Shown: positions 1 through 64,000 of the stretch, in pieces | How positions within the stretch are numbered: position 1 is the stretch's first letter | Layout: every line of letters begins with the position of its first letter | NCBI RefSeq assembly: GCF_006937785.1 | Contig: NZ_SJEE01000009.1 | Coordinates: 62,001-126,000, forward strand | DNA from: Pseudanabaena sp. UWO311 | Lineage (GTDB): Bacteria > Cyanobacteriota > Cyanobacteriia > Pseudanabaenales > Pseudanabaenaceae | Direction of reading: 5' to 3' | DNA: 64,000 nt | Notes under the pieces: model-generated | Database searches by the model: none | The model's input: the letters and a program-made list of their open reading frames with translations, nothing else | Told to the model about the DNA's origin: nothing | Made by a program: the position numbers and the translations under genes

Positions 1-606
1 TTGAGTGATGAACTCGGCGGTGGTTCAATGACCGCATTGCCTATCATCGAAACCCAAGCTGGTGACGTATCGGCTTACATTCCTACCAACGTAATTTCGA
101 TTACCGACGGTCAAATCTTCTTGTCTTCTGACCTCTTCAACGCTGGTATTCGTCCTGCGATCAACCCTGGTATCTCGGTATCCCGTGTTGGCTCTGCTGC
201 ACAAATCAAGGCGATGAAACAGGTGGCAGGTAAGATTAAGTTGGAATTGGCTCAGTATGATGACCTCGTAGCATTCGCTCAGTTCGCTTCTGATTTGGAC
301 AAAACCACTCAAGCTCAACTAGCTCGTGGTGTTCGTCTGCGCGAAATTCTTAAGCAGCCTCAATATTCGCCATTGCCCGTAGGCGATCAAGTTGCGATTA
401 TCTATACCGCAATTAATGGCTACCTTGATGAATTAGAAGTTGAGCAAGTTGGCGCATTCAACAAGGGTCTGCGTAACTACTTGGCAACCAGTAAGCCTAA
501 GTACGGCGAAATCATCAAGTCCGAGAAGAAGCTCTCTGACGAAGCAGAAAAAATCTTAAAGGAAGCACTTGTTGAATACAAGAAGACCTTCTTGGCTTCT
601 GTGTAA
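1..606 (+). CDS. atpA: ATP synthase F1 subunit alpha, C-terminal part (5' end outside the window)
   Basis: C-terminal ~200 residues of the alpha subunit of the F1 ATPase, the non-catalytic nucleotide-binding subunit of the thylakoid/plasma-membrane ATP synthase. The visible part opens with the conserved [13 protein letters not shown] segment, then I-T-D-G-Q-I-F-L and the S-R-V-G-S-A-A-Q motif around the arginine finger, followed by the helical C-terminal domain ending at TAA. The reading frame runs off the left edge, so the start is not seen. A strong terminator follows at once and the next gene is on the other strand. The gamma-subunit gene that follows atpA in many cyanobacteria is therefore not here. 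Confidence 0.97.
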
Positions 607-624
607 TTCATAAATCAAGCTAAT

Positions 625-653
625 AAAAAAGAGGGCATATGCCCTCTTTTTTA
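625..653 (+). terminator. Rho-independent terminator after atpA
   Basis: A-run, then the perfect palindrome GAGGGCATATGCCCTC, then a T-run, starting 19 bases after the atpA stop. The A/T runs on both sides let it also serve the convergent mazF. Confidence 0.85.
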
Positions 654-672
654 TTGGAATTTTGAGACCGAT

Positions 673-1041
673 TTATAGCTGAATGATTTGATTCAGGCGA
701 TCGCATACTTGAGCAAACAAATCATTATTCAACCTTCCCAAAGAATGTGGTTTTGCGCCACGTAATCGCCAATCAAAGGATTTTGGCTGATGACAGAGAA
801 CATAACTGGTTTTATCAGCTTTACGCCCTGAAGCTTTACCCACTGCGATCGCAAAAGGGTTGTCGGCATTATATGCGGCTGTTGTCATCGGTAAGCCAAT
901 CACGATCGCCGTTTTTTCGTTAAAAGTTTGTGGTGATAATACCAAGAAAGGATGAACGTCTTTCATTTCCTGCCCAACCTGTGGATTGCAATCGATCCAA
1001 ATAATGTCTTGGCGATCGGGTATCCATAGGCTTTTTACCAT
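673..1041 (-). CDS. mazF: MazF/PemK-family endoribonuclease toxin
   Basis: A 122-residue protein of the PemK/MazF family, mRNA-cleaving toxins of type II toxin-antitoxin systems. It has the family layout: an N-terminal beta strand leading to R-Q-D-I-I-W-I-D, then H-P-F-L-V-L-S-P-Q-T-F-N, G-L-P-M-T-T and a helical C-terminus (D-L-F-A-Q-V-C-D-R-L). Its start overlaps the 3' end of the upstream mazE by 7 bases, the usual coupled arrangement with the antitoxin first. It converges on atpA and shares the hairpin between them. Family assignment is firm; the target sequence cannot be read from sequence. Confidence 0.9.
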   Translation of the reverse strand: MVKSLWIPDRQDIIWIDCNPQVGQEMKDVHPFLVLSPQTFNEKTAIVIGLPMTTAAYNADNPFAIAVGKASGRKADKTSYVLCHQPKSFDWRLRGAKPHSLGRLNNDLFAQVCDRLNQIIQL

Positions 1042-1289
1042 TGTTCTGCGCCGAGCCTTTTGGATGTTGTCATAACTTCGCCACCATGTCGGGCTGGATC
1101 AAATTTGGCTAGGCGTTCTTCAAGGGTTAATGGCTCATTGAGAATAGGGGCAATAATAACTACACCATCAACAACGGATAGTTTTACTCTTTGATTTACA
1201 TGGAGATGGGCAGCACGGGCGATCGCTGCTGGTAACCGAACACCTAAGTTATTGCCCCATGTTTTGATATCGAGTATTGCTTCAGCCAT
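1035..1289 (-). CDS. mazE: MazE-type AbrB-fold antitoxin
   Basis: 84-residue antitoxin with an N-terminal swapped-hairpin AbrB/MazE DNA-binding domain (I-K-T-W-G-N-N-L-G-V-R-L-P, residues ~8-20). The C-terminal tail (L-T-L-E-E-R-L-A-K-F-D) would wrap and neutralise the toxin. It is the first gene of the mazEF pair. An inverted repeat lies 12 bases upstream of the start codon and is a likely autoregulatory operator. Confidence 0.9.
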   Translation of the reverse strand: MAEAILDIKTWGNNLGVRLPAAIARAAHLHVNQRVKLSVVDGVVIIAPILNEPLTLEERLAKFDPARHGGEVMTTSKRLGAEQW

Positions 1290-1301
1290 AGTAATATTTC
1301 A

Positions 1302-1327
1302 AATGTTTAAACACTAGTATAAACATT
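1302..1327. promoter_or_regulatory. Probable MazE operator (inverted repeat)
   Basis: AATGTTTA, ten bases, then TAAACATT: an 8-bp perfect inverted repeat directly upstream of mazE. MazE-family antitoxins repress their own promoter through such repeats. The assignment here is by position and symmetry only. Confidence 0.45.
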
Positions 1328-1402
1328 ATAGATGTTGTTTTTAAAATGGCTCACTCATAAGAAAGTTCTGTAATATGGGAATAAGACTTTAATAAATATT
1401 GA

Positions 1403-1946
1403 ATGAATATGGAAAGTTGTAACACTTGGCAATGTGTAAATAGCTTTGCTCCTTGGATAGCTGCATTATTGGGTACATCTATCTCTGTACTTACATTTTG
1501 GTTATCTGTTAAGAAACAAAGTCATTCGTGTAGATTCTAGAATAAGTATTGCTCAACTCGCAGGGAATGCTCCGACAACACTTAATCGCTGGGCTTATCA
1601 GATTAGTTTTATAAATATAGGAGCAAGACCCGTAACTATTACTTATTTTGAGTGGCATCACAAATCACATCCATTTGGAAGACTTCAAAGAAAAATGACA
1701 TTTCCTCATATGGATCAAAAGTTTTCTCTCTTATGTACAAAATTTCCAGCTAAGCTAACCGATGGAGAACAAGGTCATGTATTTCATCCTATAGATTTCT
1801 TTAAAAGTATGGATAAAAGTGCTGACTTCTTATTTGCAGAGAATGCGTTTATAGCCTTTTATAGAATAAGCACATTCAATATTTTTTTAACAACAAGTGT
1901 TGGGAAAACTAAAAAAGTTAAAATTACACGGGGATTTAAGGAATGA
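1403..1946 (+). pseudogene. Frameshifted gene for a small single-TM protein, unknown function
   Basis: The ATG at 1403 opens a frame with an N-terminal membrane segment (A-P-W-I-A-A-L-L-G-T-S-I-S-V-L-T-F-W-L) and stops at TAG 1538-1540. A second frame, open from about 1530 without needing its own start, continues with V-D-S-R-I-S-I-A-Q-L-A-G-N to TAA 1944-1946. Joined, they give one ~180-residue protein: a membrane anchor followed by a beta-rich soluble domain. A one-base indel near 1525-1532 explains the break. I do not recognise the family. It may be true decay or an assembly error; the next gene downstream has the same kind of lesion. Confidence 0.6.
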
Positions 1947-2014
1947 AATTTGGAAGCAATACAAGGGGATTTCTACTATTCCCATGTAATATGTACGAGA
2001 TTGTTGAAAAACTT

Positions 2015-2250
2015 TACTGATGTAGCGATCGCATTGTTTTTGATGAATAGGCGATCGCTGTTTGGTGATTTGAATGATGGGGCGATCGCTTTGTTTTTTA
2101 TTTTTTGGAATAGGCGATCACTGGTTAGTAATTTGAATGATGGGGTGATCGCATTATTTTTATTTTTTGGTGAATAGGCGATCGCTGTTAGATGATTTGA
2201 ATGATAGGGTGATCGCATTATTTTGATTTTTTATGAATAGGCGATAATGA
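2015..2250. repeat. HIP1-rich degenerate repeats, ~65-bp units
   Basis: About three and a half imperfect units of the form GAATAGGCGATCGCTG, then GATGATTTGAATGATAGGG, then CGATCGCATTATTTTGATTTTT. Each carries two HIP1-like octamers (GCGATCGC or the variants GTGATCGC and GCGATCAC). There is no coding potential. The same unit reappears at 2815-2935, so the repeats bracket the brnT/brnA locus. Confidence 0.7.
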
Positions 2251-2280
2251 AAGCAATTAGTTTAATTAGCCATTACCTTC

Positions 2281-2558
2281 ATGCAGTTTGAGTGGGATGA
2301 AACAAAAAATCTTGAAAATATTCGCAAGCATGAAATTGACTTTGCAGATGTTCCCTCAATGTTTGATGGTGAAATGCTGATAGAGCTAGATGATCGCTTT
2401 GATTATGGCGAAGATCGCTGTTTGGGATCGGTTTTCTCGGTCTTAGAATAGCGGTAGTAGTCTGGACAGAACGTAAAAACAACATCATCCGAATCATTTC
2501 TGCAAGAAGAGCCAACCGTCATGAACAGAGAAAATTTGAACAGTACCTCTCGTACTAA
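2281..2558 (+). pseudogene. brnT: BrnT-type toxin gene, frameshifted
   Basis: The first frame reads M-Q-F-E-W-D-E-T-K-N-L-E-N-I-R-K-H, the classic BrnT opening, up to Y-G-E-D-R-C and then a TAG at 2449-2451. A second frame from ~2421 continues F-G-I-G-F-L-G-L-R-I-A-V-V-V-W-T-E-R and I-I-R-I-I-S-A-R-R-A, the typical BrnT C-terminal half, ending at TAA 2556-2558. Loss of a single base near 2419-2424 (for example TGG-TTT to TG-TTT) restores a full ~92-residue toxin. BrnT is a RelE-fold ribonuclease. The broken toxin next to an intact antitoxin suggests inactivation, unless this is a sequencing error. Confidence 0.75.
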
Positions 2559-2799
2559 CTGGGCAGCATTGGAAGCAGTGTCAGATCAGGATATTGATTA
2601 CTCAGATATCCCACCGCTAACAGATGAGTTTTTTGAACGTGCAACTTTACGCATTCCCGTGGAGCAAGCTCAAAACTTAGTTCAACTAGATCCTGATGTA
2701 AAACAATGGTTTCAGAATCAAGGAGATCATTATAAAACTCTGATTAACAGCGTGTTACGCCAATATATAGAAAACAGTAAAACTCAACAGTCCGCATAA
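2521..2799 (+). CDS. brnA: BrnA-type antitoxin
   Basis: 92-residue partner of BrnT. It begins inside the 3' end of the toxin gene (38-base overlap), as is usual for brnTA. The N-terminal half (Y-S-D-I-P-P-L-T-D-E-F-F) is the toxin-wrapping region. The C-terminal half (I-P-V-E-Q-A and V-K-Q-W-F-Q-N-Q-G-D-H-Y-K-T-L-I-N-S-V-L-R-Q-Y-I) resembles the ribbon-helix-helix DNA-binding part seen in BrnA/CopG-like antitoxins. The frame is intact even though the toxin gene is broken. Confidence 0.8.
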   Translation: MNRENLNSTSRTNWAALEAVSDQDIDYSDIPPLTDEFFERATLRIPVEQAQNLVQLDPDVKQWFQNQGDHYKTLINSVLRQYIENSKTQQSA

Positions 2800-2814
2800 A
2801 GTTGTGCTGAATAA

Positions 2815-2935
2815 TTTGATGGATAGGTGATCGCTGTACTTTAATTCCTGATGAATAGGCGATCGCTGTTAGATGATTTGAAAGATAGGGCGATCGCATT
2901 ATTTTGATTTTTGTTGAATAGGCGATCGCTGTGAT
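2815..2935. repeat. HIP1-rich degenerate repeats, second block
   Basis: About two more units of the repeat seen at 2015-2250, again with GAATAGGCGATCGCTG and GATTTGAAAGATAGGGCGATCGCATT. The block sits between brnA and the 3' end of pseC. Confidence 0.7.
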
Positions 2936-2940
2936 CTCCA

Positions 2941-4107
2941 TTAGTGCAAAATTTCTTGCAGACTTGCGACAACCCGATCTTGATCTGTCTCTGTCAATCC
3001 ATAATACAAAGGGATACTAATTGCACTTTTATAATACATTTCTGATTTTTGGAAATCACCATGGCAAAAACCTAGATTTTGATAATAGGGATGGGTATGT
3101 ACGGGAATATAATGCAGATTTACCCCAATACCTGCTTGGCGGAGTTGCTCGAATACTTGACAATGGGTTTTGCTAATTTTGTCAAGATTTAAACGAATTA
3201 CATATAGATGCCAACTAGATTCTGTATCAAAATGCTGGTAGGGCAAAGTAATAGGCAGATCCTGCAATAAATGATTATACCGTTGAGCTAAAAATCTCCG
3301 CCTAGTTACAAATTTATCCAAACGTTGGATTTGACTTACACCCAAAGCCGCTTGAATATCAGTCATGCGGTAATTAAACCCCAGTTCTAATTGCTGGTAA
3401 TACCAACCACCATGAACTTCACCTTGCATTAAATCTGGATTGCGCGTAATGCCATGCGATCGCAAACGGCTCAACTTTTCATACAAATCCTCGCGATTAG
3501 TTAACACCATTCCTCCTTCACCTGTAGTGATAATCTTCACTGGATGAAAGCTAAACACAGCTAAGTCGGAAAACTCACAACTGCCAATCGCTTTGTTCCG
3601 ATATTTACCACCGATCGCATGGGAAGCGTCTTCGATTACCTTAAATCCATACTGCTGAGATAGAATCGCAATCTTCTCCATCTCGCAGGATTGCCCCGCA
3701 AAATGCACGGGTACTAAAACTTTTGGCAAGCATCCTAATTGAGCCGCTCTAACCAGCTTTTGCTCTAATTCATCGACACTTAAATTATAAGTTTGTGAAT
3801 TAATATCCACAAAATCGACCTTAGCTCCACAATACAAGCCGCAATTCGCCGAAGCCACAAAAGTATTTGGTGAAGTCCAGAGATAATCCTGCTTACCTAA
3901 GCCAATTGCTAAACAAGCAATATGTAAGGCAGCCGTAGCATTAGAAACAGCGATCGCATACTTAGCTCCGCAATATTCAGCCACAGCATGCTCAAATCGG
4001 GAAGTAGCAGAACCTTGAGTTAACCAGTCTGACTGCAAAACTTCAATCACACTTTGAATGTCGGAAGCATCAATATCCTGTCGCCCATAGGGAATATATG
4101 CTGTCAT
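2941..4107 (-). CDS. pseC: UDP-4-keto sugar aminotransferase, PseC type
   Basis: 388-residue DegT/DnrJ/EryC1 PLP-dependent aminotransferase, closest in style to PseC, which converts the 4-keto product of PseB to UDP-4-amino-4,6-dideoxy-beta-L-AltNAc on the way to pseudaminic acid. Visible marks are I-P-Y-G-R-Q-D-I near the start, V-S-N-A-T-A-A-L-H-I-A, the acidic D-A-S-H-A-I-G-G motif and the Schiff-base lysine in F-S-F-H-P-V-K-I-I-T-T-G-E-G-G. Start and upstream stop overlap as ATGA with pseB, so the two are translated together. The later pathway genes (pseF, G, H, I) are not in the window. Confidence 0.88.
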   Translation of the reverse strand: MTAYIPYGRQDIDASDIQSVIEVLQSDWLTQGSATSRFEHAVAEYCGAKYAIAVSNATAALHIACLAIGLGKQDYLWTSPNTFVASANCGLYCGAKVDFVDINSQTYNLSVDELEQKLVRAAQLGCLPKVLVPVHFAGQSCEMEKIAILSQQYGFKVIEDASHAIGGKYRNKAIGSCEFSDLAVFSFHPVKIITTGEGGMVLTNREDLYEKLSRLRSHGITRNPDLMQGEVHGGWYYQQLELGFNYRMTDIQAALGVSQIQRLDKFVTRRRFLAQRYNHLLQDLPITLPYQHFDTESSWHLYVIRLNLDKISKTHCQVFEQLRQAGIGVNLHYIPVHTHPYYQNLGFCHGDFQKSEMYYKSAISIPLYYGLTETDQDRVVASLQEILH

Positions 4108-5114
4108 ATCGCAAAACTCGGATCAACATGAGTCTGAATCAACATACGCAACTCATCGACAGTCAAAAAATGCTTGTTTTGACCAGAATTATAGCTAAAG
4201 CCAGTCTCTACCATTTTCGCCCCCATCTCAAGATATCGCTCTATATGATCACCATGTACTGGCAAGATCGCATAATATTCACCACAGTCAACCGTAGTAA
4301 AAGCATCTGAAGTTGTAATCATTTCTTCATGCACTTTTTCCCCTGCCCGAATCCCCACAATCCGCTGTTCGCATTCAGGTGCGATCGCTGTAGCAACATC
4401 AGTAATCCGATAGGACGGAATCCTTGGCACAAAAATCTCACCGCCCCAAGCATTCTCGATCGCCCACATCACCATTTTTACCCCTTCATCTAAAGTGATA
4501 TTAAATCGAGTCATTAGCGGATCGGTAATTGGTAAAACACCTTCATGACGCTTCTGCAAGAAAAAAGGAATCACTGAACCTCGTGAGCCCATGACATTGC
4601 CATAACGCACCACACTAAAATATAAATCTCGCGATCCCTTAATGTTATTGGCTGCAACAAATAGCTTGTCAGCACATAGTTTCGTCGCACCATACAAGTT
4701 AATCGGAGCCGCCGCCTTATCGGTAGATAGAGCCACAACCCTCTTTACACCGCTATCTAAAGCAGCTTCAATAACGTTTTCTGAGCCCAAAACATTGGTA
4801 CGAATAAACTCAATGGGATTGTACTCTGCGGCAGGAACTTGCTTTAAAGCTGCGGCATGAACAACGATATCAATGCCTTCACAAGCCCGAGTTAGCCGTC
4901 GCACATCGCGAATATCACCAATAAAATAACGTAATCCGGGATATTGGCGATCGGAAAATTGCTGCGCCATTTCAAACTGTTTCAATTCATCGCGTGAATA
5001 AATTACTAGTCGATGGATGGTCGGAAGCTTTTGCAGAATCAATTCTACAAACTTTTTCCCAAAAGATCCCGTACCGCCAGTTACCAAGATTGAACTTGTT
5101 TGATCAATTTGCAT
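4104..5114 (-). CDS. pseB: UDP-N-acetylglucosamine 4,6-dehydratase (inverting), PseB type
   Basis: 336-residue extended short-chain dehydrogenase that removes water from UDP-GlcNAc while inverting C5, the first step toward pseudaminic acid or related 4,6-dideoxy sugars. The N-terminal NAD(P)-binding motif is V-T-G-G-T-G-S-F-G-K (residues ~11-20). D-I-R-D follows in the cofactor region and the active-site Y-x-x-x-K lies in N-L-Y-G-A-T-K. It is the first gene of the pseB-pseC pair. The 228-bp spacer upstream is shared with a divergent gene and must hold the promoter. Confidence 0.92.
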   Translation of the reverse strand: MQIDQTSSILVTGGTGSFGKKFVELILQKLPTIHRLVIYSRDELKQFEMAQQFSDRQYPGLRYFIGDIRDVRRLTRACEGIDIVVHAAALKQVPAAEYNPIEFIRTNVLGSENVIEAALDSGVKRVVALSTDKAAAPINLYGATKLCADKLFVAANNIKGSRDLYFSVVRYGNVMGSRGSVIPFFLQKRHEGVLPITDPLMTRFNITLDEGVKMVMWAIENAWGGEIFVPRIPSYRITDVATAIAPECEQRIVGIRAGEKVHEEMITTSDAFTTVDCGEYYAILPVHGDHIERYLEMGAKMVETGFSYNSGQNKHFLTVDELRMLIQTHVDPSFAI

Positions 5115-5342
5115 GAAGTTCTAAAACTTTGTCGATGTTAGTATAAATAATTAGAGTTGCGTTACACTTTCAGCAAATATAAAATTTAAAGCTCCCATAA
5201 GCTCCTCTGTATTTTGTAATTTGTGAAAGCCATACTTCACCAATAGTTTTACAAATAGTTATTTATTAAAACTCTAACCCATACGCTCAAGCGTTAAGAT
5301 ATTGATTGGTTCGTAGATGCGGTTTCGGGGTATCCCAAATCA

Positions 5343-6197
5343 ATGGCTGTTAAACTTGCGCTGGATGATAAACAAGAAATACTTCGCCTCTATCGTGAGT
5401 CTGATGCGACCACGACTCAGTTGGCGAAGCAGTTTGGCATTAGTACGAGTACAGTCCTGCGACTGCTACAAGAGCTAATTCCTGCTGAGGAGTATCGACA
5501 ATTGGTAGGTCAAAAAAAGGCTGATGGGAAGAGAGGATCGCGGATAAATTATGACATTGGTGGTTTTCAGGTAAATCAGCTTGCGTTAATTCCTGATGAT
5601 TTGTCACTGGCAAACGATCCCAGCAACTATATTTATGCTCAAGATGATGAAACTGATCAAGGTGATGAAACGGCGATCACGATGGATGACATAGATGAAA
5701 CTCAAAATATAGCGGATGGTGAAATCGATGACGATGAACTAGACGAAGATGACGAAGATGATCTCGTTGATGAGGATAATCTAGATCTTGATGAAAATGA
5801 GCTAGATGATGAAGATACTGACGAAGATGCTGATGAATCTGGCTTGTCGATGTTTGAGAATCTGCGAGGTAGTCATAGCACAAGCGATCGCCTTGAGATT
5901 ATGCCCCTAGACAAGGCTGACTTGCCACTAATTTGCTATATCGTCGTCGATCGCATTGCGGAGATTATTACTCGTCCCCTTAAAGATTTTAAGGATCTTG
6001 GGGAAATTCCTGCCGAAGAGGCGCTGTCAAAAACAATTCCAATTTTTGATAATCATCGTGTGGCAAGGCGTTTTTCTCATCATAATCAGCGTGTGATTAA
6101 GTTTCCTAGCGATTTAATCCATATTACTCGTCCCAAACTTGTCCAAAAGGGGATCACTCGTATTTTGTTTAGTGGACAGGTTTATACATTAAATTAA
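5343..6197 (+). CDS. HTH protein with a long acidic linker, conserved cyanobacterial type
   Basis: 284 residues in three parts. Residues ~1-45 form a resolvase/transposase-like helix-turn-helix (Q-E-I-L-R-L-Y-R-E-S and T-Q-L-A-K-Q-F-G-I-S-T-S-T-V-L-R-L-L). Residues ~100-165 are an extremely Asp/Glu-rich linker. Residues ~185-284 form a compact C-terminal domain (L-P-L-I-C-Y-I-V-V-D-R-I-A-E-I and I-T-R-I-L-F-S-G-Q-V-Y). No recombinase catalytic residues are seen, so it is probably a DNA-binding regulator or nucleoid-type protein rather than a transposase. Function unknown. Confidence 0.75.
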   Translation: MAVKLALDDKQEILRLYRESDATTTQLAKQFGISTSTVLRLLQELIPAEEYRQLVGQKKADGKRGSRINYDIGGFQVNQLALIPDDLSLANDPSNYIYAQDDETDQGDETAITMDDIDETQNIADGEIDDDELDEDDEDDLVDEDNLDLDENELDDEDTDEDADESGLSMFENLRGSHSTSDRLEIMPLDKADLPLICYIVVDRIAEIITRPLKDFKDLGEIPAEEALSKTIPIFDNHRVARRFSHHNQRVIKFPSDLIHITRPKLVQKGITRILFSGQVYTLN

Positions 6198-6203
6198 AAA
6201 AAA

Positions 6204-6242
6204 TGTAATGATGCACCCCGCTTTGCGCGATGCATCATTACC
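6204..6242. repeat. Hairpin between the HTH gene and the SirB1 gene
   Basis: Stem TGTAATGATGCA/TGCATCATTACC with a 15-base loop. There is an A-run only on the left, so it lacks the T-run expected of a terminator for the upstream plus-strand gene. Confidence 0.55.
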
Positions 6243-6278
6243 AATAGAGTAAAAGGCAAAAGTAAAAAGGCGAATATT

Positions 6279-7106
6279 GTGTTAACGCTTTCTCCAGCGC
6301 GGCAAAAGTTTTGGCAAATTGCCCATATGTCAGACAATGAAATGTCCATTGATCATCTGCTCGAAGGTGCTTTGGCGATCTCATGGGAAGAATATCCGCG
6401 CATGGATCTTGGGCATTATCGGGCGATTTTTGATCGCATGGTCGAGGAATTACAGCCAAGGCTAGACCAGATTCATTACCCACTCAAGGTAGTAAAAGAG
6501 ATAAATCAGTATCTGTTTGCAGAGCAAGGGTTTTGTGGCAATGATCACGATTATTATGATCCTCTGAATAGCTTCATCAATGATGTGCTAGAAAGGCGCT
6601 TGGGGATTCCTCTATCGCTATCACTGGTTTATATGGTGATTTGCGATCGCCTTGGTTTTCCGATGGACGGGATTAGTTTCCCAGCCCATTTTATTATTCG
6701 CCCTCGCCATCCTGATCTAGAGATTTTCATTGATCCCTATAATAAAGGCGAAATTTTATTTCCCGAAGATTGCGCGGCAAAGTTGACCCAACTATATGGC
6801 TACAACATCCCTCTTCAGCCCGAATATCTCGAACCCGTTAGCATTCGCCGCATTTTAGATCGATTGCTCAATAATCTCAAACTGATCTATCTGCGTCGCC
6901 GTGAGCCTACTAAAGCTTTAGCTGCCATCGAGCGATCGCTAATGCTAAACCCTGATGTGCCAACCCAATGGCGCGATCGCGGTTTAATTTGCTATCAACT
7001 CGATCGCCATACCGAAGCAAGAATAGATTTAGAAAACTATTTACAACAGGCTCCCTATGCCGATGACGGTCGTATCATCCTGCAATTAATCGAGGAAATG
7101 AAATAA
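6279..7106 (+). CDS. SirB1-family transglutaminase-like protein with TPR tail
   Basis: 275 residues from a GTG start. Residues ~20-190 match the SirB1/transglutaminase-like core-2 fold (D-Y-Y-D-P-L-N-S-F-I-N-D-V-L, R-R-L-G-I-P-L-S-L-S-L-V-Y and F-P-A-H-F-I-I-R). Residues ~205-275 carry about two TPR-like helix pairs (A-L-A-A-I-E-R-S-L-M-L-N-P-D and R-H-T-E-A-R-I-D-L-E-N-Y-L). This is a common protein in cyanobacteria and proteobacteria without a settled biochemical role. The later internal Met at residue 17 is an alternative start. Confidence 0.82.
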   Translation: MLTLSPARQKFWQIAHMSDNEMSIDHLLEGALAISWEEYPRMDLGHYRAIFDRMVEELQPRLDQIHYPLKVVKEINQYLFAEQGFCGNDHDYYDPLNSFINDVLERRLGIPLSLSLVYMVICDRLGFPMDGISFPAHFIIRPRHPDLEIFIDPYNKGEILFPEDCAAKLTQLYGYNIPLQPEYLEPVSIRRILDRLLNNLKLIYLRRREPTKALAAIERSLMLNPDVPTQWRDRGLICYQLDRHTEARIDLENYLQQAPYADDGRIILQLIEEMK

Positions 7107-7111
7107 CGAAA

Positions 7112-7144
7112 AATCAGTCTGATCATGTAGTAGTCGGACTGATT
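7112..7144. terminator. Bidirectional terminator-like hairpin
   Basis: AATCAGTC, a 17-base loop, then GACTGATT, between the convergent SirB1 and hydrolase genes. It overlaps the hydrolase stop region. Confidence 0.5.
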
Positions 7145-8025
7145 CTTTTGAGTATCGTCGCTAATTTACGTTGATCTCGCCAACCTGCATAGGCACTATA
7201 AACGCAGCGATCGCCTACACTTACAAACACATGTATAACTTGCAAGGCATTTGTCCAAACCCAGATCTTTGTGTCATCTGAAGCAGTATGGATTAATTTA
7301 GCCTTTTCAAAATTTTGATTATCGGTTTCGGTGAAGTCAAGCGATCGTAGTTTAGCGATTAGCAGCGCGGCAGAATCAGTTTGAATAGGCGCAATTACAG
7401 GCTTTTCCCAAAACTGACGCACGACGGCAGCAACTCTAGGATGATTTTTGAGCGGAGCATGACGGATACCATCTAGGCGCACAAAAGTGGCTCTGGCAAA
7501 CTGCGAACATCCCACTGGCACTGTGCCATCGGTATTGTTGCCAATATCACCAACTACTGAAAGTACTGGGATTTTTGAAGCGATCGCTTCGGCAATAGCG
7601 CGGCGATTTTTGCCTAAATCACGAGCCATTAAGGGGAACCATCGAAACGGATCGAATAGTCTGCCTAAGTCAGAACCACCAACAGGTGAAGCAACTAAAG
7701 CAAAACTATGAATTTTAGGTAGCCATTCAGGATGACGCTCTAAAACTTCTAACCAGATTAAAGCCCCCATTGAATGAGCGACAATTCGCCATGGTAAATC
7801 TGGATATTTGGAGATCGCCTCGGTCGCAATATTTTCGACTTTACATATTAAAGGGGCGATCTCCAGCCATGTATTCAGCCAACCTAAATCTGGGGTATAG
7901 ATGATTGTATTTGAGGAGGCTAGCGATTTGGCTAATTGAGCAATATCGTGGAAAGTATCCGCCCAGCCATGCTGTGCAAACAATATAAAAGCTTGTTCTT
8001 CTTGCGGTTGAGAATTATTGGACAT
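7123..8025 (-). CDS. Alpha/beta hydrolase
   Basis: 300 residues from the ATG at 8025; a TTG ten codons upstream at 8055 is possible but weaker. The fold marks are the oxyanion/strand segment I-L-F-A-Q-H-G-W-A-D-T, the nucleophile elbow A-H-S-M-G (Ser in a variant G-x-S-x-G, residues ~95-100), an acid in V-V-G-D-I-G and a His in D-G-I-R-H-A-P. A C-terminal ~70-residue extension after the hydrolase core (L-L-I-A-K-L-R-S-L-D) is unassigned. Substrate unknown. Confidence 0.8.
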   Translation of the reverse strand: MSNNSQPQEEQAFILFAQHGWADTFHDIAQLAKSLASSNTIIYTPDLGWLNTWLEIAPLICKVENIATEAISKYPDLPWRIVAHSMGALIWLEVLERHPEWLPKIHSFALVASPVGGSDLGRLFDPFRWFPLMARDLGKNRRAIAEAIASKIPVLSVVGDIGNNTDGTVPVGCSQFARATFVRLDGIRHAPLKNHPRVAAVVRQFWEKPVIAPIQTDSAALLIAKLRSLDFTETDNQNFEKAKLIHTASDDTKIWVWTNALQVIHVFVSVGDRCVYSAYAGWRDQRKLATILKRISPTTT

Positions 8026-8061
8026 TTTTTGAGAGCTATAGCGATCGCTACTCAAGTTATA

Positions 8062-8102
8062 GCAAGAAAAAAGACGGTGCGTTGCACCGTCTTTTTTCTT
8101 GC
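8062..8102. terminator. Perfect hairpin terminator between two minus-strand genes
   Basis: GCAAGAAAAAAGACGGTGC, loop GTT, and the exact complement, with T-runs in both directions. It lies directly after the 3' end of the receiver-like gene. Confidence 0.75.
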
Positions 8103-8107
8103 AGCAA

Positions 8108-8752
8108 TTATCGCCTAATCCTTACACCCCGATACGTAACTACCTCACCACCATCAGATTTCTGGTTGGGTTTAGAGTTATTTTTGAGTTCAGCTTTTGA
8201 AATAGCTTTAGGTTCTTTGATATCTAGCGTAGCTATTAACTCACTTTCTCTAACTTGACCAGTGCTTGTACTTGTACCAAAACTTCTAGCTATTTTTTCC
8301 AACGGTTGCGAAATTAACGAACAACCAATTAACGCTGTAACTCTGGCAACTTCAGCCATTAAATTTTCGGGTGATAAGCGCGGCAGGACATCAGAGGCTC
8401 CACGCCTAATTGCCCAGCTATGCTCAATATCTTTGATTTTTTCCTGTCTAGGGTTAAATAAGACGACTTTTGTGGGAGCTTTTTGCTTGATTAGCCATTG
8501 ACAAACCGATGATGACTGTAACGTCTCTGAGCTAGGACTTTTGATCGCCATATCCATGATTAACAAATCAGGTAGCTCGTGGCGATCGCATTTTTCTAGA
8601 TACTGCACTAAATCTAAAGAAATATTCTCCCAAATCACATCCAATTGCTGAGTTGCCAAAGCCGTATGCCACAATTCACCTTGTGCTTGGTCAGTGTGCA
8701 TCATTAGGACAGCTTTTTTTGTTTCAGCCATTGCTTTATCTGGCTCCCCCAT
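8108..8752 (-). CDS. Receiver-like protein with a DUF4278-like Y-R-G-V tail
   Basis: 214 residues from the ATG at 8752 (a later Met, M-A-E-T-K-K, is equally possible). The first ~145 residues look like a response-regulator receiver: D-L-L-I-M-D-M-A supplies the strand-3 Asp, K-V-V-L-F-N-P-R the strand-4 position, and R-R-G-A-S-D-V-L-P-R the loop before helix 5. A low-complexity linker follows, and the protein ends in V-T-Y-R-G-V-R-I-R-R, which resembles the short Y-R-G-V motif of DUF4278. No output domain is seen. I infer a stand-alone signalling protein. Confidence 0.6.
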   Translation of the reverse strand: MGEPDKAMAETKKAVLMMHTDQAQGELWHTALATQQLDVIWENISLDLVQYLEKCDRHELPDLLIMDMAIKSPSSETLQSSSVCQWLIKQKAPTKVVLFNPRQEKIKDIEHSWAIRRGASDVLPRLSPENLMAEVARVTALIGCSLISQPLEKIARSFGTSTSTGQVRESELIATLDIKEPKAISKAELKNNSKPNQKSDGGEVVTYRGVRIRR

Positions 8753-8833
8753 CAAGATGAGTCGTTAACTTTAAGTTTTGATTAAGACACTAGGCTAACC
8801 GATTTAGTGCGTTCATTTTGTACCCTAATTAAC

Positions 8834-8886
8834 CAAAATATAAGAATAGAGACGGCGCAGAGCGCTATCTCTATTCTTATATTTTG
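8834..8886. terminator. Long hairpin at the 3' end of the peroxiredoxin gene
   Basis: A 19-bp stem (CAAAATATAAGAATAGAGA and its complement) around a GC-rich loop. The peroxiredoxin stop codon lies inside the stem. Confidence 0.65.
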
Positions 8887-9440
8887 ATGGTTGCCATACC
8901 TTGTTGCCAATCCGCAGGACAAACTTCATTCTCATGGATCTGGGTATGTTGGATAGCTTTAAGAGTGCGTATAGTCTCGTCAATGCTCCGACCAAAGGCA
9001 AGATTATTAATGGTGGCATGTTGGACAATACCTTCTTTGTCAATAATAAACAAACCACGCAAGGCGATGCCTAGAAAAGGATCAAGAACATTAAAAACTG
9101 TAGCGATCGCTTTGGTTAGATCAGAAACTAGTGGACATTTAATATCACCACCGAGTCCTCCATCAGCAAGCGAGGTTTGAATCCAAGCTAGATGAGCATA
9201 TTTACTATCTACAGAAATACCAATTACTTCAGTATTTAATTTAGAAAATTCATCATAGCGATCGCTGAAAGCAATCACTTCAGTGGGACAAACAAAAGTA
9301 AAGTCAAGTGGATAAAAAAACAGAACAACATATTTGTTTTTTTGATAACTAGAAAGCTTAATTTTTGTAAATTCCTGATCAACTACAGCATCAGCTTCAA
9401 AGTCTGGAGCAGGATTGCCAACCCTTAAGAATTCCGCCAT
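8877..9440 (-). CDS. Typical 2-Cys peroxiredoxin
   Basis: 187 residues from the ATG at 9440. The longer reading frame upstream starts with sequence unlike the family, and [14 protein letters not shown] is the expected N-terminus. It reduces hydrogen peroxide and alkyl hydroperoxides using thioredoxin-type donors. The peroxidatic Cys51 lies in D-F-T-F-V-C-P-T-E and the resolving Cys174 in E-V-C-P-A-D-W. The G-G-L-G-G motif of sensitive eukaryote-like enzymes is present near residues 94-98. The 156-bp upstream spacer is shared with a divergent gene and contains a long palindrome. Confidence 0.95.
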
Positions 9441-9495
9441 AGCCAGTTCAACCAAATTAAAGTTATTGAGTGCTGTGCGCCCTCTTAGTAATTTT

Positions 9496-9543
9496 ACCAA
9501 AAAGCGTTAGGCGGCACTTCGTGCCGCCTAACGCTTTTTGGGT
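9496..9543. repeat. Long palindrome between divergent genes
   Basis: ACCAAAAAGCGTTAGGCGGC, a short loop, and the complement ending CGCTTTTTGGGT. It lies between the divergent peroxiredoxin and mannose-6-P isomerase genes, so it cannot be a terminator for either. It belongs to the AAACCCAAAA-type hairpin group found throughout the window. Confidence 0.75.
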
Positions 9544-9596
9544 TTTAGATTTTAAGATGCTATTCTAAGAATCAATCAGCTTTCTAAATTGCAGTT

Positions 9597-10022
9597 ATGT
9601 CACCAGTAAAAGAAGCTCCTTCGGCACTCGCTAGCATTGCAAATCTAAGTGGAGAATCATTAAATACTCATGGGCCGACTGTAGAGCGTCCTTGGGGATC
9701 ATTCACTACTCTCGAAGAAGGTCGCGGTTATAAAATCAAGCGCATTGAAGTCAACTCAGGACATCGCCTTAGCCTGCAAATGCACCACCATCGCAGTGAA
9801 CATTGGATTGTGGTTTCGGGAACTGCCAAGGTGACCTGTGGTGACAAAGAAACAATGATTAGTACTAATCAATCCACCTATGTGCCTAAATGCACAGCGC
9901 ACCGACTAGAAAATCCTGGGGTAATTCCATTGATTTTGATCGAAGTTCAGAATGGTGAGTATTTGGGCGAAGATGACATTATCCGCTTCCAAGATGACTA
10001 TGCGCGTCACGAAAAAAAATAA
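9597..10022 (+). CDS. Cupin-type mannose-6-phosphate isomerase
   Basis: 141-residue single-domain cupin matching the C-terminal isomerase domain of bifunctional ManC/AlgA enzymes. It has the start motif R-P-W-G-S-F, then H-R-L-S-L-Q-M-H-H-H-R-S-E-H-W, which supplies the metal-binding His/Glu set, the G-T-A-K-V-T segment, and P-K-C-T-A-H-R-L-E-N-P with the last His. It would interconvert fructose-6-P and mannose-6-P for nucleotide-sugar synthesis. It stands alone with hairpins on both sides. Confidence 0.88.
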   Translation: MSPVKEAPSALASIANLSGESLNTHGPTVERPWGSFTTLEEGRGYKIKRIEVNSGHRLSLQMHHHRSEHWIVVSGTAKVTCGDKETMISTNQSTYVPKCTAHRLENPGVIPLILIEVQNGEYLGEDDIIRFQDDYARHEKK

Positions 10023-10056
10023 TTACAGCGCTTTGCGCTTAATACCAAACCCAAAA

Positions 10057-10094
10057 AACTTAAAAAATGCTGCTTTGCAGCATTTTTTAAGTTT
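10057..10094. terminator. Hairpin after the mannose-6-P isomerase gene
   Basis: AAACTTAAAAAATGCTGC, loop TTT, exact complement. A perfect 18-bp stem preceded by AAACCC. Confidence 0.65.
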
Positions 10095-10122
10095 ATTTTA
10101 TAGTTCATTAGATCGGAAATTG

Positions 10123-10161
10123 CTAAAAAACAAGGTGCATAATATGTACCTTGTTTTTTAG
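10123..10161. repeat. Second hairpin in the same spacer
   Basis: CTAAAAAACAAGGT, an 11-base loop, ACCTTGTTTTTTAG, upstream of the DegT-type aminotransferase. Confidence 0.6.
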
Positions 10162-10219
10162 ATAACAAGCAATGACGATCGCGTTTAAAATAGTTGAGGC
10201 AATCTAGAATCGTTTCAAC

Positions 10220-11344
10220 GTGAATAAAATTCCTCCCTTTGATGCATCGCAGCAATATCAACAAATTGGCGATCGCCTCAATAAAGCTGCATTAGACGTA
10301 CTAGCATCGGGGCAATATATTGGTGGACAGACTGTAAGCCAGTTTGAGACTGAGTTTGCAAATTATATTGGCTCAGCTATTGACTCTAACTTTGGTATTG
10401 CTTGCAACTCAGGTACTGACGCTCTGTATCTAGCTATGCGAGCTTTAGATATTGGGGAGGGGGATGAAGTCATTACTTCACCATTTACATTTTTTGCTAG
10501 TGCGGAAACGATTAGCATGACGGGGGCTAAACCCGTATTTGTCGATATTGAAGCGCATAGTTTCAATATGAATATCGAACTAATCGAAGCTGCTATCACC
10601 AATCGGACTAAGGCAATCATGCCCGTGCATTTGTTTGGACGCTCAGCTGATATGACTAGTTTGATGGCGATCGCGCAAAAGCATAATCTCAATGTAATCG
10701 AAGACTGCGCTCAAGCGACAGGTGCAACTTTTGATGGACAGAAGGTGGGAAATATTGGCGATGTGGGCTGTTTTAGCTTTTATCCAACCAAAAATCTGGG
10801 CGGCTGTGGCGATGGTGGAATGATGACCACTAAAAACGCTGAAGTTGCTGATAAATTGCGGATTTTGCGTGAACATGGAAGCCCCAAGCGCTATTACCAC
10901 GAATATATCGGTATGAATTCGCGTCTTGATGCGTTGCAAGCAGCTCTATTGCAAGTCAAATTGCCTTACCTCGACAAGTGGAATGCTCAACGACGCGAAA
11001 TTAGCGATCGCTACACGCATCTTCTGAAGGATGCAAATATTCCCCATCTTGTATCACCGCACCATTGTTCTGGCAGTGTTTGGAATCAGTATACAGTTTG
11101 CATTGGTGATGGTAAACGCGATTATGTCCAAGCTCAATTGCGCGAGCAAAATATTATTACGATGATTTACTATCCTTTGCCCTTGCATTTGCAATCGGTA
11201 TATAGCAACCTTGGCTATAAAAAGGGCGATTTTCCTGTTACTGAAGATATTTGCGATCGCGTTTTATCTTTGCCAATGTTCCCAGAACTCAGCGAAGAGC
11301 AGCAAGAGCGAGTCGTTGGTACTTTGAAGAATATTCTCAAATAG
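10220..11344 (+). CDS. DegT/DnrJ/EryC1/StrS-family sugar aminotransferase
   Basis: 374 residues from a GTG start. It is a PLP-dependent aminotransferase acting on nucleotide-linked keto sugars. Visible marks are N-S-G-T-D-A-L-Y-L-A, S-P-F-T-F-F-A-S-A-E-T, the cofactor-binding E-D-C-A-Q-A-T-G and the Schiff-base Lys in F-S-F-Y-P-T-K-N-L-G-G-C-G-D-G-G. This subgroup (A-L-D-I-G-E-G-D-E-V, M-N-S-R-L-D-A-L-Q-A-A) is widespread in surface-polysaccharide clusters. It is a different subgroup from pseC at 2.9-4.1 kb. The exact sugar cannot be told from sequence. Confidence 0.9.
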   Translation: MNKIPPFDASQQYQQIGDRLNKAALDVLASGQYIGGQTVSQFETEFANYIGSAIDSNFGIACNSGTDALYLAMRALDIGEGDEVITSPFTFFASAETISMTGAKPVFVDIEAHSFNMNIELIEAAITNRTKAIMPVHLFGRSADMTSLMAIAQKHNLNVIEDCAQATGATFDGQKVGNIGDVGCFSFYPTKNLGGCGDGGMMTTKNAEVADKLRILREHGSPKRYYHEYIGMNSRLDALQAALLQVKLPYLDKWNAQRREISDRYTHLLKDANIPHLVSPHHCSGSVWNQYTVCIGDGKRDYVQAQLREQNIITMIYYPLPLHLQSVYSNLGYKKGDFPVTEDICDRVLSLPMFPELSEEQQERVVGTLKNILK

Positions 11345-11379
11345 TATCTGCGCTTGTTTACCCGCTAAATAAGCCACTC

Positions 11380-11406
11380 AAAAGCGACGCGGTGCGTCGC
11401 TTTTTT
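11380..11406 (+). terminator. Terminator after the aminotransferase gene
   Basis: AAAAGCGACGC, loop GGT, GCGTCGCTTTTTT. Strong GC stem followed by a T-run. Confidence 0.8.
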
Positions 11407-11992
11407 ATTGCCCAAATGCTAAAACTTGCTCAACCGTAAGGGCAAAGCCATCAACTACCGTCGATACAATTGGCATATCACCCGTAAAAATCTTGTCCTC
11501 ATACTGCCCCTCCACCCATAGACATATGGTTATTTGTCGCATTTCTGGATCGACAATCCAATATTCATTAATACCTCTAGCTGCATACTCTGTGCGTTTA
11601 TAGCGATAGTCGCGATCTCGATTTTCTTGCCCAGGAGAGACAACTTCAACTACCAAAATAGGCGATGGCATCGCCATTGAAACAAAGTTACGCGATGAGG
11701 CTTGTAAATATTCTTTTGATTCTTCCGTAACTATGATGAGATCGGGAATGCGACAAGTTACTCTTCTCCCTGAAACCTCAATCTCAGTGTTGTAAAGAAT
11801 TAAAGCAAGTGGGATATGCCTAGCAAACTCAAAAAGTAAAAACTTAGCAATACTGATATTCCCAAAAGATTCAGTTGGCACTTTGACTAATTCTCCGTTT
11901 ACAAGCTCATAGCGATCGTCTGTACCATCGTCATAACTGAGATACTCTTCTATGGTCATCAGTTTAGAGGGGCTAGCTATAGCTAAAGTCAT
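11405..11992 (-). CDS. Uma2-family (DUF820) putative endonuclease
   Basis: 195 residues from the ATG at 11992. It is a member of the PD-(D/E)xK Uma2 group that is massively expanded in cyanobacteria. It has the usual N-terminus (M-T-I-E-E-Y-L-S-Y and R-Y-E-L-V-N-G-E-L-V), R-I-P-D-L-I-I-V with the first acid, L-V-V-E-V-V-S-P-G with the Glu, and the R-Y-K-R-T-E-Y-A-A-R-G helix with the Lys. N-E-Y-W-I-V-D-P completes the fold. All candidate active-site residues are present. Function of the family is not established. Confidence 0.88.
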   Translation of the reverse strand: MTLAIASPSKLMTIEEYLSYDDGTDDRYELVNGELVKVPTESFGNISIAKFLLFEFARHIPLALILYNTEIEVSGRRVTCRIPDLIIVTEESKEYLQASSRNFVSMAMPSPILVVEVVSPGQENRDRDYRYKRTEYAARGINEYWIVDPEMRQITICLWVEGQYEDKIFTGDMPIVSTVVDGFALTVEQVLAFGQ

Positions 11993-12041
11993 AATTTCAG
12001 ATCCTCTATTACGCATAACAGGATTGTATCAAATCCAATTT

Positions 12042-12138
12042 AGTAAATATTGCGTCCTGCTTTCGGCGGGACACAATATTTACTAAAAAAACAATTTTTT
12101 GTGGAGCGGCTTTGTCACTCCACAAAAAATTGGTTTTT
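12042..12138. repeat. Two adjacent hairpins in the spacer upstream of the 449-residue protein
   Basis: First AGTAAATATTG/CAATATTTACT with a 21-base loop (12042-12084), then AAAAACAATTTTTTGTGGAG and its near complement (12087-12138). They lie between the divergent Uma2 and membrane-protein genes. Confidence 0.65.
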
Positions 12139-12220
12139 AGTTGTCTGAGATCGCTAACAAATTTATCGCATGTTGTCTTGCTGTTCCCTATAATAATCAC
12201 ATCTGTATTAGGGAATAGTC

Positions 12221-13570
12221 ATGGGCATTCTTAACTCAATGTTTGCAAAATGGAAAACTCCTCAACAGGGGATGGGGAATGATCCAAATGTGCAGACCAT
12301 TCAAACTTCTAGCCCAGCCCAAACGCCATCTTCACCACAGCCAAATTCGGCAATGCAAAGATATACAGAGTTAGAAGCGGAATTAACGCGATCGCATCAG
12401 CCTCTACAAACTAAAACTATTGATAATCCACAAAAATCTGGGGGATTTAAGGAATTTGGTCAAAGGCTAATTTGGATCGGTGTTTTGGTGGGGATTCCTG
12501 TAGGAATTATTTATGTAGTGAATCTGCCCTATCCTATGATTCGACAGCCTGTGGCAAAGGTAGCTCCGCTTTTGCTATTACCAAGTAACATGGCGATCGA
12601 TACCAATTTTAAACAAGGACAATCAAGCGTTGAGCAAGCAAGACAATTAATCGAAGTTCCCACTAGTCCAGCTGATCTAGATCGAGGTGAAATCAAGCTT
12701 AAGGAAGGTAAAACGGCTCTAGATGCAATTCCTTTGTGGTATATCGCTGATTGGGCGGACTATTCGCGAGGATATTATGGTTGGGGCTATGATTGGCGAT
12801 TTACACCTGCGGGATTGCAAGCGGCGCGAATTAAGGCGGGACAGCTAGAGGCAAAAGTATTTCAAGAGAAAAATGCTCAGATTGCGTTGACTGGTGCTGA
12901 GCAAGAAATAACGATGGCAAAGACTGTATTTCAGCAAGCCGCGAAACCGACAGATAAGAAAATCGCGATCCAAAACTGGCAAGCAGCTATCGATCGCTTG
13001 GCACAGATTCCACCACAAACGATGGCAGGACGCAGGGCGCAGCAATTGATCGGCACTTCGACTAGGGATTTAAAGGAAGTGGGTGGGCTTGCCGCAGGAA
13101 ATGAGCAATCCTTGTCATTGATTAGTGCTGCTGAAGGATTTGCCAAAAAAGCCGCTGAATCTGGTCGTAATCCGCCGCATCCAAGCGCTCGTTGGGCTGA
13201 AATTGCCACAATGTGGCAAGAGGCGATTAAACGCTTAGAAAGCATTCCTGCTAGTGATGTGCAGGGTTATGCTGAAGCCCAAAGACAGCTAGCAGAATAT
13301 CGATCTAGTCTGTCGGAAGTGCGAGTAAGATTACAGAATGAACAGGAAGCTGTGCGAGCTTTGGATCAGGCAAATCGGAATTTGGCAACTCTATGGGCAA
13401 GTTTGCCTAAAGATGGCAAAGAGCTAAATCGCAATCAAGCGATCGGCAATTTCTCGGCTGTGAACAATGAGCTAGAGAAAATCAAAAATGGAACTACGGT
13501 CTATTTGCAAGCGAAAAAAGTGCAACTCGAAGTTCAGGATCAATTGAGATTATTACAACAGGCAAAATAA
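12221..13570 (+). CDS. Single-TM coiled-coil protein, conserved cyanobacterial type
   Basis: 449 residues. Residues 1-80 are polar and low-complexity. One membrane segment (L-I-W-I-G-V-L-V-G-I-P-V-G-I-I-Y-V-V) lies at ~83-104. The rest is a long, helical, Ala/Gln/Glu-rich region with a Y-Y-G-W-G-Y-D-W-R-F-T motif near residue 190 and several helix-pair stretches (A-Q-I-A-L-T-G-A-E-Q-E-I; W-Q-A-A-I-D-R-L-A-Q-I-P repeated as W-Q-E-A-I-K-R-L-E-S-I-P). The repeated W-x-x-A-I-x-R-L-x-x-I-P units suggest TPR-like solenoid folding. I do not recognise a named family. Confidence 0.7.
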   Translation: MGILNSMFAKWKTPQQGMGNDPNVQTIQTSSPAQTPSSPQPNSAMQRYTELEAELTRSHQPLQTKTIDNPQKSGGFKEFGQRLIWIGVLVGIPVGIIYVVNLPYPMIRQPVAKVAPLLLLPSNMAIDTNFKQGQSSVEQARQLIEVPTSPADLDRGEIKLKEGKTALDAIPLWYIADWADYSRGYYGWGYDWRFTPAGLQAARIKAGQLEAKVFQEKNAQIALTGAEQEITMAKTVFQQAAKPTDKKIAIQNWQAAIDRLAQIPPQTMAGRRAQQLIGTSTRDLKEVGGLAAGNEQSLSLISAAEGFAKKAAESGRNPPHPSARWAEIATMWQEAIKRLESIPASDVQGYAEAQRQLAEYRSSLSEVRVRLQNEQEAVRALDQANRNLATLWASLPKDGKELNRNQAIGNFSAVNNELEKIKNGTTVYLQAKKVQLEVQDQLRLLQQAK

Positions 13571-13575
13571 TCAGT

Positions 13576-13610
13576 AAAAGACATATAGCGCAAAGTGCTA
13601 TGTCTTTTTA
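13576..13610 (+). terminator. Terminator between two plus-strand genes
   Basis: AAAAGACATA, a 15-base inner part with GCGCAAAGTGC, TGTCTTTTT. It separates the coiled-coil gene from the P-type ATPase relative. Confidence 0.65.
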
Positions 13611-13625
13611 TTCACGGATAAAACG

Positions 13626-15587
13626 ATGACCAAATTTGACTTTCTATCGGACACTCAAAAACCTTGGCACTACATGGATGTAGATCAGGTGTTGGCAGCT
13701 TTAGAATCTTCGATAGAAGGTCTATCCTATGTGAATGCGAGACAAAGATTACGACATTTGGGAGCCAATAAATTACCGCGATCGCGTCCAATCAGCAAAG
13801 TTCTCATACAACCTTTAATTAATCCTTTAACTTATCTATTATTAGGGTCAGCAATTTATTTGCAATGGAATGGAGCAGAAGGATGGGCGCTAATTTCTGT
13901 GGGCGTACTACATGGTGCGATCGGAATTGGCATTTCAATATGGTCAATTAAAACCAAGGCAAAAGTCAGTCGAGATCGCCCTCAACGCCGCCAAAATGAA
14001 CCTTCTAATTCGGTAATGGTACTACGCGATCGCGAAGAAATGGAAGTACCATCGCGAGATTTAGTGTTAGGTGATGTGGTGGTGTTGCGAGAAGGCGATC
14101 GCCCTAATGTCGATTTGCGAGTAATGGAGACATCAGACGACTTACTGGTAAATCAAACCAATTTGGGAGGTGAAGCAATTTGTGCTAAGCGAGCCGATCT
14201 TACCTTTGAGGAGAACACGCCCCCCCTTGAATGCAGCAACATGATCTATGCGGGGACAGAAATTTCCGCAGGAAGCGTTAAGGGGCTTGTGATTGCCACA
14301 AGTCGTTTCACCCAAGAACAATCGGCTCTGGTAAAGGAAAAGCCATTTTCAGTTATCCATGCCGAGTTGCATCAGCTGCGTCAGGTCTGGATTGGGCTGC
14401 TGCTGCTCGTGACGACTACAGCGGTCGGCTTTGCCTGGCAACGTGGAATTACGATCAATGCGATGACTGCGGCTGCCCTCATTGTTAGCACCTATCCTCA
14501 AAATTTGTTGCGGATTGCGACTCAGGTTCAGTTGTTTGGAATGCGCGATCTTGCTAAACAGCGAATATGGGCAAGATTTCCTTCTATCTTAGATGCGATC
14601 GCTAGAGTGACAACAATTGTGCCAATTGTCGAATCGGATGTAGTATTGAGCTTTGATAATTTGAGTCAGGCTGGTATTGAATGGCAGGGATTAATCAGAG
14701 CTTCAGAAGATGATGCTACTGCATTTAGTGAAGTAATTGGCATTGAAACCCATAGCTACTTTGATGCTCCTCAAGAGAAGATTCGTCAATGGCAAGATGG
14801 TCGCCAAAAATCTAACCGAAAATCTTTAAATGCTGTTGCGGTAATAGGGAATGATATTGAAGATATTTTCTTGTTGAGAGCCGCCGATGTTGGAATCTGC
14901 GATCGCACCTGTCGCAAAGAATTGCAAGATAGTGCAGGAATAATTTTACCTAAAGAAGATTTCCATTATTTACCGACCGCCATACTCGAAGGAAGAGCCA
15001 CATTTGATCGGTTACAACGTACTGCACTGCTCACTGCCACTAGTGCTTTTACCTTAGCGGTACTAGCCCTTATGGATACCGCCGCAGGATTCTCAATGCC
15101 TCCGTTGCAGATAATTTGGGTAGGCGCGATCGCCACACCTATTGTGGCTTTTCCTCTAGTTCTAGAACCAACTCATGAGAGCCTCTTAAATCAACCAGCA
15201 CACCGTTTTCAAACCATGTTGCGTTCTAGTAATTACCTTCGTATTTTGCTAACTGTTACTACGACAATCACGGCTATTGCCGTAGTTTTCTGGCTGAAAT
15301 ATCAAGGTCAAGTCTCGATGTTCTCCCAAGCGCGATCAATGGCATTTGTTACCCTTGGGTTTAGTCAAATTTTCCACGCTTGTGCGATCGCTCGCCACAG
15401 CATATTAAACAACTTTCCTTTGATGCTCAGTATATTTTTCGTCACAATCTGTCAAATTGCCTTTGTGCAAGTCCCTTGGTTTGGCGATCTGATGGCAACA
15501 GTTCCTTTAAATGCGGTTGAATGGACAATCGCAATTCTCAGCGCCACGGCGGTGTTTTGGGTGCAAGAGCTAATCAAAACTGGGTAG
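13626..15587 (+). CDS. P-type ATPase relative lacking the phosphorylation site (pseudo-pump)
   Basis: 653 residues with the layout of a P2-type cation pump but much of the catalytic part gone. Present are the cation-ATPase N-terminal domain ([10 protein letters not shown] to [10 protein letters not shown]), the first membrane pair, the actuator domain ([20 protein letters not shown]) and the C-terminal membrane helices. The actuator T-G-E-S loop reads L-G-G-E (~180-183). The P-E-G-L position reads Y-P-Q-N-L (~290). The D-K-T-G-T phosphorylation motif is absent where it should follow at ~326-344, and the N domain is almost wholly missing. The G-D-G-x-N-D hinge reads G-N-D-I-E-D (408-413), with the first Asp replaced by Asn. 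Active family members run near 900 residues. The frame is clean across 1.96 kb, so it looks selected rather than decayed. Confidence 0.85.
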
Positions 15588-15636
15588 CGCTTACTATATA
15601 ATACTTTCAGCACAATTACCTAGGTTTTCTACGCGC

Positions 15637-16845
15637 ATGGACAACACCCTCGACACTCAAGCGATGCGGAGGGCTTTGCACAAGTCCCCTAATTATTTTC
15701 GGCAAAGCTTTGGACATGGTGAAGAAGCCGAATCAACCATGCGATCGCAATATCATAGTGATTTGATCCAAACTATTCGCGAGCATGATTATATTTATAC
15801 GCAAGGCGATGTTACGATCTATTTGGCAAAATCATTTGGATTTTGTTGGGGTGTAGAAAGAGCAGTAGCGATGGCATACGAAACGCGCACGCAGTTTCCC
15901 ACTGAGAAAATTTGGATTACTAATGAAATCATTCACAATCCTTCTGTTAACGCTAAGCTGAAGGAAATGGAAGTTCAATTTGTGCCAGTCTCAGAAGACG
16001 GGACTAAGGATTTTTCAGGGATTGGTCAGGGTGATGTAGTAATTTTGCCAGCCTTTGGAGCGAGTGTTCAAGAAACCCAGTTGTTTGATCGCCTTGGCAG
16101 CAAGATTGTTGATACAACTTGTCCTTGGGTATCCAAAGTATGGAATCGGGTTGAGAAGCATAAAAAAGCAGACTTTACTTCCATTGTTCATGGTAAGTAC
16201 AACCATGAAGAGACGATCGCGACCAGTTCCTATGCCAAACGATATCTAGTCGTATTGAACATGAAAGAAGCTGAGTATGTGGCTAATTACATGCTCAATG
16301 GTGGTGATCGTCAAGAGTTCTTGGCTAAGTTTAGTAAGGCAATGTCAGAAGGCTTCGATCCAGACCTCGATCTAGTCAGAATTGGCGTTGCCAATCAAAC
16401 CACCATGCTCAAGGGAGAGACCGAAGCGATTGGCAAATTGTTTGAAAAGACAATGATGCAAAAATATGGCGTAGAAAATCTCAATGAGCATTTTCTTGCT
16501 TTTAATACAATTTGCGATGCGACTCAAGAACGCCAAGATGCGATGTTTGAGATTGTAGAAGAGGATCTCGATTTAATGGTTGTCATTGGTGGCTACAATT
16601 CATCGAATACAACCCATTTGCAAGAAATTGCGATCGAGCGCAATCTGCCGTCTTATCACATTGATGATGTGCATCGCATTCTCTCGGCAGAGGCGATCGA
16701 ACATAAGCCTCTGGGTAAGGCGATCGAGCAAGCTACAAATTGGTTACCCACAGGCAAAATCAAAGTCGGCATAACGTCAGGTGCATCAACCCCCGATCGC
16801 GTTGTCGAAGATGTCATCAACAGGATTTTTGCTTTAAAATGCTAA
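15637..16845 (+). CDS. ispH: 4-hydroxy-3-methylbut-2-enyl diphosphate reductase
   Basis: 402 residues, the long cyanobacterial/plastid form of IspH. It is the last MEP-pathway enzyme and makes IPP and DMAPP for chlorophyll, carotenoid and quinone side chains. The three iron-sulfur cysteines are in [16 protein letters not shown] and [10 protein letters not shown]. An ~60-residue N-terminal extension (H-K-S-P-N-Y-F-R and [10 protein letters not shown]) is normal in this clade. Electrons would come from ferredoxin. It stands alone, with a hairpin downstream. Confidence 0.96.
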
Positions 16846-16861
16846 TCTCAAATCTTGACAG

Positions 16862-16883
16862 ACAAGGCGCTTAAGCGCCTTGT
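16862..16883 (+). terminator. Hairpin after ispH
   Basis: Perfect palindrome ACAAGGCGCTTAAGCGCCTTGT, followed by a short pyrimidine-rich run. Confidence 0.6.
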
Positions 16884-16919
16884 TCTCTATTTATAGCTGT
16901 TGCCATTTTTGTTAGGCAT

Positions 16920-16974
16920 AAAACCCAAAAAGTATGAGGCGGCGCTCCGCGCCGCCTCATACTTTTTGGGTTTT
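16920..16974. repeat. AAACCCAAAA-type long palindrome
   Basis: AAAACCCAAAAAGTATGAGG, a GCGGCGC-TCC-GCGCCGC core and the exact complement ending CTTTTTGGGTTTT: a perfect ~26-bp stem. It is separate from the ispH terminator and upstream of ahcY. Confidence 0.8.
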
Positions 16975-17017
16975 GATTTGTCCTAATGCAAGTGACTAAA
17001 CCTATAAAGATAAATAA

Positions 17018-18361
<1,344 letters not shown>

Positions 18362-18369
18362 GCTTTCTT

Positions 18370-18405
18370 AAAAAAGAGGGAGCGCAATGCGCTCCCTCTT
18401 TTTTT
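18370..18405 (+). terminator. Terminator after ahcY
   Basis: AAAAAAGAGGGAGCGC, loop AAT, GCGCTCCCTCTTTTTTT. Perfect stem plus T-run. Confidence 0.88.
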
Positions 18406-18430
18406 GTAATTAATATTAGTTTAATAAGTT

Positions 18431-18820
18431 ATGCCTCAAACCAAAATCCACGGAAACGCTGATTTTATTCAGCAAAATCGAGAAGTTCTATCGACTACCA
18501 TTCATTCCTGTGTAGTTGATGCGCTCAACTATCCTCCAGAAAAGAAGTTTCAGAGATTCTTCCCATTGCAAGCTGAAGACTTTGAGTATCCTAGCGATCG
18601 CAGTGAAAAATATATCATCATCGAAATCTTGTTGTTTGCGGGACGTACTGTAGAAGCAAAGAAAAATCTCTATCGCTTATTATTTGAGCGGCTAAAAGAA
18701 AAATTGGATATCGCTCCATTAGATGTTGAAATTATTTTAATCGAGACACCAAGCCACAACTGGGGCATTCGCGGCATGGCTGGGGATGAGTTGAGCTTAA
18801 ACTATAAGGTAAATGTCTAG
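18431..18820 (+). CDS. Tautomerase-superfamily protein
   Basis: 129 residues starting M-P-Q-T-K-I-H-G, with Pro2 in the position of the catalytic N-terminal proline of the tautomerase/MIF superfamily. The body (Q-R-F-F-P-L and Y-I-I-I-E-I-L-L-F-A-G-R-T-V-E-A-K-K-N-L-Y) matches the long tautomerase type, and H-N-W-G-I-R-G lies near the C-terminus. The GNAT gene starts 3 bases after its stop, so the two form an operon. Substrate unknown. Confidence 0.75.
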   Translation: MPQTKIHGNADFIQQNREVLSTTIHSCVVDALNYPPEKKFQRFFPLQAEDFEYPSDRSEKYIIIEILLFAGRTVEAKKNLYRLLFERLKEKLDIAPLDVEIILIETPSHNWGIRGMAGDELSLNYKVNV

Positions 18821-18823
18821 TTT

Positions 18824-19330
18824 ATGATTGAACTTGATCTTGATTTTCGCCTTGCACAATTTATTGATATCGATCCACTGATGGAACTTGTGCAGGAGTT
18901 CTATCAATTTGATGGTATCGCTTTTGATGAAGGTGTGGTCAAAGCATTTATTGCTTTGCTCAGTGATGAACAATATGGGCTGATATGGCTAATTTGCGAT
19001 CGCGATCGCCCAATTGGATATGTGGCGCTGACCTTCTTTTTTAGTATGGAATATCATGGACGCTGTGGGCTTGTTGATGAGTTATATATCCGTGAAGATT
19101 ATCGCGGTCGCGGTATTGGCAAAAAAATATTTAAGCTAATCGAGGAATATCTCCAAAACCAAAATATGCGATCGCTGTCTCTAGTTGTAGACTTCTGGAA
19201 TGAGCCAGCCGAAGCCCTCTACACCAAACTAGGCTTCCGTCGCGAAAAACGGCACTTGATGGTCAAGCATATTGACAACGACTATAAGCCGTTGCCAATT
19301 ACGACAAAAGCAGACCAGAAGAAAGGATGA
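18824..19330 (+). CDS. GNAT-family N-acetyltransferase
   Basis: 168 residues. The acetyl-CoA binding motif is L-Y-I-R-E-D-Y-R-G-R-G-I-G-K-K (~81-95), followed by the S-L-V-V-D-F-W-N-E-P-A-E-A-L-Y-T-K-L-G-F motif B region. It is co-transcribed with the tautomerase. Its last 49 bases overlap the 3' end of the convergent TPR-CHAT gene, so the C-terminal residues are coded on both strands. Acceptor substrate unknown. Confidence 0.88.
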   Translation: MIELDLDFRLAQFIDIDPLMELVQEFYQFDGIAFDEGVVKAFIALLSDEQYGLIWLICDRDRPIGYVALTFFFSMEYHGRCGLVDELYIREDYRGRGIGKKIFKLIEEYLQNQNMRSLSLVVDFWNEPAEALYTKLGFRREKRHLMVKHIDNDYKPLPITTKADQKKG

Positions 19331-21597
19331 TTGTAATTTGTTTTACCATCTTTGATGTGTCTATGAATCATGCTTAATTGTGCTTCTCGTAATGCTGTTG
19401 AAGGGGCGATATTACCCTTTTGCAGCTTTTGATAAAACTCTTGCATCAACAACTGTGTGCCGCCATCGGATACTGACCAGAGGGATGCGATCGAAGCTTT
19501 TGTACCTGCACGTTGGACTTGATAGCCAAATCCTAAAATTTCTGCACCTGTCCCTAAAATGCTGCTAAGTCCAGTCTGGCAGGCACTTAATACCACTAAC
19601 TCAGTATCCTTGAGCGGTAAATCGCTAATTTCAGCAAGGGTTATTTTGCTGCCATCGCCAAACAACACATAGGAGTCTAGAGGACTACCAGACTTAAATT
19701 CGGCATGGGTGGCAAAATGAACAATGGAATTGCCTGCTACTTTTTCTTTAGCTACTGTTGACGTGAAGTTCTGCTCAATGTATTTGTTAGTATTTGGGAA
19801 AATATTAGCAATATGTTCGACTTCATAAATGGACGCAGGTAGAGCATTTTGACCAAATTTTGTCTCTTTATCCCTACCTCCAAACGCACCTGCAAAAATA
19901 CGAGGGTTTAAAAGTAATTTTTTATCGCTATCAAAAAGACTATAAGCAATTAAGTTATTGATGCGATATTTCTCAACTAAATATTGTCTACCGTCATAGA
20001 GTGCAGCAAGGGGAATATAGCGGAACAAATCATCAGGAGCATAAAGGATAGTGTTAGCATTTGCTTGATTGAGTTCTAATTCAATTGGTTTAATTAGAAC
20101 ATCATAAAGTTTTTTGCTAGACATTTTTACATCTTCAGAACTATGATCTTGCAGATCGGCGCGAAAGTCGGTGACAAGTACTTTAAGCTCCTCTTTTTTG
20201 ATGGAAATGCTGTGGTTAATCGGGAATGAGTTTGCTGAGAAGATAATTAGTTCCAGACGGTCATTGAGTATTAGAGGATAGATTAAAACTGCACCTTTAG
20301 GAATCTTTCGTAGGTATTCAGGAATTTCATTGATCTCAGCTTCGGGCAATTGTCGAATTTGCTTTGCAAGTTTCTGATTGAGATCAGGTAATTTTTTATG
20401 ATCGAAGGCGATCAGCTGAGCATTAATCGCTCTTTCTGGCTCTAAAAGTCGGATACTTTGGGAGGTGCGATCACTCCCATTTACATTTTTGAGATAGTCT
20501 TCAAGTTCTTGAATTTTAAGTAAGTCGAGAACTTGTAAAGCTTCAGTAACTCGCCCTTGTCGGAGTAATAAATCCGTAAGAACCCTATAAGTATCAGCTA
20601 CGGTGAGAGTATAGATCTGCTGTTCTTCTCGACTAAGTTTCTTGAGGTCTTTGCGAATGGATTCGCGGACAATAACAGATTGTTTAAAAAAAAGAATCGC
20701 CATTTCGGGTTGCAATTGGGAGTCAAGAGCAATGCCGATATTGTTGAGCGTTTTTGCTTCGCCAGTGCGATCGCCTGTTGCTTTGACGATCTCAAGAGCT
20801 TGTTGATAATAAACCAAGGCTTTGGCATATTGTCCAAGTTCATCGTAAACAACGCCAAGATTATTGTGAACTGTCGCTTCGCCAGAGCGATCATTGAGTT
20901 CTTTACTAATAGCAAGAGCTTTTTGGTAATAATCTAAAGCCTGAGGATATTGTTTGAGACTACGAAAAACCAACCCAATATTATTAAAGGTCACTCTTTC
21001 TAACGAAAGATCATCTCCAGATTTTTTAATTGTGAGCGACTGTTGGTAATACTTTAGAGCTTTTGAGTACTCTCCACGACTAAGATAAGCTGTGCCAATA
21101 TTGTTGAGTGTTACGAATTCTTCAGCACGATTTTTAACTTCTTTACTGATCGCAAGAGCTTGTTGATAATATTCTAGAGCTTTAGAATATTGTCCAAGGT
21201 TATCGTAAACTAACCCAATATTGTTGAGGATTGTCCCTTCTTCACTGCGATCGCTGCTTCTTACTCTGGACGCAAGATATTGCTGATAGTAATCTAAAGC
21301 TTCTGGATATTGTCCAAGATTGAGATAAACTGTGCCGATACTGCTGAGTACAGTTGCTGCTCCTGCGCGATCTTTAATTTGTTGACGAATTGCTAGAACT
21401 TGCTGAAATACGGATAATGCTTCTTTTAACTGCTTTTGTTGATATAGGAAGATGCCTAATTGATTCAATCCATCAGCCTGAGACTTGCGATCTATTTCCG
21501 CCTGCGTCCAGCCCAACTCACAAAACATCCCCTGCATTGAACCCCAAGATAATAAAGTTACCAGCGCAACTATTCCAAAACCTTTTCGCAAAGACAT
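19282..21597 (-). CDS. Secreted TPR-CHAT protease-like protein
   Basis: 771 residues. Residues 1-~33 form a signal peptide (R-K-G-F-G-I-V-A-L-V-T-L-L-S-W-G-S). Residues ~40-310 hold about seven TPRs of 40 residues (Y-P-E-A-L-D-Y-Y-Q-Q-type). A linker leads to a CHAT domain (~480-770). CHAT proteins are caspase-fold cysteine peptidases, and both catalytic residues are present: His631 in V-H-F-A-T-H-A-E-F and Cys673 in L-S-A-C-Q-T-G. Cyanobacteria carry many such proteins; a few in other bacteria act in defence or cell-death pathways. It is divergent from two vWA genes across a 307-bp spacer, and its end overlaps the GNAT gene. Confidence 0.9.
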   Translation of the reverse strand: MSLRKGFGIVALVTLLSWGSMQGMFCELGWTQAEIDRKSQADGLNQLGIFLYQQKQLKEALSVFQQVLAIRQQIKDRAGAATVLSSIGTVYLNLGQYPEALDYYQQYLASRVRSSDRSEEGTILNNIGLVYDNLGQYSKALEYYQQALAISKEVKNRAEEFVTLNNIGTAYLSRGEYSKALKYYQQSLTIKKSGDDLSLERVTFNNIGLVFRSLKQYPQALDYYQKALAISKELNDRSGEATVHNNLGVVYDELGQYAKALVYYQQALEIVKATGDRTGEAKTLNNIGIALDSQLQPEMAILFFKQSVIVRESIRKDLKKLSREEQQIYTLTVADTYRVLTDLLLRQGRVTEALQVLDLLKIQELEDYLKNVNGSDRTSQSIRLLEPERAINAQLIAFDHKKLPDLNQKLAKQIRQLPEAEINEIPEYLRKIPKGAVLIYPLILNDRLELIIFSANSFPINHSISIKKEELKVLVTDFRADLQDHSSEDVKMSSKKLYDVLIKPIELELNQANANTILYAPDDLFRYIPLAALYDGRQYLVEKYRINNLIAYSLFDSDKKLLLNPRIFAGAFGGRDKETKFGQNALPASIYEVEHIANIFPNTNKYIEQNFTSTVAKEKVAGNSIVHFATHAEFKSGSPLDSYVLFGDGSKITLAEISDLPLKDTELVVLSACQTGLSSILGTGAEILGFGYQVQRAGTKASIASLWSVSDGGTQLLMQEFYQKLQKGNIAPSTALREAQLSMIHRHIKDGKTNYNHPFFWSAFVVIGNGL

Positions 21598-21672
21598 AAA
21601 CCTCCTCTACCCAACAAAACATTGTCACCAATCCTCAACAGTTTGGTTCAACCTTACCTGAAAACCAACTGT

Positions 21673-21732
21673 AGCAATCCTAAATAGTTTGCAAGAGAGT
21701 GGTCACTCTCTTGCAAACTATTTAGGATTGCT
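21673..21732. repeat. Perfect 60-bp palindrome between divergent CHAT and vWA genes
   Basis: Two 29-base arms starting AGCAATCCTAAATAGTTTGC with a 2-base centre. There are no mismatches. It sits between divergent genes, so it is not a terminator; a MITE-like repeat or a regulatory cruciform are the options. Confidence 0.85.
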
Positions 21733-21745
21733 GTATAAAAATCGT

Positions 21746-21853
21746 CACTAAGTGGCTCGGCGCAATTAAAATTCAGATTTCTATCCCTTGCCAACCGCTG
21801 CGCGGGCAGCACAAGCTTTAAGATTTTATATTTAATTGTGTCTACCTACTTAG
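21746..21853. repeat. Degenerate copy of the AATTAAA-ended ~105-bp element
   Basis: Outer parts CACTAAGTGGCTCGGCGCAATTAAA and TTTAATTGTGTCTACCTACTTAG match the ends of the other copies (28.7, 35.0, 45.4, 46.3, 62.2 kb). The core keeps CCGCTGCGCGGGC but the arms pair poorly. Confidence 0.6.
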
Positions 21854-21904
21854 TTAAAGCCATATACGCTACTATTTTGATGTGAAATATCAGAGAGTCC
21901 GAGT

Positions 21905-22912
21905 ATGCAGTTAAAAAGTGTCGTTCAGCCCTTTGGTGAAGTCAATGTGTATCCCCAAAACAACGGAGATATTGACATCGTTGCAACTATTCTGATGGTT
22001 CCAGACATTGAAGGCGCAAGAGTTGGCTTAGCCCTAGATGGCTCTGCCTCGATGAAAAAAATGTATGGCATCAGTGGTGTCGTCAGCAGCTTTTTTGCCA
22101 GTGCCGCTGTTACACACAACGTCGTTGAGCCAGTAACAAGGGTAATGGTCAAGTATCTCGCCAATTTTGCAGCGACAGGTAAAGTTGACTTAATCAATTG
22201 GGCCTGTGGTGCAGCAGGTGAACTGATCGAAGGTTTGGGCAGCTATAGCGGTGAAGAGATCGAGCAAATTGCAATTAAAGGTCCAAAAATCCCTTGGGGA
22301 ACTGGGACAAAACTATTACCACCTTTACGATATTTCATTGATAAATATCAAGATGCACCTGCGATCGGGGTGAAGCAACCTGCGGCAATTTGCTTGATCA
22401 TCACCGATGGTATTATCGAAGATCTCGAAGATGTAAAGGAATATTGCTTTAAATATGCTCTAGAGATCGCTGATCAAACCAAACCATTTATCAAATTTCT
22501 GCTAATCGGCGTTGGCAAAGAGATTGATGAGAAACAACTCGAAGAACTAGACAATATGTTTGAAGGCAGCTTTGTGAAAGATGCCGCAGGTCGTGAGATT
22601 GACCTATGGGATTATCAAGTGGCTGACGATATTCAGATCTTGGAACAGATTTTCAAAGAATTTGTGTCAGCAGAAACGATTGTGACGCATTATGGACGCA
22701 TTCTCAATCAGTCGGGAACAGTTTGTGAAGAGTATAACTTCGGTGTCCCTGCCCTAATGCGTTTTAAGTTACCTGCGGGTTCAACAGCTTTTACCCTAGA
22801 GTTTTCGGGTGGCAACGTGACGCAAGACATTTCGGAAGCTTTGCCCACCCCATTAGATGCACCTCTGATTACGGAATCTGAACAATGGAAAGATGTTATA
22901 GACTTCGTATAA
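21905..22912 (+). CDS. von Willebrand factor A (vWA) domain protein
   Basis: 335 residues, soluble, with no signal peptide or TM. A leading strand region (F-G-E-V-N-V-Y-P-Q) is followed by a vWA domain with an intact MIDAS: D-G-S-A-S at 45-49, the Thr in G-T-G-T-K-L-L-P-P-L and I-I-T-D-G-I. The ~75-residue tail (A-E-T-I-V-T-H-Y-G-R-I-L-N-Q-S-G) is shared with the next gene, so the two are paralogues. It likely binds a protein partner through a divalent metal. It is the first of two tandem vWA genes; a hairpin separates them. Confidence 0.85.
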   Translation: MQLKSVVQPFGEVNVYPQNNGDIDIVATILMVPDIEGARVGLALDGSASMKKMYGISGVVSSFFASAAVTHNVVEPVTRVMVKYLANFAATGKVDLINWACGAAGELIEGLGSYSGEEIEQIAIKGPKIPWGTGTKLLPPLRYFIDKYQDAPAIGVKQPAAICLIITDGIIEDLEDVKEYCFKYALEIADQTKPFIKFLLIGVGKEIDEKQLEELDNMFEGSFVKDAAGREIDLWDYQVADDIQILEQIFKEFVSAETIVTHYGRILNQSGTVCEEYNFGVPALMRFKLPAGSTAFTLEFSGGNVTQDISEALPTPLDAPLITESEQWKDVIDFV

Positions 22913-22922
22913 ATAAGTGAAT

Positions 22923-22977
22923 CCCAAATAATAGTTGTCAAACCTTACAAAGCAAGGTTTGACAACTATTATTTGGG
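22923..22977 (+). terminator. Long hairpin between the two vWA genes
   Basis: CCCAAATAATAGTTGTCAAA-CCTT, a 7-base loop and the exact complement: a 24-bp stem, 11 bases after the stop. Confidence 0.65.
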
Positions 22978-23019
22978 TTGAGAGAATTGGTAATTAAACA
23001 GCAATAGAAATAGAATGCC

Positions 23020-25539
23020 ATGCTACATGAAAATAATTCCGAGCCTATTGAATTAGAACGTGCAGACAATGGTGAAATAAAAAATAAAATAAAAAATGAA
23101 GGTAAGAACGAATTAGAACTTGCATCAAAAAGCTACCAAATGCCAGCTAATCTGGTGGTAGCAGAGTTTGGCGAGGTGAATGTTTGGCGGAATATGTCAG
23201 GGATAAATTCTGGAATTGCCAAGTGTCGAGTGGAATTCTCAATCGCAATGGAGCCTCAAGGGAAATTTGCTGAAGGTTGGCGGACTGGGATTGCCCTAGA
23301 TGCTAGCGCCTCGATGAAACGATCCTATGGGCGCAAAGTAGAGGCAAGGGTCGATCCCAAACTGTTGGTTGATTATATTAAGCAAGGTCGATTACGTTCT
23401 TATTTAGAGGACGGAGAACCGATTCGGAAGATTGAACGGGCGGCGTTTGCGGAAATCCAAGAGCGCGGCTATGAGATTAACTATACTGCAAACATCTTGC
23501 AGCCATTAGTTCAAGATTTTACAGCTTATCTAGCTGGCAGTTTAGACGGTACTGGCAAGACCTCGTTAATTTATTGGGGCTGTGGTAATGGCGATGAGAT
23601 TCAAGTATTGGGTGAATTTGATCATGTTAGTTGTCAACAGCTAGCGATCGCAGGGCCTGCAACTTTCCAACTCGGTAAAACAACCAAGCTATTACCTGCG
23701 ATCGCCTATTTCGTAAACCAATATAGTCAAGCTCCACAAGGAATTTATATATTTTTGACCGATGGCAGAATTGATGACTTAGCTCAGGTCAAGAGCTATA
23801 CCAGAGAGCTAGCGTTAGAGATTGCAGTCGGTAAAAGAAACTATTTGAAATTGGTTTTGATTGGGATTGGTAATGATGTTGATCGCTATCAGTTGCAGGA
23901 GCTAGATGATTTTGAGACTGGCTTAGATATTGATATTTGGGATTATAAAATAGCCAGTGAAATGACTAGTCTCTCGCAAATTTTTGCGGAAGTGGTCAAT
24001 GAACATCAAGTTATTGCTGATAGCGGCTCCATTTACGACGATCAGGGGAATTGCATCAAATCTTACCCCAATGGATTGCCAGCCAAAGTTGATTTTTTGA
24101 TGCGCGATGATTCGCAATGGTTTGAGTTAGAAGTAGGAGATAAACGCATTCGCCAAGCTGTAGTTTTGAGTACGGCTATGGCGATCGCCCCTTTAGCCAA
24201 GAAAAAACTATTCGATTTTGAGACGCAGGTGCAGGAAAGTGAGAAGCCTGATGCTCTAGTGGATGATCATCACGAGCAGGAAATCGCAAGTAATCAGATC
24301 ACCACACCTAGAAGCTTATGGAAAATATTGGCAGCTTTGTTAATTGGTGCTGCTTTTATTGGGACGGCGATCGCCTTTGCCATTTTAATCCAGCGATCGG
24401 ATCGTAGTAAATTGCAAAATCAAGCATTAACTAGGGAGAGCGAAGACTCCTCGCTTGAGTCGAAGACAGATGAGACAAATAAAGCCAACAATAACTTACT
24501 AGATAGCTCCACTAAATCGAATCCCCAGAATTCCCGAGAAACGAGCAATCCAGCAACCAATCTCAAAAACAATCCAGCAACCAAAAAAGAAACTAACAAT
24601 AAGCTGAATGATATTGCTGACAAGTCATCAGTCAACAGTCCTGACAAATCACTAGATAAGTCATCTAGCAACAATTCTCAGAATAATGAGAATAATACTG
24701 GCAAAGTTGTTGGCGATAATCCCAAGAAATTAGCTGGAGATATTTCCAGCAATGCTTCTACCAATAAATCCAACCTAATTGCGATCGCTAATCCGCAAAA
24801 ACTAACTGGAGATATGGCTCTTGCCACTTTAGTGAAGTATGGTATTGTTCCCAAGCCCAAATTGGGTGTCCAATCCTCTATTGTCCCTCAAAAGAAACAA
24901 ACTGGAGATGGAGCTCTTGCAACTCTAGTGAAGTATGGTATTGTTCCAAAACCAAAATCAAGTGTGCAACCCTCTGCTATCCCTCAGACACCTGAGCAAG
25001 ACTATAGCCCTAGCAACACCTCTACAAAAACGAATAAGGATAATACCCCTAAAAATTCTGGTGCTGATGATTTAATTAATTCCAAAAACGCTGCTAAATC
25101 TGATCGCAAAATTGCGCTTACAAACGATCCAAATTCTACAGCCCAGAATAAAAATAGCGATCGCAGTATTAATAAATCAATTTTGCCAATTACTAATCCA
25201 GATGTAGAAGTAGTAGTTTTCTTTCCCTCTGATGAATCACGACTTATATCTAATGAAGAAACCAAAATTGAGGATTTCTGGACAAAAATCCAAGGGAAAC
25301 GCGGAATCATTCAAGTTAGTGGTCACACCGACAGGATGGGAGACTATGACTATAATCTTGACCTCTCACAAGCAAGAGCAAATGAGGTAGTGAAATTATT
25401 GCGCGATCGCGGCTTGGATGGTAATTACAAAGTCACATTTGAAGCTTTATCGTGGTTGCAACCTCTGCGTAAAGAAATTACGGCGAAGGATAATGCGTTT
25501 AATCGTCGTGTAGTAATTCAATTCAAAGAGCAGCGTTAA
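23020..25539 (+). CDS. vWA-transmembrane-OmpA fusion protein
   Basis: 839 residues. The N-terminal vWA domain (~45-350) is paralogous to the previous gene and has an intact MIDAS (D94-A-S-A-S98 and L-T-D-G-R-I). One TM helix lies at ~433-457 (L-A-A-L-L-I-G-A-A-F-I-G-T-A-I-A-F). A long Asn/Ser/Lys-rich linker contains two near-identical units (A-L-A-T-L-V-K-Y-G-I-V-P-K-P-K, near 605-650). The end is an OmpA/MotB peptidoglycan-binding domain (~727-835: V-S-G-H-T-D-R-M-G, D-L-S-Q-A-R-A-N-E-V, N-R-R-V-V-I-Q). The predicted topology is vWA in the cytoplasm and OmpA in the periplasm holding the cell wall. This resembles a stress- or wall-sensing anchor; the role is inferred. Confidence 0.88.
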   Translation: MLHENNSEPIELERADNGEIKNKIKNEGKNELELASKSYQMPANLVVAEFGEVNVWRNMSGINSGIAKCRVEFSIAMEPQGKFAEGWRTGIALDASASMKRSYGRKVEARVDPKLLVDYIKQGRLRSYLEDGEPIRKIERAAFAEIQERGYEINYTANILQPLVQDFTAYLAGSLDGTGKTSLIYWGCGNGDEIQVLGEFDHVSCQQLAIAGPATFQLGKTTKLLPAIAYFVNQYSQAPQGIYIFLTDGRIDDLAQVKSYTRELALEIAVGKRNYLKLVLIGIGNDVDRYQLQELDDFETGLDIDIWDYKIASEMTSLSQIFAEVVNEHQVIADSGSIYDDQGNCIKSYPNGLPAKVDFLMRDDSQWFELEVGDKRIRQAVVLSTAMAIAPLAKKKLFDFETQVQESEKPDALVDDHHEQEIASNQITTPRSLWKILAALLIGAAFIGTAIAFAILIQRSDRSKLQNQALTRESEDSSLESKTDETNKANNNLLDSSTKSNPQNSRETSNPATNLKNNPATKKETNNKLNDIADKSSVNSPDKSLDKSSSNNSQNNENNTGKVVGDNPKKLAGDISSNASTNKSNLIAIANPQKLTGDMALATLVKYGIVPKPKLGVQSSIVPQKKQTGDGALATLVKYGIVPKPKSSVQPSAIPQTPEQDYSPSNTSTKTNKDNTPKNSGADDLINSKNAAKSDRKIALTNDPNSTAQNKNSDRSINKSILPITNPDVEVVVFFPSDESRLISNEETKIEDFWTKIQGKRGIIQVSGHTDRMGDYDYNLDLSQARANEVVKLLRDRGLDGNYKVTFEALSWLQPLRKEITAKDNAFNRRVVIQFKEQR

Positions 25540-25541
25540 AC

Positions 25542-25582
25542 AATAATTGTAGTGAGAGGCAAAGCCTCTCACTACAATTATT
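25542..25582. terminator. Bidirectional hairpin between vWA-OmpA and kptA
   Basis: Perfect 19-bp stem AATAATTGTAGTGAGAGGC and complement, loop AAA. It follows the vWA-OmpA stop by 2 bases and overlaps the convergent kptA stop. Confidence 0.75.
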
Positions 25583-26126
25583 CAACGGGAAATTCAAGAT
25601 ATTGTGGTGGGACAAAATCCGTTAGCCATACTAAATTTTCTGAGCAAAAGAATACAAATCCATCTTGATGCATTGCCAATGTATCAATTTTTAAAACTAC
25701 TGGCTTTCCATGTCTCTGACCGACATTAATAGCAGTAGTTTCATCACTTGACATATGCACATGCTGTCGGTTTCCTGCAATCAATCCTTGTTGACGAATT
25801 GACTCAAGAAATCTTACTGCCGTACCGTGAAATAGCCTGTCAGGCGGTTGCTTTGGCGTTAAACCTAACTCAATATCAATAGAATGGCCTTGATTAGCTC
25901 GAATTTTAGACTTTTCAAGATTAAACGAAAATCGTTGTTTGTTATTTGTTTCAACTATTTCCTCTAAAATAATTTTAGAGATATCTATGCCATTTAGTTT
26001 TGCCAACTCGATCAAGCGATCGACCTCCGCCCAGCCATTTTCATCAAGTTTTAAACCAATTACCTCAGGCTGATGTCGTAAGACAAGGCTAACAAATTTG
26101 CTGAGTTTAACTAAATTTTTATTCAT
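25578..26126 (-). CDS. kptA: RNA 2'-phosphotransferase, Tpt1/KptA family
   Basis: 182 residues. The family transfers an internal RNA 2'-phosphate to NAD+, giving ADP-ribose 1''-2'' cyclic phosphate. The N-terminal winged-helix part starts L-S-K-F-V-S-L-V-L-R-H-Q-P-E, includes Q-R-F-S-F and R-A-N-Q-G-H-S-I, and the catalytic NAD-binding part has L-F-H-G-T, H-V-H-M-S and V-L-K-I-D-T. The conserved Arg-His-Arg-Arg set seems present (L-R-H, R-A-N-Q-G-H, the R near 124). Bacteria lack the splicing pathway that needs this enzyme in fungi, so its cellular job here is open. Confidence 0.92.
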   Translation of the reverse strand: MNKNLVKLSKFVSLVLRHQPEVIGLKLDENGWAEVDRLIELAKLNGIDISKIILEEIVETNNKQRFSFNLEKSKIRANQGHSIDIELGLTPKQPPDRLFHGTAVRFLESIRQQGLIAGNRQHVHMSSDETTAINVGQRHGKPVVLKIDTLAMHQDGFVFFCSENLVWLTDFVPPQYLEFPVE

Positions 26127-26141
26127 ACTCCCTTCTCAGTA

Positions 26142-26184
26142 AATAATTAGTGGTAAGCAGCAAAGCCACTTACCACTAATTATT
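26142..26184. repeat. Hairpin between divergent kptA and the DUF6679-like gene
   Basis: AATAATTAGTGGTAAG, an 11-base loop containing GCAAAGC, CTTACCACTAATTATT. A perfect 16-bp stem in a divergent spacer. Confidence 0.7.
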
Positions 26185-26341
26185 CACTTTAAAACACCTA
26201 TTCTGTCAGTGGAAAGGGAGTAATTGAAGTTTAAAAAAATTCAAATGCTTGTATAGTCGTTTACAATGATAATGGTTAGTTTTTACCTTATTGAGGTATG
26301 CTCTAGCCTTAAAAATTATGTAACCCTGAGGACATAAGCGA

Positions 26342-26656
26342 ATGCTACATCGCAAAATATATCAACTTTGTGAAGCCAAGAGCGATGTTTGGATTTACCT
26401 GAGGGATCAGGGACGTTGGCTAGAAAGAGCCAAGATATTGGATATTGAAGGTGACGTGGTAACAATTCGTTACGAGACAGAGGATGAAGACGAGGTCTGC
26501 TCTTGGGAAGAAATGGTCAGATTAGAGAGCATTGGTGCTGTGACACAAAGACTATCTTCGTTTACCAAAACAGGAATGTCATCCCACGATATTCCTGTGT
26601 CCGATGATTGCCCTGAAGCCGAACAAATCCGCCCCCGCATTGATCCTGACAAATAA
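26342..26656 (+). CDS. Small conserved cyanobacterial protein (DUF6679-like)
   Basis: 104 residues. The compact N-terminal domain (M-L-H-R-K-I-Y-Q-L-C, V-W-I-Y-L-R-D-Q-G-R-W-L-E-R-A-K-I-L-D-I-E-G-D and V-T-I-R-Y-E-T-E-D-E-D-E) looks like a small beta-barrel. It is followed by W-E-E-M-V-R-L-E-S-I-G-A-V-T-Q-R-L and a disordered tail. I recall such proteins as DUF6679, but that name is from memory. No function is known to me. Confidence 0.7.
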   Translation: MLHRKIYQLCEAKSDVWIYLRDQGRWLERAKILDIEGDVVTIRYETEDEDEVCSWEEMVRLESIGAVTQRLSSFTKTGMSSHDIPVSDDCPEAEQIRPRIDPDK

Positions 26657-26668
26657 TCAAATCAACAG

Positions 26669-26732
26669 AAGGGACGCAAAGCGCCCCCTTTGTTATGAGC
26701 AAAGAGTGGACGCAAAGCGCCCACTCTTTTTT
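26669..26732 (+). terminator. Two consecutive hairpins upstream of the NFACT gene
   Basis: AAGGG-acgcaaagcgcc-CCCTTT, then AAAGAGTGG-acgcaaagcgc-CCACTCTTTTTT. Both loops contain the same ACGCAAAGCGC. The second has a T-run and should end the small upstream gene. Confidence 0.7.
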
Positions 26733-26754
26733 ATGGATACATGAGATTACAACG

Positions 26755-28599
26755 ATGCAACCTGCTGACTTAACAACACTTGTAGCTTTGACTCATGAGC
26801 TAAACACAGCTTGTGTGCCTGCGAGGTTAGAGCAGGTACATCAGAGCGATCGCCACACGATTCATTTACAATTACGAACTTTAGAAAAGAAACAATGGCT
26901 CTTGTTATCTTGGCATCCGCAAGCTGCTAGATTGCATCTCAGTGCGCCACCACCGAAACAACCTGACACTTTTACCTTTAGCCAACAAATTTTGCATCAA
27001 GTTGCAGGATTTGCCCTTGTCTCAGTAAACCTTACTAGCCCTTGGGAGCGTGTAATTGATTTGCAATTTGCTAAACGTCCCGATGATGAGGTGCAATGGC
27101 ATCTGTATTTAGAGGTAATGGGCAAATATAGCAATGCAATTTTAGTGAATGCCAATGGTGAAATTGTCACTGCTGCACATCAAGTTAGCCAGAAACAATC
27201 GCGAGTTCGCCCGATCCAAACAGGCGATCGCTATGAATTACCACCAGCATTACTTGAAGCTATTCCTAGTTTGAGTGAATCCTTTGACTCATGGCGCGAT
27301 CGCTTAATCTTGATTCCTAAAGAAATTAAACGCAATTTATTAAGTAATTATCGCGGTGTTAGTTCTTCGCTAGTGCGATCGCTAATAGCGATCGCAGATT
27401 TAGATGGCGATAAAAACGTTGCTGATTTAACTCGTTCTGAATGGGAGGCACTATATCAAGCTTGGCAAATATGGCTGTCTTCTATTGAGCAAAAGCAGTT
27501 CTATCCACACTTAGAAGGCAAGGGATATTCCCTCACCCCTAGCCTAAGTCACGACAGATCGCCCTCAATCCCCCTTAAAAAGGGGAAAGAAGATAATTCT
27601 CCCACCTTTTTAAGGGGGGCTGGGGGGGATCTAAAACTCTTGCTATCAGTTAACGACTTTTGCGATCGCTACTATTCCCAACAAACAGGACAAGTCGCCT
27701 TTCAGCAATTGCATCAACAAATTAGCCAAGCAATTCAAAATCAGTTAGCCAAATTAAATATTAAAGAAACAGAATTTCTTGATCGGCTCAAACTCTCGAC
27801 TCAAGCCGATGATTTTAAAGATAAAGCCGATTTGTTAATGGCACATTTGCATCTCTGGGAAATTGGCATGAAAGAGATTAAACTAATTGATTTTCATTCA
27901 GAAGCATCAGTGATTATTCCTCTAGATCCCACTCTCAATGCTGCTCAGAACGCTCAATCCTTTTATAAAAAACATCAAAAACAAAAACGAGCGGCTCTTG
28001 CGATCGCGCCATTATTAGAATCTGTTCAACAGGAAATCGCCTATCTTGAACAAGTTTCTACCGCTGTTAGTTTATTAGAGCAAAGTGAACTTCCTGCTTT
28101 ACGAGAAATTAGGGCAGAATTGGCTCAGCAGAGTTATCTCAAAGTCACCGCTGAATATGCACCGCGCACTAAGACTAACACCAAAGGCGGCAAAAATAAG
28201 AGCAATAGAACCAAGCAAGAAGAGATTCCCGACTGCCATCGCTTCACGACTCCTAATGGATTTGAAGTTTGGGTCGGGAGAAACAACTACCAAAATGATT
28301 TAATTTCCTTTCGTATCGCTGGAGAATATGATATTTGGCTTCATGCTCAAGAAATCTCTGGCAGTCATGTATTGCTACGTCTACCTGCGGGTGCGATCGC
28401 AGACGATCAAGATCTTCAAGTCGCGGCAAATTATGCCGCCTACTACAGTCGCGCTAGGCAAAGCGATCAAGTTCCTGTGGTCTGTACTATTCCTAAATAT
28501 GTCTTTAAGCCTAAAGGAGCAAAACCAGGGATGGTTGTCTATACCCATGAAAAGATTATTTGGGGACAGCCAACTAGCTTGAGGGCACTGGACAGTTAA
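26755..28599 (+). CDS. NFACT/Rqc2-family protein (RqcH-like)
   Basis: 614 residues from the ATG at 26755. An upstream in-frame start at 26695 lies inside the terminator hairpin and is not credible. NFACT proteins bind stalled large ribosomal subunits and, in bacteria with RqcH, recruit tRNA-Ala to add Ala tails. The NFACT-N domain runs first (M-Q-P-A-D-L-T-T-L-V-A-L, W-E-R-V-I-D-L-Q-F), then a coiled-coil (~290-450), then NFACT-R (G-F-E-V-W-V-G-R-N-N-Y-Q-N-D and D-I-W-L-H-A-Q-E-I-S-G-S-H-V). About 25-40 residues near 255-295 come from an inserted repeat rather than from the family (see the repeat at 27557). Confidence 0.88.
   Translation: MQPADLTTLVALTHELNTACVPARLEQVHQSDRHTIHLQLRTLEKKQWLLLSWHPQAARLHLSAPPPKQPDTFTFSQQILHQVAGFALVSVNLTSPWERVIDLQFAKRPDDEVQWHLYLEVMGKYSNAILVNANGEIVTAAHQVSQKQSRVRPIQTGDRYELPPALLEAIPSLSESFDSWRDRLILIPKEIKRNLLSNYRGVSSSLVRSLIAIADLDGDKNVADLTRSEWEALYQAWQIWLSSIEQKQFYPHLEGKGYSLTPSLSHDRSPSIPLKKGKEDNSPTFLRGAGGDLKLLLSVNDFCDRYYSQQTGQVAFQQLHQQISQAIQNQLAKLNIKETEFLDRLKLSTQADDFKDKADLLMAHLHLWEIGMKEIKLIDFHSEASVIIPLDPTLNAAQNAQSFYKKHQKQKRAALAIAPLLESVQQEIAYLEQVSTAVSLLEQSELPALREIRAELAQQSYLKVTAEYAPRTKTNTKGGKNKSNRTKQEEIPDCHRFTTPNGFEVWVGRNNYQNDLISFRIAGEYDIWLHAQEISGSHVLLRLPAGAIADDQDLQVAANYAAYYSRARQSDQVPVVCTIPKYVFKPKGAKPGMVVYTHEKIIWGQPTSLRALDS
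27557..27631. repeat. Inverted-repeat element inserted in frame inside the NFACT gene
   Basis: Left arm GATCGCCCTCAATCCCCC-TTAAAAAGGGG and right arm CCCACCTTTTTAAGGGGGGC-TGGGGGGGATC are inverted copies with a short A/T-rich centre. The 75 bp equal 25 codons, so the frame is kept. It codes for a low-complexity stretch (S-P-S-I-P-L-K-K-G-K then F-L-R-G-A-G-G-D) unlike the flanking protein. Elements with AATCCCCCTTAAAAAGGGG cores are common cyanobacterial dispersed repeats. Confidence 0.8.
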
Positions 28600-28701
28600 T
28601 GAGTGATGGGTACTGAAACGTCCATTTCATAGGGACAAAAAAGATGTAGATGTCAATACATTGATCACGTTGTAGCCGTCCAGCGCCATCAATTAGATTT
28701 A

Positions 28702-28806
28702 TTAAGTACTTATGCAAAATAAATTAGCTAAACCCGTAAAGTTTCGCCCATGCGGGGCGAAACTTTACGGGTTTAGCTTTGTAATTAATTATGACTAGCT
28801 ACTTAC
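28702..28806. repeat. AATTAAA-ended ~105-bp palindromic element
   Basis: Ends TTAAGTACTTATGCAAAATAA and TAATTATGACTAGCTACTTA. The core arm AGCTAAACCCGTAAAGTTTC pairs perfectly with its complement around a GCCCATGCGGGGC centre. Together with the scpB hairpin it fills the 243-bp spacer after the NFACT gene. The first ~100 bases (28600-28700) show nothing I can name. Confidence 0.75.
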
Positions 28807-28839
28807 AAGCATTTTCTTATAGAGAAAATGCTTGTAAGT
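28801..28839 (-). terminator. Terminator of scpB
   Basis: ACTTACAAGCATTTTCT, short loop, AGAGAAAATGCTTGTAAGT, directly after the scpB stop on the minus strand. It shares ACTTA with the end of the neighbouring repeat. Confidence 0.6.
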
Positions 28840-28842
28840 AAT

Positions 28843-29580
28843 CTAAATCAGCTTAGTTAAATCATCTATTTCAAAATATTGATGAAATTTTGTGGTTACT
28901 TGCAAAACCGACGATCGCCCTCCGTCTGCTTGCCTTTTCTTTCTCACAAAACCTTGCTCGACTAATTCCTGTACATGCTGATAAGCCCCAGCGCCGCGTA
29001 ACTCGATCAACTCTGATTGCACAATATTTTTTTTGAGGGCGATCGCCGCTAAAGTCCGCAAAACACCACGCCCCAAATCGACAGGAATAAGTTTATGTAC
29101 TAAATCCTCAAACTCCGATCGCAGTCTGAGCGAAAACCCCACATCGGTTTCCATAATTTCCAAAGCACTGTCTCGATGGGCATATTCAGTAATTAAGTCA
29201 ATCAGTCCCATTTCTGCATCTTCGATCTCGCAACCCAAAGCCTCAGCGATCGCAGCCAAATTCATTGGTTGCCCCTTCAGGTACAACACAGCCTCTACTT
29301 TTTGCTTGAGGTTATTTGCGATCGGCAGTTCTGGCTGCTCAAAACCATCCATTGACAAAGACAATGGCTCTAATAGCTCAATCTGAACTCCCTCTTCAAT
29401 CTCGACAGACTCTTCAAGCGCTGGCTCAACATACTCATCTGACTCACCCATTGACTCATCCATCTCGATAGATTCTTCAAGAATCTCAAGATGCTCCACT
29501 GGTTCTTTGGGCTCGACAGCCCCTTCAAGAACTAGTTCAATTGGCTCTACAGTTTGTTCTAAAGGCAATTCATTCGTCAT
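28843..29580 (-). CDS. scpB: Segregation and condensation protein B
   Basis: 245 residues. The C-terminal ~160 residues are the double winged-helix ScpB (L-K-Q-K-V-E-A-V-L-Y-L-K-G-Q-P-M, A-L-G-C-E-I-E-D-A, D-V-G-F-S-L-R-L-R, R-T-L-A-A-I-A-L-K-K-N-I-V-Q-S-E-L and R-G-A-G-A-Y-Q-H). ScpB is the kleisin-binding subunit of the SMC-ScpAB condensin. Residues 1-~85 form an unusual acidic extension made of Glu/Val/Pro units (V-E-P-I-E-L-V-L-E, V-E-P-K-E-P-V-E-H). The usual cyanobacterial protein is nearer 160-180 residues. No scpA is in the window. Confidence 0.9.
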   Translation of the reverse strand: MTNELPLEQTVEPIELVLEGAVEPKEPVEHLEILEESIEMDESMGESDEYVEPALEESVEIEEGVQIELLEPLSLSMDGFEQPELPIANNLKQKVEAVLYLKGQPMNLAAIAEALGCEIEDAEMGLIDLITEYAHRDSALEIMETDVGFSLRLRSEFEDLVHKLIPVDLGRGVLRTLAAIALKKNIVQSELIELRGAGAYQHVQELVEQGFVRKKRQADGGRSSVLQVTTKFHQYFEIDDLTKLI

Positions 29581-29667
29581 GCTAAGATTTTAACTGAGTG
29601 AAGGCATTGCAATACAATGCTTTTATCCATAAATCAAACAAAAAAATTGTATTAGCTGAGAACCCAT

Positions 29668-29922
29668 ATGCCAAGCAGCATGATGTACTACGAAGACACT
29701 TATGTGGTTCTGCCCCCAGATATGCAAGAGCAATTTGTCACTCAGCCAGAGTTAGAGCAGATTTTACATGATCTGTTAATCGATATCCAAGATGCACTGC
29801 CCTACGATTTACAAAATCTTGCAATTAGCGAGCAAGTTCAGCGTCTGATTAAAACTGCTTGCAATCTAGATTGTGGCGATCGCGGCACATGGCAATGGTA
29901 TGTAGTCCGCCTCGATAAGTAA
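29668..29922 (+). CDS. Small conserved cyanobacterial protein, unknown function
   Basis: 84 residues (M-P-S-S-M-M-Y-Y-E-D-T-Y-V-V-L-P-P-D); the Met-Met pair at 5-6 is an alternative start. It is acidic and helical (L-E-Q-I-L-H-D-L-L-I-D-I-Q), ending C-G-D-R-G-T-W-Q-W-Y-V-V-R-L. It is divergent from scpB with an 87-bp spacer. I have seen similar short proteins in cyanobacteria but cannot name a family. Confidence 0.65.
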   Translation: MPSSMMYYEDTYVVLPPDMQEQFVTQPELEQILHDLLIDIQDALPYDLQNLAISEQVQRLIKTACNLDCGDRGTWQWYVVRLDK

Positions 29923-29952
29923 GCAAAATTGGCACTTTGCACCAATTTTGCT
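29922..29952. terminator. Bidirectional hairpin between two convergent genes
   Basis: AGCAAAATTGG, a 9-base loop, CCAATTTTGCT. It touches the stop codons of both neighbours. Confidence 0.7.
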
Positions 29953-30370
29953 ACAAAAACAATTTAGGATCGACATGAAAGAATTTGCCAAGCGCTTGTG
30001 CTTGATTTTTGCTGATTTGACGCTTGCCGTTCACAACTTCTGAGACAACGCCACTTGAGCCAATCACATTAACTAGATCGGCTTGTTTTAAATCATTAGC
30101 TTCCATTAAATGTAAGAGAACATCAAGAGGTGAAGCATCATCCATTGGATAATGCTCATCTTCATATTTTTCAATCAATGTTAGCAGCAGTTGCAAAATC
30201 CTCTCTTCTTCAGCAGTTGGTTGGGGAATTGCTAGCAATCTTTCCATATTTTGCAATGCAATTTCATTTTCAGCATCATTAGTAATTACATGAGGCTGAA
30301 TCTCGGCTAGCAAATCACCATAAGCTTTTGGATTAATAGTAAGGGTCATTTTTCCACCTACCTGAGTCAT
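29951..30370 (-). CDS. HigA-like antitoxin/HTH protein without an adjacent toxin
   Basis: 139 residues; the likely start is the Met at residue 8 (M-T-L-T-I-N-P-K-A-Y). The N-terminal part is helical (L-L-A-E-I-Q-P-H-V-I). The C-terminal part is a lambda-repressor-like HTH (A-N-D-L-K-Q-A-D-L-V-N-V-I-G-S-S-G-V-V-S and N-G-K-R-Q-I-S-K-N-Q-A). This is the layout of the large HigA-type antitoxins. No HigB-like ORF lies on either side, so it is an orphan regulator here. Confidence 0.78.
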   Translation of the reverse strand: MTQVGGKMTLTINPKAYGDLLAEIQPHVITNDAENEIALQNMERLLAIPQPTAEEERILQLLLTLIEKYEDEHYPMDDASPLDVLLHLMEANDLKQADLVNVIGSSGVVSEVVNGKRQISKNQAQALGKFFHVDPKLFL

Positions 30371-30378
30371 ACCTTATT

Positions 30379-30433
30379 AAAGCCCAAAAAAGGTAAGGGT
30401 GCGCTACGCGCACCCTTACCTTTTTTGGGCTTT
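30379..30433 (-). terminator. AAAGCCCAAAA-type hairpin after the methyltransferase gene
   Basis: AAAGCCCAAAAAAGGTAAGG, a GTGCGCTACGCGCAC core and exact complement: a perfect ~26-bp stem. It touches the methyltransferase stop codon and fills the space before the HigA-like gene. Confidence 0.75.
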
Positions 30434-31190
30434 AGTTAAATTTGCGATAACATCTAGCAGTAATTAAATGAGGCTGAAACACCTCAAGAAAATTAGCTTG
30501 TAAGGTGCGGAAAAAAGTATCTACTGTTTCAGGATCATCTAAATGAATGGGATGCTCATTTTCAAAGCCTTTAAAGAAATACCAATTAACAATAATTTTT
30601 CCTTGCGGTGAAAGCATCTTGTGAAACTGCATTAACTGACCACTAGGATCGGGTAAATGCTCCAAAACGTCAAAGCACAAGACCGTATCAAAATATCCTT
30701 CCAAAGCTTCTTCTAATGGAATTTCGGAACGAAAAGATATTTTGTGGCTTAGTCCTAACTGCGCTACTCGATGCTCTACAAAACCTCGATTAATCGGATT
30801 AATATCGCAATAGATCACCGAATCGACATTTGGACACATGGCGGCAGCGATCGCATGAGTACCAATACCTCCACCAAAATCAAGCACTCTTCCCTTAGCT
30901 TGATCGGCAATTAGTTTGATCGTGCCGCCAATATAGTCCTTGCTCTCAAGATGCCATGTACCTAATTTAAATAGATACATCTCGCCAACTTTGTCCTTGT
31001 AAAAAGCTGTTGCCTCATCCCAGTCAAAGTCGGTATTTCCTAAATTTTCTAAATCGTAACGGCAATTTTGCAGTTTCTCGGTAATCGTTGCTGCATCTAG
31101 TTTTAAGAACTCTTGCAAGTGCTGCTCTAATCTAAAGCCGTCTTGCCAATATCCTTCCAAGAAAGTCGGCGTAGGAGATGAAATCACCAT
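30432..31190 (-). CDS. Class I SAM-dependent methyltransferase
   Basis: 252 residues. The SAM-binding motif I is V-L-D-F-G-G-G-I-G-T-H-A (~98-109), followed by D-S-V-I-Y-C-D-I-N-P-I-N-R (motif II) and D-T-V-L-C-F-D-V-L-E-H-L-P-D-P (motif IV/post-motif). An N-terminal ~75-residue helical region precedes the Rossmann fold. Substrate unknown. The 209-bp region upstream (31191-31399) holds a small hairpin and nothing coding. Confidence 0.88.
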   Translation of the reverse strand: MVISSPTPTFLEGYWQDGFRLEQHLQEFLKLDAATITEKLQNCRYDLENLGNTDFDWDEATAFYKDKVGEMYLFKLGTWHLESKDYIGGTIKLIADQAKGRVLDFGGGIGTHAIAAAMCPNVDSVIYCDINPINRGFVEHRVAQLGLSHKISFRSEIPLEEALEGYFDTVLCFDVLEHLPDPSGQLMQFHKMLSPQGKIIVNWYFFKGFENEHPIHLDDPETVDTFFRTLQANFLEVFQPHLITARCYRKFN

Positions 31191-31342
31191 GTTTGATTGC
31201 GATGTAGCGCTTTGCGCCTAAAGAATTTAATGACAGCTTGATGCGCAGAGCGCAAGCTTCACCTGCCATTACAGCATAAATGTACGCAAATCCATACTAA
31301 CTAGTAGCGCGACTAAACTTTTTGGCATTAAAACCAAAGCCC

Positions 31343-31383
31343 CAAAGATGAAAGGTAGCACGAAGCTCCGCCTTTCATCTTTG
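31343..31383. repeat. Hairpin upstream of the methyltransferase
   Basis: CAAAGATGAAAGG, a 15-base loop, CCTTTCATCTTTG, preceded by AAAACCAAAGCCC. An imperfect member of the AAACC-type hairpin group. Confidence 0.55.
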
Positions 31384-31399
31384 TGAGCGATAAATCCAT

Positions 31400-31726
31400 C
31401 TAAAAAGTTCCAAGCAATGGTAATACCTTCTTTTTCAGTAACTCTACTAAAGCGGGTTCCATATAATCGTACTTATCAGGAATATCTAGGCAAATTACTC
31501 GTTTATTTTTAATCCAAGACGGAAAGTTCGCAGAAATCTTCCTGCGATGAGATTTCTCCATTACAAAGACTAAATCAGCCCAGATAATTGCTTCTCTACT
31601 TAAAGGTGTGTCGGCTTCTCGATCTATTCCAGCTGAATCCACCTCTAAGCCTTCATAATCAGCAAACACCTTTTCCGCTGTGGGGCTACGTAATCTATTT
31701 TTTCCACAAATAAATAGCAATTTCAT
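31400..31726 (-). CDS. Low-molecular-weight protein tyrosine phosphatase-like protein
   Basis: 108 residues with the P-loop C-x5-R-S near the N-terminus (F-I-C-G-K-N-R-L-R-S). It then has V-D-S-A-G-I-D and W-A-D-L-V-F-V-M-E, the strand that in this fold precedes the loop bearing the acid. The D-P general-acid loop of classic enzymes seems replaced by D-I-P-D near residue 85. It is shorter than typical 150-residue LMW-PTPs but matches a short bacterial subgroup. Confidence 0.8.
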   Translation of the reverse strand: MKLLFICGKNRLRSPTAEKVFADYEGLEVDSAGIDREADTPLSREAIIWADLVFVMEKSHRRKISANFPSWIKNKRVICLDIPDKYDYMEPALVELLKKKVLPLLGTF

Positions 31727-31739
31727 CAGGCTAGAAAGT

Positions 31740-31842
31740 ATACCAAATAAAGAAATGGCTACGCCATTTCTTTATTTTAAAACCCTTACTGGGTTTAGTT
31801 TTTAATTCACAAAAGTGTTGTTACACTTTCGTGAATTGGTAT
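31740..31842 (-). repeat. 103-bp ATACCAATTC element, copy 1
   Basis: On the minus strand it reads ATACCAATTC at one end and TATTTGGTAT at the other. Three hairpins lie inside: TTCACGAAAGTGT/ACACTTTTGTGAA, AAACCC/GGGTTT, and TAAAGAAATGGC-GTA-GCCATTTCTTTA. It has the same length and order as the copies at 61388 and 62349. It lies between the divergent phosphatase and TVP38 genes. Confidence 0.85.
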
Positions 31843-31929
31843 AACATTGGCTAAAATACAGACATAGAGCTTTGTATAGAGTTGAGTTGTGAAGCAATAA
31901 TTTAACTTGGAAAGCTACCAGAAGTATTT

Positions 31930-32667
31930 ATGAAGCGATCGCGATTTAATACGTTAAGATTTTGGCTGAAAGTTATATTTCTTATAGCTTCAGTTCTTAT
32001 ATTGATAGCAGTTTTCCAGAAACTTAACATCAACGTTACAGTCAGTAATCTGCTTCAAAGTACTTTGCTTTGGGTCAAGATGCTTGGGGTAATGGGCGCG
32101 ATCGCATTCATTGTTATTTATAATCTCGCAACGATTTTATTTGTGCCAGCATCAATTCTAACCTTAGGCGGTGGAGCGATATATGGAGTGATATGGGGAT
32201 CAATTTATGTATTTGTTGCCGCAACTTTGGGTGCGATTTTTGCTTTTTTAATTGGTAGATATTTTGCGCGAGGCTGGGTTAGTGAAAAGCTTCGCAACAA
32301 TAAAACTTTTCGAGCGATCGATGCGGCTGTAGCGATCGATGGATTCAAAATTGTTTTGCTGACAAGGCTATCACCAATTTTTCCTTTCAATATGCTTAAT
32401 TATATTTTTGGTGTTACCCGTGTGGATTTAAAGGATTATATCCTAGGCTCAATCGGCATGATTCCCGCCACAATTATGTATGTTTACCTAGGTTCTCTCA
32501 TTGGAGATGTGGCTTTATTGGGAATTCAAACGACTAGCATAGCTAGTAATCCACAAACTCAAATAGCTCAATGGGCTATTAAAATTGTTGGTTTAGGTGC
32601 AACTCTTGGTGTAACCATTCAATTTAGCCGCCTTGCTAATAAAATTCTTGCTAGTAAGCTGCCATAA
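31930..32667 (+). CDS. TVP38/TMEM64-family membrane protein
   Basis: 245 residues with about five or six membrane segments. It holds the VTT/SNARE-associated signature: F-V-P-A-S-I-L-T-L-G-G-G-A-I-Y-G-V-I-W-G, then A-T-L-G-A-I-F-A-F-L-I-G-R-Y and L-L-T-R-L-S-P-I-F-P-F-N-M-L-N-Y. DedA/VTT proteins are thought to move or scramble lipids. It stands alone with hairpins on both sides. Confidence 0.9.
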   Translation: MKRSRFNTLRFWLKVIFLIASVLILIAVFQKLNINVTVSNLLQSTLLWVKMLGVMGAIAFIVIYNLATILFVPASILTLGGGAIYGVIWGSIYVFVAATLGAIFAFLIGRYFARGWVSEKLRNNKTFRAIDAAVAIDGFKIVLLTRLSPIFPFNMLNYIFGVTRVDLKDYILGSIGMIPATIMYVYLGSLIGDVALLGIQTTSIASNPQTQIAQWAIKIVGLGATLGVTIQFSRLANKILASKLP

Positions 32668-32686
32668 AAGTCTCTGCGAGAATCTT

Positions 32687-32738
32687 TGTAATTCTAATTC
32701 TCGAAAGTTAAGTTATACCTTCGAGAATTAGAATTACA
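32687..32738 (+). terminator. Hairpin after the TVP38 gene
   Basis: TGTAATTCTAATTCTCGAA, a 14-base loop and its exact complement. Confidence 0.6.
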
Positions 32739-32800
32739 CATCAAGTAATAATTTTACATTCTCATAATATAGCAATGTAAGAGATAGCTAGAGCAAATTA

Positions 32801-32855
32801 AAACCCAAAAGATGAGAGATGGCGCGTCGCGCCGTCTCTCATCTTTTGGGTTTTA
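32801..32855. repeat. AAACCCAAAA-type long palindrome
   Basis: AAAACCCAAAAGATGAGAGA, a GGCGCGTCGCGCC core and near-exact complement ending CTTTTGGGTTTT. It lies between the convergent TVP38 and phycobilisome-like genes. Confidence 0.78.
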
Positions 32856-32917
32856 AAACTTACATATCTATACTAACCTATTGCGAGAATTTGTATAACA
32901 ACCATTTCCCAATCGGT

Positions 32918-33391
32918 CTACGAACCCTTCTGAAATGCAGATATAGTAACTTCAAAATATGGGTTGATTAAATTAAAACACTCTGGAGGAGCAATCTTTT
33001 TTGTTAGATCACGTAACAAACAATAGGCTACGGAAACCTCTTTGGAAATGCCATAGGAATGGATAATGTTAGCGTGCCAGTCAGTCAAGCTTTCGCGAAA
33101 AAACGTTTCGTCATCTCGCAATATAGAAAGTGCTACATATCGAAGATTAATAGACATATCGTATTTGCAAACACGCGAACTTTTTTGAACAAGTTCTGGA
33201 TATTGCTGAGCTAGAAGACTTATTGATCGCATGACCAGTTCTTCTGATTGATCGCGCAATAAACTATAAGTTTTCACTCTCACTGGAAAACCACTAACAA
33301 ACTTTTCTACATTTAATAGATCTTCATCGCTAAGATATGCCCGATCAATATCCCCACTTTTCTTATCTAAGGTGCTGTTAATTGTTAACAT
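32918..33391 (-). CDS. Divergent phycobilisome-type (allophycocyanin-like) globin
   Basis: 157 residues, the length of a phycobiliprotein subunit. The N-terminus has the D-R-A-Y-L-S-D-E-D-L-L-N-V-E-K-F helix pattern. The core reads V-C-K-Y-D-M-S-I-N-L-R-Y-V-A-L, which lines up with the bilin-attachment segment C-I-R-D-L-D-Y-Y-L-R-Y of allophycocyanin. Cys75 and the Asp three residues later are kept, while the intervening Arg is Tyr. The next helix (W-H-A-N-I-I-H-S-Y-G-I-S) matches the L-x-G-L-x-x-x-Y-x-x-L-G-V region. No other phycobilisome gene is nearby. It may be an orphan biliprotein, a chaperone or a regulator; this is a family call from pattern only. Confidence 0.7.
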   Translation of the reverse strand: MLTINSTLDKKSGDIDRAYLSDEDLLNVEKFVSGFPVRVKTYSLLRDQSEELVMRSISLLAQQYPELVQKSSRVCKYDMSINLRYVALSILRDDETFFRESLTDWHANIIHSYGISKEVSVAYCLLRDLTKKIAPPECFNLINPYFEVTISAFQKGS

Positions 33392-33587
33392 GATTTTTGT
33401 AATTACTACTCACAATAAATTTGATCTTTTTACTGAATTTTAGCTTAAAAAATTCCTGTCAAAAAACACTCCGTAAATTTTTAAAATCTTATAACTATAT
33501 CCACATAAATTTCAAGAATGAAATCAATGTTAATGTAAGTAATATATTTTGACATTTATACTGGCTCCCCAGTCTAAAAATAGGCAG

Positions 33588-33646
33588 TACCACCCAAGAA
33601 TTAGTGGTGTGGAGCTTCGCTCCACACCACTAATTCTTGGGTGGTA
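33588..33646. repeat. Long perfect palindrome in the 458-bp spacer 33392-33849
   Basis: TACCACCCAAGAATTAGTGG, a GTGGAG-CTTCG-CTCCAC core and exact complement. It lies between divergent genes. The rest of this spacer is AT-rich and I see nothing else in it. Confidence 0.75.
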
Positions 33647-33849
33647 AGAGAGTAGCTTCAGACAACTTTGTTAATAAAATAAAACACTGAAAAATTGATT
33701 GAGTAACTTTGCCTTGACAATCAATTTTTCATGATCTAACCATGACTGGCTTTTGTGAAGCTCGTAGGAGAGATTGAGATTTTATTGCAGTTTGAAGAAC
33801 TACACGGTTAAAATAGTTGATTAATAGAACGTAATATTTAGATAACTCC

Positions 33850-34860
33850 ATGCAATCGGCAGTAAGAATTGAAAATCTCAGGAAAACTTATGGCGAGACC
33901 GTTGCCGTTGATGGAATTTCTCTAAATGTTATTCAGGGACAAATCTATGGATTATTAGGTCCAAATGGGGCAGGCAAAACTACGACAATGCGTTGCATTT
34001 GCACGCTGACTACGCCTGACTCTGGTTTGATCGAGGTAGCTGGGGCAAAGGATGTAAGGGCTATTCGCAATCGCCTAGGCTATGTTGCTCAAGAAGTAGC
34101 ATTAGACAAAGTTTTGACAGGGCGAGAATTATTACAGTTTCAAGCCGCTTTGTATCACATTTCCCCAAAACAAATCGCCGATCGCATTGACAATGTCTTA
34201 GATTTATTGCAACTAGAGCCTTACGCCGATAAACTTTCGGGGACATATTCAGGTGGTTTAAAAAAGCGTTTAGATTTAGCTGCGGGTTTATTACATCAAC
34301 CTTCAGTTCTAATTCTTGATGAGCCAACGGTAGGCTTAGATATTCAAAGTCGATTCGCGATTTGGGAGTTTCTACGCAAGCTCCGAGCGTCAGGCGTAAC
34401 AGTATTAATTTCAAGTCATTACCTTGAAGAAATTGATGCCCTTGCCGATCGCGTAGCAATTATTGATAGGGGCAAAATTATTGCCGAAGGCACGACTGAT
34501 GAACTAAAGACTAAAGTGGGAGGCGATCGCATTACGGTAAGAATTCGTGAGTTTGCGGATCGTCAAGATGCGGAACAGGCTAAAAGGATTTTGCAGCAGT
34601 TACCAATTGTGCAAAGCATCACAATTAATTCAGCTCAAGGTAATGCGGTTAATTTATTTGTGACCCCTGATGCTAATGCAATTAGCGAAATTCAAAATAT
34701 GTTGGCTGCGGTTGATATTGAGGTATTTAGTTTGTCCCAGTCACGTCCTAGTCTTGACGATGTATTTCTAGCGGCTACGGGGCAAACTATTCTTGATGCC
34801 GAAATTGCCCAGTCAGAGATATTGACAGCAAATAAAGGTAAAAAGAAATCTAAAAAATAA
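33850..34860 (+). CDS. ABC transporter ATP-binding protein, daunorubicin/DrrA-like
   Basis: 336 residues. Walker A is G-P-N-G-A-G-K-T-T-T (~40-49), the signature is Y-S-G-G-L-K-K-R-L-D-L, and Walker B is V-L-I-L-D-E-P-T. I-S-S-H-Y-L-E-E-I follows with the H-loop. The ~100-residue C-terminal extension (I-T-V-R-I-R-E-F, S-L-D-D-V-F-L-A-A-T-G) is typical of DrrA-type exporters. It ends in a basic tail (K-G-K-K-K-S-K-K). Membrane partner genes are not adjacent, so the permease must lie elsewhere. Confidence 0.93.
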   Translation: MQSAVRIENLRKTYGETVAVDGISLNVIQGQIYGLLGPNGAGKTTTMRCICTLTTPDSGLIEVAGAKDVRAIRNRLGYVAQEVALDKVLTGRELLQFQAALYHISPKQIADRIDNVLDLLQLEPYADKLSGTYSGGLKKRLDLAAGLLHQPSVLILDEPTVGLDIQSRFAIWEFLRKLRASGVTVLISSHYLEEIDALADRVAIIDRGKIIAEGTTDELKTKVGGDRITVRIREFADRQDAEQAKRILQQLPIVQSITINSAQGNAVNLFVTPDANAISEIQNMLAAVDIEVFSLSQSRPSLDDVFLAATGQTILDAEIAQSEILTANKGKKKSKK

Positions 34861-34911
34861 AAACCGAAAAGAGATTAGCGGCGCTTTGCGCCGCTAATCT
34901 CTTTTCGGTTT
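34861..34911 (+). terminator. Terminator-like AAACCGAAAA hairpin after the ABC gene
   Basis: AAACCGAAAAGAGATTAGCG, core GCGC-TTT-GCGC and exact complement, starting right after the stop codon. Confidence 0.75.
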
Positions 34912-35004
34912 GATAATTAGTAAAGTTTTCTATAGAAAATACAAGGGAAATCTTAACTATTGATAGCTATTTCATATTAATGACTGCGTTTAATATACGG
35001 TGTT

Positions 35005-35117
35005 AAGGATAAGTACCTCAGCATAATTAAAAACCTAGAGCCAAAAACTTTATCGCCCGCGCAGCAGGCGGTAAAGTTTTTAGGGTTTTATATTTAATTA
35101 TGCTTAGATACTTAATC
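35005..35117. repeat. AATTAAA-ended palindromic element
   Basis: Outer ends AAGGATAAGT and ACTTAATCCTT are near-inverted. Inner ends AGCATAATTAAA and TTTAATTATGCT pair exactly. The core has AAAACTTTA-TCGCC, CGCGCAGCAGGCG and TAAAGTTTT. It lies upstream of the mechanosensitive-channel gene. Confidence 0.8.
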
Positions 35118-35144
35118 CTTAGTTCTTTACATTGAGGTTGCAGT

Positions 35145-36731
35145 ATGCGCGAGTTGACTTCTTTCGTCTTGGCACAAGCCTCGACGACGAAGAGTTTTGC
35201 GGTCGAAGATTTACTTAAACCTGATGGAATCGTATTCCAGCTTGTCTTTGCGATCGCTATCTTAGTGGGTGGTTGGGTAATTGCCATATTTTTCTCTTCT
35301 ATGACGGAAGGATTACTGAAAAGGACAGATGTTGATAACAAACTGTCGAATTGGTTAACAGGTTCTCGTAGTACTAGTCTGCCAATTGAGAAATGGGCAG
35401 GTATTACAGTTTTTTGGATCATCATCCTGTTCACTTTGGTAGGATTTTTCCAATTTCTGAGATTAGATGCAGTTGCGACTCCACTAAATAGTTTGCTAGC
35501 GCAAATTGCTTCATTCTTGCCGAAACTTGGCGGAGCCGCGATTATCGCAGGCATCGCATGGGTCTTAGCAACCATCAGTAAAGTCATTGTCGGACGTTAT
35601 TTGCGATCGGCTCAAGTTGATACCAAGGTAAATGAGAGTGTTGGTGAATCAAATACTGAAGTGATGCCTCTTAGTGAGACTCTATCCTCGGCTTTATATT
35701 GGTTTATCCTGCTACTCTTTTTACCTCTAATTCTTGATACCCTTGGCTTGGTTCAAGCACTTCAGCCCATTCAAAATCTGGTCAATCAGGTCTTGAGCGC
35801 TCTACCAAAAATCCTCAAGGCGTTGATGATTGGTGGAATCGGCTGGTTGATTGCGCAAGTAGTAAAGCGAATTGTCACGAATCTCTTAGCTACTAGTGGT
35901 GCAGATCGGTTTCTTCAGCGTTGGACTCCCAGTCAAACTGAATATACTCTGTCTCAAGTTGTAGGGAACTTCATCTATGTATTGATTCTGATCCCCACAG
36001 CTATATCTACATTAGAAGCATTAGAAGTTGGTGCAATCTCTCGCCCTGCCACAGCAATGCTTGATCAAGTATTGCGCTTCTTACCTCAAGTTTTTGTTGC
36101 TAGTGCGATTCTCACGGTTGCCTATTTCCTTGGTCAATTTGCTAGAGACATTATTTCTGGAATTTTGACGGGCCTGGGCTTTAACAATATCTTGCAATGG
36201 TTAGGATTCTCGGCGATCGCATCAGCACCAACGGAATCACGTGTAAATGTAGATGATGACAATAGCTCCATCACTTCACTTCCACCACAAACACCTTCGC
36301 AAATCGTTGGCATCATCATTTTTCTAGCAATTATGCTAGTGGCGATCGCTACAGCCACCGATGTTTTACAGATTAATGCGCTCACCCGTATTGTCTTTGG
36401 AGTGCTGCTAGTAGCAGGTCAAGTTTTAAGCGGCGTAGTTATTTTTGCGATCGGCTTATACCTTGCTAATCTTGCGTTTAACTTGATTACGAGTACTGGC
36501 GGCCGTCAATCCCGAATCCTCGGTCATGCGGCTCGGATTTCGATTGTTGCTCTGATTACAGCAATGGCTCTCAAACAGATGGGTATCGCTAGTAATATTG
36601 TCGATCTCGCCTTTGGCTTATTAACTGGCGCAATTGCAGTTGCGATCGCAGTTGCCTTTGGTTTAGGTGGCAAAGATATTGCTTCTCAACAATTGCGTGA
36701 ATGGCTAGAATCATTCAAACGGAACGACTAA
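35145..36731 (+). CDS. Mechanosensitive ion channel-family protein with repeated TM-helix motifs
   Basis: 528 residues, strongly hydrophobic, with about eleven membrane segments. It contains several copies of the conserved TM-helix motif of MscS-type proteins (L-P-K-L-G-G-A-A-I-I-A-G-I-A-W, L-P-K-I-L-K-A-L-M-I-G-G-I-G-W, L-P-Q-V-F-V-A-S-A-I-L). It ends with A-F-G-L-G-G-K-D-I-A-S-Q-Q-L, the amphipathic pore-lining pattern of MscS. The usual C-terminal cytoplasmic vestibule is missing, so this is the TM-helix subgroup and not a classic MscS. It likely responds to membrane tension; unproven. Confidence 0.85.
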   Translation: MRELTSFVLAQASTTKSFAVEDLLKPDGIVFQLVFAIAILVGGWVIAIFFSSMTEGLLKRTDVDNKLSNWLTGSRSTSLPIEKWAGITVFWIIILFTLVGFFQFLRLDAVATPLNSLLAQIASFLPKLGGAAIIAGIAWVLATISKVIVGRYLRSAQVDTKVNESVGESNTEVMPLSETLSSALYWFILLLFLPLILDTLGLVQALQPIQNLVNQVLSALPKILKALMIGGIGWLIAQVVKRIVTNLLATSGADRFLQRWTPSQTEYTLSQVVGNFIYVLILIPTAISTLEALEVGAISRPATAMLDQVLRFLPQVFVASAILTVAYFLGQFARDIISGILTGLGFNNILQWLGFSAIASAPTESRVNVDDDNSSITSLPPQTPSQIVGIIIFLAIMLVAIATATDVLQINALTRIVFGVLLVAGQVLSGVVIFAIGLYLANLAFNLITSTGGRQSRILGHAARISIVALITAMALKQMGIASNIVDLAFGLLTGAIAVAIAVAFGLGGKDIASQQLREWLESFKRND

Positions 36732-36772
36732 AAAGCAAAAAAGATTCACTAAGTGAATCTTTTTTGCTTTTT
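36730..36772. terminator. Bidirectional terminator
   Basis: AAAAAGCAAAAAAGATTCACT, centre A, and complement with T-runs on both strands. It serves the channel gene and the convergent nucleotidyltransferase. Confidence 0.8.
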
Positions 36773-36783
36773 AATTTATTTTT

Positions 36784-36811
36784 CAACTCTCCCTTTGGGA
36801 GAGTTTTTTTG
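36784..36811 (+). terminator. Second hairpin with T-run
   Basis: AACTCTCCC-TTT-GGGAGAGTTTTTTT. Stem plus T-run in the plus direction, 2 bases before the nucleotidyltransferase stop. Confidence 0.7.
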
Positions 36812-36812
36812 T

Positions 36813-37769
36813 TTAAATTAACATTGAACCTGCGGCATATATGCCTGAAGCGATCGCCCGATTAACTAACGAATTTGCGCCAATTAAAGTTTGCGATGGA
36901 ATTTGAGCATCTTTACCAATAGAAGCATCTTCTCCCACATAACAAGGCGCATTCAAAACTGCTCCCTCAGATATCTTAGCCGTTTTCGCGATCCAAATAC
37001 CTTCACTTCTCTGCTCAACGCGATCGTCAAAATCATAGGCAACCTGACCTTCCAAAACATCAACTTGCGCTTGAAAATACTTCTCAGGTGTTCCCATATC
37101 CATCCAATAGCCATCCCATACAAATCCCATCATCTTTAATCCTCGTTCCAAAACATTGGGGAAAACTCTCCTTTCAAAGCTTAGAGGCTCACCCGTCGGA
37201 TAGATGTCGAAAATCTTTGGTTCAAGAACATAGGTTCCTGCGTTAATTGTATCGATACCTTGAGCAAGAAATTCTACCGCTTGCTCTGCATTCGGTTTTT
37301 CACGAAAAGCTTGTACCTGACTTTGCTCATTAATTTCTACTAAGCCAAAAGGCGTAATGTCAGGAACTCTTGTCAAGGTCAAAGTTGCATCAGCTTGAGT
37401 TTCCTTATGAAACTTTATTAGCGCCGTCAAGTCTAAATTAGTAAGAATATCGGCATTGAACACGATCAATGACTCACCTGTGAAATATGGCTCTGCTAGC
37501 TTAATAGCGCCTGCGGTATCGAGAGGGGTTGACTCTTCGATATAGCGAATTTTCACCCCAAAGCGATCGCCGTCCCCAAAATAATCGATTACTTGTCGCG
37601 CTTGATACTGCACGTTTAGCAAAATGTCGCAGACACTAGCTTCACGACAACGATTGATCATCCACTCTAAAAATGGGCGATCAACTAGAGGTAGCATTGG
37701 CTTAGGACATCCATAGGTCAAGGGTCGGAGGCGTGTTCCTTTTCCACCAGCAATAATTACAGCTTGCAT
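36813..37769 (-). CDS. Sugar-1-phosphate nucleotidyltransferase (mannose-1-P guanylyltransferase-like)
   Basis: 318 residues from the ATG at 37769. The frame stays open upstream for over 110 codons, but M-Q-A-V-I-I-A-G-G-K-G-T-R-L-R-P-L is the exact expected N-terminus. That motif binds the nucleotide; L-P-L-V-D-R-P-F-L-E-W and I-V-F-N-A-D-I-L supply substrate and metal binding. The C-terminal part reads as left-handed beta-helix hexapeptides (I-S-E-G-A-V-L-N-A-P, V-G-E-D-A-S-I-G). GDP-mannose pyrophosphorylase is the best guess over glucose-1-P thymidylyltransferase. It could use the product of mannose-6-P isomerase (9.6 kb) after a mutase step. Confidence 0.88.
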   Translation of the reverse strand: MQAVIIAGGKGTRLRPLTYGCPKPMLPLVDRPFLEWMINRCREASVCDILLNVQYQARQVIDYFGDGDRFGVKIRYIEESTPLDTAGAIKLAEPYFTGESLIVFNADILTNLDLTALIKFHKETQADATLTLTRVPDITPFGLVEINEQSQVQAFREKPNAEQAVEFLAQGIDTINAGTYVLEPKIFDIYPTGEPLSFERRVFPNVLERGLKMMGFVWDGYWMDMGTPEKYFQAQVDVLEGQVAYDFDDRVEQRSEGIWIAKTAKISEGAVLNAPCYVGEDASIGKDAQIPSQTLIGANSLVNRAIASGIYAAGSMLI

Positions 37770-37818
37770 AGAGTTGTTGACTTGCGGTATATGTTGTTTG
37801 TTGAGCATTATAGAAGTT

Positions 37819-38922
37819 ATGGAGTGGTGTGTGAGTAATAGACCGATAACTGCATCCAAAATTCGGTCAGCCGATACCACCAATCGGGCTGATTTGCCTA
37901 TTAATTTACTAGAACCAGTGCAAATCGATGCAGTTCCCACAACTATTACTAAAACTATTACAAATATTAAGCGCATCCCCTTTGCAAAAATTGGGTTTAC
38001 CTTATCCCTATTAGTTTCTATTGGCGCTGGTACTCTTTTAGGTCGGATCATCCCGATCAATGCTTTAGATTGGGGTGGTCTGTTGTCAGGACGCAAACCT
38101 GAAGAGGTCTTGATGGAGGGGTTAGGGCGCAAGTTAGACCGTCCCTATCAGATTTTGGTTATGGGTGTAGATCGAGTGCTTGATGCTCCCCTCGGCTCTC
38201 CAGCATCCTTTAATGGTCGTAGCGATAGTATGTTGCTAATTCGTCTCGATCCCATCGATCGCTCTGTGCAGATGCTATCCATCCCGCGCGATACGCAAGT
38301 GCCAATTCCAGGCTATGGGGTGACCAAAATTAATGCAGCGAATGTCTATGGTGGCTCTTCGCTAGCGCAAGAGGTAGTTTCTGAGAAACTTAATGGTGTT
38401 GAAATTGATCGCTATGTGCGTGTAGATACCTCTGGGCTATCAGCTTTAGTGGATGCCCTAGGCGGCATTGAGGTGAATGTACCAAAGCGAATGAAGTACA
38501 AGGACAATACTCAAAAGCTCAATATCGATCTTTATGCAGGTGTGCAGACGTTAAATGGGGAACAGGCTGAAGGATTCTCTAGATTTCGCCATGATGAAGA
38601 GGGAGATATCGGGCGGATTAAGCGACAACAGATTGTCTTGAAGGCTGTGAAGGCGAAAATTGCTAATCCTTCGGTGGTGCTGAATCTTCCTAATCTGATT
38701 AACGTCATGCAAAAACATGTGGACTCTAATCTCAGCTTTGACGAGATGATGGCGATCGCAACATTTAGTATGACTTTAAAACCTGACCAAATCCAAGCCA
38801 CTAGTCTGAAAGGTAGACCCAGTGAGCCAAATGAGTTTCGCTTTAGTTATTGGATTGTGACTCCTGAAGATGTCGATCAGGCGATCGCAGATAAATTTAC
38901 CACCAAACAAAAGCCTCAATAA
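37819..38922 (+). CDS. LytR-CpsA-Psr (LCP) family cell-wall ligase
   Basis: 367 residues from the ATG at 37819; a GTG at 37831 and an upstream TTG at 37774 are alternatives. One N-terminal TM anchor (F-A-K-I-G-F-T-L-S-L-L-V-S-I-G-A-G) precedes the LCP domain: I-L-V-M-G-V-D, R-S-D-S-M-L-L-I-R-L, S-I-P-R-D-T-Q-V, K-I-N-A-A and R-Y-V-R-V-D. A later R-F-R-H-D-E-E-G-D-I-G-R-I-K-R-Q-Q motif completes it. LCP enzymes attach polymers to peptidoglycan from lipid-linked donors. It is divergent from the nucleotidyltransferase with only ~50 bp between, a pairing consistent with wall polysaccharide work. Confidence 0.92.
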   Translation: MEWCVSNRPITASKIRSADTTNRADLPINLLEPVQIDAVPTTITKTITNIKRIPFAKIGFTLSLLVSIGAGTLLGRIIPINALDWGGLLSGRKPEEVLMEGLGRKLDRPYQILVMGVDRVLDAPLGSPASFNGRSDSMLLIRLDPIDRSVQMLSIPRDTQVPIPGYGVTKINAANVYGGSSLAQEVVSEKLNGVEIDRYVRVDTSGLSALVDALGGIEVNVPKRMKYKDNTQKLNIDLYAGVQTLNGEQAEGFSRFRHDEEGDIGRIKRQQIVLKAVKAKIANPSVVLNLPNLINVMQKHVDSNLSFDEMMAIATFSMTLKPDQIQATSLKGRPSEPNEFRFSYWIVTPEDVDQAIADKFTTKQKPQ

Positions 38923-38950
38923 AAAAAGCAGCGCCTAGCGCTGCTTTTTT
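38923..38950 (+). terminator. Terminator after the LCP gene
   Basis: AAAAAAGCAGCGC-CTA-GCGCTGCTTTTTT right after the stop. It lies 12 bases before the 3' end of the convergent tRNA gene. Confidence 0.85.
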
Positions 38951-38961
38951 GTTCTTTAGAA

Positions 38962-39035
38962 CGGGCCAGGAGGGATTCGAACCCCCGACACCGTGGTCCG
39001 TAGCCACGTGCTCTAGTCCACTGAGCTACAAGCCC
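38962..39035 (-). tRNA. tRNA-Arg (anticodon ACG)
   Basis: On the minus strand the 74 bases fold as a tRNA. The 5' end is GGGCTTG, the D-arm AGCTCAGTGGACTAGAGC, the anticodon arm CGTGG-CTACGGA-CCACG and the T-arm contains GGTTCGAATC. Acceptor pairing to CTGGCCC has one U-U mismatch. ACG reads CGN arginine codons after A34-to-I editing. CCA is not encoded. Confidence 0.92.
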
Positions 39036-39172
39036 TTAACTCGCGAATCTAATGATAACACAGTGTGCAATCTTGACAAGCAAAAAATAAATTTTCTTTT
39101 TGCAAATAATGAAAACGCCGCTTTCATGATCTGGGTTAAGTATAATCAAATCAACTTAGCCTGCTGAAAATT

Positions 39173-39366
39173 ATGGTTAGCATAGCGATCGCAGATCCAT
39201 CAATCCCTCAAAAAATCTCTCTTGAGGAATGGGCGATCGCCTCACCGTCAGAAATATTGTGGTTTTTACTCAAGACTCACGCAAAATCTATGTTGCAGAT
39301 GAGGCGATCGCATCTACAGTGCTTGAAGGCTTTATCATGTCTGTGAATAATTTGCTAGGTGTCTAG
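39173..39366 (+). pseudogene. Remnant of an Uma2-family gene
   Basis: The ATG at 39173 gives a typical Uma2 start (M-V-S-I-A-I-A-D-P and Q-K-I-S-L-E-E-W). The sequence then jumps frame to a typical Uma2 end (V-F-T-Q-D-S-R-K-I-Y, E-G-F-I-M-S-V-N-N-L-L-G-V) with TAG at 39364-39366. Only ~65 codons remain of the ~200 in the family, so the middle, with the whole active site, has been deleted. Confidence 0.7.
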
Positions 39367-39434
39367 ATGCCGCATAGTTCATCAAGATTTGCTTTAGCGT
39401 ATTTTCCTTTTACCCTTTTCCTTTTTTCTTGATC

Positions 39435-39650
39435 TCAGGCGTACATCAACCGTCCTTTGGGTGTGGGAATGACTCTACCTAGCACTTTTGCAGTTTCTAT
39501 CCATTCTTGAATGATGATTTCGGCATTGGCTACTGCTTCGGCATAGCTCTGTCCATCTGCCATACAACCTGCAAGTTCAGGAACTTCAACGATGAAGGCT
39601 TCATCTGCTTCACTCCAATAAACAATTAATTCGTATTTAATTGGTGTCAT
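39435..39650 (-). CDS. hicB: HicB-family antitoxin
   Basis: 71 residues from the ATG at 39650; the frame is open further upstream but M-T-P-I-K-Y-E-L-I-V-Y-W fits the family. It has the HicB partial RNase H-like fold (W-S-E-A-D-E-A-F-I-V-E-V-P-E-L-A-G-C and Y-A-E-A-V-A-N-A-E-I-I-I-Q-E-W-I-E). It is the short form and shows no added DNA-binding domain. Its start overlaps the 3' end of hicA by 14 bases. Confidence 0.9.
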   Translation of the reverse strand: MTPIKYELIVYWSEADEAFIVEVPELAGCMADGQSYAEAVANAEIIIQEWIETAKVLGRVIPTPKGRLMYA

Positions 39651-39897
39651 TTTCTTTGAGTTTATATCTGAGGATAGCATTTCTGATTTGTTTGACTTGG
39701 TAGGCTTTGGCTTTACCTTGCTTAGATTGTATATTGAGAATTTCGGGAATGTCGTCTTTGGAGAAAATATGATGGCTACCGTTGATTCTTTCACTAAAGC
39801 CCAACCGCTTTAAAAATTGACAGAGGGTGTCAAAATCAATACTGTTGTCGCTGCCACCATCAAGCAGTTTTTGTCTAAATTTTTCGTGTTTTCCCAT
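39637..39897 (-). CDS. hicA: HicA-family mRNA interferase toxin
   Basis: 86 residues with the double-stranded RNA-binding-like HicA fold. The catalytic His is in N-G-S-H-H-I-F, after L-K-R-L-G-F-S-E-R-I. G-K-A-K-A-Y-Q-V-K-Q-I and a C-terminal helix follow. The N-terminal ~25 residues (G-K-H-E-K-F-R-Q-K-L-L) are the usual longer cyanobacterial start. Its ATG directly abuts the stop of the upstream TPR gene, so the three genes are probably one transcript. Confidence 0.88.
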   Translation of the reverse strand: MGKHEKFRQKLLDGGSDNSIDFDTLCQFLKRLGFSERINGSHHIFSKDDIPEILNIQSKQGKAKAYQVKQIRNAILRYKLKENDTN

Positions 39898-41841
39898 TTA
39901 TATCGCTTTCGTGTCTTTGAACATAATCTCATAATTTTGGCGGACTGTGACTGTATTGGGATGCTCAGAACCGAGGGCTTTTTCAAGAATTTGGATAGCT
40001 CGCAGATAGAGAGGTTCGGCTTCGCTGTAATTCCCTTGCGCTCGGTAAAGTTCTGCGAGATTGTTGAAACTGATGGCGATATCGGGATGATCTACTCCTA
40101 GTTGACGTTCCCTGATTTCGAGCGATCGCAGATAGAGAGGTTCGGCTTCGCTATACTTCCCTTGTGCTCGGTAAAGTTCTGCGAGATTGTTGAGTCTTTG
40201 GGCGACATCTGGATGGTCTGCTCCTAGTTGGCGTTCTTTGATTTCGAGCGATCGCAGATAGAAAGGTTCGGCTTCGCTGTACTTCCCTTGCGATTCGTAA
40301 AGTTCTGCGAGATTGTTGAGGATTATATGTACATGGGGAGGGGCTATGCCCTGTTCTTCTATGATTTCAAACAATCGAATGCTGAGAGATTCTGCTTCGC
40401 AATAAATCCCTTGCGAACGGTAAAATTCTGCGAGATTGTAAAGGCTTATGGTAAAAGAGGGACAGAAAATAATTGTGTATGATCCATCAGATTTTAGTTG
40501 CTGCCCTCTGATTTCGAGGGATCGCAGATAGAGGAGTTCGGCTTCGCTAAACTTTCCCTGAGATTTATAAAGGGCGGCAAGATTGTTGAGACTCCAGACG
40601 ACTGGGTCAGGATGTACTTCTAGCTGTTGTTCTCTGATTTCAAGCGATCGCAGATAGAGCGGTTCTGCTTCGCTGTACTTCCCTTGTGATCGGTAACATT
40701 CTGCGAGATTATTCAGTCCGTTAGCGGAATGTTGCTTCCCTCTAATTTCGAGCGATCGCAGGTAGAGCGGTTCAGCTTCACTATACTTCCCTTGCACTAG
40801 GTAAATTCCTGCAAGAGTATTGAGGATTCGAGAAACAAATTCATGATCTGCACCATAAACTTGCTCCCAGATTTCGAGCCATCGCAAATAGAGAGGTTCG
40901 GCATTGCTGTACTTCCCTTGAGAATAGTAAATTAATGCGAGATTACTGAGTCTCTCGACAATAGAGTGTGGGTATGAATCTATTCGCTGTTCAGCGATTT
41001 CGAGCAATCGCAGATAGAGAGGTTCAGCTTCACGGTATTTACCTTGCGCACGATAAAGTTCTGCGAGCTTGTTGAGACTGGAGGCGAGAATGGCATGGTG
41101 TGTGCCTATCTGCCGCTCGAAAAGCTCCAAATCTTTTTGATGAAGTTTTTCAATTTTAGAATATGAAAATGAATTTACACCTAATAATTCTCTTTGGGCT
41201 CTGTCTATATCGCGCATAAGATTGTCTCGAAGAGGCGATTCAGGGTCTTGAGCGTTCAATTCATCCATTCGTTTTTGCAGTTCAACAGGAATTACAAATG
41301 GAGTTGGCGTTGGCAGTGGTTTACGCCGCTTCATGAGCAAAGTTCTCGGCTGGGAGAAGTCAAATACACCATTCCGCCAACTCCAAAAATCGGGAGCTTG
41401 TTTTGCTAGAGAATTAGCGATCGCTGGAGTTAGCCAGATCAAAATAGAAAACGTAAATTCTTGCCATGATTTCAAAGTCCCTTGCAAAGATGAAAAGAAT
41501 TTTTCTTCAGTGGATTTTTGCTCATACAAGGGAATATTTGATAGTGTATCTGCCCCTATCACTGTAACCAACACAGGAGCATTTAACGAATTTAGCCCTG
41601 ATTCTCTCTCTACTAAATCTAGCAAGCACTTACTCAGGCTAGGTTGCTGACTCGTGACACTGACGCGATGACAACTTACACCCTTAGCACTCAATTCCGT
41701 CTCATAATTAAAGATTATTTCATTACGAGAAATCTGATTATCACAGATAGCCACTAACAAGTTTAATTTCCCATGACTAGCTTGTACCGACTTGATCAAC
41801 TGTCTTAAATCATTTTGGCTCTGACTATCTTGATCTTCCAT
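39898..41841 (-). CDS. Protein with degenerate NTPase-like head and kinesin-light-chain-type TPRs
   Basis: 647 residues. The first ~190 resemble the cyanobacterial NTPase-like head: L-R-Q-L-I-K-S-V-Q-A-S-H-G-K-L-N-L-L-V-A, then F-S-I-L-I-W-L-T-P and A-P-D-F-W-S-W-R-N-G-V-F-D-F. It has no Walker A lysine loop. From ~240 to the end are about nine TPRs of 42 residues (Y-R-A-Q-G-K-Y-S-E-A-E-P-L-Y). hicA and hicB follow without a gap. Likely a protein-binding scaffold; partners unknown. Confidence 0.82.
   Translation of the reverse strand: MEDQDSQSQNDLRQLIKSVQASHGKLNLLVAICDNQISRNEIIFNYETELSAKGVSCHRVSVTSQQPSLSKCLLDLVERESGLNSLNAPVLVTVIGADTLSNIPLYEQKSTEEKFFSSLQGTLKSWQEFTFSILIWLTPAIANSLAKQAPDFWSWRNGVFDFSQPRTLLMKRRKPLPTPTPFVIPVELQKRMDELNAQDPESPLRDNLMRDIDRAQRELLGVNSFSYSKIEKLHQKDLELFERQIGTHHAILASSLNKLAELYRAQGKYREAEPLYLRLLEIAEQRIDSYPHSIVERLSNLALIYYSQGKYSNAEPLYLRWLEIWEQVYGADHEFVSRILNTLAGIYLVQGKYSEAEPLYLRSLEIRGKQHSANGLNNLAECYRSQGKYSEAEPLYLRSLEIREQQLEVHPDPVVWSLNNLAALYKSQGKFSEAELLYLRSLEIRGQQLKSDGSYTIIFCPSFTISLYNLAEFYRSQGIYCEAESLSIRLFEIIEEQGIAPPHVHIILNNLAELYESQGKYSEAEPFYLRSLEIKERQLGADHPDVAQRLNNLAELYRAQGKYSEAEPLYLRSLEIRERQLGVDHPDIAISFNNLAELYRAQGNYSEAEPLYLRAIQILEKALGSEHPNTVTVRQNYEIMFKDTKAI
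39960..41080 (-). repeat. Tandem ~126-bp coding repeats of the TPR gene
   Basis: The 42-codon TPR units are highly alike at DNA level, for example repeated GAGCGATCGCAGATAGAGAG and GGTTCGGCTTCGCTGTACTT. This suggests recent unit duplication or gene conversion. Confidence 0.75.
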
Positions 41842-42051
41842 GACAAATATCGCTTTATTGAGTAGTTTTTGTTTGAAAAAATCTATCGATATCGTATAAA
41901 TAACATAATTGTAAAGATCACCTTGCGTAAACCTTGGAGCCTATCGCCCCAAACCACAAAGTTCGGCGATGAGCACATTGAAAAAGCTCTAAAGCCAAGC
42001 ATTACTGATCAACTGAATCCAAGCTAAAGTATAAGTGGCAACGTTCTTTAG

Positions 42052-43857
42052 TTGGTTTCTGTGCAAGAAGATTTTCGGTTAATTGTCGATTTAGTAACTG
42101 TTCTTGCGGCTGCTTCCTTTGGCGGATTACTGGCGGCGGCGCTGCGATTACCAGTTTTGTTGGGTTACATCTTTGGCGGCATCGTCGTTGGTCCCACAGG
42201 TTTAGGGCTGATCAAAGAATTGATACAGGTAGAAACCCTCGCTCAGTTTGGGGTTGCTTTTTTGCTGTTTGCCCTCGGTGTTGAGTTTTCCCTCAAGCAA
42301 TTAAATAAAGTGAGAGCGATCGCCCTTGGCGGTGGCACTTTACAAGTCTTGCTAACGATCGCCCTTACCACAGCTGTATCAGTATTTGTAGGATGGGTCG
42401 AGACACCAACCCAAGGAATCTTCTTAGGCGGGATTTTGTCACTATCATCAACGGCAGTAGTGCTGCGCAGCTTGATGGAAACCAATGCTACTGAGTCCGC
42501 ACAGGGACAAGTGACGCTGGGTATGTTGATCATCCAAGATCTCGCATTGGGATTGATGTTGGCGGTCTTGCCTGCGCTAGATCATCCTGAGTCAGTGGGC
42601 ATCGAAGTGATCAAAGCATTGTCAGTGACTGCTTTATTTGCTGGTGGCGCGATCGCCGCAGGAATCTGGGTGATTCCGCCGTTTTTGAGATGGGTAGCGA
42701 GTACCGAGAGTCGCGAATTATTTTTGTTAAGTGTGATTGTGCTGTGTTTAGGGATTGCGCTCCTAACTGAGTCTTTAGGCTTATCGATTGAAATGGGCGC
42801 ATTCGTCGCAGGTTTGATGATTTCTGAGGTGGAGTACGCCGATCAAGCGCTCACCTATGTCGAACCTTTGCGGGATGTATTTGCCACTTTGTTTTTTGCC
42901 GCGATCGGGATGCTCATCGATCCTGTATTTCTGATTCAGAATTGGGAATTAATTCTCAGTCTGGTTGCGATCGTGATGATCGGTAAATTTTTAATCGTTG
43001 TGCCTTTAGTCAGTATTTTTCGATATCCCTTGCGCGTTGCTATTTTTGCGGGACTAGGTTTAGCCCAGATTGGAGAATTTTCGTTTGTACTCGCTAGTGA
43101 AGGACAGAAGCTAGGTTTGGTTTCGCGTCGAGTGTACTTACTGATTTTGGGGACAACTGCGGTAACGCTGGTGATTACACCGTTCTTGCTGAAGGCAACA
43201 CCACAGATTTTAGAATTACTCGAAAAAGTGCCATTCCTGAAAGCTTGGATGAACAAGCTCGATATGCCCCAAGAGCTTTCCGCCAATGCCGAAATTAAGG
43301 ATCATGTGGTGGTCTGCGGTTATGGTCGGATTGGGCAAGGGATTGTGACTTTGTTGCAGTCCAAGGGATATCCTGTATTGGTAATTGAGGATGCCGAGTC
43401 TAAGATAGAAATTCTGCGATCGCAAAATATCCCATATTTATACGGCAATTGCTCCAGCCCTTTTGTGCTTGAAAAAGCAGAAATAGACCATGCGCGATCG
43501 ATGTTAATTGCCATCTCTGACCCGATCGCCACTAGATTGGCAGTGCAGAGAGCAATATCAATTTCTCCAGTAATTGATATTGTCGTCAGAGCGGAAAAAG
43601 ATGCTGATATCGATACGCTATACCAACTTGGAGCCAAGGAAGTTGTTCATCCTACCTTTGAGGCAAGCTTAGAGCTAACTACACATTTACTGCTATGTCT
43701 GGGCGAAAGCACTCAAGATATTCAGGCAGAAATTATTGCTGTGCGAAGTAGCCGTTATGCTAATTTCCGCCCTGAAATTGCCTGTGTATTGCCTGTGGTT
43801 GTGCCGTTGTTGCCTCCTACCACCAATCTTGTTGAGATTGATGGCAATGCTTCCTGA
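42052..43857 (+). CDS. CPA2-family cation:proton antiporter with TrkA-N domain (KefB/YbaL-like)
   Basis: 601 residues from a TTG start; a GTG 9 bases on is possible. About twelve membrane helices form the Na+/H+ exchanger domain (~5-390), with the unwound-helix region F-V-A-G-L-M-I-S-E-V-E-Y near 258. A cytoplasmic TrkA-N/RCK domain (~410-540) begins V-V-V-C-G-Y-G-R-I-G-Q-G and binds nucleotide. Such proteins exchange K+ or Na+ for H+ across the plasma or thylakoid membrane. Confidence 0.92.
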   Translation: MVSVQEDFRLIVDLVTVLAAASFGGLLAAALRLPVLLGYIFGGIVVGPTGLGLIKELIQVETLAQFGVAFLLFALGVEFSLKQLNKVRAIALGGGTLQVLLTIALTTAVSVFVGWVETPTQGIFLGGILSLSSTAVVLRSLMETNATESAQGQVTLGMLIIQDLALGLMLAVLPALDHPESVGIEVIKALSVTALFAGGAIAAGIWVIPPFLRWVASTESRELFLLSVIVLCLGIALLTESLGLSIEMGAFVAGLMISEVEYADQALTYVEPLRDVFATLFFAAIGMLIDPVFLIQNWELILSLVAIVMIGKFLIVVPLVSIFRYPLRVAIFAGLGLAQIGEFSFVLASEGQKLGLVSRRVYLLILGTTAVTLVITPFLLKATPQILELLEKVPFLKAWMNKLDMPQELSANAEIKDHVVVCGYGRIGQGIVTLLQSKGYPVLVIEDAESKIEILRSQNIPYLYGNCSSPFVLEKAEIDHARSMLIAISDPIATRLAVQRAISISPVIDIVVRAEKDADIDTLYQLGAKEVVHPTFEASLELTTHLLLCLGESTQDIQAEIIAVRSSRYANFRPEIACVLPVVVPLLPPTTNLVEIDGNAS

Positions 43858-43891
43858 ACTAACAGCTAAAAAACACAAATAAAGAAATGCT

Positions 43892-44341
43892 ATGAACACA
43901 GGACTATACGAGACAGATTTTTATGGCTGGACATTGGAGCAGTCCAAGCTTCTGTCCTTAGGACATTTAGATAGCTTGGATTTGTTGAATTTGGTTGAGG
44001 AAATAGGGGCTTTGGGTAAGCAAAAGCAGCAAGAATTATCGAATCGATTGGGTGTATTGATTGGACATCTTTTGAAATGGCAGTATCAACCCACAAAGCG
44101 ATCTCGCAACTGGCAGGTCACAATTCAGTTGCAAAGAGAAGAAATTCTAGATCTGTTAGCAGATAACCCTAGCTTAAAATCTTACTTAGAAAAAGCCCTG
44201 CTTAAGGGATATCGCTTAGGATTAGCGCTAATTTTAGCGGAAACCCCAATCAAGAAAAGTATCTTGCCCAATGAATGTCCTTATAGCCTTGAGCAGTTGC
44301 TTGACTTGAGTTTTCCTGATGATATTGGTGTGGAATTTTGA
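43892..44341 (+). CDS. DUF29-family protein
   Basis: 149 residues matching the cyanobacterial DUF29 family (L-Y-E-T-D-F-Y-G-W-T-L-E-Q, L-D-L-L-N-L-V-E-E-I-G-A-L-G, H-L-L-K-W-Q-Y-Q-P and R-S-R-N-W-Q-V-T-I). The family is small, all-helical and of unknown function, often in many copies per genome. Its stop overlaps the next gene's ATG by one base. Confidence 0.9.
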   Translation: MNTGLYETDFYGWTLEQSKLLSLGHLDSLDLLNLVEEIGALGKQKQQELSNRLGVLIGHLLKWQYQPTKRSRNWQVTIQLQREEILDLLADNPSLKSYLEKALLKGYRLGLALILAETPIKKSILPNECPYSLEQLLDLSFPDDIGVEF

Positions 44342-45381
44342 TGAAGTTCAAATCTCGGTTAATTGCTAAAACTTTCAATTTTTTGCTGCTCGGTCTTACC
44401 ACTTATTTCCTCACGGCTTGCCAAGGTTCAAATATTGGCAGCTCATTGGAAAATGCGATCGCTCCCGCTAGTCCATCTTCTTCTGATGCGATCGCAGAAA
44501 AGCCAAATCAACCGACCCCACTTGCCACAACTCCTATCAGCTCAAGCCCAGTTTCAAACCCTGAACCCAAACCAACTAATTTTCCTACTAGTTCCGTTAA
44601 TTCTGTTAATAGCGATCTCTTATCTACGCAAATGAAAGCGATCGCTCTACAGTCCTTGCCCAAGGAGTCAACCTCAGAGAAAAAATCACTCAAAGAACTT
44701 TTCTCTATAAACTTTACGAATTCTCAGCCTCAAATTGGTGAATTTAATGATCTAGAAACAGCACCTGCTCCTCTCAAAGCCTGGATTAAGGACTTAAACA
44801 GATTAGGAACGATCACTCCGAAAATAGGGCAAGAGTTTAGACCAAATATATTAGTTGCACGTCGCGAATATGCGCGATGGCTATTAGAAACCAATAATCG
44901 ACTTTATAAAAATCAACCTAGCCGCCAAATTCGACTTGCTCAACCAACCGATAGCGCCAGCTTCCCTGATATTCCCCCAAGCCATCCTGATTTTGCAGTT
45001 ATTCAGGGTTTAGCTAATGCAGGACTAATCGGTGGCACAGGCGATCCCTTTCGTCCCAATGATCCCCTATTGCGTGAAGAACTTGTACAGTGGAAGATTC
45101 CACTTGATCTCAGACAACCTTTGCCCACTGCCACAGTAGAGACTATTAGTCAATCATGGGGATTTAAAGATAGCGATCGCATTAGTGAAAAAGCTCTAAG
45201 TGCAATCTTTGCTGATGCTCAACTGCGCGATATTTCTAACATTCGTCGCAGCTTTGGATTTACGACATTATTGCAACCACAAAAGCCCGTCACCCGTGCC
45301 GAGGGAGCCGCTTCGCTTTGGTATTTTGGCACTGCGGTAGATGGCATATCCGTTGCTAAGGCTTTAGAACTTGACAAATAA
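44341..45381 (+). CDS. SLH-domain lipoprotein
   Basis: 346 residues from the ATG at 44341. The N-terminus is a lipoprotein signal with lipobox L-T-A-C (Cys27). A Pro/Ser-rich linker (~28-95) follows, with two HIP1 sites in it at DNA level. The C-terminal part holds an S-layer homology domain (F-P-D-I-P-P-S-H-P-D-F-A-V-I-Q-G-L and G-T-G-D-P-F-R-P-N-D-P-L). A second weaker SLH-like region includes V-T-R-A-E-G-A-A-S-L. SLH domains bind cell-wall polymers, so the protein may link the outer envelope to the wall. It is translationally coupled to the DUF29 gene. Confidence 0.88.
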   Translation: MKFKSRLIAKTFNFLLLGLTTYFLTACQGSNIGSSLENAIAPASPSSSDAIAEKPNQPTPLATTPISSSPVSNPEPKPTNFPTSSVNSVNSDLLSTQMKAIALQSLPKESTSEKKSLKELFSINFTNSQPQIGEFNDLETAPAPLKAWIKDLNRLGTITPKIGQEFRPNILVARREYARWLLETNNRLYKNQPSRQIRLAQPTDSASFPDIPPSHPDFAVIQGLANAGLIGGTGDPFRPNDPLLREELVQWKIPLDLRQPLPTATVETISQSWGFKDSDRISEKALSAIFADAQLRDISNIRRSFGFTTLLQPQKPVTRAEGAASLWYFGTAVDGISVAKALELDK

Positions 45382-45491
45382 GTATTAATCAGCTCATCAC
45401 AATTAAAAAAACAGAACCAAAATCTTCACTGCCCGCTGCGCGGACAGTGAAGATTTTGGGGTTTTATATTTAATTGTGCTTAGCTACTTAT
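45378..45491. repeat. AATTAAA-ended palindromic element
   Basis: Left AAATAAGTATTAATCAGCTC then CACAATTAAA; right TTTAATTGTG then CTTAGCTACTTAT. The core stem CCAAAATCTTCACTG-CCCGC pairs with the complement. It fills most of the 185-bp spacer. Confidence 0.8.
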
Positions 45492-45566
45492 CAAAGTGGG
45501 TATGATCGTAGAGCAACCAGAGACGACTACTTTTATAAATATTTACTGCAATTTAAAAATTAGAGC

Positions 45567-45860
45567 ATGAAAAAATTACTCCTTCTTACACTTGCAAGTT
45601 CAGTTTTGCTTTGTGACATATCTCTTGCCGCACAAACGAGACAGTCGAATACAGCTCAGCAAAACAGCAATACTTTAATCGCCAAAAGTCCTACTGCAAA
45701 CAAATTTGATGCCTTCATGAAAGCTGGATATAGCGCATATAACAAAAAGGATTACAAGACTGCCTTAACTAACTTTCAAAATGCGTTATCCCTTCGCCCC
45801 AAAAATGTGTATGCCACCAAAGCTATCCAAAATACTGAAAAACGTATTGCTGGAAAGTAA
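45567..45860 (+). CDS. Small periplasmic TPR protein
   Basis: 97 residues. A signal peptide (M-K-K-L-L-L-L-T-L-A-S-S-V-L-L) probably ends near A-A-Q-T. The mature part has one TPR (Y-S-A-Y-N-K-K-D-Y-K-T-A-L-T-N-F and A-L-S-L-R-P). Small single-TPR exported proteins of this kind are common in cyanobacteria; function unknown. Confidence 0.75.
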   Translation: MKKLLLLTLASSVLLCDISLAAQTRQSNTAQQNSNTLIAKSPTANKFDAFMKAGYSAYNKKDYKTALTNFQNALSLRPKNVYATKAIQNTEKRIAGK

Positions 45861-45891
45861 AAGCTGATTTCACCAAAAAACTAAAAGCAGA

Positions 45892-45917
45892 GGAGGTGCA
45901 AAGCACCTTCTTTTTTT
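45892..45917 (+). terminator. Terminator after the small TPR gene
   Basis: GGAGGTGC-AAA-GCACCTTC followed by a T-run. Confidence 0.75.
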
Positions 45918-46008
45918 ATGGTCTTCTCTAAATTTCATGATGTGCAATTTTGGATATAGAGACGCTAGAATATTAGTAATTGTTATTGTTGAGAAAAATT
46001 CATACATT

Positions 46009-46227
46009 ATGTCGCAGTATCAACGTATCGAGTACTTAATCGGGAAAGATGGAAAAATCGTTGAACGAGCGATTGATATATCTGGCAGCGAATGCGTGTC
46101 AATCACTGCCGAAATAGAGTCGAATTTAGGGAAAGTCGAAACTCGCCAATTATTACCTAATTATTACGAGACATCTGAACAAAATCTTGACTGTAATGTG
46201 ATGGAGCAAGTTCAGTTCGATCAATAA
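46009..46227 (+). CDS. DUF2997-family protein
   Basis: 72 residues from the ATG at 46009; an in-frame ATG 24 codons upstream lies in non-family sequence. The reading Q-R-I-E-Y-L-I-G-K-D-G-K-I-V-E-R-A, then L-G-K-V-E-T-R-Q-L-L-P-N-Y-Y-E, is the DUF2997 pattern. In cyanobacteria and plastids the family is often linked with DUF1257/Ycf35 and ferredoxin-like genes, but those are not adjacent here. Function unknown. Confidence 0.85.
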   Translation: MSQYQRIEYLIGKDGKIVERAIDISGSECVSITAEIESNLGKVETRQLLPNYYETSEQNLDCNVMEQVQFDQ

Positions 46228-46336
46228 ACCTAAGTTTCTATAGATACGTTTGCTATTTAGGTCTTATTAACAAACCTAGTATTTTCTAAGACTTATTTCA
46301 TTTACTGGCTGTTTGAGCATTGCTATCTTTGCTTGG

Positions 46337-46441
46337 TAAGTAGCTAAGCACAATTAAATCTAAAACCTCAAAATCTTTACCGCCCGAGGCGCGGGCGGTA
46401 GAGATTTTATTCCTGAGTTTTTAATTGTTCTAAGGTATTTA
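46337..46441. repeat. AATTAAA-ended palindromic element
   Basis: Left AAGTAGCTAAGCACAATTAAA, right TTTAATTGTTCTAAGGTATTTA. The core has AAAATCTTTACCGCCCG and CGGGCGGTAGAGATTTT. The remaining 160 bases up to the next start are AT-rich and without visible features. Confidence 0.8.
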
Positions 46442-46602
46442 GCGATGATTTAAGCAATTATTTAGGTAAATATGATTTGCTTGCCAGTGGGCTAAGTTTG
46501 AGAATCTATTTTGATAAAAGTTAAGATGCCTGCCCTTATCTGGGTAAAATTGTGATTAAGAAATTAAGAATTGTTAAAGATTTGCTTATGTAGAGATATG
46601 CC

Positions 46603-47301
46603 ATGGTAACTCAAACTCCATTATTGATATCAGAATCGAGTGCAACCAGCAGGCTCCGAAATATTTTTGCGTCCGTCGATGCTGTGAGTTGTCCGCATAG
46701 GCTAAATTTCCATTTGCATACGGTTTATTCAGACGGCAAAATGCAGCCTGTGGATTTAATCCAACAGGCGATCTCATTGCGTCTATCCGATCTTGCTATC
46801 ACCGATCACCATGCGATCGCAGGCTATTACATAGCTAAGCAATATCTTGAGCAATCAAAGAGTCAAGCCAATGATCCCCACACTTTGCCAACTCTCTGGT
46901 CAGGGATCGAAGTTAATGCCAGTTTGATTTTTACGGAAGTGCATATTCTTGGATACGGATTTGATCCCCAACATGAGGCGATGCATCCTTATTTGCAAGG
47001 TAAAACTACCGCAGGACTAGATTATCAAGCAATTAGTGTGATTAAGGCGATGCATTTGGCTGGTGGCTTAGCCGTACTTGCTCATCCAGCGAGATATAGG
47101 CGATCGCCTGAAGACCTGATCCCCGCCGCCGCCGCTTTAGGGATTGATGGCATTGAAACCTACTACGGCTATGACAATAGCGATCCTTGGAAGCCCAGTC
47201 CACGCCAAACCGAAGAAATTAGGATACTTGCGGAAGCATATGGATTAATGCATACCTGCGGGACAGACTCCCACGGGTTTAAAATTAGTAAAAGACTTTA
47301 A
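46603..47301 (+). CDS. PHP-domain metal-dependent phosphoesterase
   Basis: 232 residues. Metal-binding motifs are F-H-L-H-T-V-Y-S-D-G (~38-47), I-T-D-H-H-A-I near 70, E-V-H-I-L-G-Y-G-F near 115, A-H-P-A-R near 163 and G-T-D-S-H-G at the end. The PHP group includes histidinol phosphatase-like and nucleoside-phosphate hydrolases. This stand-alone type (YciV/RNase AM-like) may act on 3',5' nucleotides or RNA ends, but the substrate is unproven. Confidence 0.87.
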   Translation: MVTQTPLLISESSATSRLRNIFASVDAVSCPHRLNFHLHTVYSDGKMQPVDLIQQAISLRLSDLAITDHHAIAGYYIAKQYLEQSKSQANDPHTLPTLWSGIEVNASLIFTEVHILGYGFDPQHEAMHPYLQGKTTAGLDYQAISVIKAMHLAGGLAVLAHPARYRRSPEDLIPAAAALGIDGIETYYGYDNSDPWKPSPRQTEEIRILAEAYGLMHTCGTDSHGFKISKRL

Positions 47302-47303
47302 AT

Positions 47304-47330
47304 AAAAAGCCTTGCTTAGCAAGGCTTTTT
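47304..47330 (+). terminator. Terminator after the PHP gene
   Basis: AAAAAGCCTTGC-TTA-GCAAGGCTTTTT, 2 bases after the stop. Confidence 0.88.
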
Positions 47331-47348
47331 ATGTGTTAGAAGGGTTGC

Positions 47349-47424
47349 CTAGTAGAAATAGAACCCAAAATATGTCCCGCCCGCTGAGCGGTCGGGACAT
47401 ATTTTGGAGGTTTATTTCTACTAG
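47349..47424. repeat. Palindromic element with CTAGTAGAAATA ends
   Basis: Outer arms CTAGTAGAAATA/TATTTCTACTAG are exact inverted repeats. Inside, AACCCAAAATATGTCCCG pairs with its near complement around CCCGCTGAGCGG. A full-length palindrome of 76 bp, close in design to the AATTAAA-ended elements. Confidence 0.75.
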
Positions 47425-47467
47425 GGACTTGAAAAGAAAACAATCAGAATTATCGTTATTAAACAAA

Positions 47468-48970
47468 ATGACAGAAAAACCAAAAGTAATCGTCGTTGGT
47501 GCAGGTTGGGCGGGGCTAGGTGCAACTTATCAACTCACAAAACAAGGCTATGACATAACCTTGCTAGAAGCAGGAGCGCAAGCAGGTGGACTAGTTGCAG
47601 GATGGAAAACACAAGGGGGCAAATCCGTTGAAGCTGGTATTCATGGCTTTTGGTATCCCTACTGCAATATTTTTTCCTTAGTTAAAGAATTGGATCTAGA
47701 TCCATTTACGGCTTGGACTCGATCAGCGCAATATTCTCCCGCAGGCTTAGAAGTTGAGTCACCGATTTTTCAAGACTTACCACGCTTGCCTTCCCCTCTT
47801 GGGACATTTGCCTATACACAATTTAAAAGATTGCCCTTAAGCGATCGCATCTCAGCATTACCGCTGATGTATGCAGTCGTCGATTTTGATAATTCCGATG
47901 ATGCATGGAAACGTTATGACGGCATGACCGCACGCGAACTATTTCGCCAATATGGCGTTTCAGAAAGGCTATACCGCGAATCCTTTGAGCCAATGCTGCT
48001 AGTCGGGCTCTTTGCCCCTGGGGAACAATGTTCGGCGGCGGCGGCTTTGGGAATGCTGTATTACTTCATCTTGGCGCATCAAGCAGATTTTGATGTGGTC
48101 TGGTGTCGCGGTACAGTTGGCGAAAAAATCTTTAAACCTTGGTGCGATCGCATTAAAGAACTCGGGGGCAAAATTCTCACTGATCGTCGTGTTAGTGATG
48201 TTCGCGTTGATGATTCTGGCAAAATTACGGCGGTAATTTGTGGAGATGAAAGCTTTGATGCTGATGCAGTAATCTTCTCCGTTGGCATTTCAGGAATGCA
48301 GAAAATTGTGTCAAACAGTCCTACTTTACAAAAGCGCAGCGAATTTCGTAACTTGATGAACTTGGGTGCGATCGATGTGTTGGCAGTGCGACTATGGTTC
48401 GATCGCAAAATCAATATTCCTCGTCCATCCAATGCCTGCTTTGGTTTTGATGTAACTACAGGCTGGACATTTTTTGATCTCAATGCGCTACATGATGAAT
48501 ATGCTGATGAGACAGGCTCAGTGATAGAAGTCGATTTTTATCATGCGAATCAATTTCTGCCCCTTGATAATCAGGAAATTGTTGCGATCGTCCAGAGATA
48601 TCTTGCTTCCTGTTTACCAGAGTTTGAAACAGCTAAGGTTGTTGACAGCAGCATCATTCGGTTGCCTCGTGCAGTTACTCATTTTGCCCCTGGAAGTTAT
48701 CAACATTTGCTTAGAGCAATCACCAGTTTCCCAAATTTATATATGAGTGGAGACTGGGTGATTACCAATCATGGCTCATGGTCACAGGAAAAAGCTTATG
48801 TCACAGGGTTAGAAGCAGCAAATCTCGTCATGCAACAATTTAGTCAGGGAAACATGACTCAGATTTTGCCGATTGAATCTGATGAGCCTCATATCCAGAT
48901 TGCGCGATCGCTTAATCAAACCCTAAGAAATATAGCAAAATCCTTGATCCCTAATTTCTCGCTGCCATAA
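47468..48970 (+). CDS. FAD-dependent oxidoreductase, carotenoid-desaturase-like
   Basis: 500 residues from the ATG at 47468. The open frame upstream runs through the palindromic repeat and is not credible. The FAD motif V-I-V-V-G-A-G-W-A-G-L-G-A-T lies at ~7-20 and L-L-E-A-G-A-Q-A-G-G follows. The middle and end (F-A-P-G-E-Q-C-S-A-A-A-A, L-Y-M-S-G-D-W-V and S-Q-E-K-A-Y-V-T-G-L-E-A-A) match the phytoene/zeta-carotene desaturase and amine-oxidase superfamily. It is not the standard CrtP or CrtQ as far as I can judge. Substrate open. Confidence 0.85.
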   Translation: MTEKPKVIVVGAGWAGLGATYQLTKQGYDITLLEAGAQAGGLVAGWKTQGGKSVEAGIHGFWYPYCNIFSLVKELDLDPFTAWTRSAQYSPAGLEVESPIFQDLPRLPSPLGTFAYTQFKRLPLSDRISALPLMYAVVDFDNSDDAWKRYDGMTARELFRQYGVSERLYRESFEPMLLVGLFAPGEQCSAAAALGMLYYFILAHQADFDVVWCRGTVGEKIFKPWCDRIKELGGKILTDRRVSDVRVDDSGKITAVICGDESFDADAVIFSVGISGMQKIVSNSPTLQKRSEFRNLMNLGAIDVLAVRLWFDRKINIPRPSNACFGFDVTTGWTFFDLNALHDEYADETGSVIEVDFYHANQFLPLDNQEIVAIVQRYLASCLPEFETAKVVDSSIIRLPRAVTHFAPGSYQHLLRAITSFPNLYMSGDWVITNHGSWSQEKAYVTGLEAANLVMQQFSQGNMTQILPIESDEPHIQIARSLNQTLRNIAKSLIPNFSLP

Positions 48971-49082
48971 TTAGTTTGCAGTTTGTTACACCTTTGGTGA
49001 CAAACTTTTAACGCTAATTCATAATTCGTCAGCAATCAATGTAAAATTGGATACGGTTAGACTAACCTAATAAAACTTTTTT

Positions 49083-49811
49083 ATGCTCTTAACAGAACAA
49101 GCTCCCTCAACTGCTAAAAACACTGTCGGTTTTGTCTTAGTAGTGGAGGATGAAGCGATTATTCAAGAGGCGATCGCGCTATCTTTGCGTGAAGAAGGTT
49201 ACAGTATTTTACTGGCAGAAGATGGCTATAGTGCTCTACAAATTGCTAAAACCGCGCCAAGGCTAGATTTAGTAATTTTAGATGTAATGTTGCCATCAAT
49301 AAATGGACTAGATTTTTGCCGTATTTTGCGTCACGAAGGTAATAATGTCCCTGTATTGATGATTAGTGCTAGAGGTAATGAATCCGATCGGATTATCGGC
49401 TTAGAGGTTGGAGCTGATGATTATCTCAGTAAACCCTTTGGGATGAAGGAACTAGTGGCTCGTTGTCGAGCATTGCTACGCCGCAGCCGTCGAGATTTTG
49501 TACCTACAAATGCAACGGTATATAAGTTTGGTGATATCACAATGTATCCTGACGAATGCCGTGTAACGATAAATGAAGCAGAAATCAATCTTTCCCCCAA
49601 AGAATTTCGGTTGCTCGATCTATTTATGAGTCATCCGCGTCGGGTATGGTCACGAGAGCAGCTACTAGAGAAAGTCTGGGGAGTGGACTTTGTGGGTGAT
49701 AGCAAAACTGTTGATGTACATATTCGTTGGCTACGCGAAAAAATCGAAGTTGATCCTAGTGATCCTAAGCATATTGTTACTGTCAGAGGCTTCGGCTATC
49801 GTTTAGGTTAA
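49083..49811 (+). CDS. OmpR/PhoB-family response regulator
   Basis: 242 residues. The receiver domain (~17-135) has acidic V-E-D-E, the phospho-acceptor in L-V-I-L-D-V-M-L-P, the switch S/A in M-I-S-A-R-G and Lys in S-K-P-F-G. The winged-helix effector (~145-242) includes S-P-K-E-F-R-L-L-D-L-F and V-D-V-H-I-R-W-L-R-E-K-I, the recognition helix, and V-R-G-F-G-Y-R-L-G. The effector part resembles cyanobacterial SphR/PhoB-type regulators, but the match is not specific enough to assign phosphate control. No histidine kinase is adjacent. Confidence 0.9.
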   Translation: MLLTEQAPSTAKNTVGFVLVVEDEAIIQEAIALSLREEGYSILLAEDGYSALQIAKTAPRLDLVILDVMLPSINGLDFCRILRHEGNNVPVLMISARGNESDRIIGLEVGADDYLSKPFGMKELVARCRALLRRSRRDFVPTNATVYKFGDITMYPDECRVTINEAEINLSPKEFRLLDLFMSHPRRVWSREQLLEKVWGVDFVGDSKTVDVHIRWLREKIEVDPSDPKHIVTVRGFGYRLG

Positions 49812-49850
49812 ATATAAGGAAGGGAGTCGAAGACTCCCTTCCTTATATTT
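49810..49850 (+). terminator. Terminator after the response regulator
   Basis: AAATATAAGGAAGGGAGTC-GAA-GACTCCCTTCC and complement. Perfect 19-bp stem touching the stop codon. Confidence 0.8.
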
Positions 49851-49889
49851 TATAGTTGTCGCCAGTCTTTGTTAAAGCATTTTTCGCTC

Positions 49890-49936
49890 AAACACAAACC
49901 AAGCAACGCTTTTAAAGCGTTGTTTGGTTTGTGTTT
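49890..49936. repeat. Hairpin in the 549-bp spacer before the ComFB gene
   Basis: AAACACAAACCAAGCAACGC, a 7-base loop and the complement. A further imperfect one with AAACCTAAAAAACGAGTGGC lies at about 49967-50020. Beyond that the spacer (50021-50360) is AT-rich and probably holds the promoter of the ComFB gene. Confidence 0.65.
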
Positions 49937-50360
49937 GATTAGTAATAGCCGTAGGATATAAAACCTAAAAAACGAGTGGCGGCGCAATGCACCGCCTTTC
50001 TCTTTTTGCTGTTTGATTTTCTAACTAATTAAATACAAAATATTTATAATTTTTCTGCTTTTTTGTGGCTTTTCTGATTTTTCAATCTCTTATTCTACTG
50101 AACAAGTTAAGCGATTTGTACGGTTAGTTTATCGATAGTTATTTGATAAATTAAACTTTAACAATGAAGTATAATCAGTAAATTTTCCAAAATATATAAT
50201 ATTTTATAGCTGAGGGGAATACCAAAAAATATCATTAATATGGCAATCGATTCTTTTGGCGATAATCATATCAATTAATCCAGAAAATTAAATTAAAAAC
50301 TTTATTGTTTACTCAGTGCTAAGACCCTAATTAGTATGAATTCTAAGCAAGTAGAAAGTT

Positions 50361-51461
50361 ATGCATATATTTATCAATGTCTTAGAAGAGATAATTGTTA
50401 AAGAAGTTAGAATTCAAATCGAAGAACTACGTCCAAAGATACAACCAAAAGTTAAAGTTGCCGAAGCTGTAGGCTATGCACTTAATCGACTACCACCTTT
50501 ATTTGCCACGTCAATGATTGGTTGGAAATATCAATATGACTATTCTTTAAATGAACTATATCCACAAATTTCTCAAACAGTCAATCATGGTATTAAAGCT
50601 ATTTTATTTGGCGACCTGTTGCATGACACTACGCCTTTACCTAAGCACTTATTTCTAAATAATGCAGGGGTATTACACCAACTCAACCAACTACTTAAGC
50701 GCAAATATTTACGATGGCGAGATGTCCCCATCATTGTTAGGGAACTGTCTGATCAATGTTCGCACTTTAGCCAATTCAATAATTCACAGGATCAAACAGT
50801 AATTCAAGGTATTGAAGAAACTCGATTACAAGATGTTAATCATTTAAATCATCAGCACCGAGCAGTTCTTTCCAGTTCAAAAAGGTTTATGCAAAAGCAG
50901 CTAGTTCAAAAGCAGCAAGAAGCCTTTCGACTAGAATTGGAAAAAGCTTGGGATTCTCATCTAAAAACCTCTGAAGGTTCATGGTCTAGTGATAAACGGG
51001 CTAAGGATGCCTTAGAAATGGAATATAGAGCTTTAGAATCCTATACGTTGGGGGCTGAATTAGGAATAGTAAATGTACTAGAACATCTTGTGTTTCAAAT
51101 AATCGAGAAAGCGACACCCGAAATAAGTCAACAATTTAATAAAGGCGAGGTGGTTGCCTACGCACTCAATCGGTTGCCAGCAATGTATGCTACGAGTGTG
51201 CGTGGGTTCCGCCACTTAAGACAAAAAGCTGTTTCTGAGCTTTCTCGCGAACTAATTGGCAATGTGCGGACTGGCATCATGAAAGTCCTAAAGATTCCTC
51301 ATACAGAGTTGCAACCGATCGCAGCCTATCGCTTTACTCAGGAATATGAACATGCAATTTTAGATTTACGCACTTATTTAAGACGTAACGACATTACTCT
51401 GCATAATGTTGTGGCGATTGTGCAAGATTTATTGTTATGTCAATCTGCATCAAGGCAATGA
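50361..51461 (+). CDS. Tandem ComFB-domain protein
   Basis: 366 residues with two ComFB domains. The first is at ~1-95 ([29 protein letters not shown]). The second is at ~235-325 ([27 protein letters not shown]). A helical linker joins them. ComFB proteins take part in late competence, and cyanobacterial members have been linked to cyclic-dinucleotide binding. The C-terminal end (L-R-T-Y-L-R-R-N-D and V-A-I-V-Q-D-L-L) repeats the [11 protein letters not shown] type helix that follows the first domain, so the protein is a full internal duplication. Its 3' end overlaps convergent yidD by 12 bases. Confidence 0.88.
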
Positions 51462-51698
51462 TGTTGGCTCATCTTGATGAACTAGTAGTTCTGGCACAGG
51501 ATCGTACCCACCAATATTCCAAGGATGGCAACTACAAACTCGTTTAACAGCTAGCTTCCCTCCTTTGAATAAACCATAGCGATCAATCGCTGTCAAAGCA
51601 TATTGCGAGCAAGTAGGTTGAAACCGACACCTCGGTGGAAATAATGGTGAAATAAATAATCGATAAAACTGAATCAATAAAATAACAAGTTGTTTCAT
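51450..51698 (-). CDS. yidD: Membrane protein insertion efficiency factor YidD
   Basis: 82 residues. N-terminal amphipathic/membrane helix ([16 protein letters not shown]), then the invariant [21 protein letters not shown] and [13 protein letters not shown]. YidD helps YidC-dependent insertion. It is normally next to rnpA/yidC, which are absent here. Confidence 0.93.
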
Positions 51699-51734
51699 GA
51701 ATGTTTTCGTGACTGCGCTAGGCTATTGATAAAG

Positions 51735-51793
51735 CTGTCGCCACCCAACCCCAAAGAAGCTTGAGTCGGGCGCGTAGCGCCGCCTCAAGCTAG
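51735..51793. repeat. Imperfect palindrome upstream of aguB
   Basis: CACCCAACCCCAAAGAAGCT, a GGGCGCGTAGCGCC core and a partial complement (CTCAAGCTAGCG). Decayed arm pairing. It lies between divergent yidD and aguB. Confidence 0.5.
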
Positions 51794-51842
51794 CGCAACA
51801 GTTATGTAACTCCATTTTAACGTTTCTATCCTAAATATCCTG

Positions 51843-52697
51843 ATGTCATCCTCTAAAACTGTCACGATCGCTGTTATTCAGGCATCCCTAAATGCTGATA
51901 TAGCTACTAATGTTGCTAAAATCTCCGACTTAGTGAGCAAAGCAGCCCATCAAGGTGCACAGGTGATTTTGCCACCAGAATTATTTGAAAGCCCTTATTT
52001 TTGTCGAGAGGAGCGCGATCGCTTTTTTGACTGGGCGCAACCTGTAGAAAATCATCCGACGATTGCTCATTTTCAAAAGCTGGCTCAAGAACTAAATGTG
52101 GTAATTCCTGTTTCATTTTTTGAGAAATCAGGACAGGTCTATTACAACAGTCTTGCCATGGTTGGTGCAGACGGCTCATTGCTGGGAGTCTATCGCAAAA
52201 GCCATATTCCCGACGGGCCTGGTTATGAAGAAAAGTTTTATTTCCGTGGTGGCGATACAGGCTTCAAAGTTTGGGACACAGCTTTTGGCAAAATTGGCGT
52301 AGGCATCTGTTGGGATCAGTGGTTTCCTGAATGCGCCAGAGCAATGGTATTGATGGGTGCAGAGATTTTGCTATACCCAACTGCGATCGGCTCAGAGCCA
52401 GAGGAGCCAAATCTAAATACCAAAGATCCTTGGCAACGCGCCATGATTGGTCATGCCGTTAGTAATGTGATCCCTGTGGCGGCTGCAAATCGGATCGGCT
52501 TAGAGGGAAATCAAACTTTTTATGGTCATTCCTTTATTGCTAACCATCGCGGCGATAAGGTCGCAGAGTTGAATGACACCGAAGAAGGCGTGATTTTAGC
52601 CAGTTTTGATCTCGATCAAGTACGACTTAATCGTGCCTCATTTGGATTTTTTCGCGATCGCCGCCCTGATTTGTATCAAGTTTTATTGTCTCCATAA
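51843..52697 (+). CDS. aguB: N-carbamoylputrescine amidase
   Basis: 284-residue nitrilase-superfamily enzyme that hydrolyses N-carbamoylputrescine to putrescine in the agmatine route of polyamine synthesis. The Glu-Lys-Cys triad is in L-P-P-E-L-F-E-S, G-V-Y-R-K-S-H-I-P and V-G-I-C-W-D-Q-W. The F-E-S-P-Y-F-C-R-E-E and D-G-P-G-Y-E-E-K-F-Y-F motifs are typical of AguB rather than other branches. No agmatine deiminase (aguA) lies in the window. Confidence 0.94.
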   Translation: MSSSKTVTIAVIQASLNADIATNVAKISDLVSKAAHQGAQVILPPELFESPYFCREERDRFFDWAQPVENHPTIAHFQKLAQELNVVIPVSFFEKSGQVYYNSLAMVGADGSLLGVYRKSHIPDGPGYEEKFYFRGGDTGFKVWDTAFGKIGVGICWDQWFPECARAMVLMGAEILLYPTAIGSEPEEPNLNTKDPWQRAMIGHAVSNVIPVAAANRIGLEGNQTFYGHSFIANHRGDKVAELNDTEEGVILASFDLDQVRLNRASFGFFRDRRPDLYQVLLSP

Positions 52698-52738
52698 CAA
52701 ATGCGCGGCTGCCCGAAGGGCAGCCGCGCATTTGTTAT
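52694..52738. terminator. Bidirectional terminator between aguB and the phosphatase
   Basis: ATAACAAATGCGCGGCTGCC-C-GAA-G and the exact complement: 21-bp GC-rich stem overlapping both convergent stop codons. Confidence 0.85.
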
Positions 52739-53508
52739 ACCCAAGACCATCGTCGTTTGGGGGCATTTGTCTTGCCAATTTCTAGTCTTTGAGATCGCGT
52801 CGGCATTGGCTCAATCACAGTTGTAATATCTGAGAGTGAATTTACCCTTAACTCATTGGTAAAAGTATTGCACTGATAAACTGTTGCCGAATCGATATCC
52901 AATGCCGATAACCAACCACTCTTTGGATGGTATCCCCCAGTATCAATATCAAGCCAGCCCTTACCCAATACTAAATTTCCTGGCTTTACCCCAGGGAAAA
53001 CAAAAGTGATTGTATGTCCAGTAATAATAATTTTGTCTTCAAAGAAAGGCTCAGTAGCACTATGAAATTCTTCGCGAATCCAACAAAATTCAGCAGCGCC
53101 CTGTAATTCAAGCGGTAAATTAGGATTTAAGCCTGCATGGACTAGCCATACATCACCTAAATCCATATAAAGCGGTAATTGCTTCATCCACTCTAAATGA
53201 GCTTCTGGTAAACGTCCTTCTCCATAGCTTGCCAAGGTGTTAGCACCACCATTCAGCAACCAACCTTTCCAGATTAATGATGCTTCATTACTGCTAAAAG
53301 CATCAAGACACATTTGCTCATGATTTCCCTTTAGGCAAGTATGACCATTGTCAATTACCCATTTCACAACGTCAGAACTACGCTCGCCGCGATCGATCAA
53401 GTCGCCCAAAAAAAACAATTTGTCACTAGGACTACACTTAATGAAGTCAATTAACTTCATTAAGCCATCAAACTGACCATGAATATCTCCGAATACTAAT
53501 CGAGCCAA
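52735..53508 (-). CDS. Metallophosphoesterase (PPP-type / diadenosine tetraphosphatase-like)
   Basis: 257 residues with the PPP signature set: F-G-D-I-H-G-Q-F (~7-14), F-L-G-D-L-I-D-R-G-E-R-S and L-K-G-N-H-E-Q-M. L-V-H-A-G-L-N-P and I-T-G-H-T complete the dinuclear metal site. The family covers bacterial Ser/Thr phosphatases (PrpA/PphA) and Ap4A hydrolases. The short length fits either; the substrate is open. The C-terminal tail (R-S-Q-R-L-E-I-G-K-T) is unassigned. Confidence 0.88.
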   Translation of the reverse strand: MARLVFGDIHGQFDGLMKLIDFIKCSPSDKLFFLGDLIDRGERSSDVVKWVIDNGHTCLKGNHEQMCLDAFSSNEASLIWKGWLLNGGANTLASYGEGRLPEAHLEWMKQLPLYMDLGDVWLVHAGLNPNLPLELQGAAEFCWIREEFHSATEPFFEDKIIITGHTITFVFPGVKPGNLVLGKGWLDIDTGGYHPKSGWLSALDIDSATVYQCNTFTNELRVNSLSDITTVIEPMPTRSQRLEIGKTNAPKRRWSWV

Positions 53509-53778
53509 CTTATCTCACCCCATATCACAAATGGTGAAGGCAAAAACATAAAGTATTGAAAGCTAACGATAGGCATGAACGAGGTACATAAGTCTAGAGT
53601 ATTTTTTAAGACTCATACAACTTTAGAAGAAACTTTTCTTTTATCTACTATCAACATTTTATGACAGATTTTCCTTGCTTACGTTCCATTTAGTCTCCTG
53701 CGGAGATCATAAAACTTCCAAAGTATCATGATTTTGGATTGAGTTGTTCCAATATCAGTAATAATCCAGCAATTTCAT

Positions 53779-53840
53779 TATGAAACCAATTTGGGGTTTT
53801 CCAGTACCTGTAGCGCTAGAAAGCCCAAAATTGGTTTTAA
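53779..53840. repeat. Degenerate hairpin in the 429-bp spacer upstream of truB
   Basis: AAACCAATTTGGGGTTTTC pairs imperfectly with GAAAGCCCAAAATTGGTTT. It looks like an eroded member of the AAACC-type hairpins. The rest of 53509-53937 is AT-rich with no gene I can support. Confidence 0.5.
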
Positions 53841-53937
53841 TATTTAGTACATAAACCATAGACAGTATGAACGATATGCCTTCCTATCTTCGCTTTCTAA
53901 GGTTTAATTAAAAAACGCCATGTTTTTTGTAATTTTT

Positions 53938-54888
53938 ATGATCAATGGATTTATTAGTATCGATAAGCCGCCATTTATTACGGCTCATGACTGCATAAGT
54001 AAATTACGAAAACTGCTTAAGCAAAAGAAAATTGGTCATGGCGGTACACTTGATCCAATGGCTACAGGGGTTTTACCGATCGCAGTTGGCTATGCCACAA
54101 GACTTTTAAGATTTTTACCAGAAGGTAAAGCTTACGAGGCAAAGATTAAGTTTGGGGTGGTGGCGAATACTGATGATATTACTGGTGAAATTTTAAGCGA
54201 TCGCCCTTGCCCAGATTTAAAACTTGAGGACATTGAGAAATTATTACCTTTATTTCAAGGCAAGATTACTCAACGTCCGCCAGCTTTTAGTGCTATTCAA
54301 GTTAATGGTAAACGTCTTTACGATCTTGCTCGTAGGGGCGAGATTGTCGAATCTGATATTCCGATCCGCTCTGTGGAAATTACCGAAATTCGGGTTTTAA
54401 ATTGGAATACGGGGGAATATCCAGAATTAGATGTGGCGATCGCCTGTGGTTCAGGTACATATATTCGGTCGATCGCCAGAGATTTAGGGGAAAAGCTGGG
54501 ATGTGGCGCGACGTTGTCAGGACTTAGACGTACTTATAGTAATGGGTTTGATTTAAATTCGAGTTTGACTTTTGAGCAAATTGCGGATCTGTTGCGATCG
54601 CGGAGTTTTGAAGTTCTTGCTCCCGATCATGGTTTGCATTTCTTGCCAATGATGTCTCTTGATGAAGATGCGACAAAACGTTGGTGTATGGGACAGGTGA
54701 TTGCAATAAAGGATGTTCTTACCGAAGGTGAGAATGTTCTTACCGAAGGTGAGAATGTTCTTACCGAAGGTGAGAATATCCTTTCACAGTACGTAAGAAT
54801 GTGCGATCGCGATCAAAAGTTTTTAGGCGTTAGCGAAGTTATTGAAGCTGGGTTACAACCAATTGTTGTTTTAAATCCCATAAATTAA
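53938..54888 (+). CDS. truB: tRNA pseudouridine-55 synthase TruB
   Basis: 316 residues from the ATG at 53938; an ATG 18 bases upstream would add six hydrophobic residues unlike the family. It makes pseudouridine 55 in the T-loop of tRNAs. N-terminal G-F-I-S-I-D-K-P-P-F, the catalytic Asp39 in G-H-G-G-T-L-D-P-M-A-T-G, R-P-P-A-F-S-A-I-Q-V-N-G, and C-G-S-G-T-Y-I-R-S-I-A-R-D are present. A C-terminal addition carries a triplicated V-L-T-E-G-E-N unit from residue 260, which is not part of the family. Confidence 0.95.
   Translation: MINGFISIDKPPFITAHDCISKLRKLLKQKKIGHGGTLDPMATGVLPIAVGYATRLLRFLPEGKAYEAKIKFGVVANTDDITGEILSDRPCPDLKLEDIEKLLPLFQGKITQRPPAFSAIQVNGKRLYDLARRGEIVESDIPIRSVEITEIRVLNWNTGEYPELDVAIACGSGTYIRSIARDLGEKLGCGATLSGLRRTYSNGFDLNSSLTFEQIADLLRSRSFEVLAPDHGLHFLPMMSLDEDATKRWCMGQVIAIKDVLTEGENVLTEGENVLTEGENILSQYVRMCDRDQKFLGVSEVIEAGLQPIVVLNPIN
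54715..54777 (+). repeat. Three exact 21-bp tandem repeats inside truB
   Basis: The unit GTTCTTACCGAAGGTGAGAA-T occurs three times without a mismatch, in frame, giving three V-L-T-E-G-E-N heptapeptides. Confidence 0.97.
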
Positions 54889-54918
54889 AAAAAGAGGGCG
54901 CAATGCGCCCTCTTTTTT
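54887..54918. terminator. Terminator after truB
   Basis: AAAAAAGAGGGCG-CAAT-GCGCCCTCTTTTTT; note the close similarity of the arm to the atpA terminator. Confidence 0.88.
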
Positions 54919-54920
54919 AT

Positions 54921-54951
54921 ATAAATTGCGGCGTTCCGCGCCGCAATTTAT
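54921..54951 (-). terminator. Hairpin before the htpG stop
   Basis: ATAAATTGCGGCG-TTCCG-CGCCGCAATTTAT, 4 bases beyond the htpG 3' end on the minus strand. Confidence 0.65.
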
Positions 54952-54954
54952 AGT

Positions 54955-56850
54955 TTAAATTTTGCTAGTCAACTTAGTTAGCAATTGATTAGAACGCTGC
55001 AAGAAGCCCTTCATGCTATCAGCATCAAAGCTCTTCTGTGCCATCAGTGCCAAGTCATAGACATGCGTACAAATCAAGTTGGCAAGATCCAATGATTCTG
55101 ATTTGCCACCAGCCAAAATTTGACTACTATCAAGCTCAATCAACTTCTCCATGAGCGGGTGCGTCGTATTTACAAGTAACACATGATCTTCAGGGAAGCT
55201 CACCGTACCTTGCTGCATCAATGCCATCATTTCTTGCATCCGTCGCGCTGATTCGGGCAGCAGAATGATTGCAGGTGGGGCAGAAGACACATCTTCAGTT
55301 TTAATCGCCTCAGTGCGAATTACCAATTTGGGCTTATTCAGCGCTGCACGGAAAATATCTTGGAGATGATCGCTCTTGGTTTTATTAGTTTTGGGATCGA
55401 CAATTTCTGTGTTCGCTCCCTTATCAACTAGGCGATCGTCAATTTCGGCATCAACACGGGAGAATTTAATATCTTTAAATTCTCGCTCAAGGAAATTAAT
55501 GAAGTGACTATCAATAAACGCATCAAAGGTGAGCACTTCTAAGCCTTGGTTTTTATGCAATTCCACATAAGTACCTTGAGCGATCGGATCAGAAGTGTAG
55601 AACACTTGGTTTTCATGCTCAGCTTTGTTGCGCTCCAGATAGGCTTGTAAAGTGGTGTAATTGCCGCTTTCACTCTTGACCTCATCAGATTCATTAGTGG
55701 TGGAATAGACCAAAATTTCCTTGACTTGCTGATAAAACTTATCGCTGTTCATAGAGCCAAACTTCATAAATATGCTGATATCTTGCCAGCATTTCAGAAA
55801 TTCTTCACGGGAGTCGCTGTAAAGAGCGGTTAGGCGATCGCCTACTTTCTTAGCAATAAAATCTTGAATCTTCCGAACCTTGGGATCGCCTTGCAAGAAG
55901 CTACGTGAGACGTTTAAAGGAATATCGGTGCTGTCGATCGCCCCACGTAAAGGCATCAAGAACTTAGGGATCACATCATCGCAATTGTCGCTGACAAAAA
56001 CGTGATTGCAGAAAAGTTTGATCTGTCCGCGATTTGGGTCAATATCCGCCTTCATCTTGGGAAAATAAAGAATCCCCTTAATCACAAATGGATAATCTGT
56101 GTTCAGATGAATCCAAAACAGAGGATCATCTTGGTAAGGATAGAGATAACGATAAAACTCTAAATATTCGTCGTTAGTAACTGATTTAGGAGATTTGTCC
56201 CATAATGCAGTTTGTTTGTTAATGACTTCGTCATTAAGCTTGATTGGTACAGGCATGAAGTCGCAATAGTTGCGAATCATCCGCTTGATCGATGCTTCTT
56301 CTAGATATTCTTCAGCATCCTCTTGCAATGTCAAGGTGATCGTCGTACCAACATTGGTGCGATCGCTGCCATCAAGTGTAAATGTCGTTGAGCCATCACA
56401 AGTCCAATGAACTGCTTCAGATCCTTCTTTGTATGACAAGGTATCGATCTCAACATTGCTCGCCACCATAAATGACGAATAAAAGCCTAAACCAAAGTTC
56501 CCGATGATTTGTTGATCGCCAGTGCCACTACTCGCATATTTAGTAGCAAATTCTTGGGCACTAGAAAATGCAACTTGGTTTATGTATTTCTTTACTTCAT
56601 CAGCTGTCATGCCGATGCCAGTATCGATGATCGCTAGAGTTTTTTTCTCCTTATCAATCGTCACCACAATTTCAGGATCGGCAGAGTGGTTTGTTTCACC
56701 AGCGTAGGAAACCATCTTAAGTTTGCTAATGGCATCTACGGCATTAGAGATCAATTCCCGCAAGAAGATATCTCGCTCTGAATATAAAGCCTTCTTGATA
56801 ATGGGAAAGATATTCTCGGTATGAATGCTGATCGTTCCCTGCTCTTGCAT
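54955..56850 (-). CDS. htpG: Molecular chaperone HtpG (Hsp90)
   Basis: 631 residues from the ATG at 56850; a Met three codons upstream is possible. The N-terminal GHKL ATPase domain has I-R-E-L-I-S-N-A-V-D-A-type sequence (L-R-E-L-I-S-N-A-V-D-A), D-T-G-I-G-M-T and G-N-F-G-L-G-F-Y-S. The middle domain includes the catalytic Arg region (S-R-S-F-L-Q-G). The C-terminal dimerisation domain follows, without a eukaryotic M-E-E-V-D tail. It acts in heat, light and oxidative stress and on phycobilisome linker folding in some cyanobacteria. A 380-bp spacer upstream holds repeats and probably the promoter. Confidence 0.96.
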   Translation of the reverse strand: MQEQGTISIHTENIFPIIKKALYSERDIFLRELISNAVDAISKLKMVSYAGETNHSADPEIVVTIDKEKKTLAIIDTGIGMTADEVKKYINQVAFSSAQEFATKYASSGTGDQQIIGNFGLGFYSSFMVASNVEIDTLSYKEGSEAVHWTCDGSTTFTLDGSDRTNVGTTITLTLQEDAEEYLEEASIKRMIRNYCDFMPVPIKLNDEVINKQTALWDKSPKSVTNDEYLEFYRYLYPYQDDPLFWIHLNTDYPFVIKGILYFPKMKADIDPNRGQIKLFCNHVFVSDNCDDVIPKFLMPLRGAIDSTDIPLNVSRSFLQGDPKVRKIQDFIAKKVGDRLTALYSDSREEFLKCWQDISIFMKFGSMNSDKFYQQVKEILVYSTTNESDEVKSESGNYTTLQAYLERNKAEHENQVFYTSDPIAQGTYVELHKNQGLEVLTFDAFIDSHFINFLEREFKDIKFSRVDAEIDDRLVDKGANTEIVDPKTNKTKSDHLQDIFRAALNKPKLVIRTEAIKTEDVSSAPPAIILLPESARRMQEMMALMQQGTVSFPEDHVLLVNTTHPLMEKLIELDSSQILAGGKSESLDLANLICTHVYDLALMAQKSFDADSMKGFLQRSNQLLTKLTSKI

Positions 56851-56976
56851 ATCGCGCAAAGCTCCTAATTATTACTAAATGTATTACTAAATGTTTCTAA
56901 GTCTTAACCAAGCCTGATTATAACGAACCAATAGCAATATCAAAGCCCTGTAGCTTGTCGCGTTCTCCGTACCTAC

Positions 56977-57032
56977 AAACCCAAAACTTAAGAAGTGGCA
57001 CTTTGCACCACATCTTATAGTTTTGGGTTTAT
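56977..57032. repeat. AAACCCAAAA-type hairpin upstream of htpG
   Basis: AAACCCAAAACTTAAGAAGTGG, a CACTTTGCACCA loop region and the near complement ending TTTTGGGTTT. It lies between divergent htpG and the small-membrane-protein gene. Confidence 0.7.
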
Positions 57033-57036
57033 TAAT

Positions 57037-57106
57037 TAAGTAGCGAAGCACAATTAAACATAGAACCAAAAAATATGCAGCCCGCGCAGCAGTCGGTGCA
57101 TATTAG
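57037..57106. repeat. Half copy of the AATTAAA-ended element
   Basis: Left end AAGTAGCGAAGCACAATTAAA is clear, followed by AACC and a CCCGCGCAGCAG core. The right arm breaks off at TATTAGGAAA, so the other end is missing. Confidence 0.65.
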
Positions 57107-57239
57107 GAAAAGCCCCGCAGCTAATCTTGACTTTGTGAAGGTTTGCAAAGCAAATCTATACATTTTTGTAACTCTAGTTGAAAAACCAGATTTGCTCATC
57201 TATTGTGATACCAGCACTTTTGAATCAACCATTACAGAT

Positions 57240-57485
57240 ATGGCGATCGCAGCAGTTATCTACATCTCAGTGTCTGTACTTTTAGTAATAAGTGCAGGTA
57301 TATTTTTTGTTAAAGCTATCCATTCTTTAATGGACAGAAAACAACCATCAAATTACAAACTTACAAAACAAGTAATGTTTTTGCGCCCTAAATCTAATGA
57401 TCCCTTAGCTATTTCTTCCCGACGAGAAGAAATCATTGCTATGCTGGAACGGCAATTTGCTAGTAGCCCATCATCTGACTCCTAG
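57240..57485 (+). CDS. Small single-TM protein upstream of ftsQ
   Basis: 81 residues from the ATG at 57240; the frame is open for 55 codons upstream but that part crosses a repeat. One TM helix (A-A-V-I-Y-I-S-V-S-V-L-L-V-I-S-A-G-I-F-F-V) and a basic tail (R-R-E-E-I-I-A-M-L-E-R-Q-F). It lies 24 bases before ftsQ in the same direction, so it may belong to the division operon. No named family recognised. Confidence 0.65.
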   Translation: MAIAAVIYISVSVLLVISAGIFFVKAIHSLMDRKQPSNYKLTKQVMFLRPKSNDPLAISSRREEIIAMLERQFASSPSSDS

Positions 57486-57509
57486 CACTATGAACTAGTA
57501 GGAGTAAAG

Positions 57510-58322
57510 ATGACGGTTGAATTCCCTATCTCCACTGGAGAGGCAGACTATGTGGCTCGCCGCAAACAACTGCGAAAACAACGCCGCCTTCGCATCTTTC
57601 AAGGTATTTGGCAATTAACATTCATCACAGGACTTACGGGAGCCATGCTCTGGGTAGCTATGCTCCCAGAATGGCAACTTCGTAGTGCTAACCAAATTGA
57701 GATTGAGGGTAACAATCTCCTTTCCAAAGAAACCATCAAAAAATCTCTAGCAATTCAATATCCTCAGTCGATTTTTCAAATTCAACCGCAATTGATCGCG
57801 ACCCAATTGGAGGCAAATGCCCCAGTTTCCAAGGTTTTAGTTTCGCGCACAATTTTTCCGTCAAAGTTGACCATTCAAGTCCAAGAACGTTTGCCGATCG
57901 CTAAGTCTACACGCAAGGGTCAGCAAGGATTTCTCGATGCTGAAGGCATATGGGTATCTGCTAAAGCTTATCCGTCAAATATTAATAAACCAAATCTCGT
58001 AGTTCTAGAGCCAAGTAATCGAGCAATCAGTCAATGGTCAACCCTTTATCGCCAAGTTAGCCAAAGTCAGGTCAAAATTTCGCAAGTAGATGCTAGAGAT
58101 GAATCAAATCTTATTTTGAATACAGAGCTCGGTCTGGTATATTTTGGCACATACAAGCCATCGCTTTTTACTACACAGTTAGAGACACTTGATCGTCTGA
58201 GAACATTGCCCGAAAGACTGAAATCAAAAAGTTTTAACTACATTGATATCAGTCAACCCAATAATCCAATTTTGGAAATGAATGTATCACCAAAAGATAA
58301 ATCTTCAGAAACAAAATCCTAA
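57510..58322 (+). CDS. ftsQ: Cell division protein FtsQ (POTRA domain)
   Basis: 270 residues. A short basic cytoplasmic N-terminus (R-K-Q-L-R-K-Q-R-R-L-R) is followed by one TM helix (~36-55), then the POTRA domain starting I-E-I-E-G-N-N-L-L-S-K-E-T-I-K-K and a beta domain with F-L-D-A-E-G-I-W-V. FtsQ bridges the early and late divisome in the septal membrane. It is followed by ftsZ after 139 bp, the usual cyanobacterial order. Confidence 0.92.
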   Translation: MTVEFPISTGEADYVARRKQLRKQRRLRIFQGIWQLTFITGLTGAMLWVAMLPEWQLRSANQIEIEGNNLLSKETIKKSLAIQYPQSIFQIQPQLIATQLEANAPVSKVLVSRTIFPSKLTIQVQERLPIAKSTRKGQQGFLDAEGIWVSAKAYPSNINKPNLVVLEPSNRAISQWSTLYRQVSQSQVKISQVDARDESNLILNTELGLVYFGTYKPSLFTTQLETLDRLRTLPERLKSKSFNYIDISQPNNPILEMNVSPKDKSSETKS

Positions 58323-58461
58323 ACTGTCGTTTTAAGGCTATTATTATTTTTTTCTGGTAGGTTTAAACTGTTACTCGAACTTTTGACTCGAATGGGGTTT
58401 AAGCTTAGCAAAATCTAGAGAGTATCAGTAAAACGATTCTATTTATGACATCCCTCGATAA

Positions 58462-59745
58462 ATGACATCTCAAAATGACTGGTCAAATTTGGACTCAAAT
58501 GGTTCGGCAAACGGAGAAGTAGACGTGCAAATGGATGAACTTTCTGAGTTTTCAAATAACTCTAGACTACACCTAAGTCACTCTCACAATCGTATGAAGC
58601 AGCAGTTAGGCGTTGATGCAAAAGCGGATAATATCATGTTGGGCAGTGTTGCAAAAATTAAGGTAATTGGTGTTGGCGGCGGCGGCGGCAACGCTGTAAA
58701 TCGCATGATTGCAAGCGATGTGGTTGGTGTAGAGTTCTGGTCGTTTAATACCGACGCTCAAGCATTGCTCCAATCATCCGCCTCTAAACGCTTTCAGATG
58801 GGTCAAAAACTGACCAGAGGTTTAGGTGCTGGCGGTAATCCTGCGATCGGGCAGAAAGCCGCCGAGGAGTCACGTGATGACATCGCGGCAGCCGTCGAAG
58901 GAGCCGACTTAGTATTTATTACCGCAGGTATGGGTGGTGGCACTGGCACTGGAGCCGCACCAATTATAGCTGAGGTAGCCAAAGAAGCTGGGGCATTGAC
59001 GGTTGGTATAGTCACCCGTCCCTTTACCTTTGAAGGTAGAAGGCGTGGACAGCAAGCTGAAGAAGGAATTGCAGGTTTACAGAGCCGCGTTGACACCCTG
59101 ATAGTGATCCCCAACGATAAGTTACTCTCGGTGATTTCTGAGCAAACACCAGTCCAAGAGGCGTTTAGGGTTGCTGATGACATCCTGCGTCAGGGAGTAC
59201 AGGGTATATCTGACATTATTATGATTCCTGGACTGGTTAATGTTGACTTTGCAGATATTCGCGCAATTATGGCGGATGCAGGATCAGCAATGATGGGCAT
59301 TGGCATCGGCTCAGGCAAGTCTAGAGCCAGAGAAGCGGCTATGACTGCTATTTCTTCACCTTTACTAGAAACTTCAGTCGAAGGGGCAAGTGGAGTTGTC
59401 TTTAACATCACAGGTGGCGAAGACATGACATTGCATGAAGTCAACGCAGCCGCAGAAACGATTTATGAGGTTGTTGATCAAAACGCAAATATTATCTTTG
59501 GGGCAGTGATCGATCCCAAGATGGATGGAGAGATTCGGATTACGGTAATTGCGACTGGCTTTGCTCCCAAATCACATCCAGCGATACCACCACAAATTTC
59601 TAAAAAAGTTCAACCTCTACCTCCTAGCGCACAAACAAGAACGTCAACTTCTTCAATGCCGAGTACATCTCAGCCCGAAATTAAGCTTAGTAAGCCAGGA
59701 CTAGATATTCCCGATTTTTTACAACGTCGCCGCCCACCTAAATAA
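58462..59745 (+). CDS. ftsZ: Cell division GTPase FtsZ
   Basis: 427 residues. An N-terminal extension of ~60 residues is normal in cyanobacteria. The GTP-binding core includes [15 protein letters not shown], the tubulin signature [12 protein letters not shown] and the T7 loop N-V-D-F-A-D-I-R. The C-terminal tail ends with a conserved short motif ([10 protein letters not shown]) that docks partners such as FtsA-like proteins, SepF or ZipN. Confidence 0.97.
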
Positions 59746-59790
59746 AAGCCATAAATTTAGAGGCTATGCTTCTAACTTATGGCTTTTATT
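59741..59790 (+). terminator. Terminator after ftsZ
   Basis: AATAAAAGCCATAA, a 22-base loop, TTATGGCTTTTATT. The ftsZ stop lies in the left arm. Confidence 0.75.
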
Positions 59791-59907
59791 TCCTGCTGGA
59801 TAAAAAGTGGCTGAAAAAATATCTAATTTAATCATAAACAGATAGTGCGAATAGCGGATTAAGCCTGACAATAGAAAGATGGCTATGTTACCTCCTGATA
59901 AATTGCA

Positions 59908-60909
59908 GTGACACACTTAACGACGACTACTAGGCATGGACTTCATCGACTACCTTCTTTAAATAGTGGTGAAGACCGACTTAGGCTGTTTGCTGGCTCA
60001 GCAAACTTGCCACTTGCCCAAGAGATTTCCCGTTATTTAGGTATCGAACTAGGGCCTATGGTGCGAAAAAATTTCGCTGACGGGGAAGTCTATGTGCAAG
60101 TACAGGAATCGATTCGGGGTTGTGATGTTTATCTGATCCAACCCACCTGTCGCCCTGTTAACGACCATTTAACCGAATTATTGATTATGATTGATGCCTG
60201 CCGTCGCGCATCAGCAAGACAGATCACCGCAGTGATGCCTTACTATGGCTATGCACGAGCCGATCGCAAAACCGCAGGACGTGAGTCTATTACTGCGAAA
60301 TTAGTTGCTAACTTAATCGTGCAGTCTGGAGCTGATCGCGTAATTGCGATGGACTTGCACTCAGCACAGATTCAGGGATATTTTGATATTCCTTGCGATC
60401 ATGTTTATGGCTCTCCAGTTTTATTTGACTATCTCAATGAAAAGAAGCTGCCTGATCTAGTAGTGGTTTCACCAGATGTAGGGGGAGTAGCTCGTGCTCG
60501 TGCTTTTGCCAAAAAACTTGATGATGCTCCTTTAGCAATCATTGATAAACGTCGCCAAAGTCATAATGTGGCTGAGGTGATGAATGTGATTGGGGATGTG
60601 TCGGGTAAAACTGCAGTTCTTGTCGATGACATGATTGATACGGCTGGAACTATTTATGAAGCGGCTAAGCTCTTGAGAAAAGAGGGGGCACGACAGGTTT
60701 ACGCTTGTGCAACCCATGCTATTTTTTCGCCACCAGCGATTGATCGACTATCAAGTGGCGTGTTTGAAGAAGTAATCGTGACTAACTCGACCCCCGTGAG
60801 GCAGGAGAACTACTTTCCCCAATTGCGGGTACTATCAGTTGCCGACCTCTTGGGGGAAACAATCTGGCGAGTTCACGAAGATACTTCGGTAAGCAGCATG
60901 TTTAGGTAG
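59908..60909 (+). CDS. prs: Ribose-phosphate pyrophosphokinase
   Basis: 333 residues from a GTG start. It makes PRPP for purine, pyrimidine, His, Trp and NAD synthesis. Marks are L-R-L-F-A-G-S-A-N-L-P-L-A-Q-E, F-A-D-G-E, the flexible loop Y-G-Y-A-R-A-D-R-K, D-L-H-S-A-Q-I-Q-G-Y-F and the PRPP-binding V-L-V-D-D-M-I-D-T-A-G-T. It stands alone between ftsZ and ntcA. Confidence 0.96.
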   Translation: MTHLTTTTRHGLHRLPSLNSGEDRLRLFAGSANLPLAQEISRYLGIELGPMVRKNFADGEVYVQVQESIRGCDVYLIQPTCRPVNDHLTELLIMIDACRRASARQITAVMPYYGYARADRKTAGRESITAKLVANLIVQSGADRVIAMDLHSAQIQGYFDIPCDHVYGSPVLFDYLNEKKLPDLVVVSPDVGGVARARAFAKKLDDAPLAIIDKRRQSHNVAEVMNVIGDVSGKTAVLVDDMIDTAGTIYEAAKLLRKEGARQVYACATHAIFSPPAIDRLSSGVFEEVIVTNSTPVRQENYFPQLRVLSVADLLGETIWRVHEDTSVSSMFR

Positions 60910-60986
60910 AGATCGCTTTTCATACTCCAAAAAGGTCAGTTTTTATTTCGTAATTATTTTCACAATCATACTTAATTCAAGAAAAT

Positions 60987-61000
60987 GTACAGTATGATAC
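60987..61000 (+). promoter_or_regulatory. NtcA-type binding box upstream of ntcA
   Basis: GTA-CAGTATGA-TAC is a perfect GTA-N8-TAC match, the NtcA consensus. A -10-like TAAGTT follows 17 bases later (61018-61023), closer than the usual ~22. It lies 542 bases before the ntcA start, which fits an autoregulated distal promoter with a long leader. Both prs (upstream, ended) and ntcA read in this direction. Confidence 0.55.
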
Positions 61001-61387
61001 AAATTGTAATTATGTAGTAAGTTTAAGTGAGAATACTTATATCTATATCCCAAATAAACTCTCTAAATTTTGACCTATTTCGGCGAATCAAATGAATTTT
61101 CACTGCTTTCTAAAGTGACTACTTATAGGGCAATGTACTGTGAGACTACGTGTATCTTTACTCTTTACATAAGATGAAAAATAACATGTGTAACTAAACT
61201 TGATTGTGTGGTGGCATACTTTCCTAGCAATTGTCATCAGAACTAATTTTAGGATTTTCGGCACCAGCGCTGCTAAAAATCCTAAAACTGGCTTCATTAA
61301 AGTTGCTAATACTTTGTTGAAGATTAGCGCTCACAATTGATTGCAACTTTTGATGCTTTATCTGTTTTCTAGTCTGAATAAGCTCTA

Positions 61388-61490
61388 ATACCAATTCATG
61401 AAAGTAATGCAACCATTCCATGAATTAAAAGTAAAACCCATCAAGGTTTTTGGATTCTAAAAATGACGTTGTCATTTTTAGAATTGGTAT
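61388..61490 (+). repeat. 103-bp ATACCAATTC element, copy 2
   Basis: ATACCAATTC to GAATTGGTAT, exactly 103 bp. Hairpins: TTCATG/CATGAA, AAACCC/GGTTTT, and TCTAAAAATGACGTTGTCA with its complement. It lies in the 632-bp spacer 60910-61541 before ntcA. The rest of this spacer holds the NtcA box and AT-rich sequence; no gene there is supported. Confidence 0.85.
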
Positions 61491-61541
61491 AAATGATGCT
61501 TTATATATTGTTTTATTTTTGGTTAAAGAGGATATATAAGA

Positions 61542-62204
61542 TTGGCTGACCGTGCTCTTGTTGAAGTCTTTCGCGAAATGAATGGGGGAATGTTCCCACC
61601 CATGACGGAAACGTTTGAACGCGGTAAGACGATTTTTTTCCCAGGTGATCCTGCTGAACGTTTTTACTTTTTAGTTAAAGGCGCTGTAAAACTTTCTAGA
61701 GTTTACGAAGCAGGTGAAGAAATTACTGTAGCCCTATTACGCGAAAATAGTGTGTTTGGGGTTTTGTCTTTGATTACAGGCAATCGCTCTGACCGCTTTT
61801 ATCACGCAGTCGCATTTACACCTGTTGAGCTGCTTTCTGTGCCGATTGATCAAGTTGAAAAGGCTTTGAAGGAAGATCCTGAATTGCCAATGGTGTTATT
61901 GCGTGGATTGTCATCGCGGATTTTACAAACTGAGATGATGATTGAGACTCTTGCCCATCGAGACATGGGATCGCGGCTAGTCAGTTTTTTGCTGATTCTT
62001 TGTCGTGACTTTGGCTCGCCTTCAACTGATGGTGTGACGATTGATTTGAAGCTATCACATCAGGCGATCGCAGAAGCGATCGGCTCTACGCGAGTAACGG
62101 TAACTCGATTGCTTGGCGATTTGCGAAAGCAAAAGATGATCGCGATTTCAAAGAAAAAGATTACAGTACATAACCCAATTGAGTTAGGTCAGCAATTTGC
62201 TTAA
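61542..62204 (+). CDS. ntcA: Global nitrogen regulator NtcA
   Basis: 220 residues from a TTG start. It is a CRP-family activator that binds GTA-N8-TAC and responds to 2-oxoglutarate. The cNMP-type beta barrel ([25 protein letters not shown]) is followed by the dimer helix and a winged HTH ([20 protein letters not shown]). Near identity in motif order to other NtcA proteins makes this call firm. A hairpin overlaps its stop codon. Confidence 0.97.
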
Positions 62205-62250
62205 AGAAATTAGATGCGTTGCTTAGCAACACATCTAATTTCTTTAAGCA
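62198..62250 (+). terminator. Hairpin overlapping the ntcA stop
   Basis: TGCTTAAAGAAATTAGATG, a 15-base loop, CATCTAATTTCTTTAAGCA. A perfect 19-bp stem; the TAA stop is in the left arm. Confidence 0.7.
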
Positions 62251-62350
62251 ACTCAGCATAATTAAAAAAACAAGGTCAAAATCTGTACCGCCTGCTACGC
62301 AGGCGGTACAGATTTTGGGATTTTAAATTTAATTTTGCTTAGCTATTTAT
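62247..62350. repeat. AATTAAA-ended palindromic element abutting a 103-bp element
   Basis: Ends AGCATAATTAAA and TTTAATTTTGCT. Core CAAAATCTGTACCGCCTGC and complement around TACG. It runs directly into the 103-bp element that starts at 62349. Confidence 0.82.
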
Positions 62351-62451
62351 ACCAATTCACAAAAGTGTGGTAACACTTCTGTGAATTAAAAATCAAACCC
62401 TGTAAGGGTTTTAAAAGCATAAAATGGCGTAGCCATTTTATGCTTTGGTAT
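62349..62451 (+). repeat. 103-bp ATACCAATTC element, copy 3
   Basis: ATACCAATTC at the left end and CTTTGGTAT at the right end. Three hairpins: TTCACAAAAGTGT/ACACTTCTGTGAA, AAACCC/GGGTTT, and GCATAAAATGGC-GTA-GCCATTTTATGC. It lies between ntcA and secG. Confidence 0.87.
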
Positions 62452-62505
62452 TAGTAGATGCGTTAAGCTGTTTATAGAAAACCATATAAAGAAAAATATC
62501 TAAAA

Positions 62506-62859
62506 ATGTACGAAACTTTAAAAATAGTCTGGTCTATTGTCGCTATTTGCTTAGTGGTCTTAATCCTATTACATAGTCCTAAAAGTGATGGTTTGGGTGG
62601 ATTTAGTGGTCAAGCTCAATTGTTCTCAAGTACGAAAAGTGCTGAAACAGCACTGAATCGAGTCACTTGGTTCTTAACCGCAGCTTTTTTGGGATTAACA
62701 GTAATGCTTAGTGGTGGTTGGCTTACTAAATCAACGGGAACGACTCCGATTCCAGCACAGGTTGCTCCTGCAACTCAGTCTGCACCAAATGCGCAACCAA
62801 TCCCCTTAAATTTACCTGCACCAACTCCAGCAGCAACTCCAGAAAGACCTCTGCAATAA
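62506..62859 (+). CDS. secG: Preprotein translocase subunit SecG
   Basis: 117 residues. Two TM helices (I-V-W-S-I-V-A-I-C-L-V-V-L-I-L-L and W-F-L-T-A-A-F-L-G-L-T-V-M-L) flank the loop with G-L-G-G-F-S-G-Q-A-Q-L-F-S. SecG aids SecYE-dependent export. The ~40-residue Pro/Ala-rich tail is an addition to the usual ~75-residue protein. The next gene starts one base after its stop. Confidence 0.94.
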   Translation: MYETLKIVWSIVAICLVVLILLHSPKSDGLGGFSGQAQLFSSTKSAETALNRVTWFLTAAFLGLTVMLSGGWLTKSTGTTPIPAQVAPATQSAPNAQPIPLNLPAPTPAATPERPLQ

Positions 62860-62860
62860 C

Positions 62861-63505
62861 ATGACTGGAATTCTGTCTAAATCTAGCGATCGCGCAAGTA
62901 GTCATATATTGCTGCCATCGATCAGATGGGAGACATATCGTGCGATCGCTCAAGATTTAGAAGCTCAGCCCAGTAAGCGACTCACCTATGACAAGGGATT
63001 TCTAGAGATTCGGATGCCGTCTGACCTGCACGAAAACTATAAAAAGATTTTGGGTCGCATTGTTGAGGCACTGACTGAGACACTAGAGATGGAAATTCTC
63101 AGTTTAGGCTCGATGACTTGCGATCGCGAAGATTTGGCAAAAGGGCTCGAACCCGATCAATGCTATTACATCCAAAATGAGGCGCTTGTTTGGGGTAAAG
63201 ATAAGATTGATTTACAAATCGATCCGCCACCAGATTTAGCGATCAAAATTGATATTACGAGTAGTTCGCTGAATCGATTTGCCATCTATGCCCAAGTGGG
63301 CGTACCTGAAGTTTGGCGATATGACGGACATTTAATTACGATTCATCACCTTGTTGATGATTGCTATGTTTTAAGCGATCGCAGCATTGCTTTTCCTTTA
63401 CTAAGAACAAATGATCTCCAGAATTTTTTGGAACTCAAAAGTACTCTCAAAGAAAATGCTTTGATTCGGCAAGTACGTGAATGGGCGATATCAAATCACG
63501 TTTAA
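62861..63505 (+). CDS. Uma2-family (DUF820) protein with altered active-site residue
   Basis: 214 residues of the Uma2 subgroup that reads P-P-D-L-A-I-E-I-D-I-T-S-S-S-L. Here the Glu position is Lys (L-A-I-K-I-D-I-T-S-S-S). The N-terminus (L-L-P-S-I-R-W-E-T-Y) and G-V-P-E-V-W-R-Y-D-G match the subgroup. If that Glu is catalytic, this copy may be inactive. Start abuts secG, so it is co-transcribed. It overlaps the 3' end of convergent coaE by 15 bases. Confidence 0.83.
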   Translation: MTGILSKSSDRASSHILLPSIRWETYRAIAQDLEAQPSKRLTYDKGFLEIRMPSDLHENYKKILGRIVEALTETLEMEILSLGSMTCDREDLAKGLEPDQCYYIQNEALVWGKDKIDLQIDPPPDLAIKIDITSSSLNRFAIYAQVGVPEVWRYDGHLITIHHLVDDCYVLSDRSIAFPLLRTNDLQNFLELKSTLKENALIRQVREWAISNHV

Positions 63506-64000
63506 AAATATACCGAGTGATGAGTTAAGTAGCGCATTATCAACTTGAAAGAATAGCTCCTTGGTATTGTCTGAGTTGACTATTACTACGTCAGCCAATT
63601 CAATTTTTTCAGATTGAGACATTTGACTAGAGATTCTCTGTAACGCTTCGGATTCGGAAAGATGATTGCGGTTTATTAGTCTTTGTAACTGTTGTTGGGG
63701 ATCGCAAGCGATCGCCCATGTCTCGGTTACTAAATCCTGCATTTTTGCCTCAAACAGCAAGGGAATTACCATTACCACCGTTGATGGCTCTAAATGTCTT
63801 GCTTCAGCAATTAAGCATTCTTGGACATAGGGATGGATTAGTCCTTCCAGCCATTGACGCTCAAGTTCACTCTCAAATACGATCGCGCCCAACTTGCGGC
63901 GATCAAGGTTTCCTTGATCATCAAATATTAATTTGCCATAGCGACCGCGGAGTTTTGCAAGGCGATCGCCTGTTAAGGCTTGTCTAGCATATAAGTCAGC
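63491..64000 (-). CDS. coaE: Dephospho-CoA kinase, C-terminal part (5' end outside the window)
   Basis: 170 residues of CoaE, which phosphorylates dephospho-CoA in the last step of CoA synthesis. Visible: A-D-L-Y-A-R-Q-A-L (the segment after the D-A-D motif), L-D-R-R-K-L-G-A-I-V-F, P-L-L-F-E-A-K-M and W-A-I-A-C-D-P-Q-Q-Q-L-Q-R-L-I-x-R. R-I-S-S-Q-M and V-I-V-N-S-D-N-T complete the lid and base-binding parts. The P-loop N-terminus lies beyond the right edge. Confidence 0.93.
   Translation of the reverse strand, partial: ADLYARQALTGDRLAKLRGRYGKLIFDDQGNLDRRKLGAIVFESELERQWLEGLIHPYVQECLIAEARHLEPSTVVMVIPLLFEAKMQDLVTETWAIACDPQQQLQRLINRNHLSESEALQRISSQMSQSEKIELADVVIVNSDNTKELFFQVDNALLNSSLGIFLNVI

Follow-up and report, generated by a model that had tools for sequence, protein, structure and literature searches.

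The locus and its genes

The window analyzed in this study is a stretch of 64,000 nucleotides from the cyanobacterium Pseudanabaena sp. UWO311 (contig NZ_SJEE01000009.1, positions 62,001 to 126,000). At positions 13626-15587 of its forward strand, stop codon included, lies an open reading frame that begins with ATG and encodes 653 amino acids; 653 open codons at exactly these positions had been given in the preliminary description. From the reading frame, its homology, its orthologues and the selection acting on it, the gene was annotated as a pseudo P-type ATPase gene, and its product is referred to here as the pseudo-pump. Directly upstream on the same strand is gene 12221 (12221-13570), which encodes 449 amino acids and has no Pfam family. 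As judged by eye, its product has one membrane stretch; a long part of it looks helical, and no NCBIfam model exceeded its cut-off. A gene for a putative nuclease of the Uma2 family, assigned with Pfam, occupies 11405-12016 of the reverse strand between gene 12221 and gene 10220, which we take to be aminotransferase-like. Some but not all of the compared loci have a relative of the Uma2-family gene at that position. Within the 55 bp that separate gene 12221 from the pseudo-pump gene lies a terminator-like hairpin with a T-rich tail (13583-13603, forward strand); therefore, the two genes may not form one simple transcript in this genome. Downstream of the pseudo-pump gene are ispH and ahcY. Between these two, at 16924-16970, there is a perfect palindrome of 20 bp that has a T-rich tail on each strand, perhaps a two-way terminator. 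Its core has no second exact copy in the window, and one copy with 2 mismatches was found at 51777.

The pseudo-pump matched Cation_ATPase_N (PF00690), E1-E2_ATPase (PF00122) and Cation_ATPase_C (PF00689) of Pfam-A, all above cut-off, and the three families recurred in 16/16 aligned orthologues. Residues 313-490 matched no Pfam-A family; active pumps have their P and N domains there. The general P-type ATPase model of NCBIfam, TIGR01494, was barely exceeded (63.5 bits against a cut-off of 62.3). The best-scoring NCBIfam model was TIGR01522 for PMR1-type Ca2+ ATPases, with 110.3 bits against a cut-off of 798.3, and the pseudo-pump stayed far under the cut-off of each of the 12 more specific models among the matches listed. 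The top PDB sequence match was human SPCA1 (8iww, E 4.2e-28), and PHROGs returned one generic ATPase family. No plasmid-borne copy was found in PLSDB at E<=1e-30. These results indicate that the 653-residue protein is homologous to the P2-type (SPCA/SERCA-like) pumps. It is thus recognizable as a homologue of P-type ATPases, but judged by its sequence it is not a functional member.

Loss of the N domain, catalytic motifs and cation-site residues

The pseudo-pump and its orthologues were aligned with active P2 pumps from related genomes. The active set (n=26) was selected by DKTGT, so that the presence of this motif in 26/26 holds by construction; 19 of the pumps were aligned, and L060, L070, L077, L079, L080, L081 and L086 were left out because they were short or partial, redundant, or belonged to another type. 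The pseudo-pump was co-linear with the 19 active pumps through M1-M2, the A domain, M3-M4 and the first strand of the P domain. After this strand, DKTGT and the N domain were skipped, and the proteins aligned again from the second P-domain half onwards, M5-M10 included. The interval between the fixed points flanking the N domain was 16 residues in 30/30 full-length orthologues versus 189-278 residues in the 19 active pumps. The N domain had been described earlier as nearly gone; its loss was confirmed, and it is in fact wholly gone, with the 16-residue linker in its place. A second trimming was found in the P domain, where the pseudo-pumps have 9 residues and the active pumps 34-38. Since the linker has a constant length in all 30 orthologues and these are under purifying selection, the architecture is far from chance.

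All parts of the protein could be assigned on the forward strand. The N-terminal segment (residues 1-55, 13626-13790) is Cation_ATPase_N-like, with invariant residues at W14 and H15 and in the R39-R43 region. It is followed by M1-M2 (residues 56-118, 13791-13979), placed by the alignment and the structure model, and by the actuator (A) domain (residues 119-235, 13980-14330), placed by the model and the Pfam E1-E2_ATPase match at 128-312. M3-M4 (residues 236-317, 14331-14576) and a P-domain core without the N domain (residues 318-447, 14577-14966) were again assigned from alignment and model, and M5-M10 (residues 448-653, 14967-15584) additionally from Cation_ATPase_C of Pfam. The absence of DKTGT noted in the preliminary description was confirmed, and the three altered motifs named there, LGGE, YPQNL and GNDIED, were all present. 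In the alignment columns, LGGE (residues 180-183, 14163-14174) replaces the TGES loop, and YPQNL (residues 290-294) is part of YPQNLLR (residues 290-296, 14493-14513), which replaces xPEGLPA. The linker (residues 334-349, 14625-14672), which includes E336, S337 and D338, replaces DKTGT and the entire N domain. R358-D363 (14697-14714) lies at the former TGD loop, and GNDIED (residues 408-413, 14847-14864) replaces GDGxND.

We found none of the motifs DKTGT, TGES/TGEA, TGD, GDGxND and the KGA/KGS of the N domain in the 30 full-length orthologues. The equivalent of the phosphorylated residue D351 is I, L or V when the alignment is read ungapped (residue 334). The TGES loop is mostly GGEA, with Thr replaced by Gly in 29/30, and its Glu is retained as E (23) or D (5) in 28/30. 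The cation site was compared at E309, A313, N768, E771, N796, T799 and D800, in what we take to be SERCA numbering. In M4, E309 is replaced by Q (Gln292) in 29/30 and by K in one, and A313 by Arg (R296) in 30/30. In M5, N768 is A, S or L and E771 is L, I or T. In M6, N796 is G in all 30, T799 is A or V, and D800 is T in 29 and M in one; the T799 and D800 positions vary among active pumps too. Thus six cation-site residues (E309, N768, E771, N796, T799 and D800) are replaced in 30/30 orthologues, a count that refers to M4-M6. A previous report describes E309Q of SERCA as a loss-of-function mutation (PMC7313052), and the two M4 changes, E309Q and A313R, would make the former cation site unable to serve a pump. 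Because both the motifs and these residues are substituted in the orthologues, the catalytic centre is dismantled, and so is the cation site of M4-M6. Judged on these replacements, the pseudo-pump cannot undergo a phosphorylation cycle, in agreement with the earlier statement that it could not run the normal pump cycle.

Structure prediction had been proposed as a check, and an AlphaFold2 model was obtained with a pLDDT of 86.3 and a pTM of 0.83. The P-domain core was present in the model and the N domain was absent. Core strands were predicted at residues 328-335, 352-357, 374-377, 403-407, 422-426 and 439-441. The best structural match was SPCA1 (7yag_A; Z 35.4, rmsd 7.4, 620 residues), which agrees with a P-type fold. 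However, the underlying alignment of 42 rows combined 23 family members with 19 active pumps, and an earlier prediction from 16 orthologues alone, which was not used, reached a pLDDT of only 55.1; the modelled fold therefore leans on the active pumps and is partly imposed by them. Within a model that has 19 active pumps among its 42 rows, ten membrane helices, the A domain and a HAD-like P-domain core are predicted to be retained. The preliminary description had recognized that the membrane and actuator parts remain, and had missed the P-domain core.

Conserved residues in the former active site and membrane part

Across the orthologues, 101 of the 653 alignment columns were invariant. Within the former catalytic loops, S337, R358 (at the Gly of TGD), D363 and R427 were identical in 30/30 orthologues, and E336 and D338 in 29/30 each. 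D410, E412 and D413 were found in 28/30, 26/30 and 27/30, respectively. These conserved loops could be a new pocket, or they could have a structural role alone. In M4, R296 and Q302 were present in 30/30 orthologues, Q292 and N293 were conserved, and the proline was retained in 30/30. The summed mean net charge of M1-M2, M3-M4, the M5 stalk and M5-M10 was about +11.9 in the pseudo-pumps versus +4.4 in the 19 active pumps, and the A domain was more negative (-6.6 versus -3.5). Charges of whole proteins are not comparable between the two groups, as those of the active pumps comprise the N domain.

A channel-like pseudoenzyme had been among the roles proposed earlier. A cation channel is disfavoured because none of the 30 orthologues retains any of the six cation-site residues in M4-M6, whereas passive transport of something else is conceivable. 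The pseudo-pump might be a passive transporter, lipid carrier, scramblase or channel whose membrane part conducts a substrate without ATP, with the kinked M4 (YPQN), Arg296 and Gln302 forming a polar path for anions or lipid head groups. The conserved M4 residues and proline would fit such a path, as would the somewhat more positive membrane segments, on which purifying selection acts as it does elsewhere in the protein (NG86). A precedent may be seen in human TMEM94, whose cytoplasmic band is reported to be strongly positive and whose M3/M4/M5/M7 gorge is reported to hold a lipid (PMC12134183). However, the replaced cation site and the more negative A domain argue against it, and we regard passive transport as a somewhat unlikely function.

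Distribution, selection and age

The pseudo-pump was found at full length in 25/26 genomes of the genus Pseudanabaena; the only miss, G006, is 82% complete. It was also full-length in 5/12 other genomes of the family, which belong to four genera (g4, g5, g7 and g8), and a fragment at a contig end was detected in G035 of a fifth, g6. It was not found in G026, G027, G030, G033, G034 and G037 of the family, and outside the family it was found in 0/350 sampled genomes of the class at E<=1e-45. In total, 31/388 class genomes sampled were carriers at this threshold, with up to three candidates scored per genome. A scan of 84,980 species with two peptide patterns yielded confirmed loci that were all cyanobacterial. 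The 21 titled orthologue loci comprised 14 from Pseudanabaena, one from Phormidium tenue, one from Pseudanabaenaceae and five from less precisely named cyanobacteria.

Selection was examined in 14 chosen orthologue pairs with the NG86 method. One near-identical pair, L023/L024, was set aside since its value of 0.487 depended on almost no changes. In the 13 informative pairs, which share sequences and are thus not independent, and in three of which dS exceeds 1, dN/dS was 0.047-0.106 overall and 0.044-0.130 for residues 318-470. Higher values were obtained from the few changes in residues 1-55, with 0.466 in L006/L007 (dS 0.05) and 0.328 in L013/L012.

These data bear on whether the gene is a decaying pump copy or an assembly artefact. 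The loss of catalytic and cation-site residues would be expected of a decaying copy, and it had been stated beforehand that intact DKTGT in orthologues of close relatives would point to recent decay. None of the 30 full-length orthologues has DKTGT. All are open and carry the same losses, down to 42% identity; they come from assemblies of both named strains and MAGs, and dN/dS is about 0.1 or less (0.05-0.11 when rounded). As the frame is unbroken and selection is not relaxed, decay or artefact was rejected, and we assign it a negligible probability. These results demonstrate that the pseudo-pump is old, lineage-specific and under strong selection, and not a decayed copy. It fails every catalytic feature of a pump tested here, yet it is maintained.

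The age of the gene was further examined with trees. In a tree of IspH and AhcY, whose frames were picked by similarity, genus g3, which lacks the gene, stands beside g8, which has it, with a support of 92; therefore, g3 has probably lost the pseudo-pump. Genus g2, which also lacks the gene, is the first to branch off, although weakly supported (41-65), and the gene may have arisen before or after g2. A gene tree of L082, one of the active pumps, was discarded as a species tree because paralogues mix in it and one outgroup row (G042) was translated in a wrong frame. In a tree with active pumps, the pseudo-pumps form a monophyletic clade with a long stem of 1.33, beside the pumps L077/L078/L085, which are likewise on a long branch of 1.59. 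No sister pump is named, since rerooting made the support labels in that part of the tree unreliable.

Active pumps and neighbouring genes

Co-occurrence with an active paralogue had been suggested as a check, one of the proposed roles being that of a partner to such a pump. In this genome, 8 genes encode E1-E2 ATPases, and the 7 besides the pseudo-pump carry DKTGT. Four active P2 pumps were compared at E<=1e-200 with the 38 genomes of the family, where L082 matched 37, L083 26, L084 18 and L085 10; some of these matches are cross-matches between paralogues. The L082 type (G000:C29) had a strong relative in 30/31 carriers of the pseudo-pump and also in 7/7 non-carriers of the family, so its co-occurrence is unspecific. 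It is the only co-occurrence candidate among the four pumps, and a weak one. The pseudo-pump could thus pair with an L082-type pump, for example, and alter its activity as a regulatory partner. Its presence in nearly all carriers is what favours this reading, which we consider unlikely, as the L082 type is also found in non-carriers, no gene linkage was seen, and the matches in distant genera (57-65% identity) may be paralogues.

We then considered the neighbouring genes. At E<=0.001, 69/97 genomes had a relative of gene 12221, in many cases a partial one, and such relatives occur in many cyanobacteria. A full-length relative was found in 14/26 genomes of the genus; in 14/14 of these it immediately precedes the pseudo-pump gene in the same orientation, and just a few bases separate the two genes in G007 and G010. 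A part-time link between both genes would fit the 14/14 adjacency. Obligate pairing was not supported because gene 12221 is absent from 11/25 carriers of the genus and a relative is located elsewhere in G029 and G032. An operon with ispH was likewise not supported; the two genes are adjacent here and in G018 and G019, and this was not seen at the other compared loci, some of which end early. The loci of the four other genera had no neighbour in common with the window, either by tblastn or by eye. No N domain encoded by a neighbouring gene was recognized by eye in the ORF beginnings of eight loci.

The pseudo-pump may be a structural protein or chaperone that uses only its ten-helix scaffold, together with a non-pump partner in envelope or thylakoid assembly, for example, or with the gene 12221 product in part of the genus. 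Its restriction to one cyanobacterial family and the lack of pump-specific co-occurrence would suit this, as would the position of gene 12221 wherever the genus has it. However, the incomplete and partly displaced occurrence of gene 12221 is difficult to reconcile with such a partnership, and the invariant residues in the former active-site loops are not explained by that role alone. We therefore hold this explanation to be very improbable.

Discussion

In this study, we found that a P-type ATPase homologue without an N domain is maintained in a cyanobacterial family. The protein is kept under strong selection although it has no ATP-binding domain, no phosphorylation site and lacks key ion-binding residues; therefore, the pump fold probably serves another purpose in this group. 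We lean, with little more than even confidence, towards an ancient lineage-specific pseudo-pump that works as a non-pumping regulator or scaffold and senses a ligand or a partner, a role deduced from the pattern of losses and conservation. A P2-type (SPCA/SERCA-like) ATPase would have lost its N domain by clean excision, and the catalytic motifs and the M4-M6 cation site would have been lost together with it. One cyanobacterial family would have kept the remnant as a membrane protein that does not pump, and its ten-helix bundle and A and P domains would offer a surface or a ligand pocket. Such a pocket would probably derive from the remodelled old active site, with E336-S337-D338, R358, D363, D410-E412-D413 and R427, and binding would be relayed to a membrane-embedded partner protein. 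A more specific proposal, to be taken as tentative, is a new kind of membrane receptor or regulator in which the old phosphorylation site would have turned into a conserved pocket of E336-S337-D338, R358, D363 and R427 that senses the ligand or partner and still drives movement between the A domain, the P domain and the membrane, by binding instead of ATP.

Pseudoenzymes are well known among kinases and proteases. To our knowledge, they are hardly known among ion pumps. Our literature search found no bacterial P-type ATPase without an N domain among the matches listed, and no paper that paired "P-type ATPase" with "pseudoenzyme". The N domain was dropped at a fixed joint, and in six genera, including one represented by a fragment, the free-standing remainder has stayed under purifying selection. 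This natural experiment reveals the part of the pump fold that is of use when ATP plays no role, and it could clarify the coupling of the A and P domains to the membrane.

Among eukaryotic proteins, human TMEM94/ERMA of the ER is similar by description. It is reported to have a P-type fold and an actuator-like domain without TGES, with SPCA as the closest known pump; in contrast to the pseudo-pump, it still has an N-like domain (CTD3), and D417 is proposed as its phosphorylation site (PMC12134183). Its status as a pump is disputed. The group that described its charged band and bound lipid argues that it is no ATPase (PMC12134183), whereas another group reports ATP-driven Mg2+ uptake (PMC13322241). 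TMEM94 was not among the PDB sequence or structure matches listed for the pseudo-pump, and the two may still be related. PfGCbeta, an apicomplexan guanylate cyclase, has a degenerate P4-ATPase-like domain; this domain is eukaryotic and fused to a cyclase, whereas the pseudo-pump is bacterial and stands alone. The active P2 pumps L082-L085 of the same genome share the membrane, A and P layout with the pseudo-pump at 21-22% identity over the alignment, and all four have the DKTGT that the pseudo-pump lacks. The SPCA1/PMR1-type Ca2+/Mn2+ ATPases (P2A) resemble it most by the best PDB, NCBIfam and structural matches. Compared with them, the pseudo-pump is without the N domain, the phosphorylated Asp and TGES, and its M4-M6 cation site is replaced.
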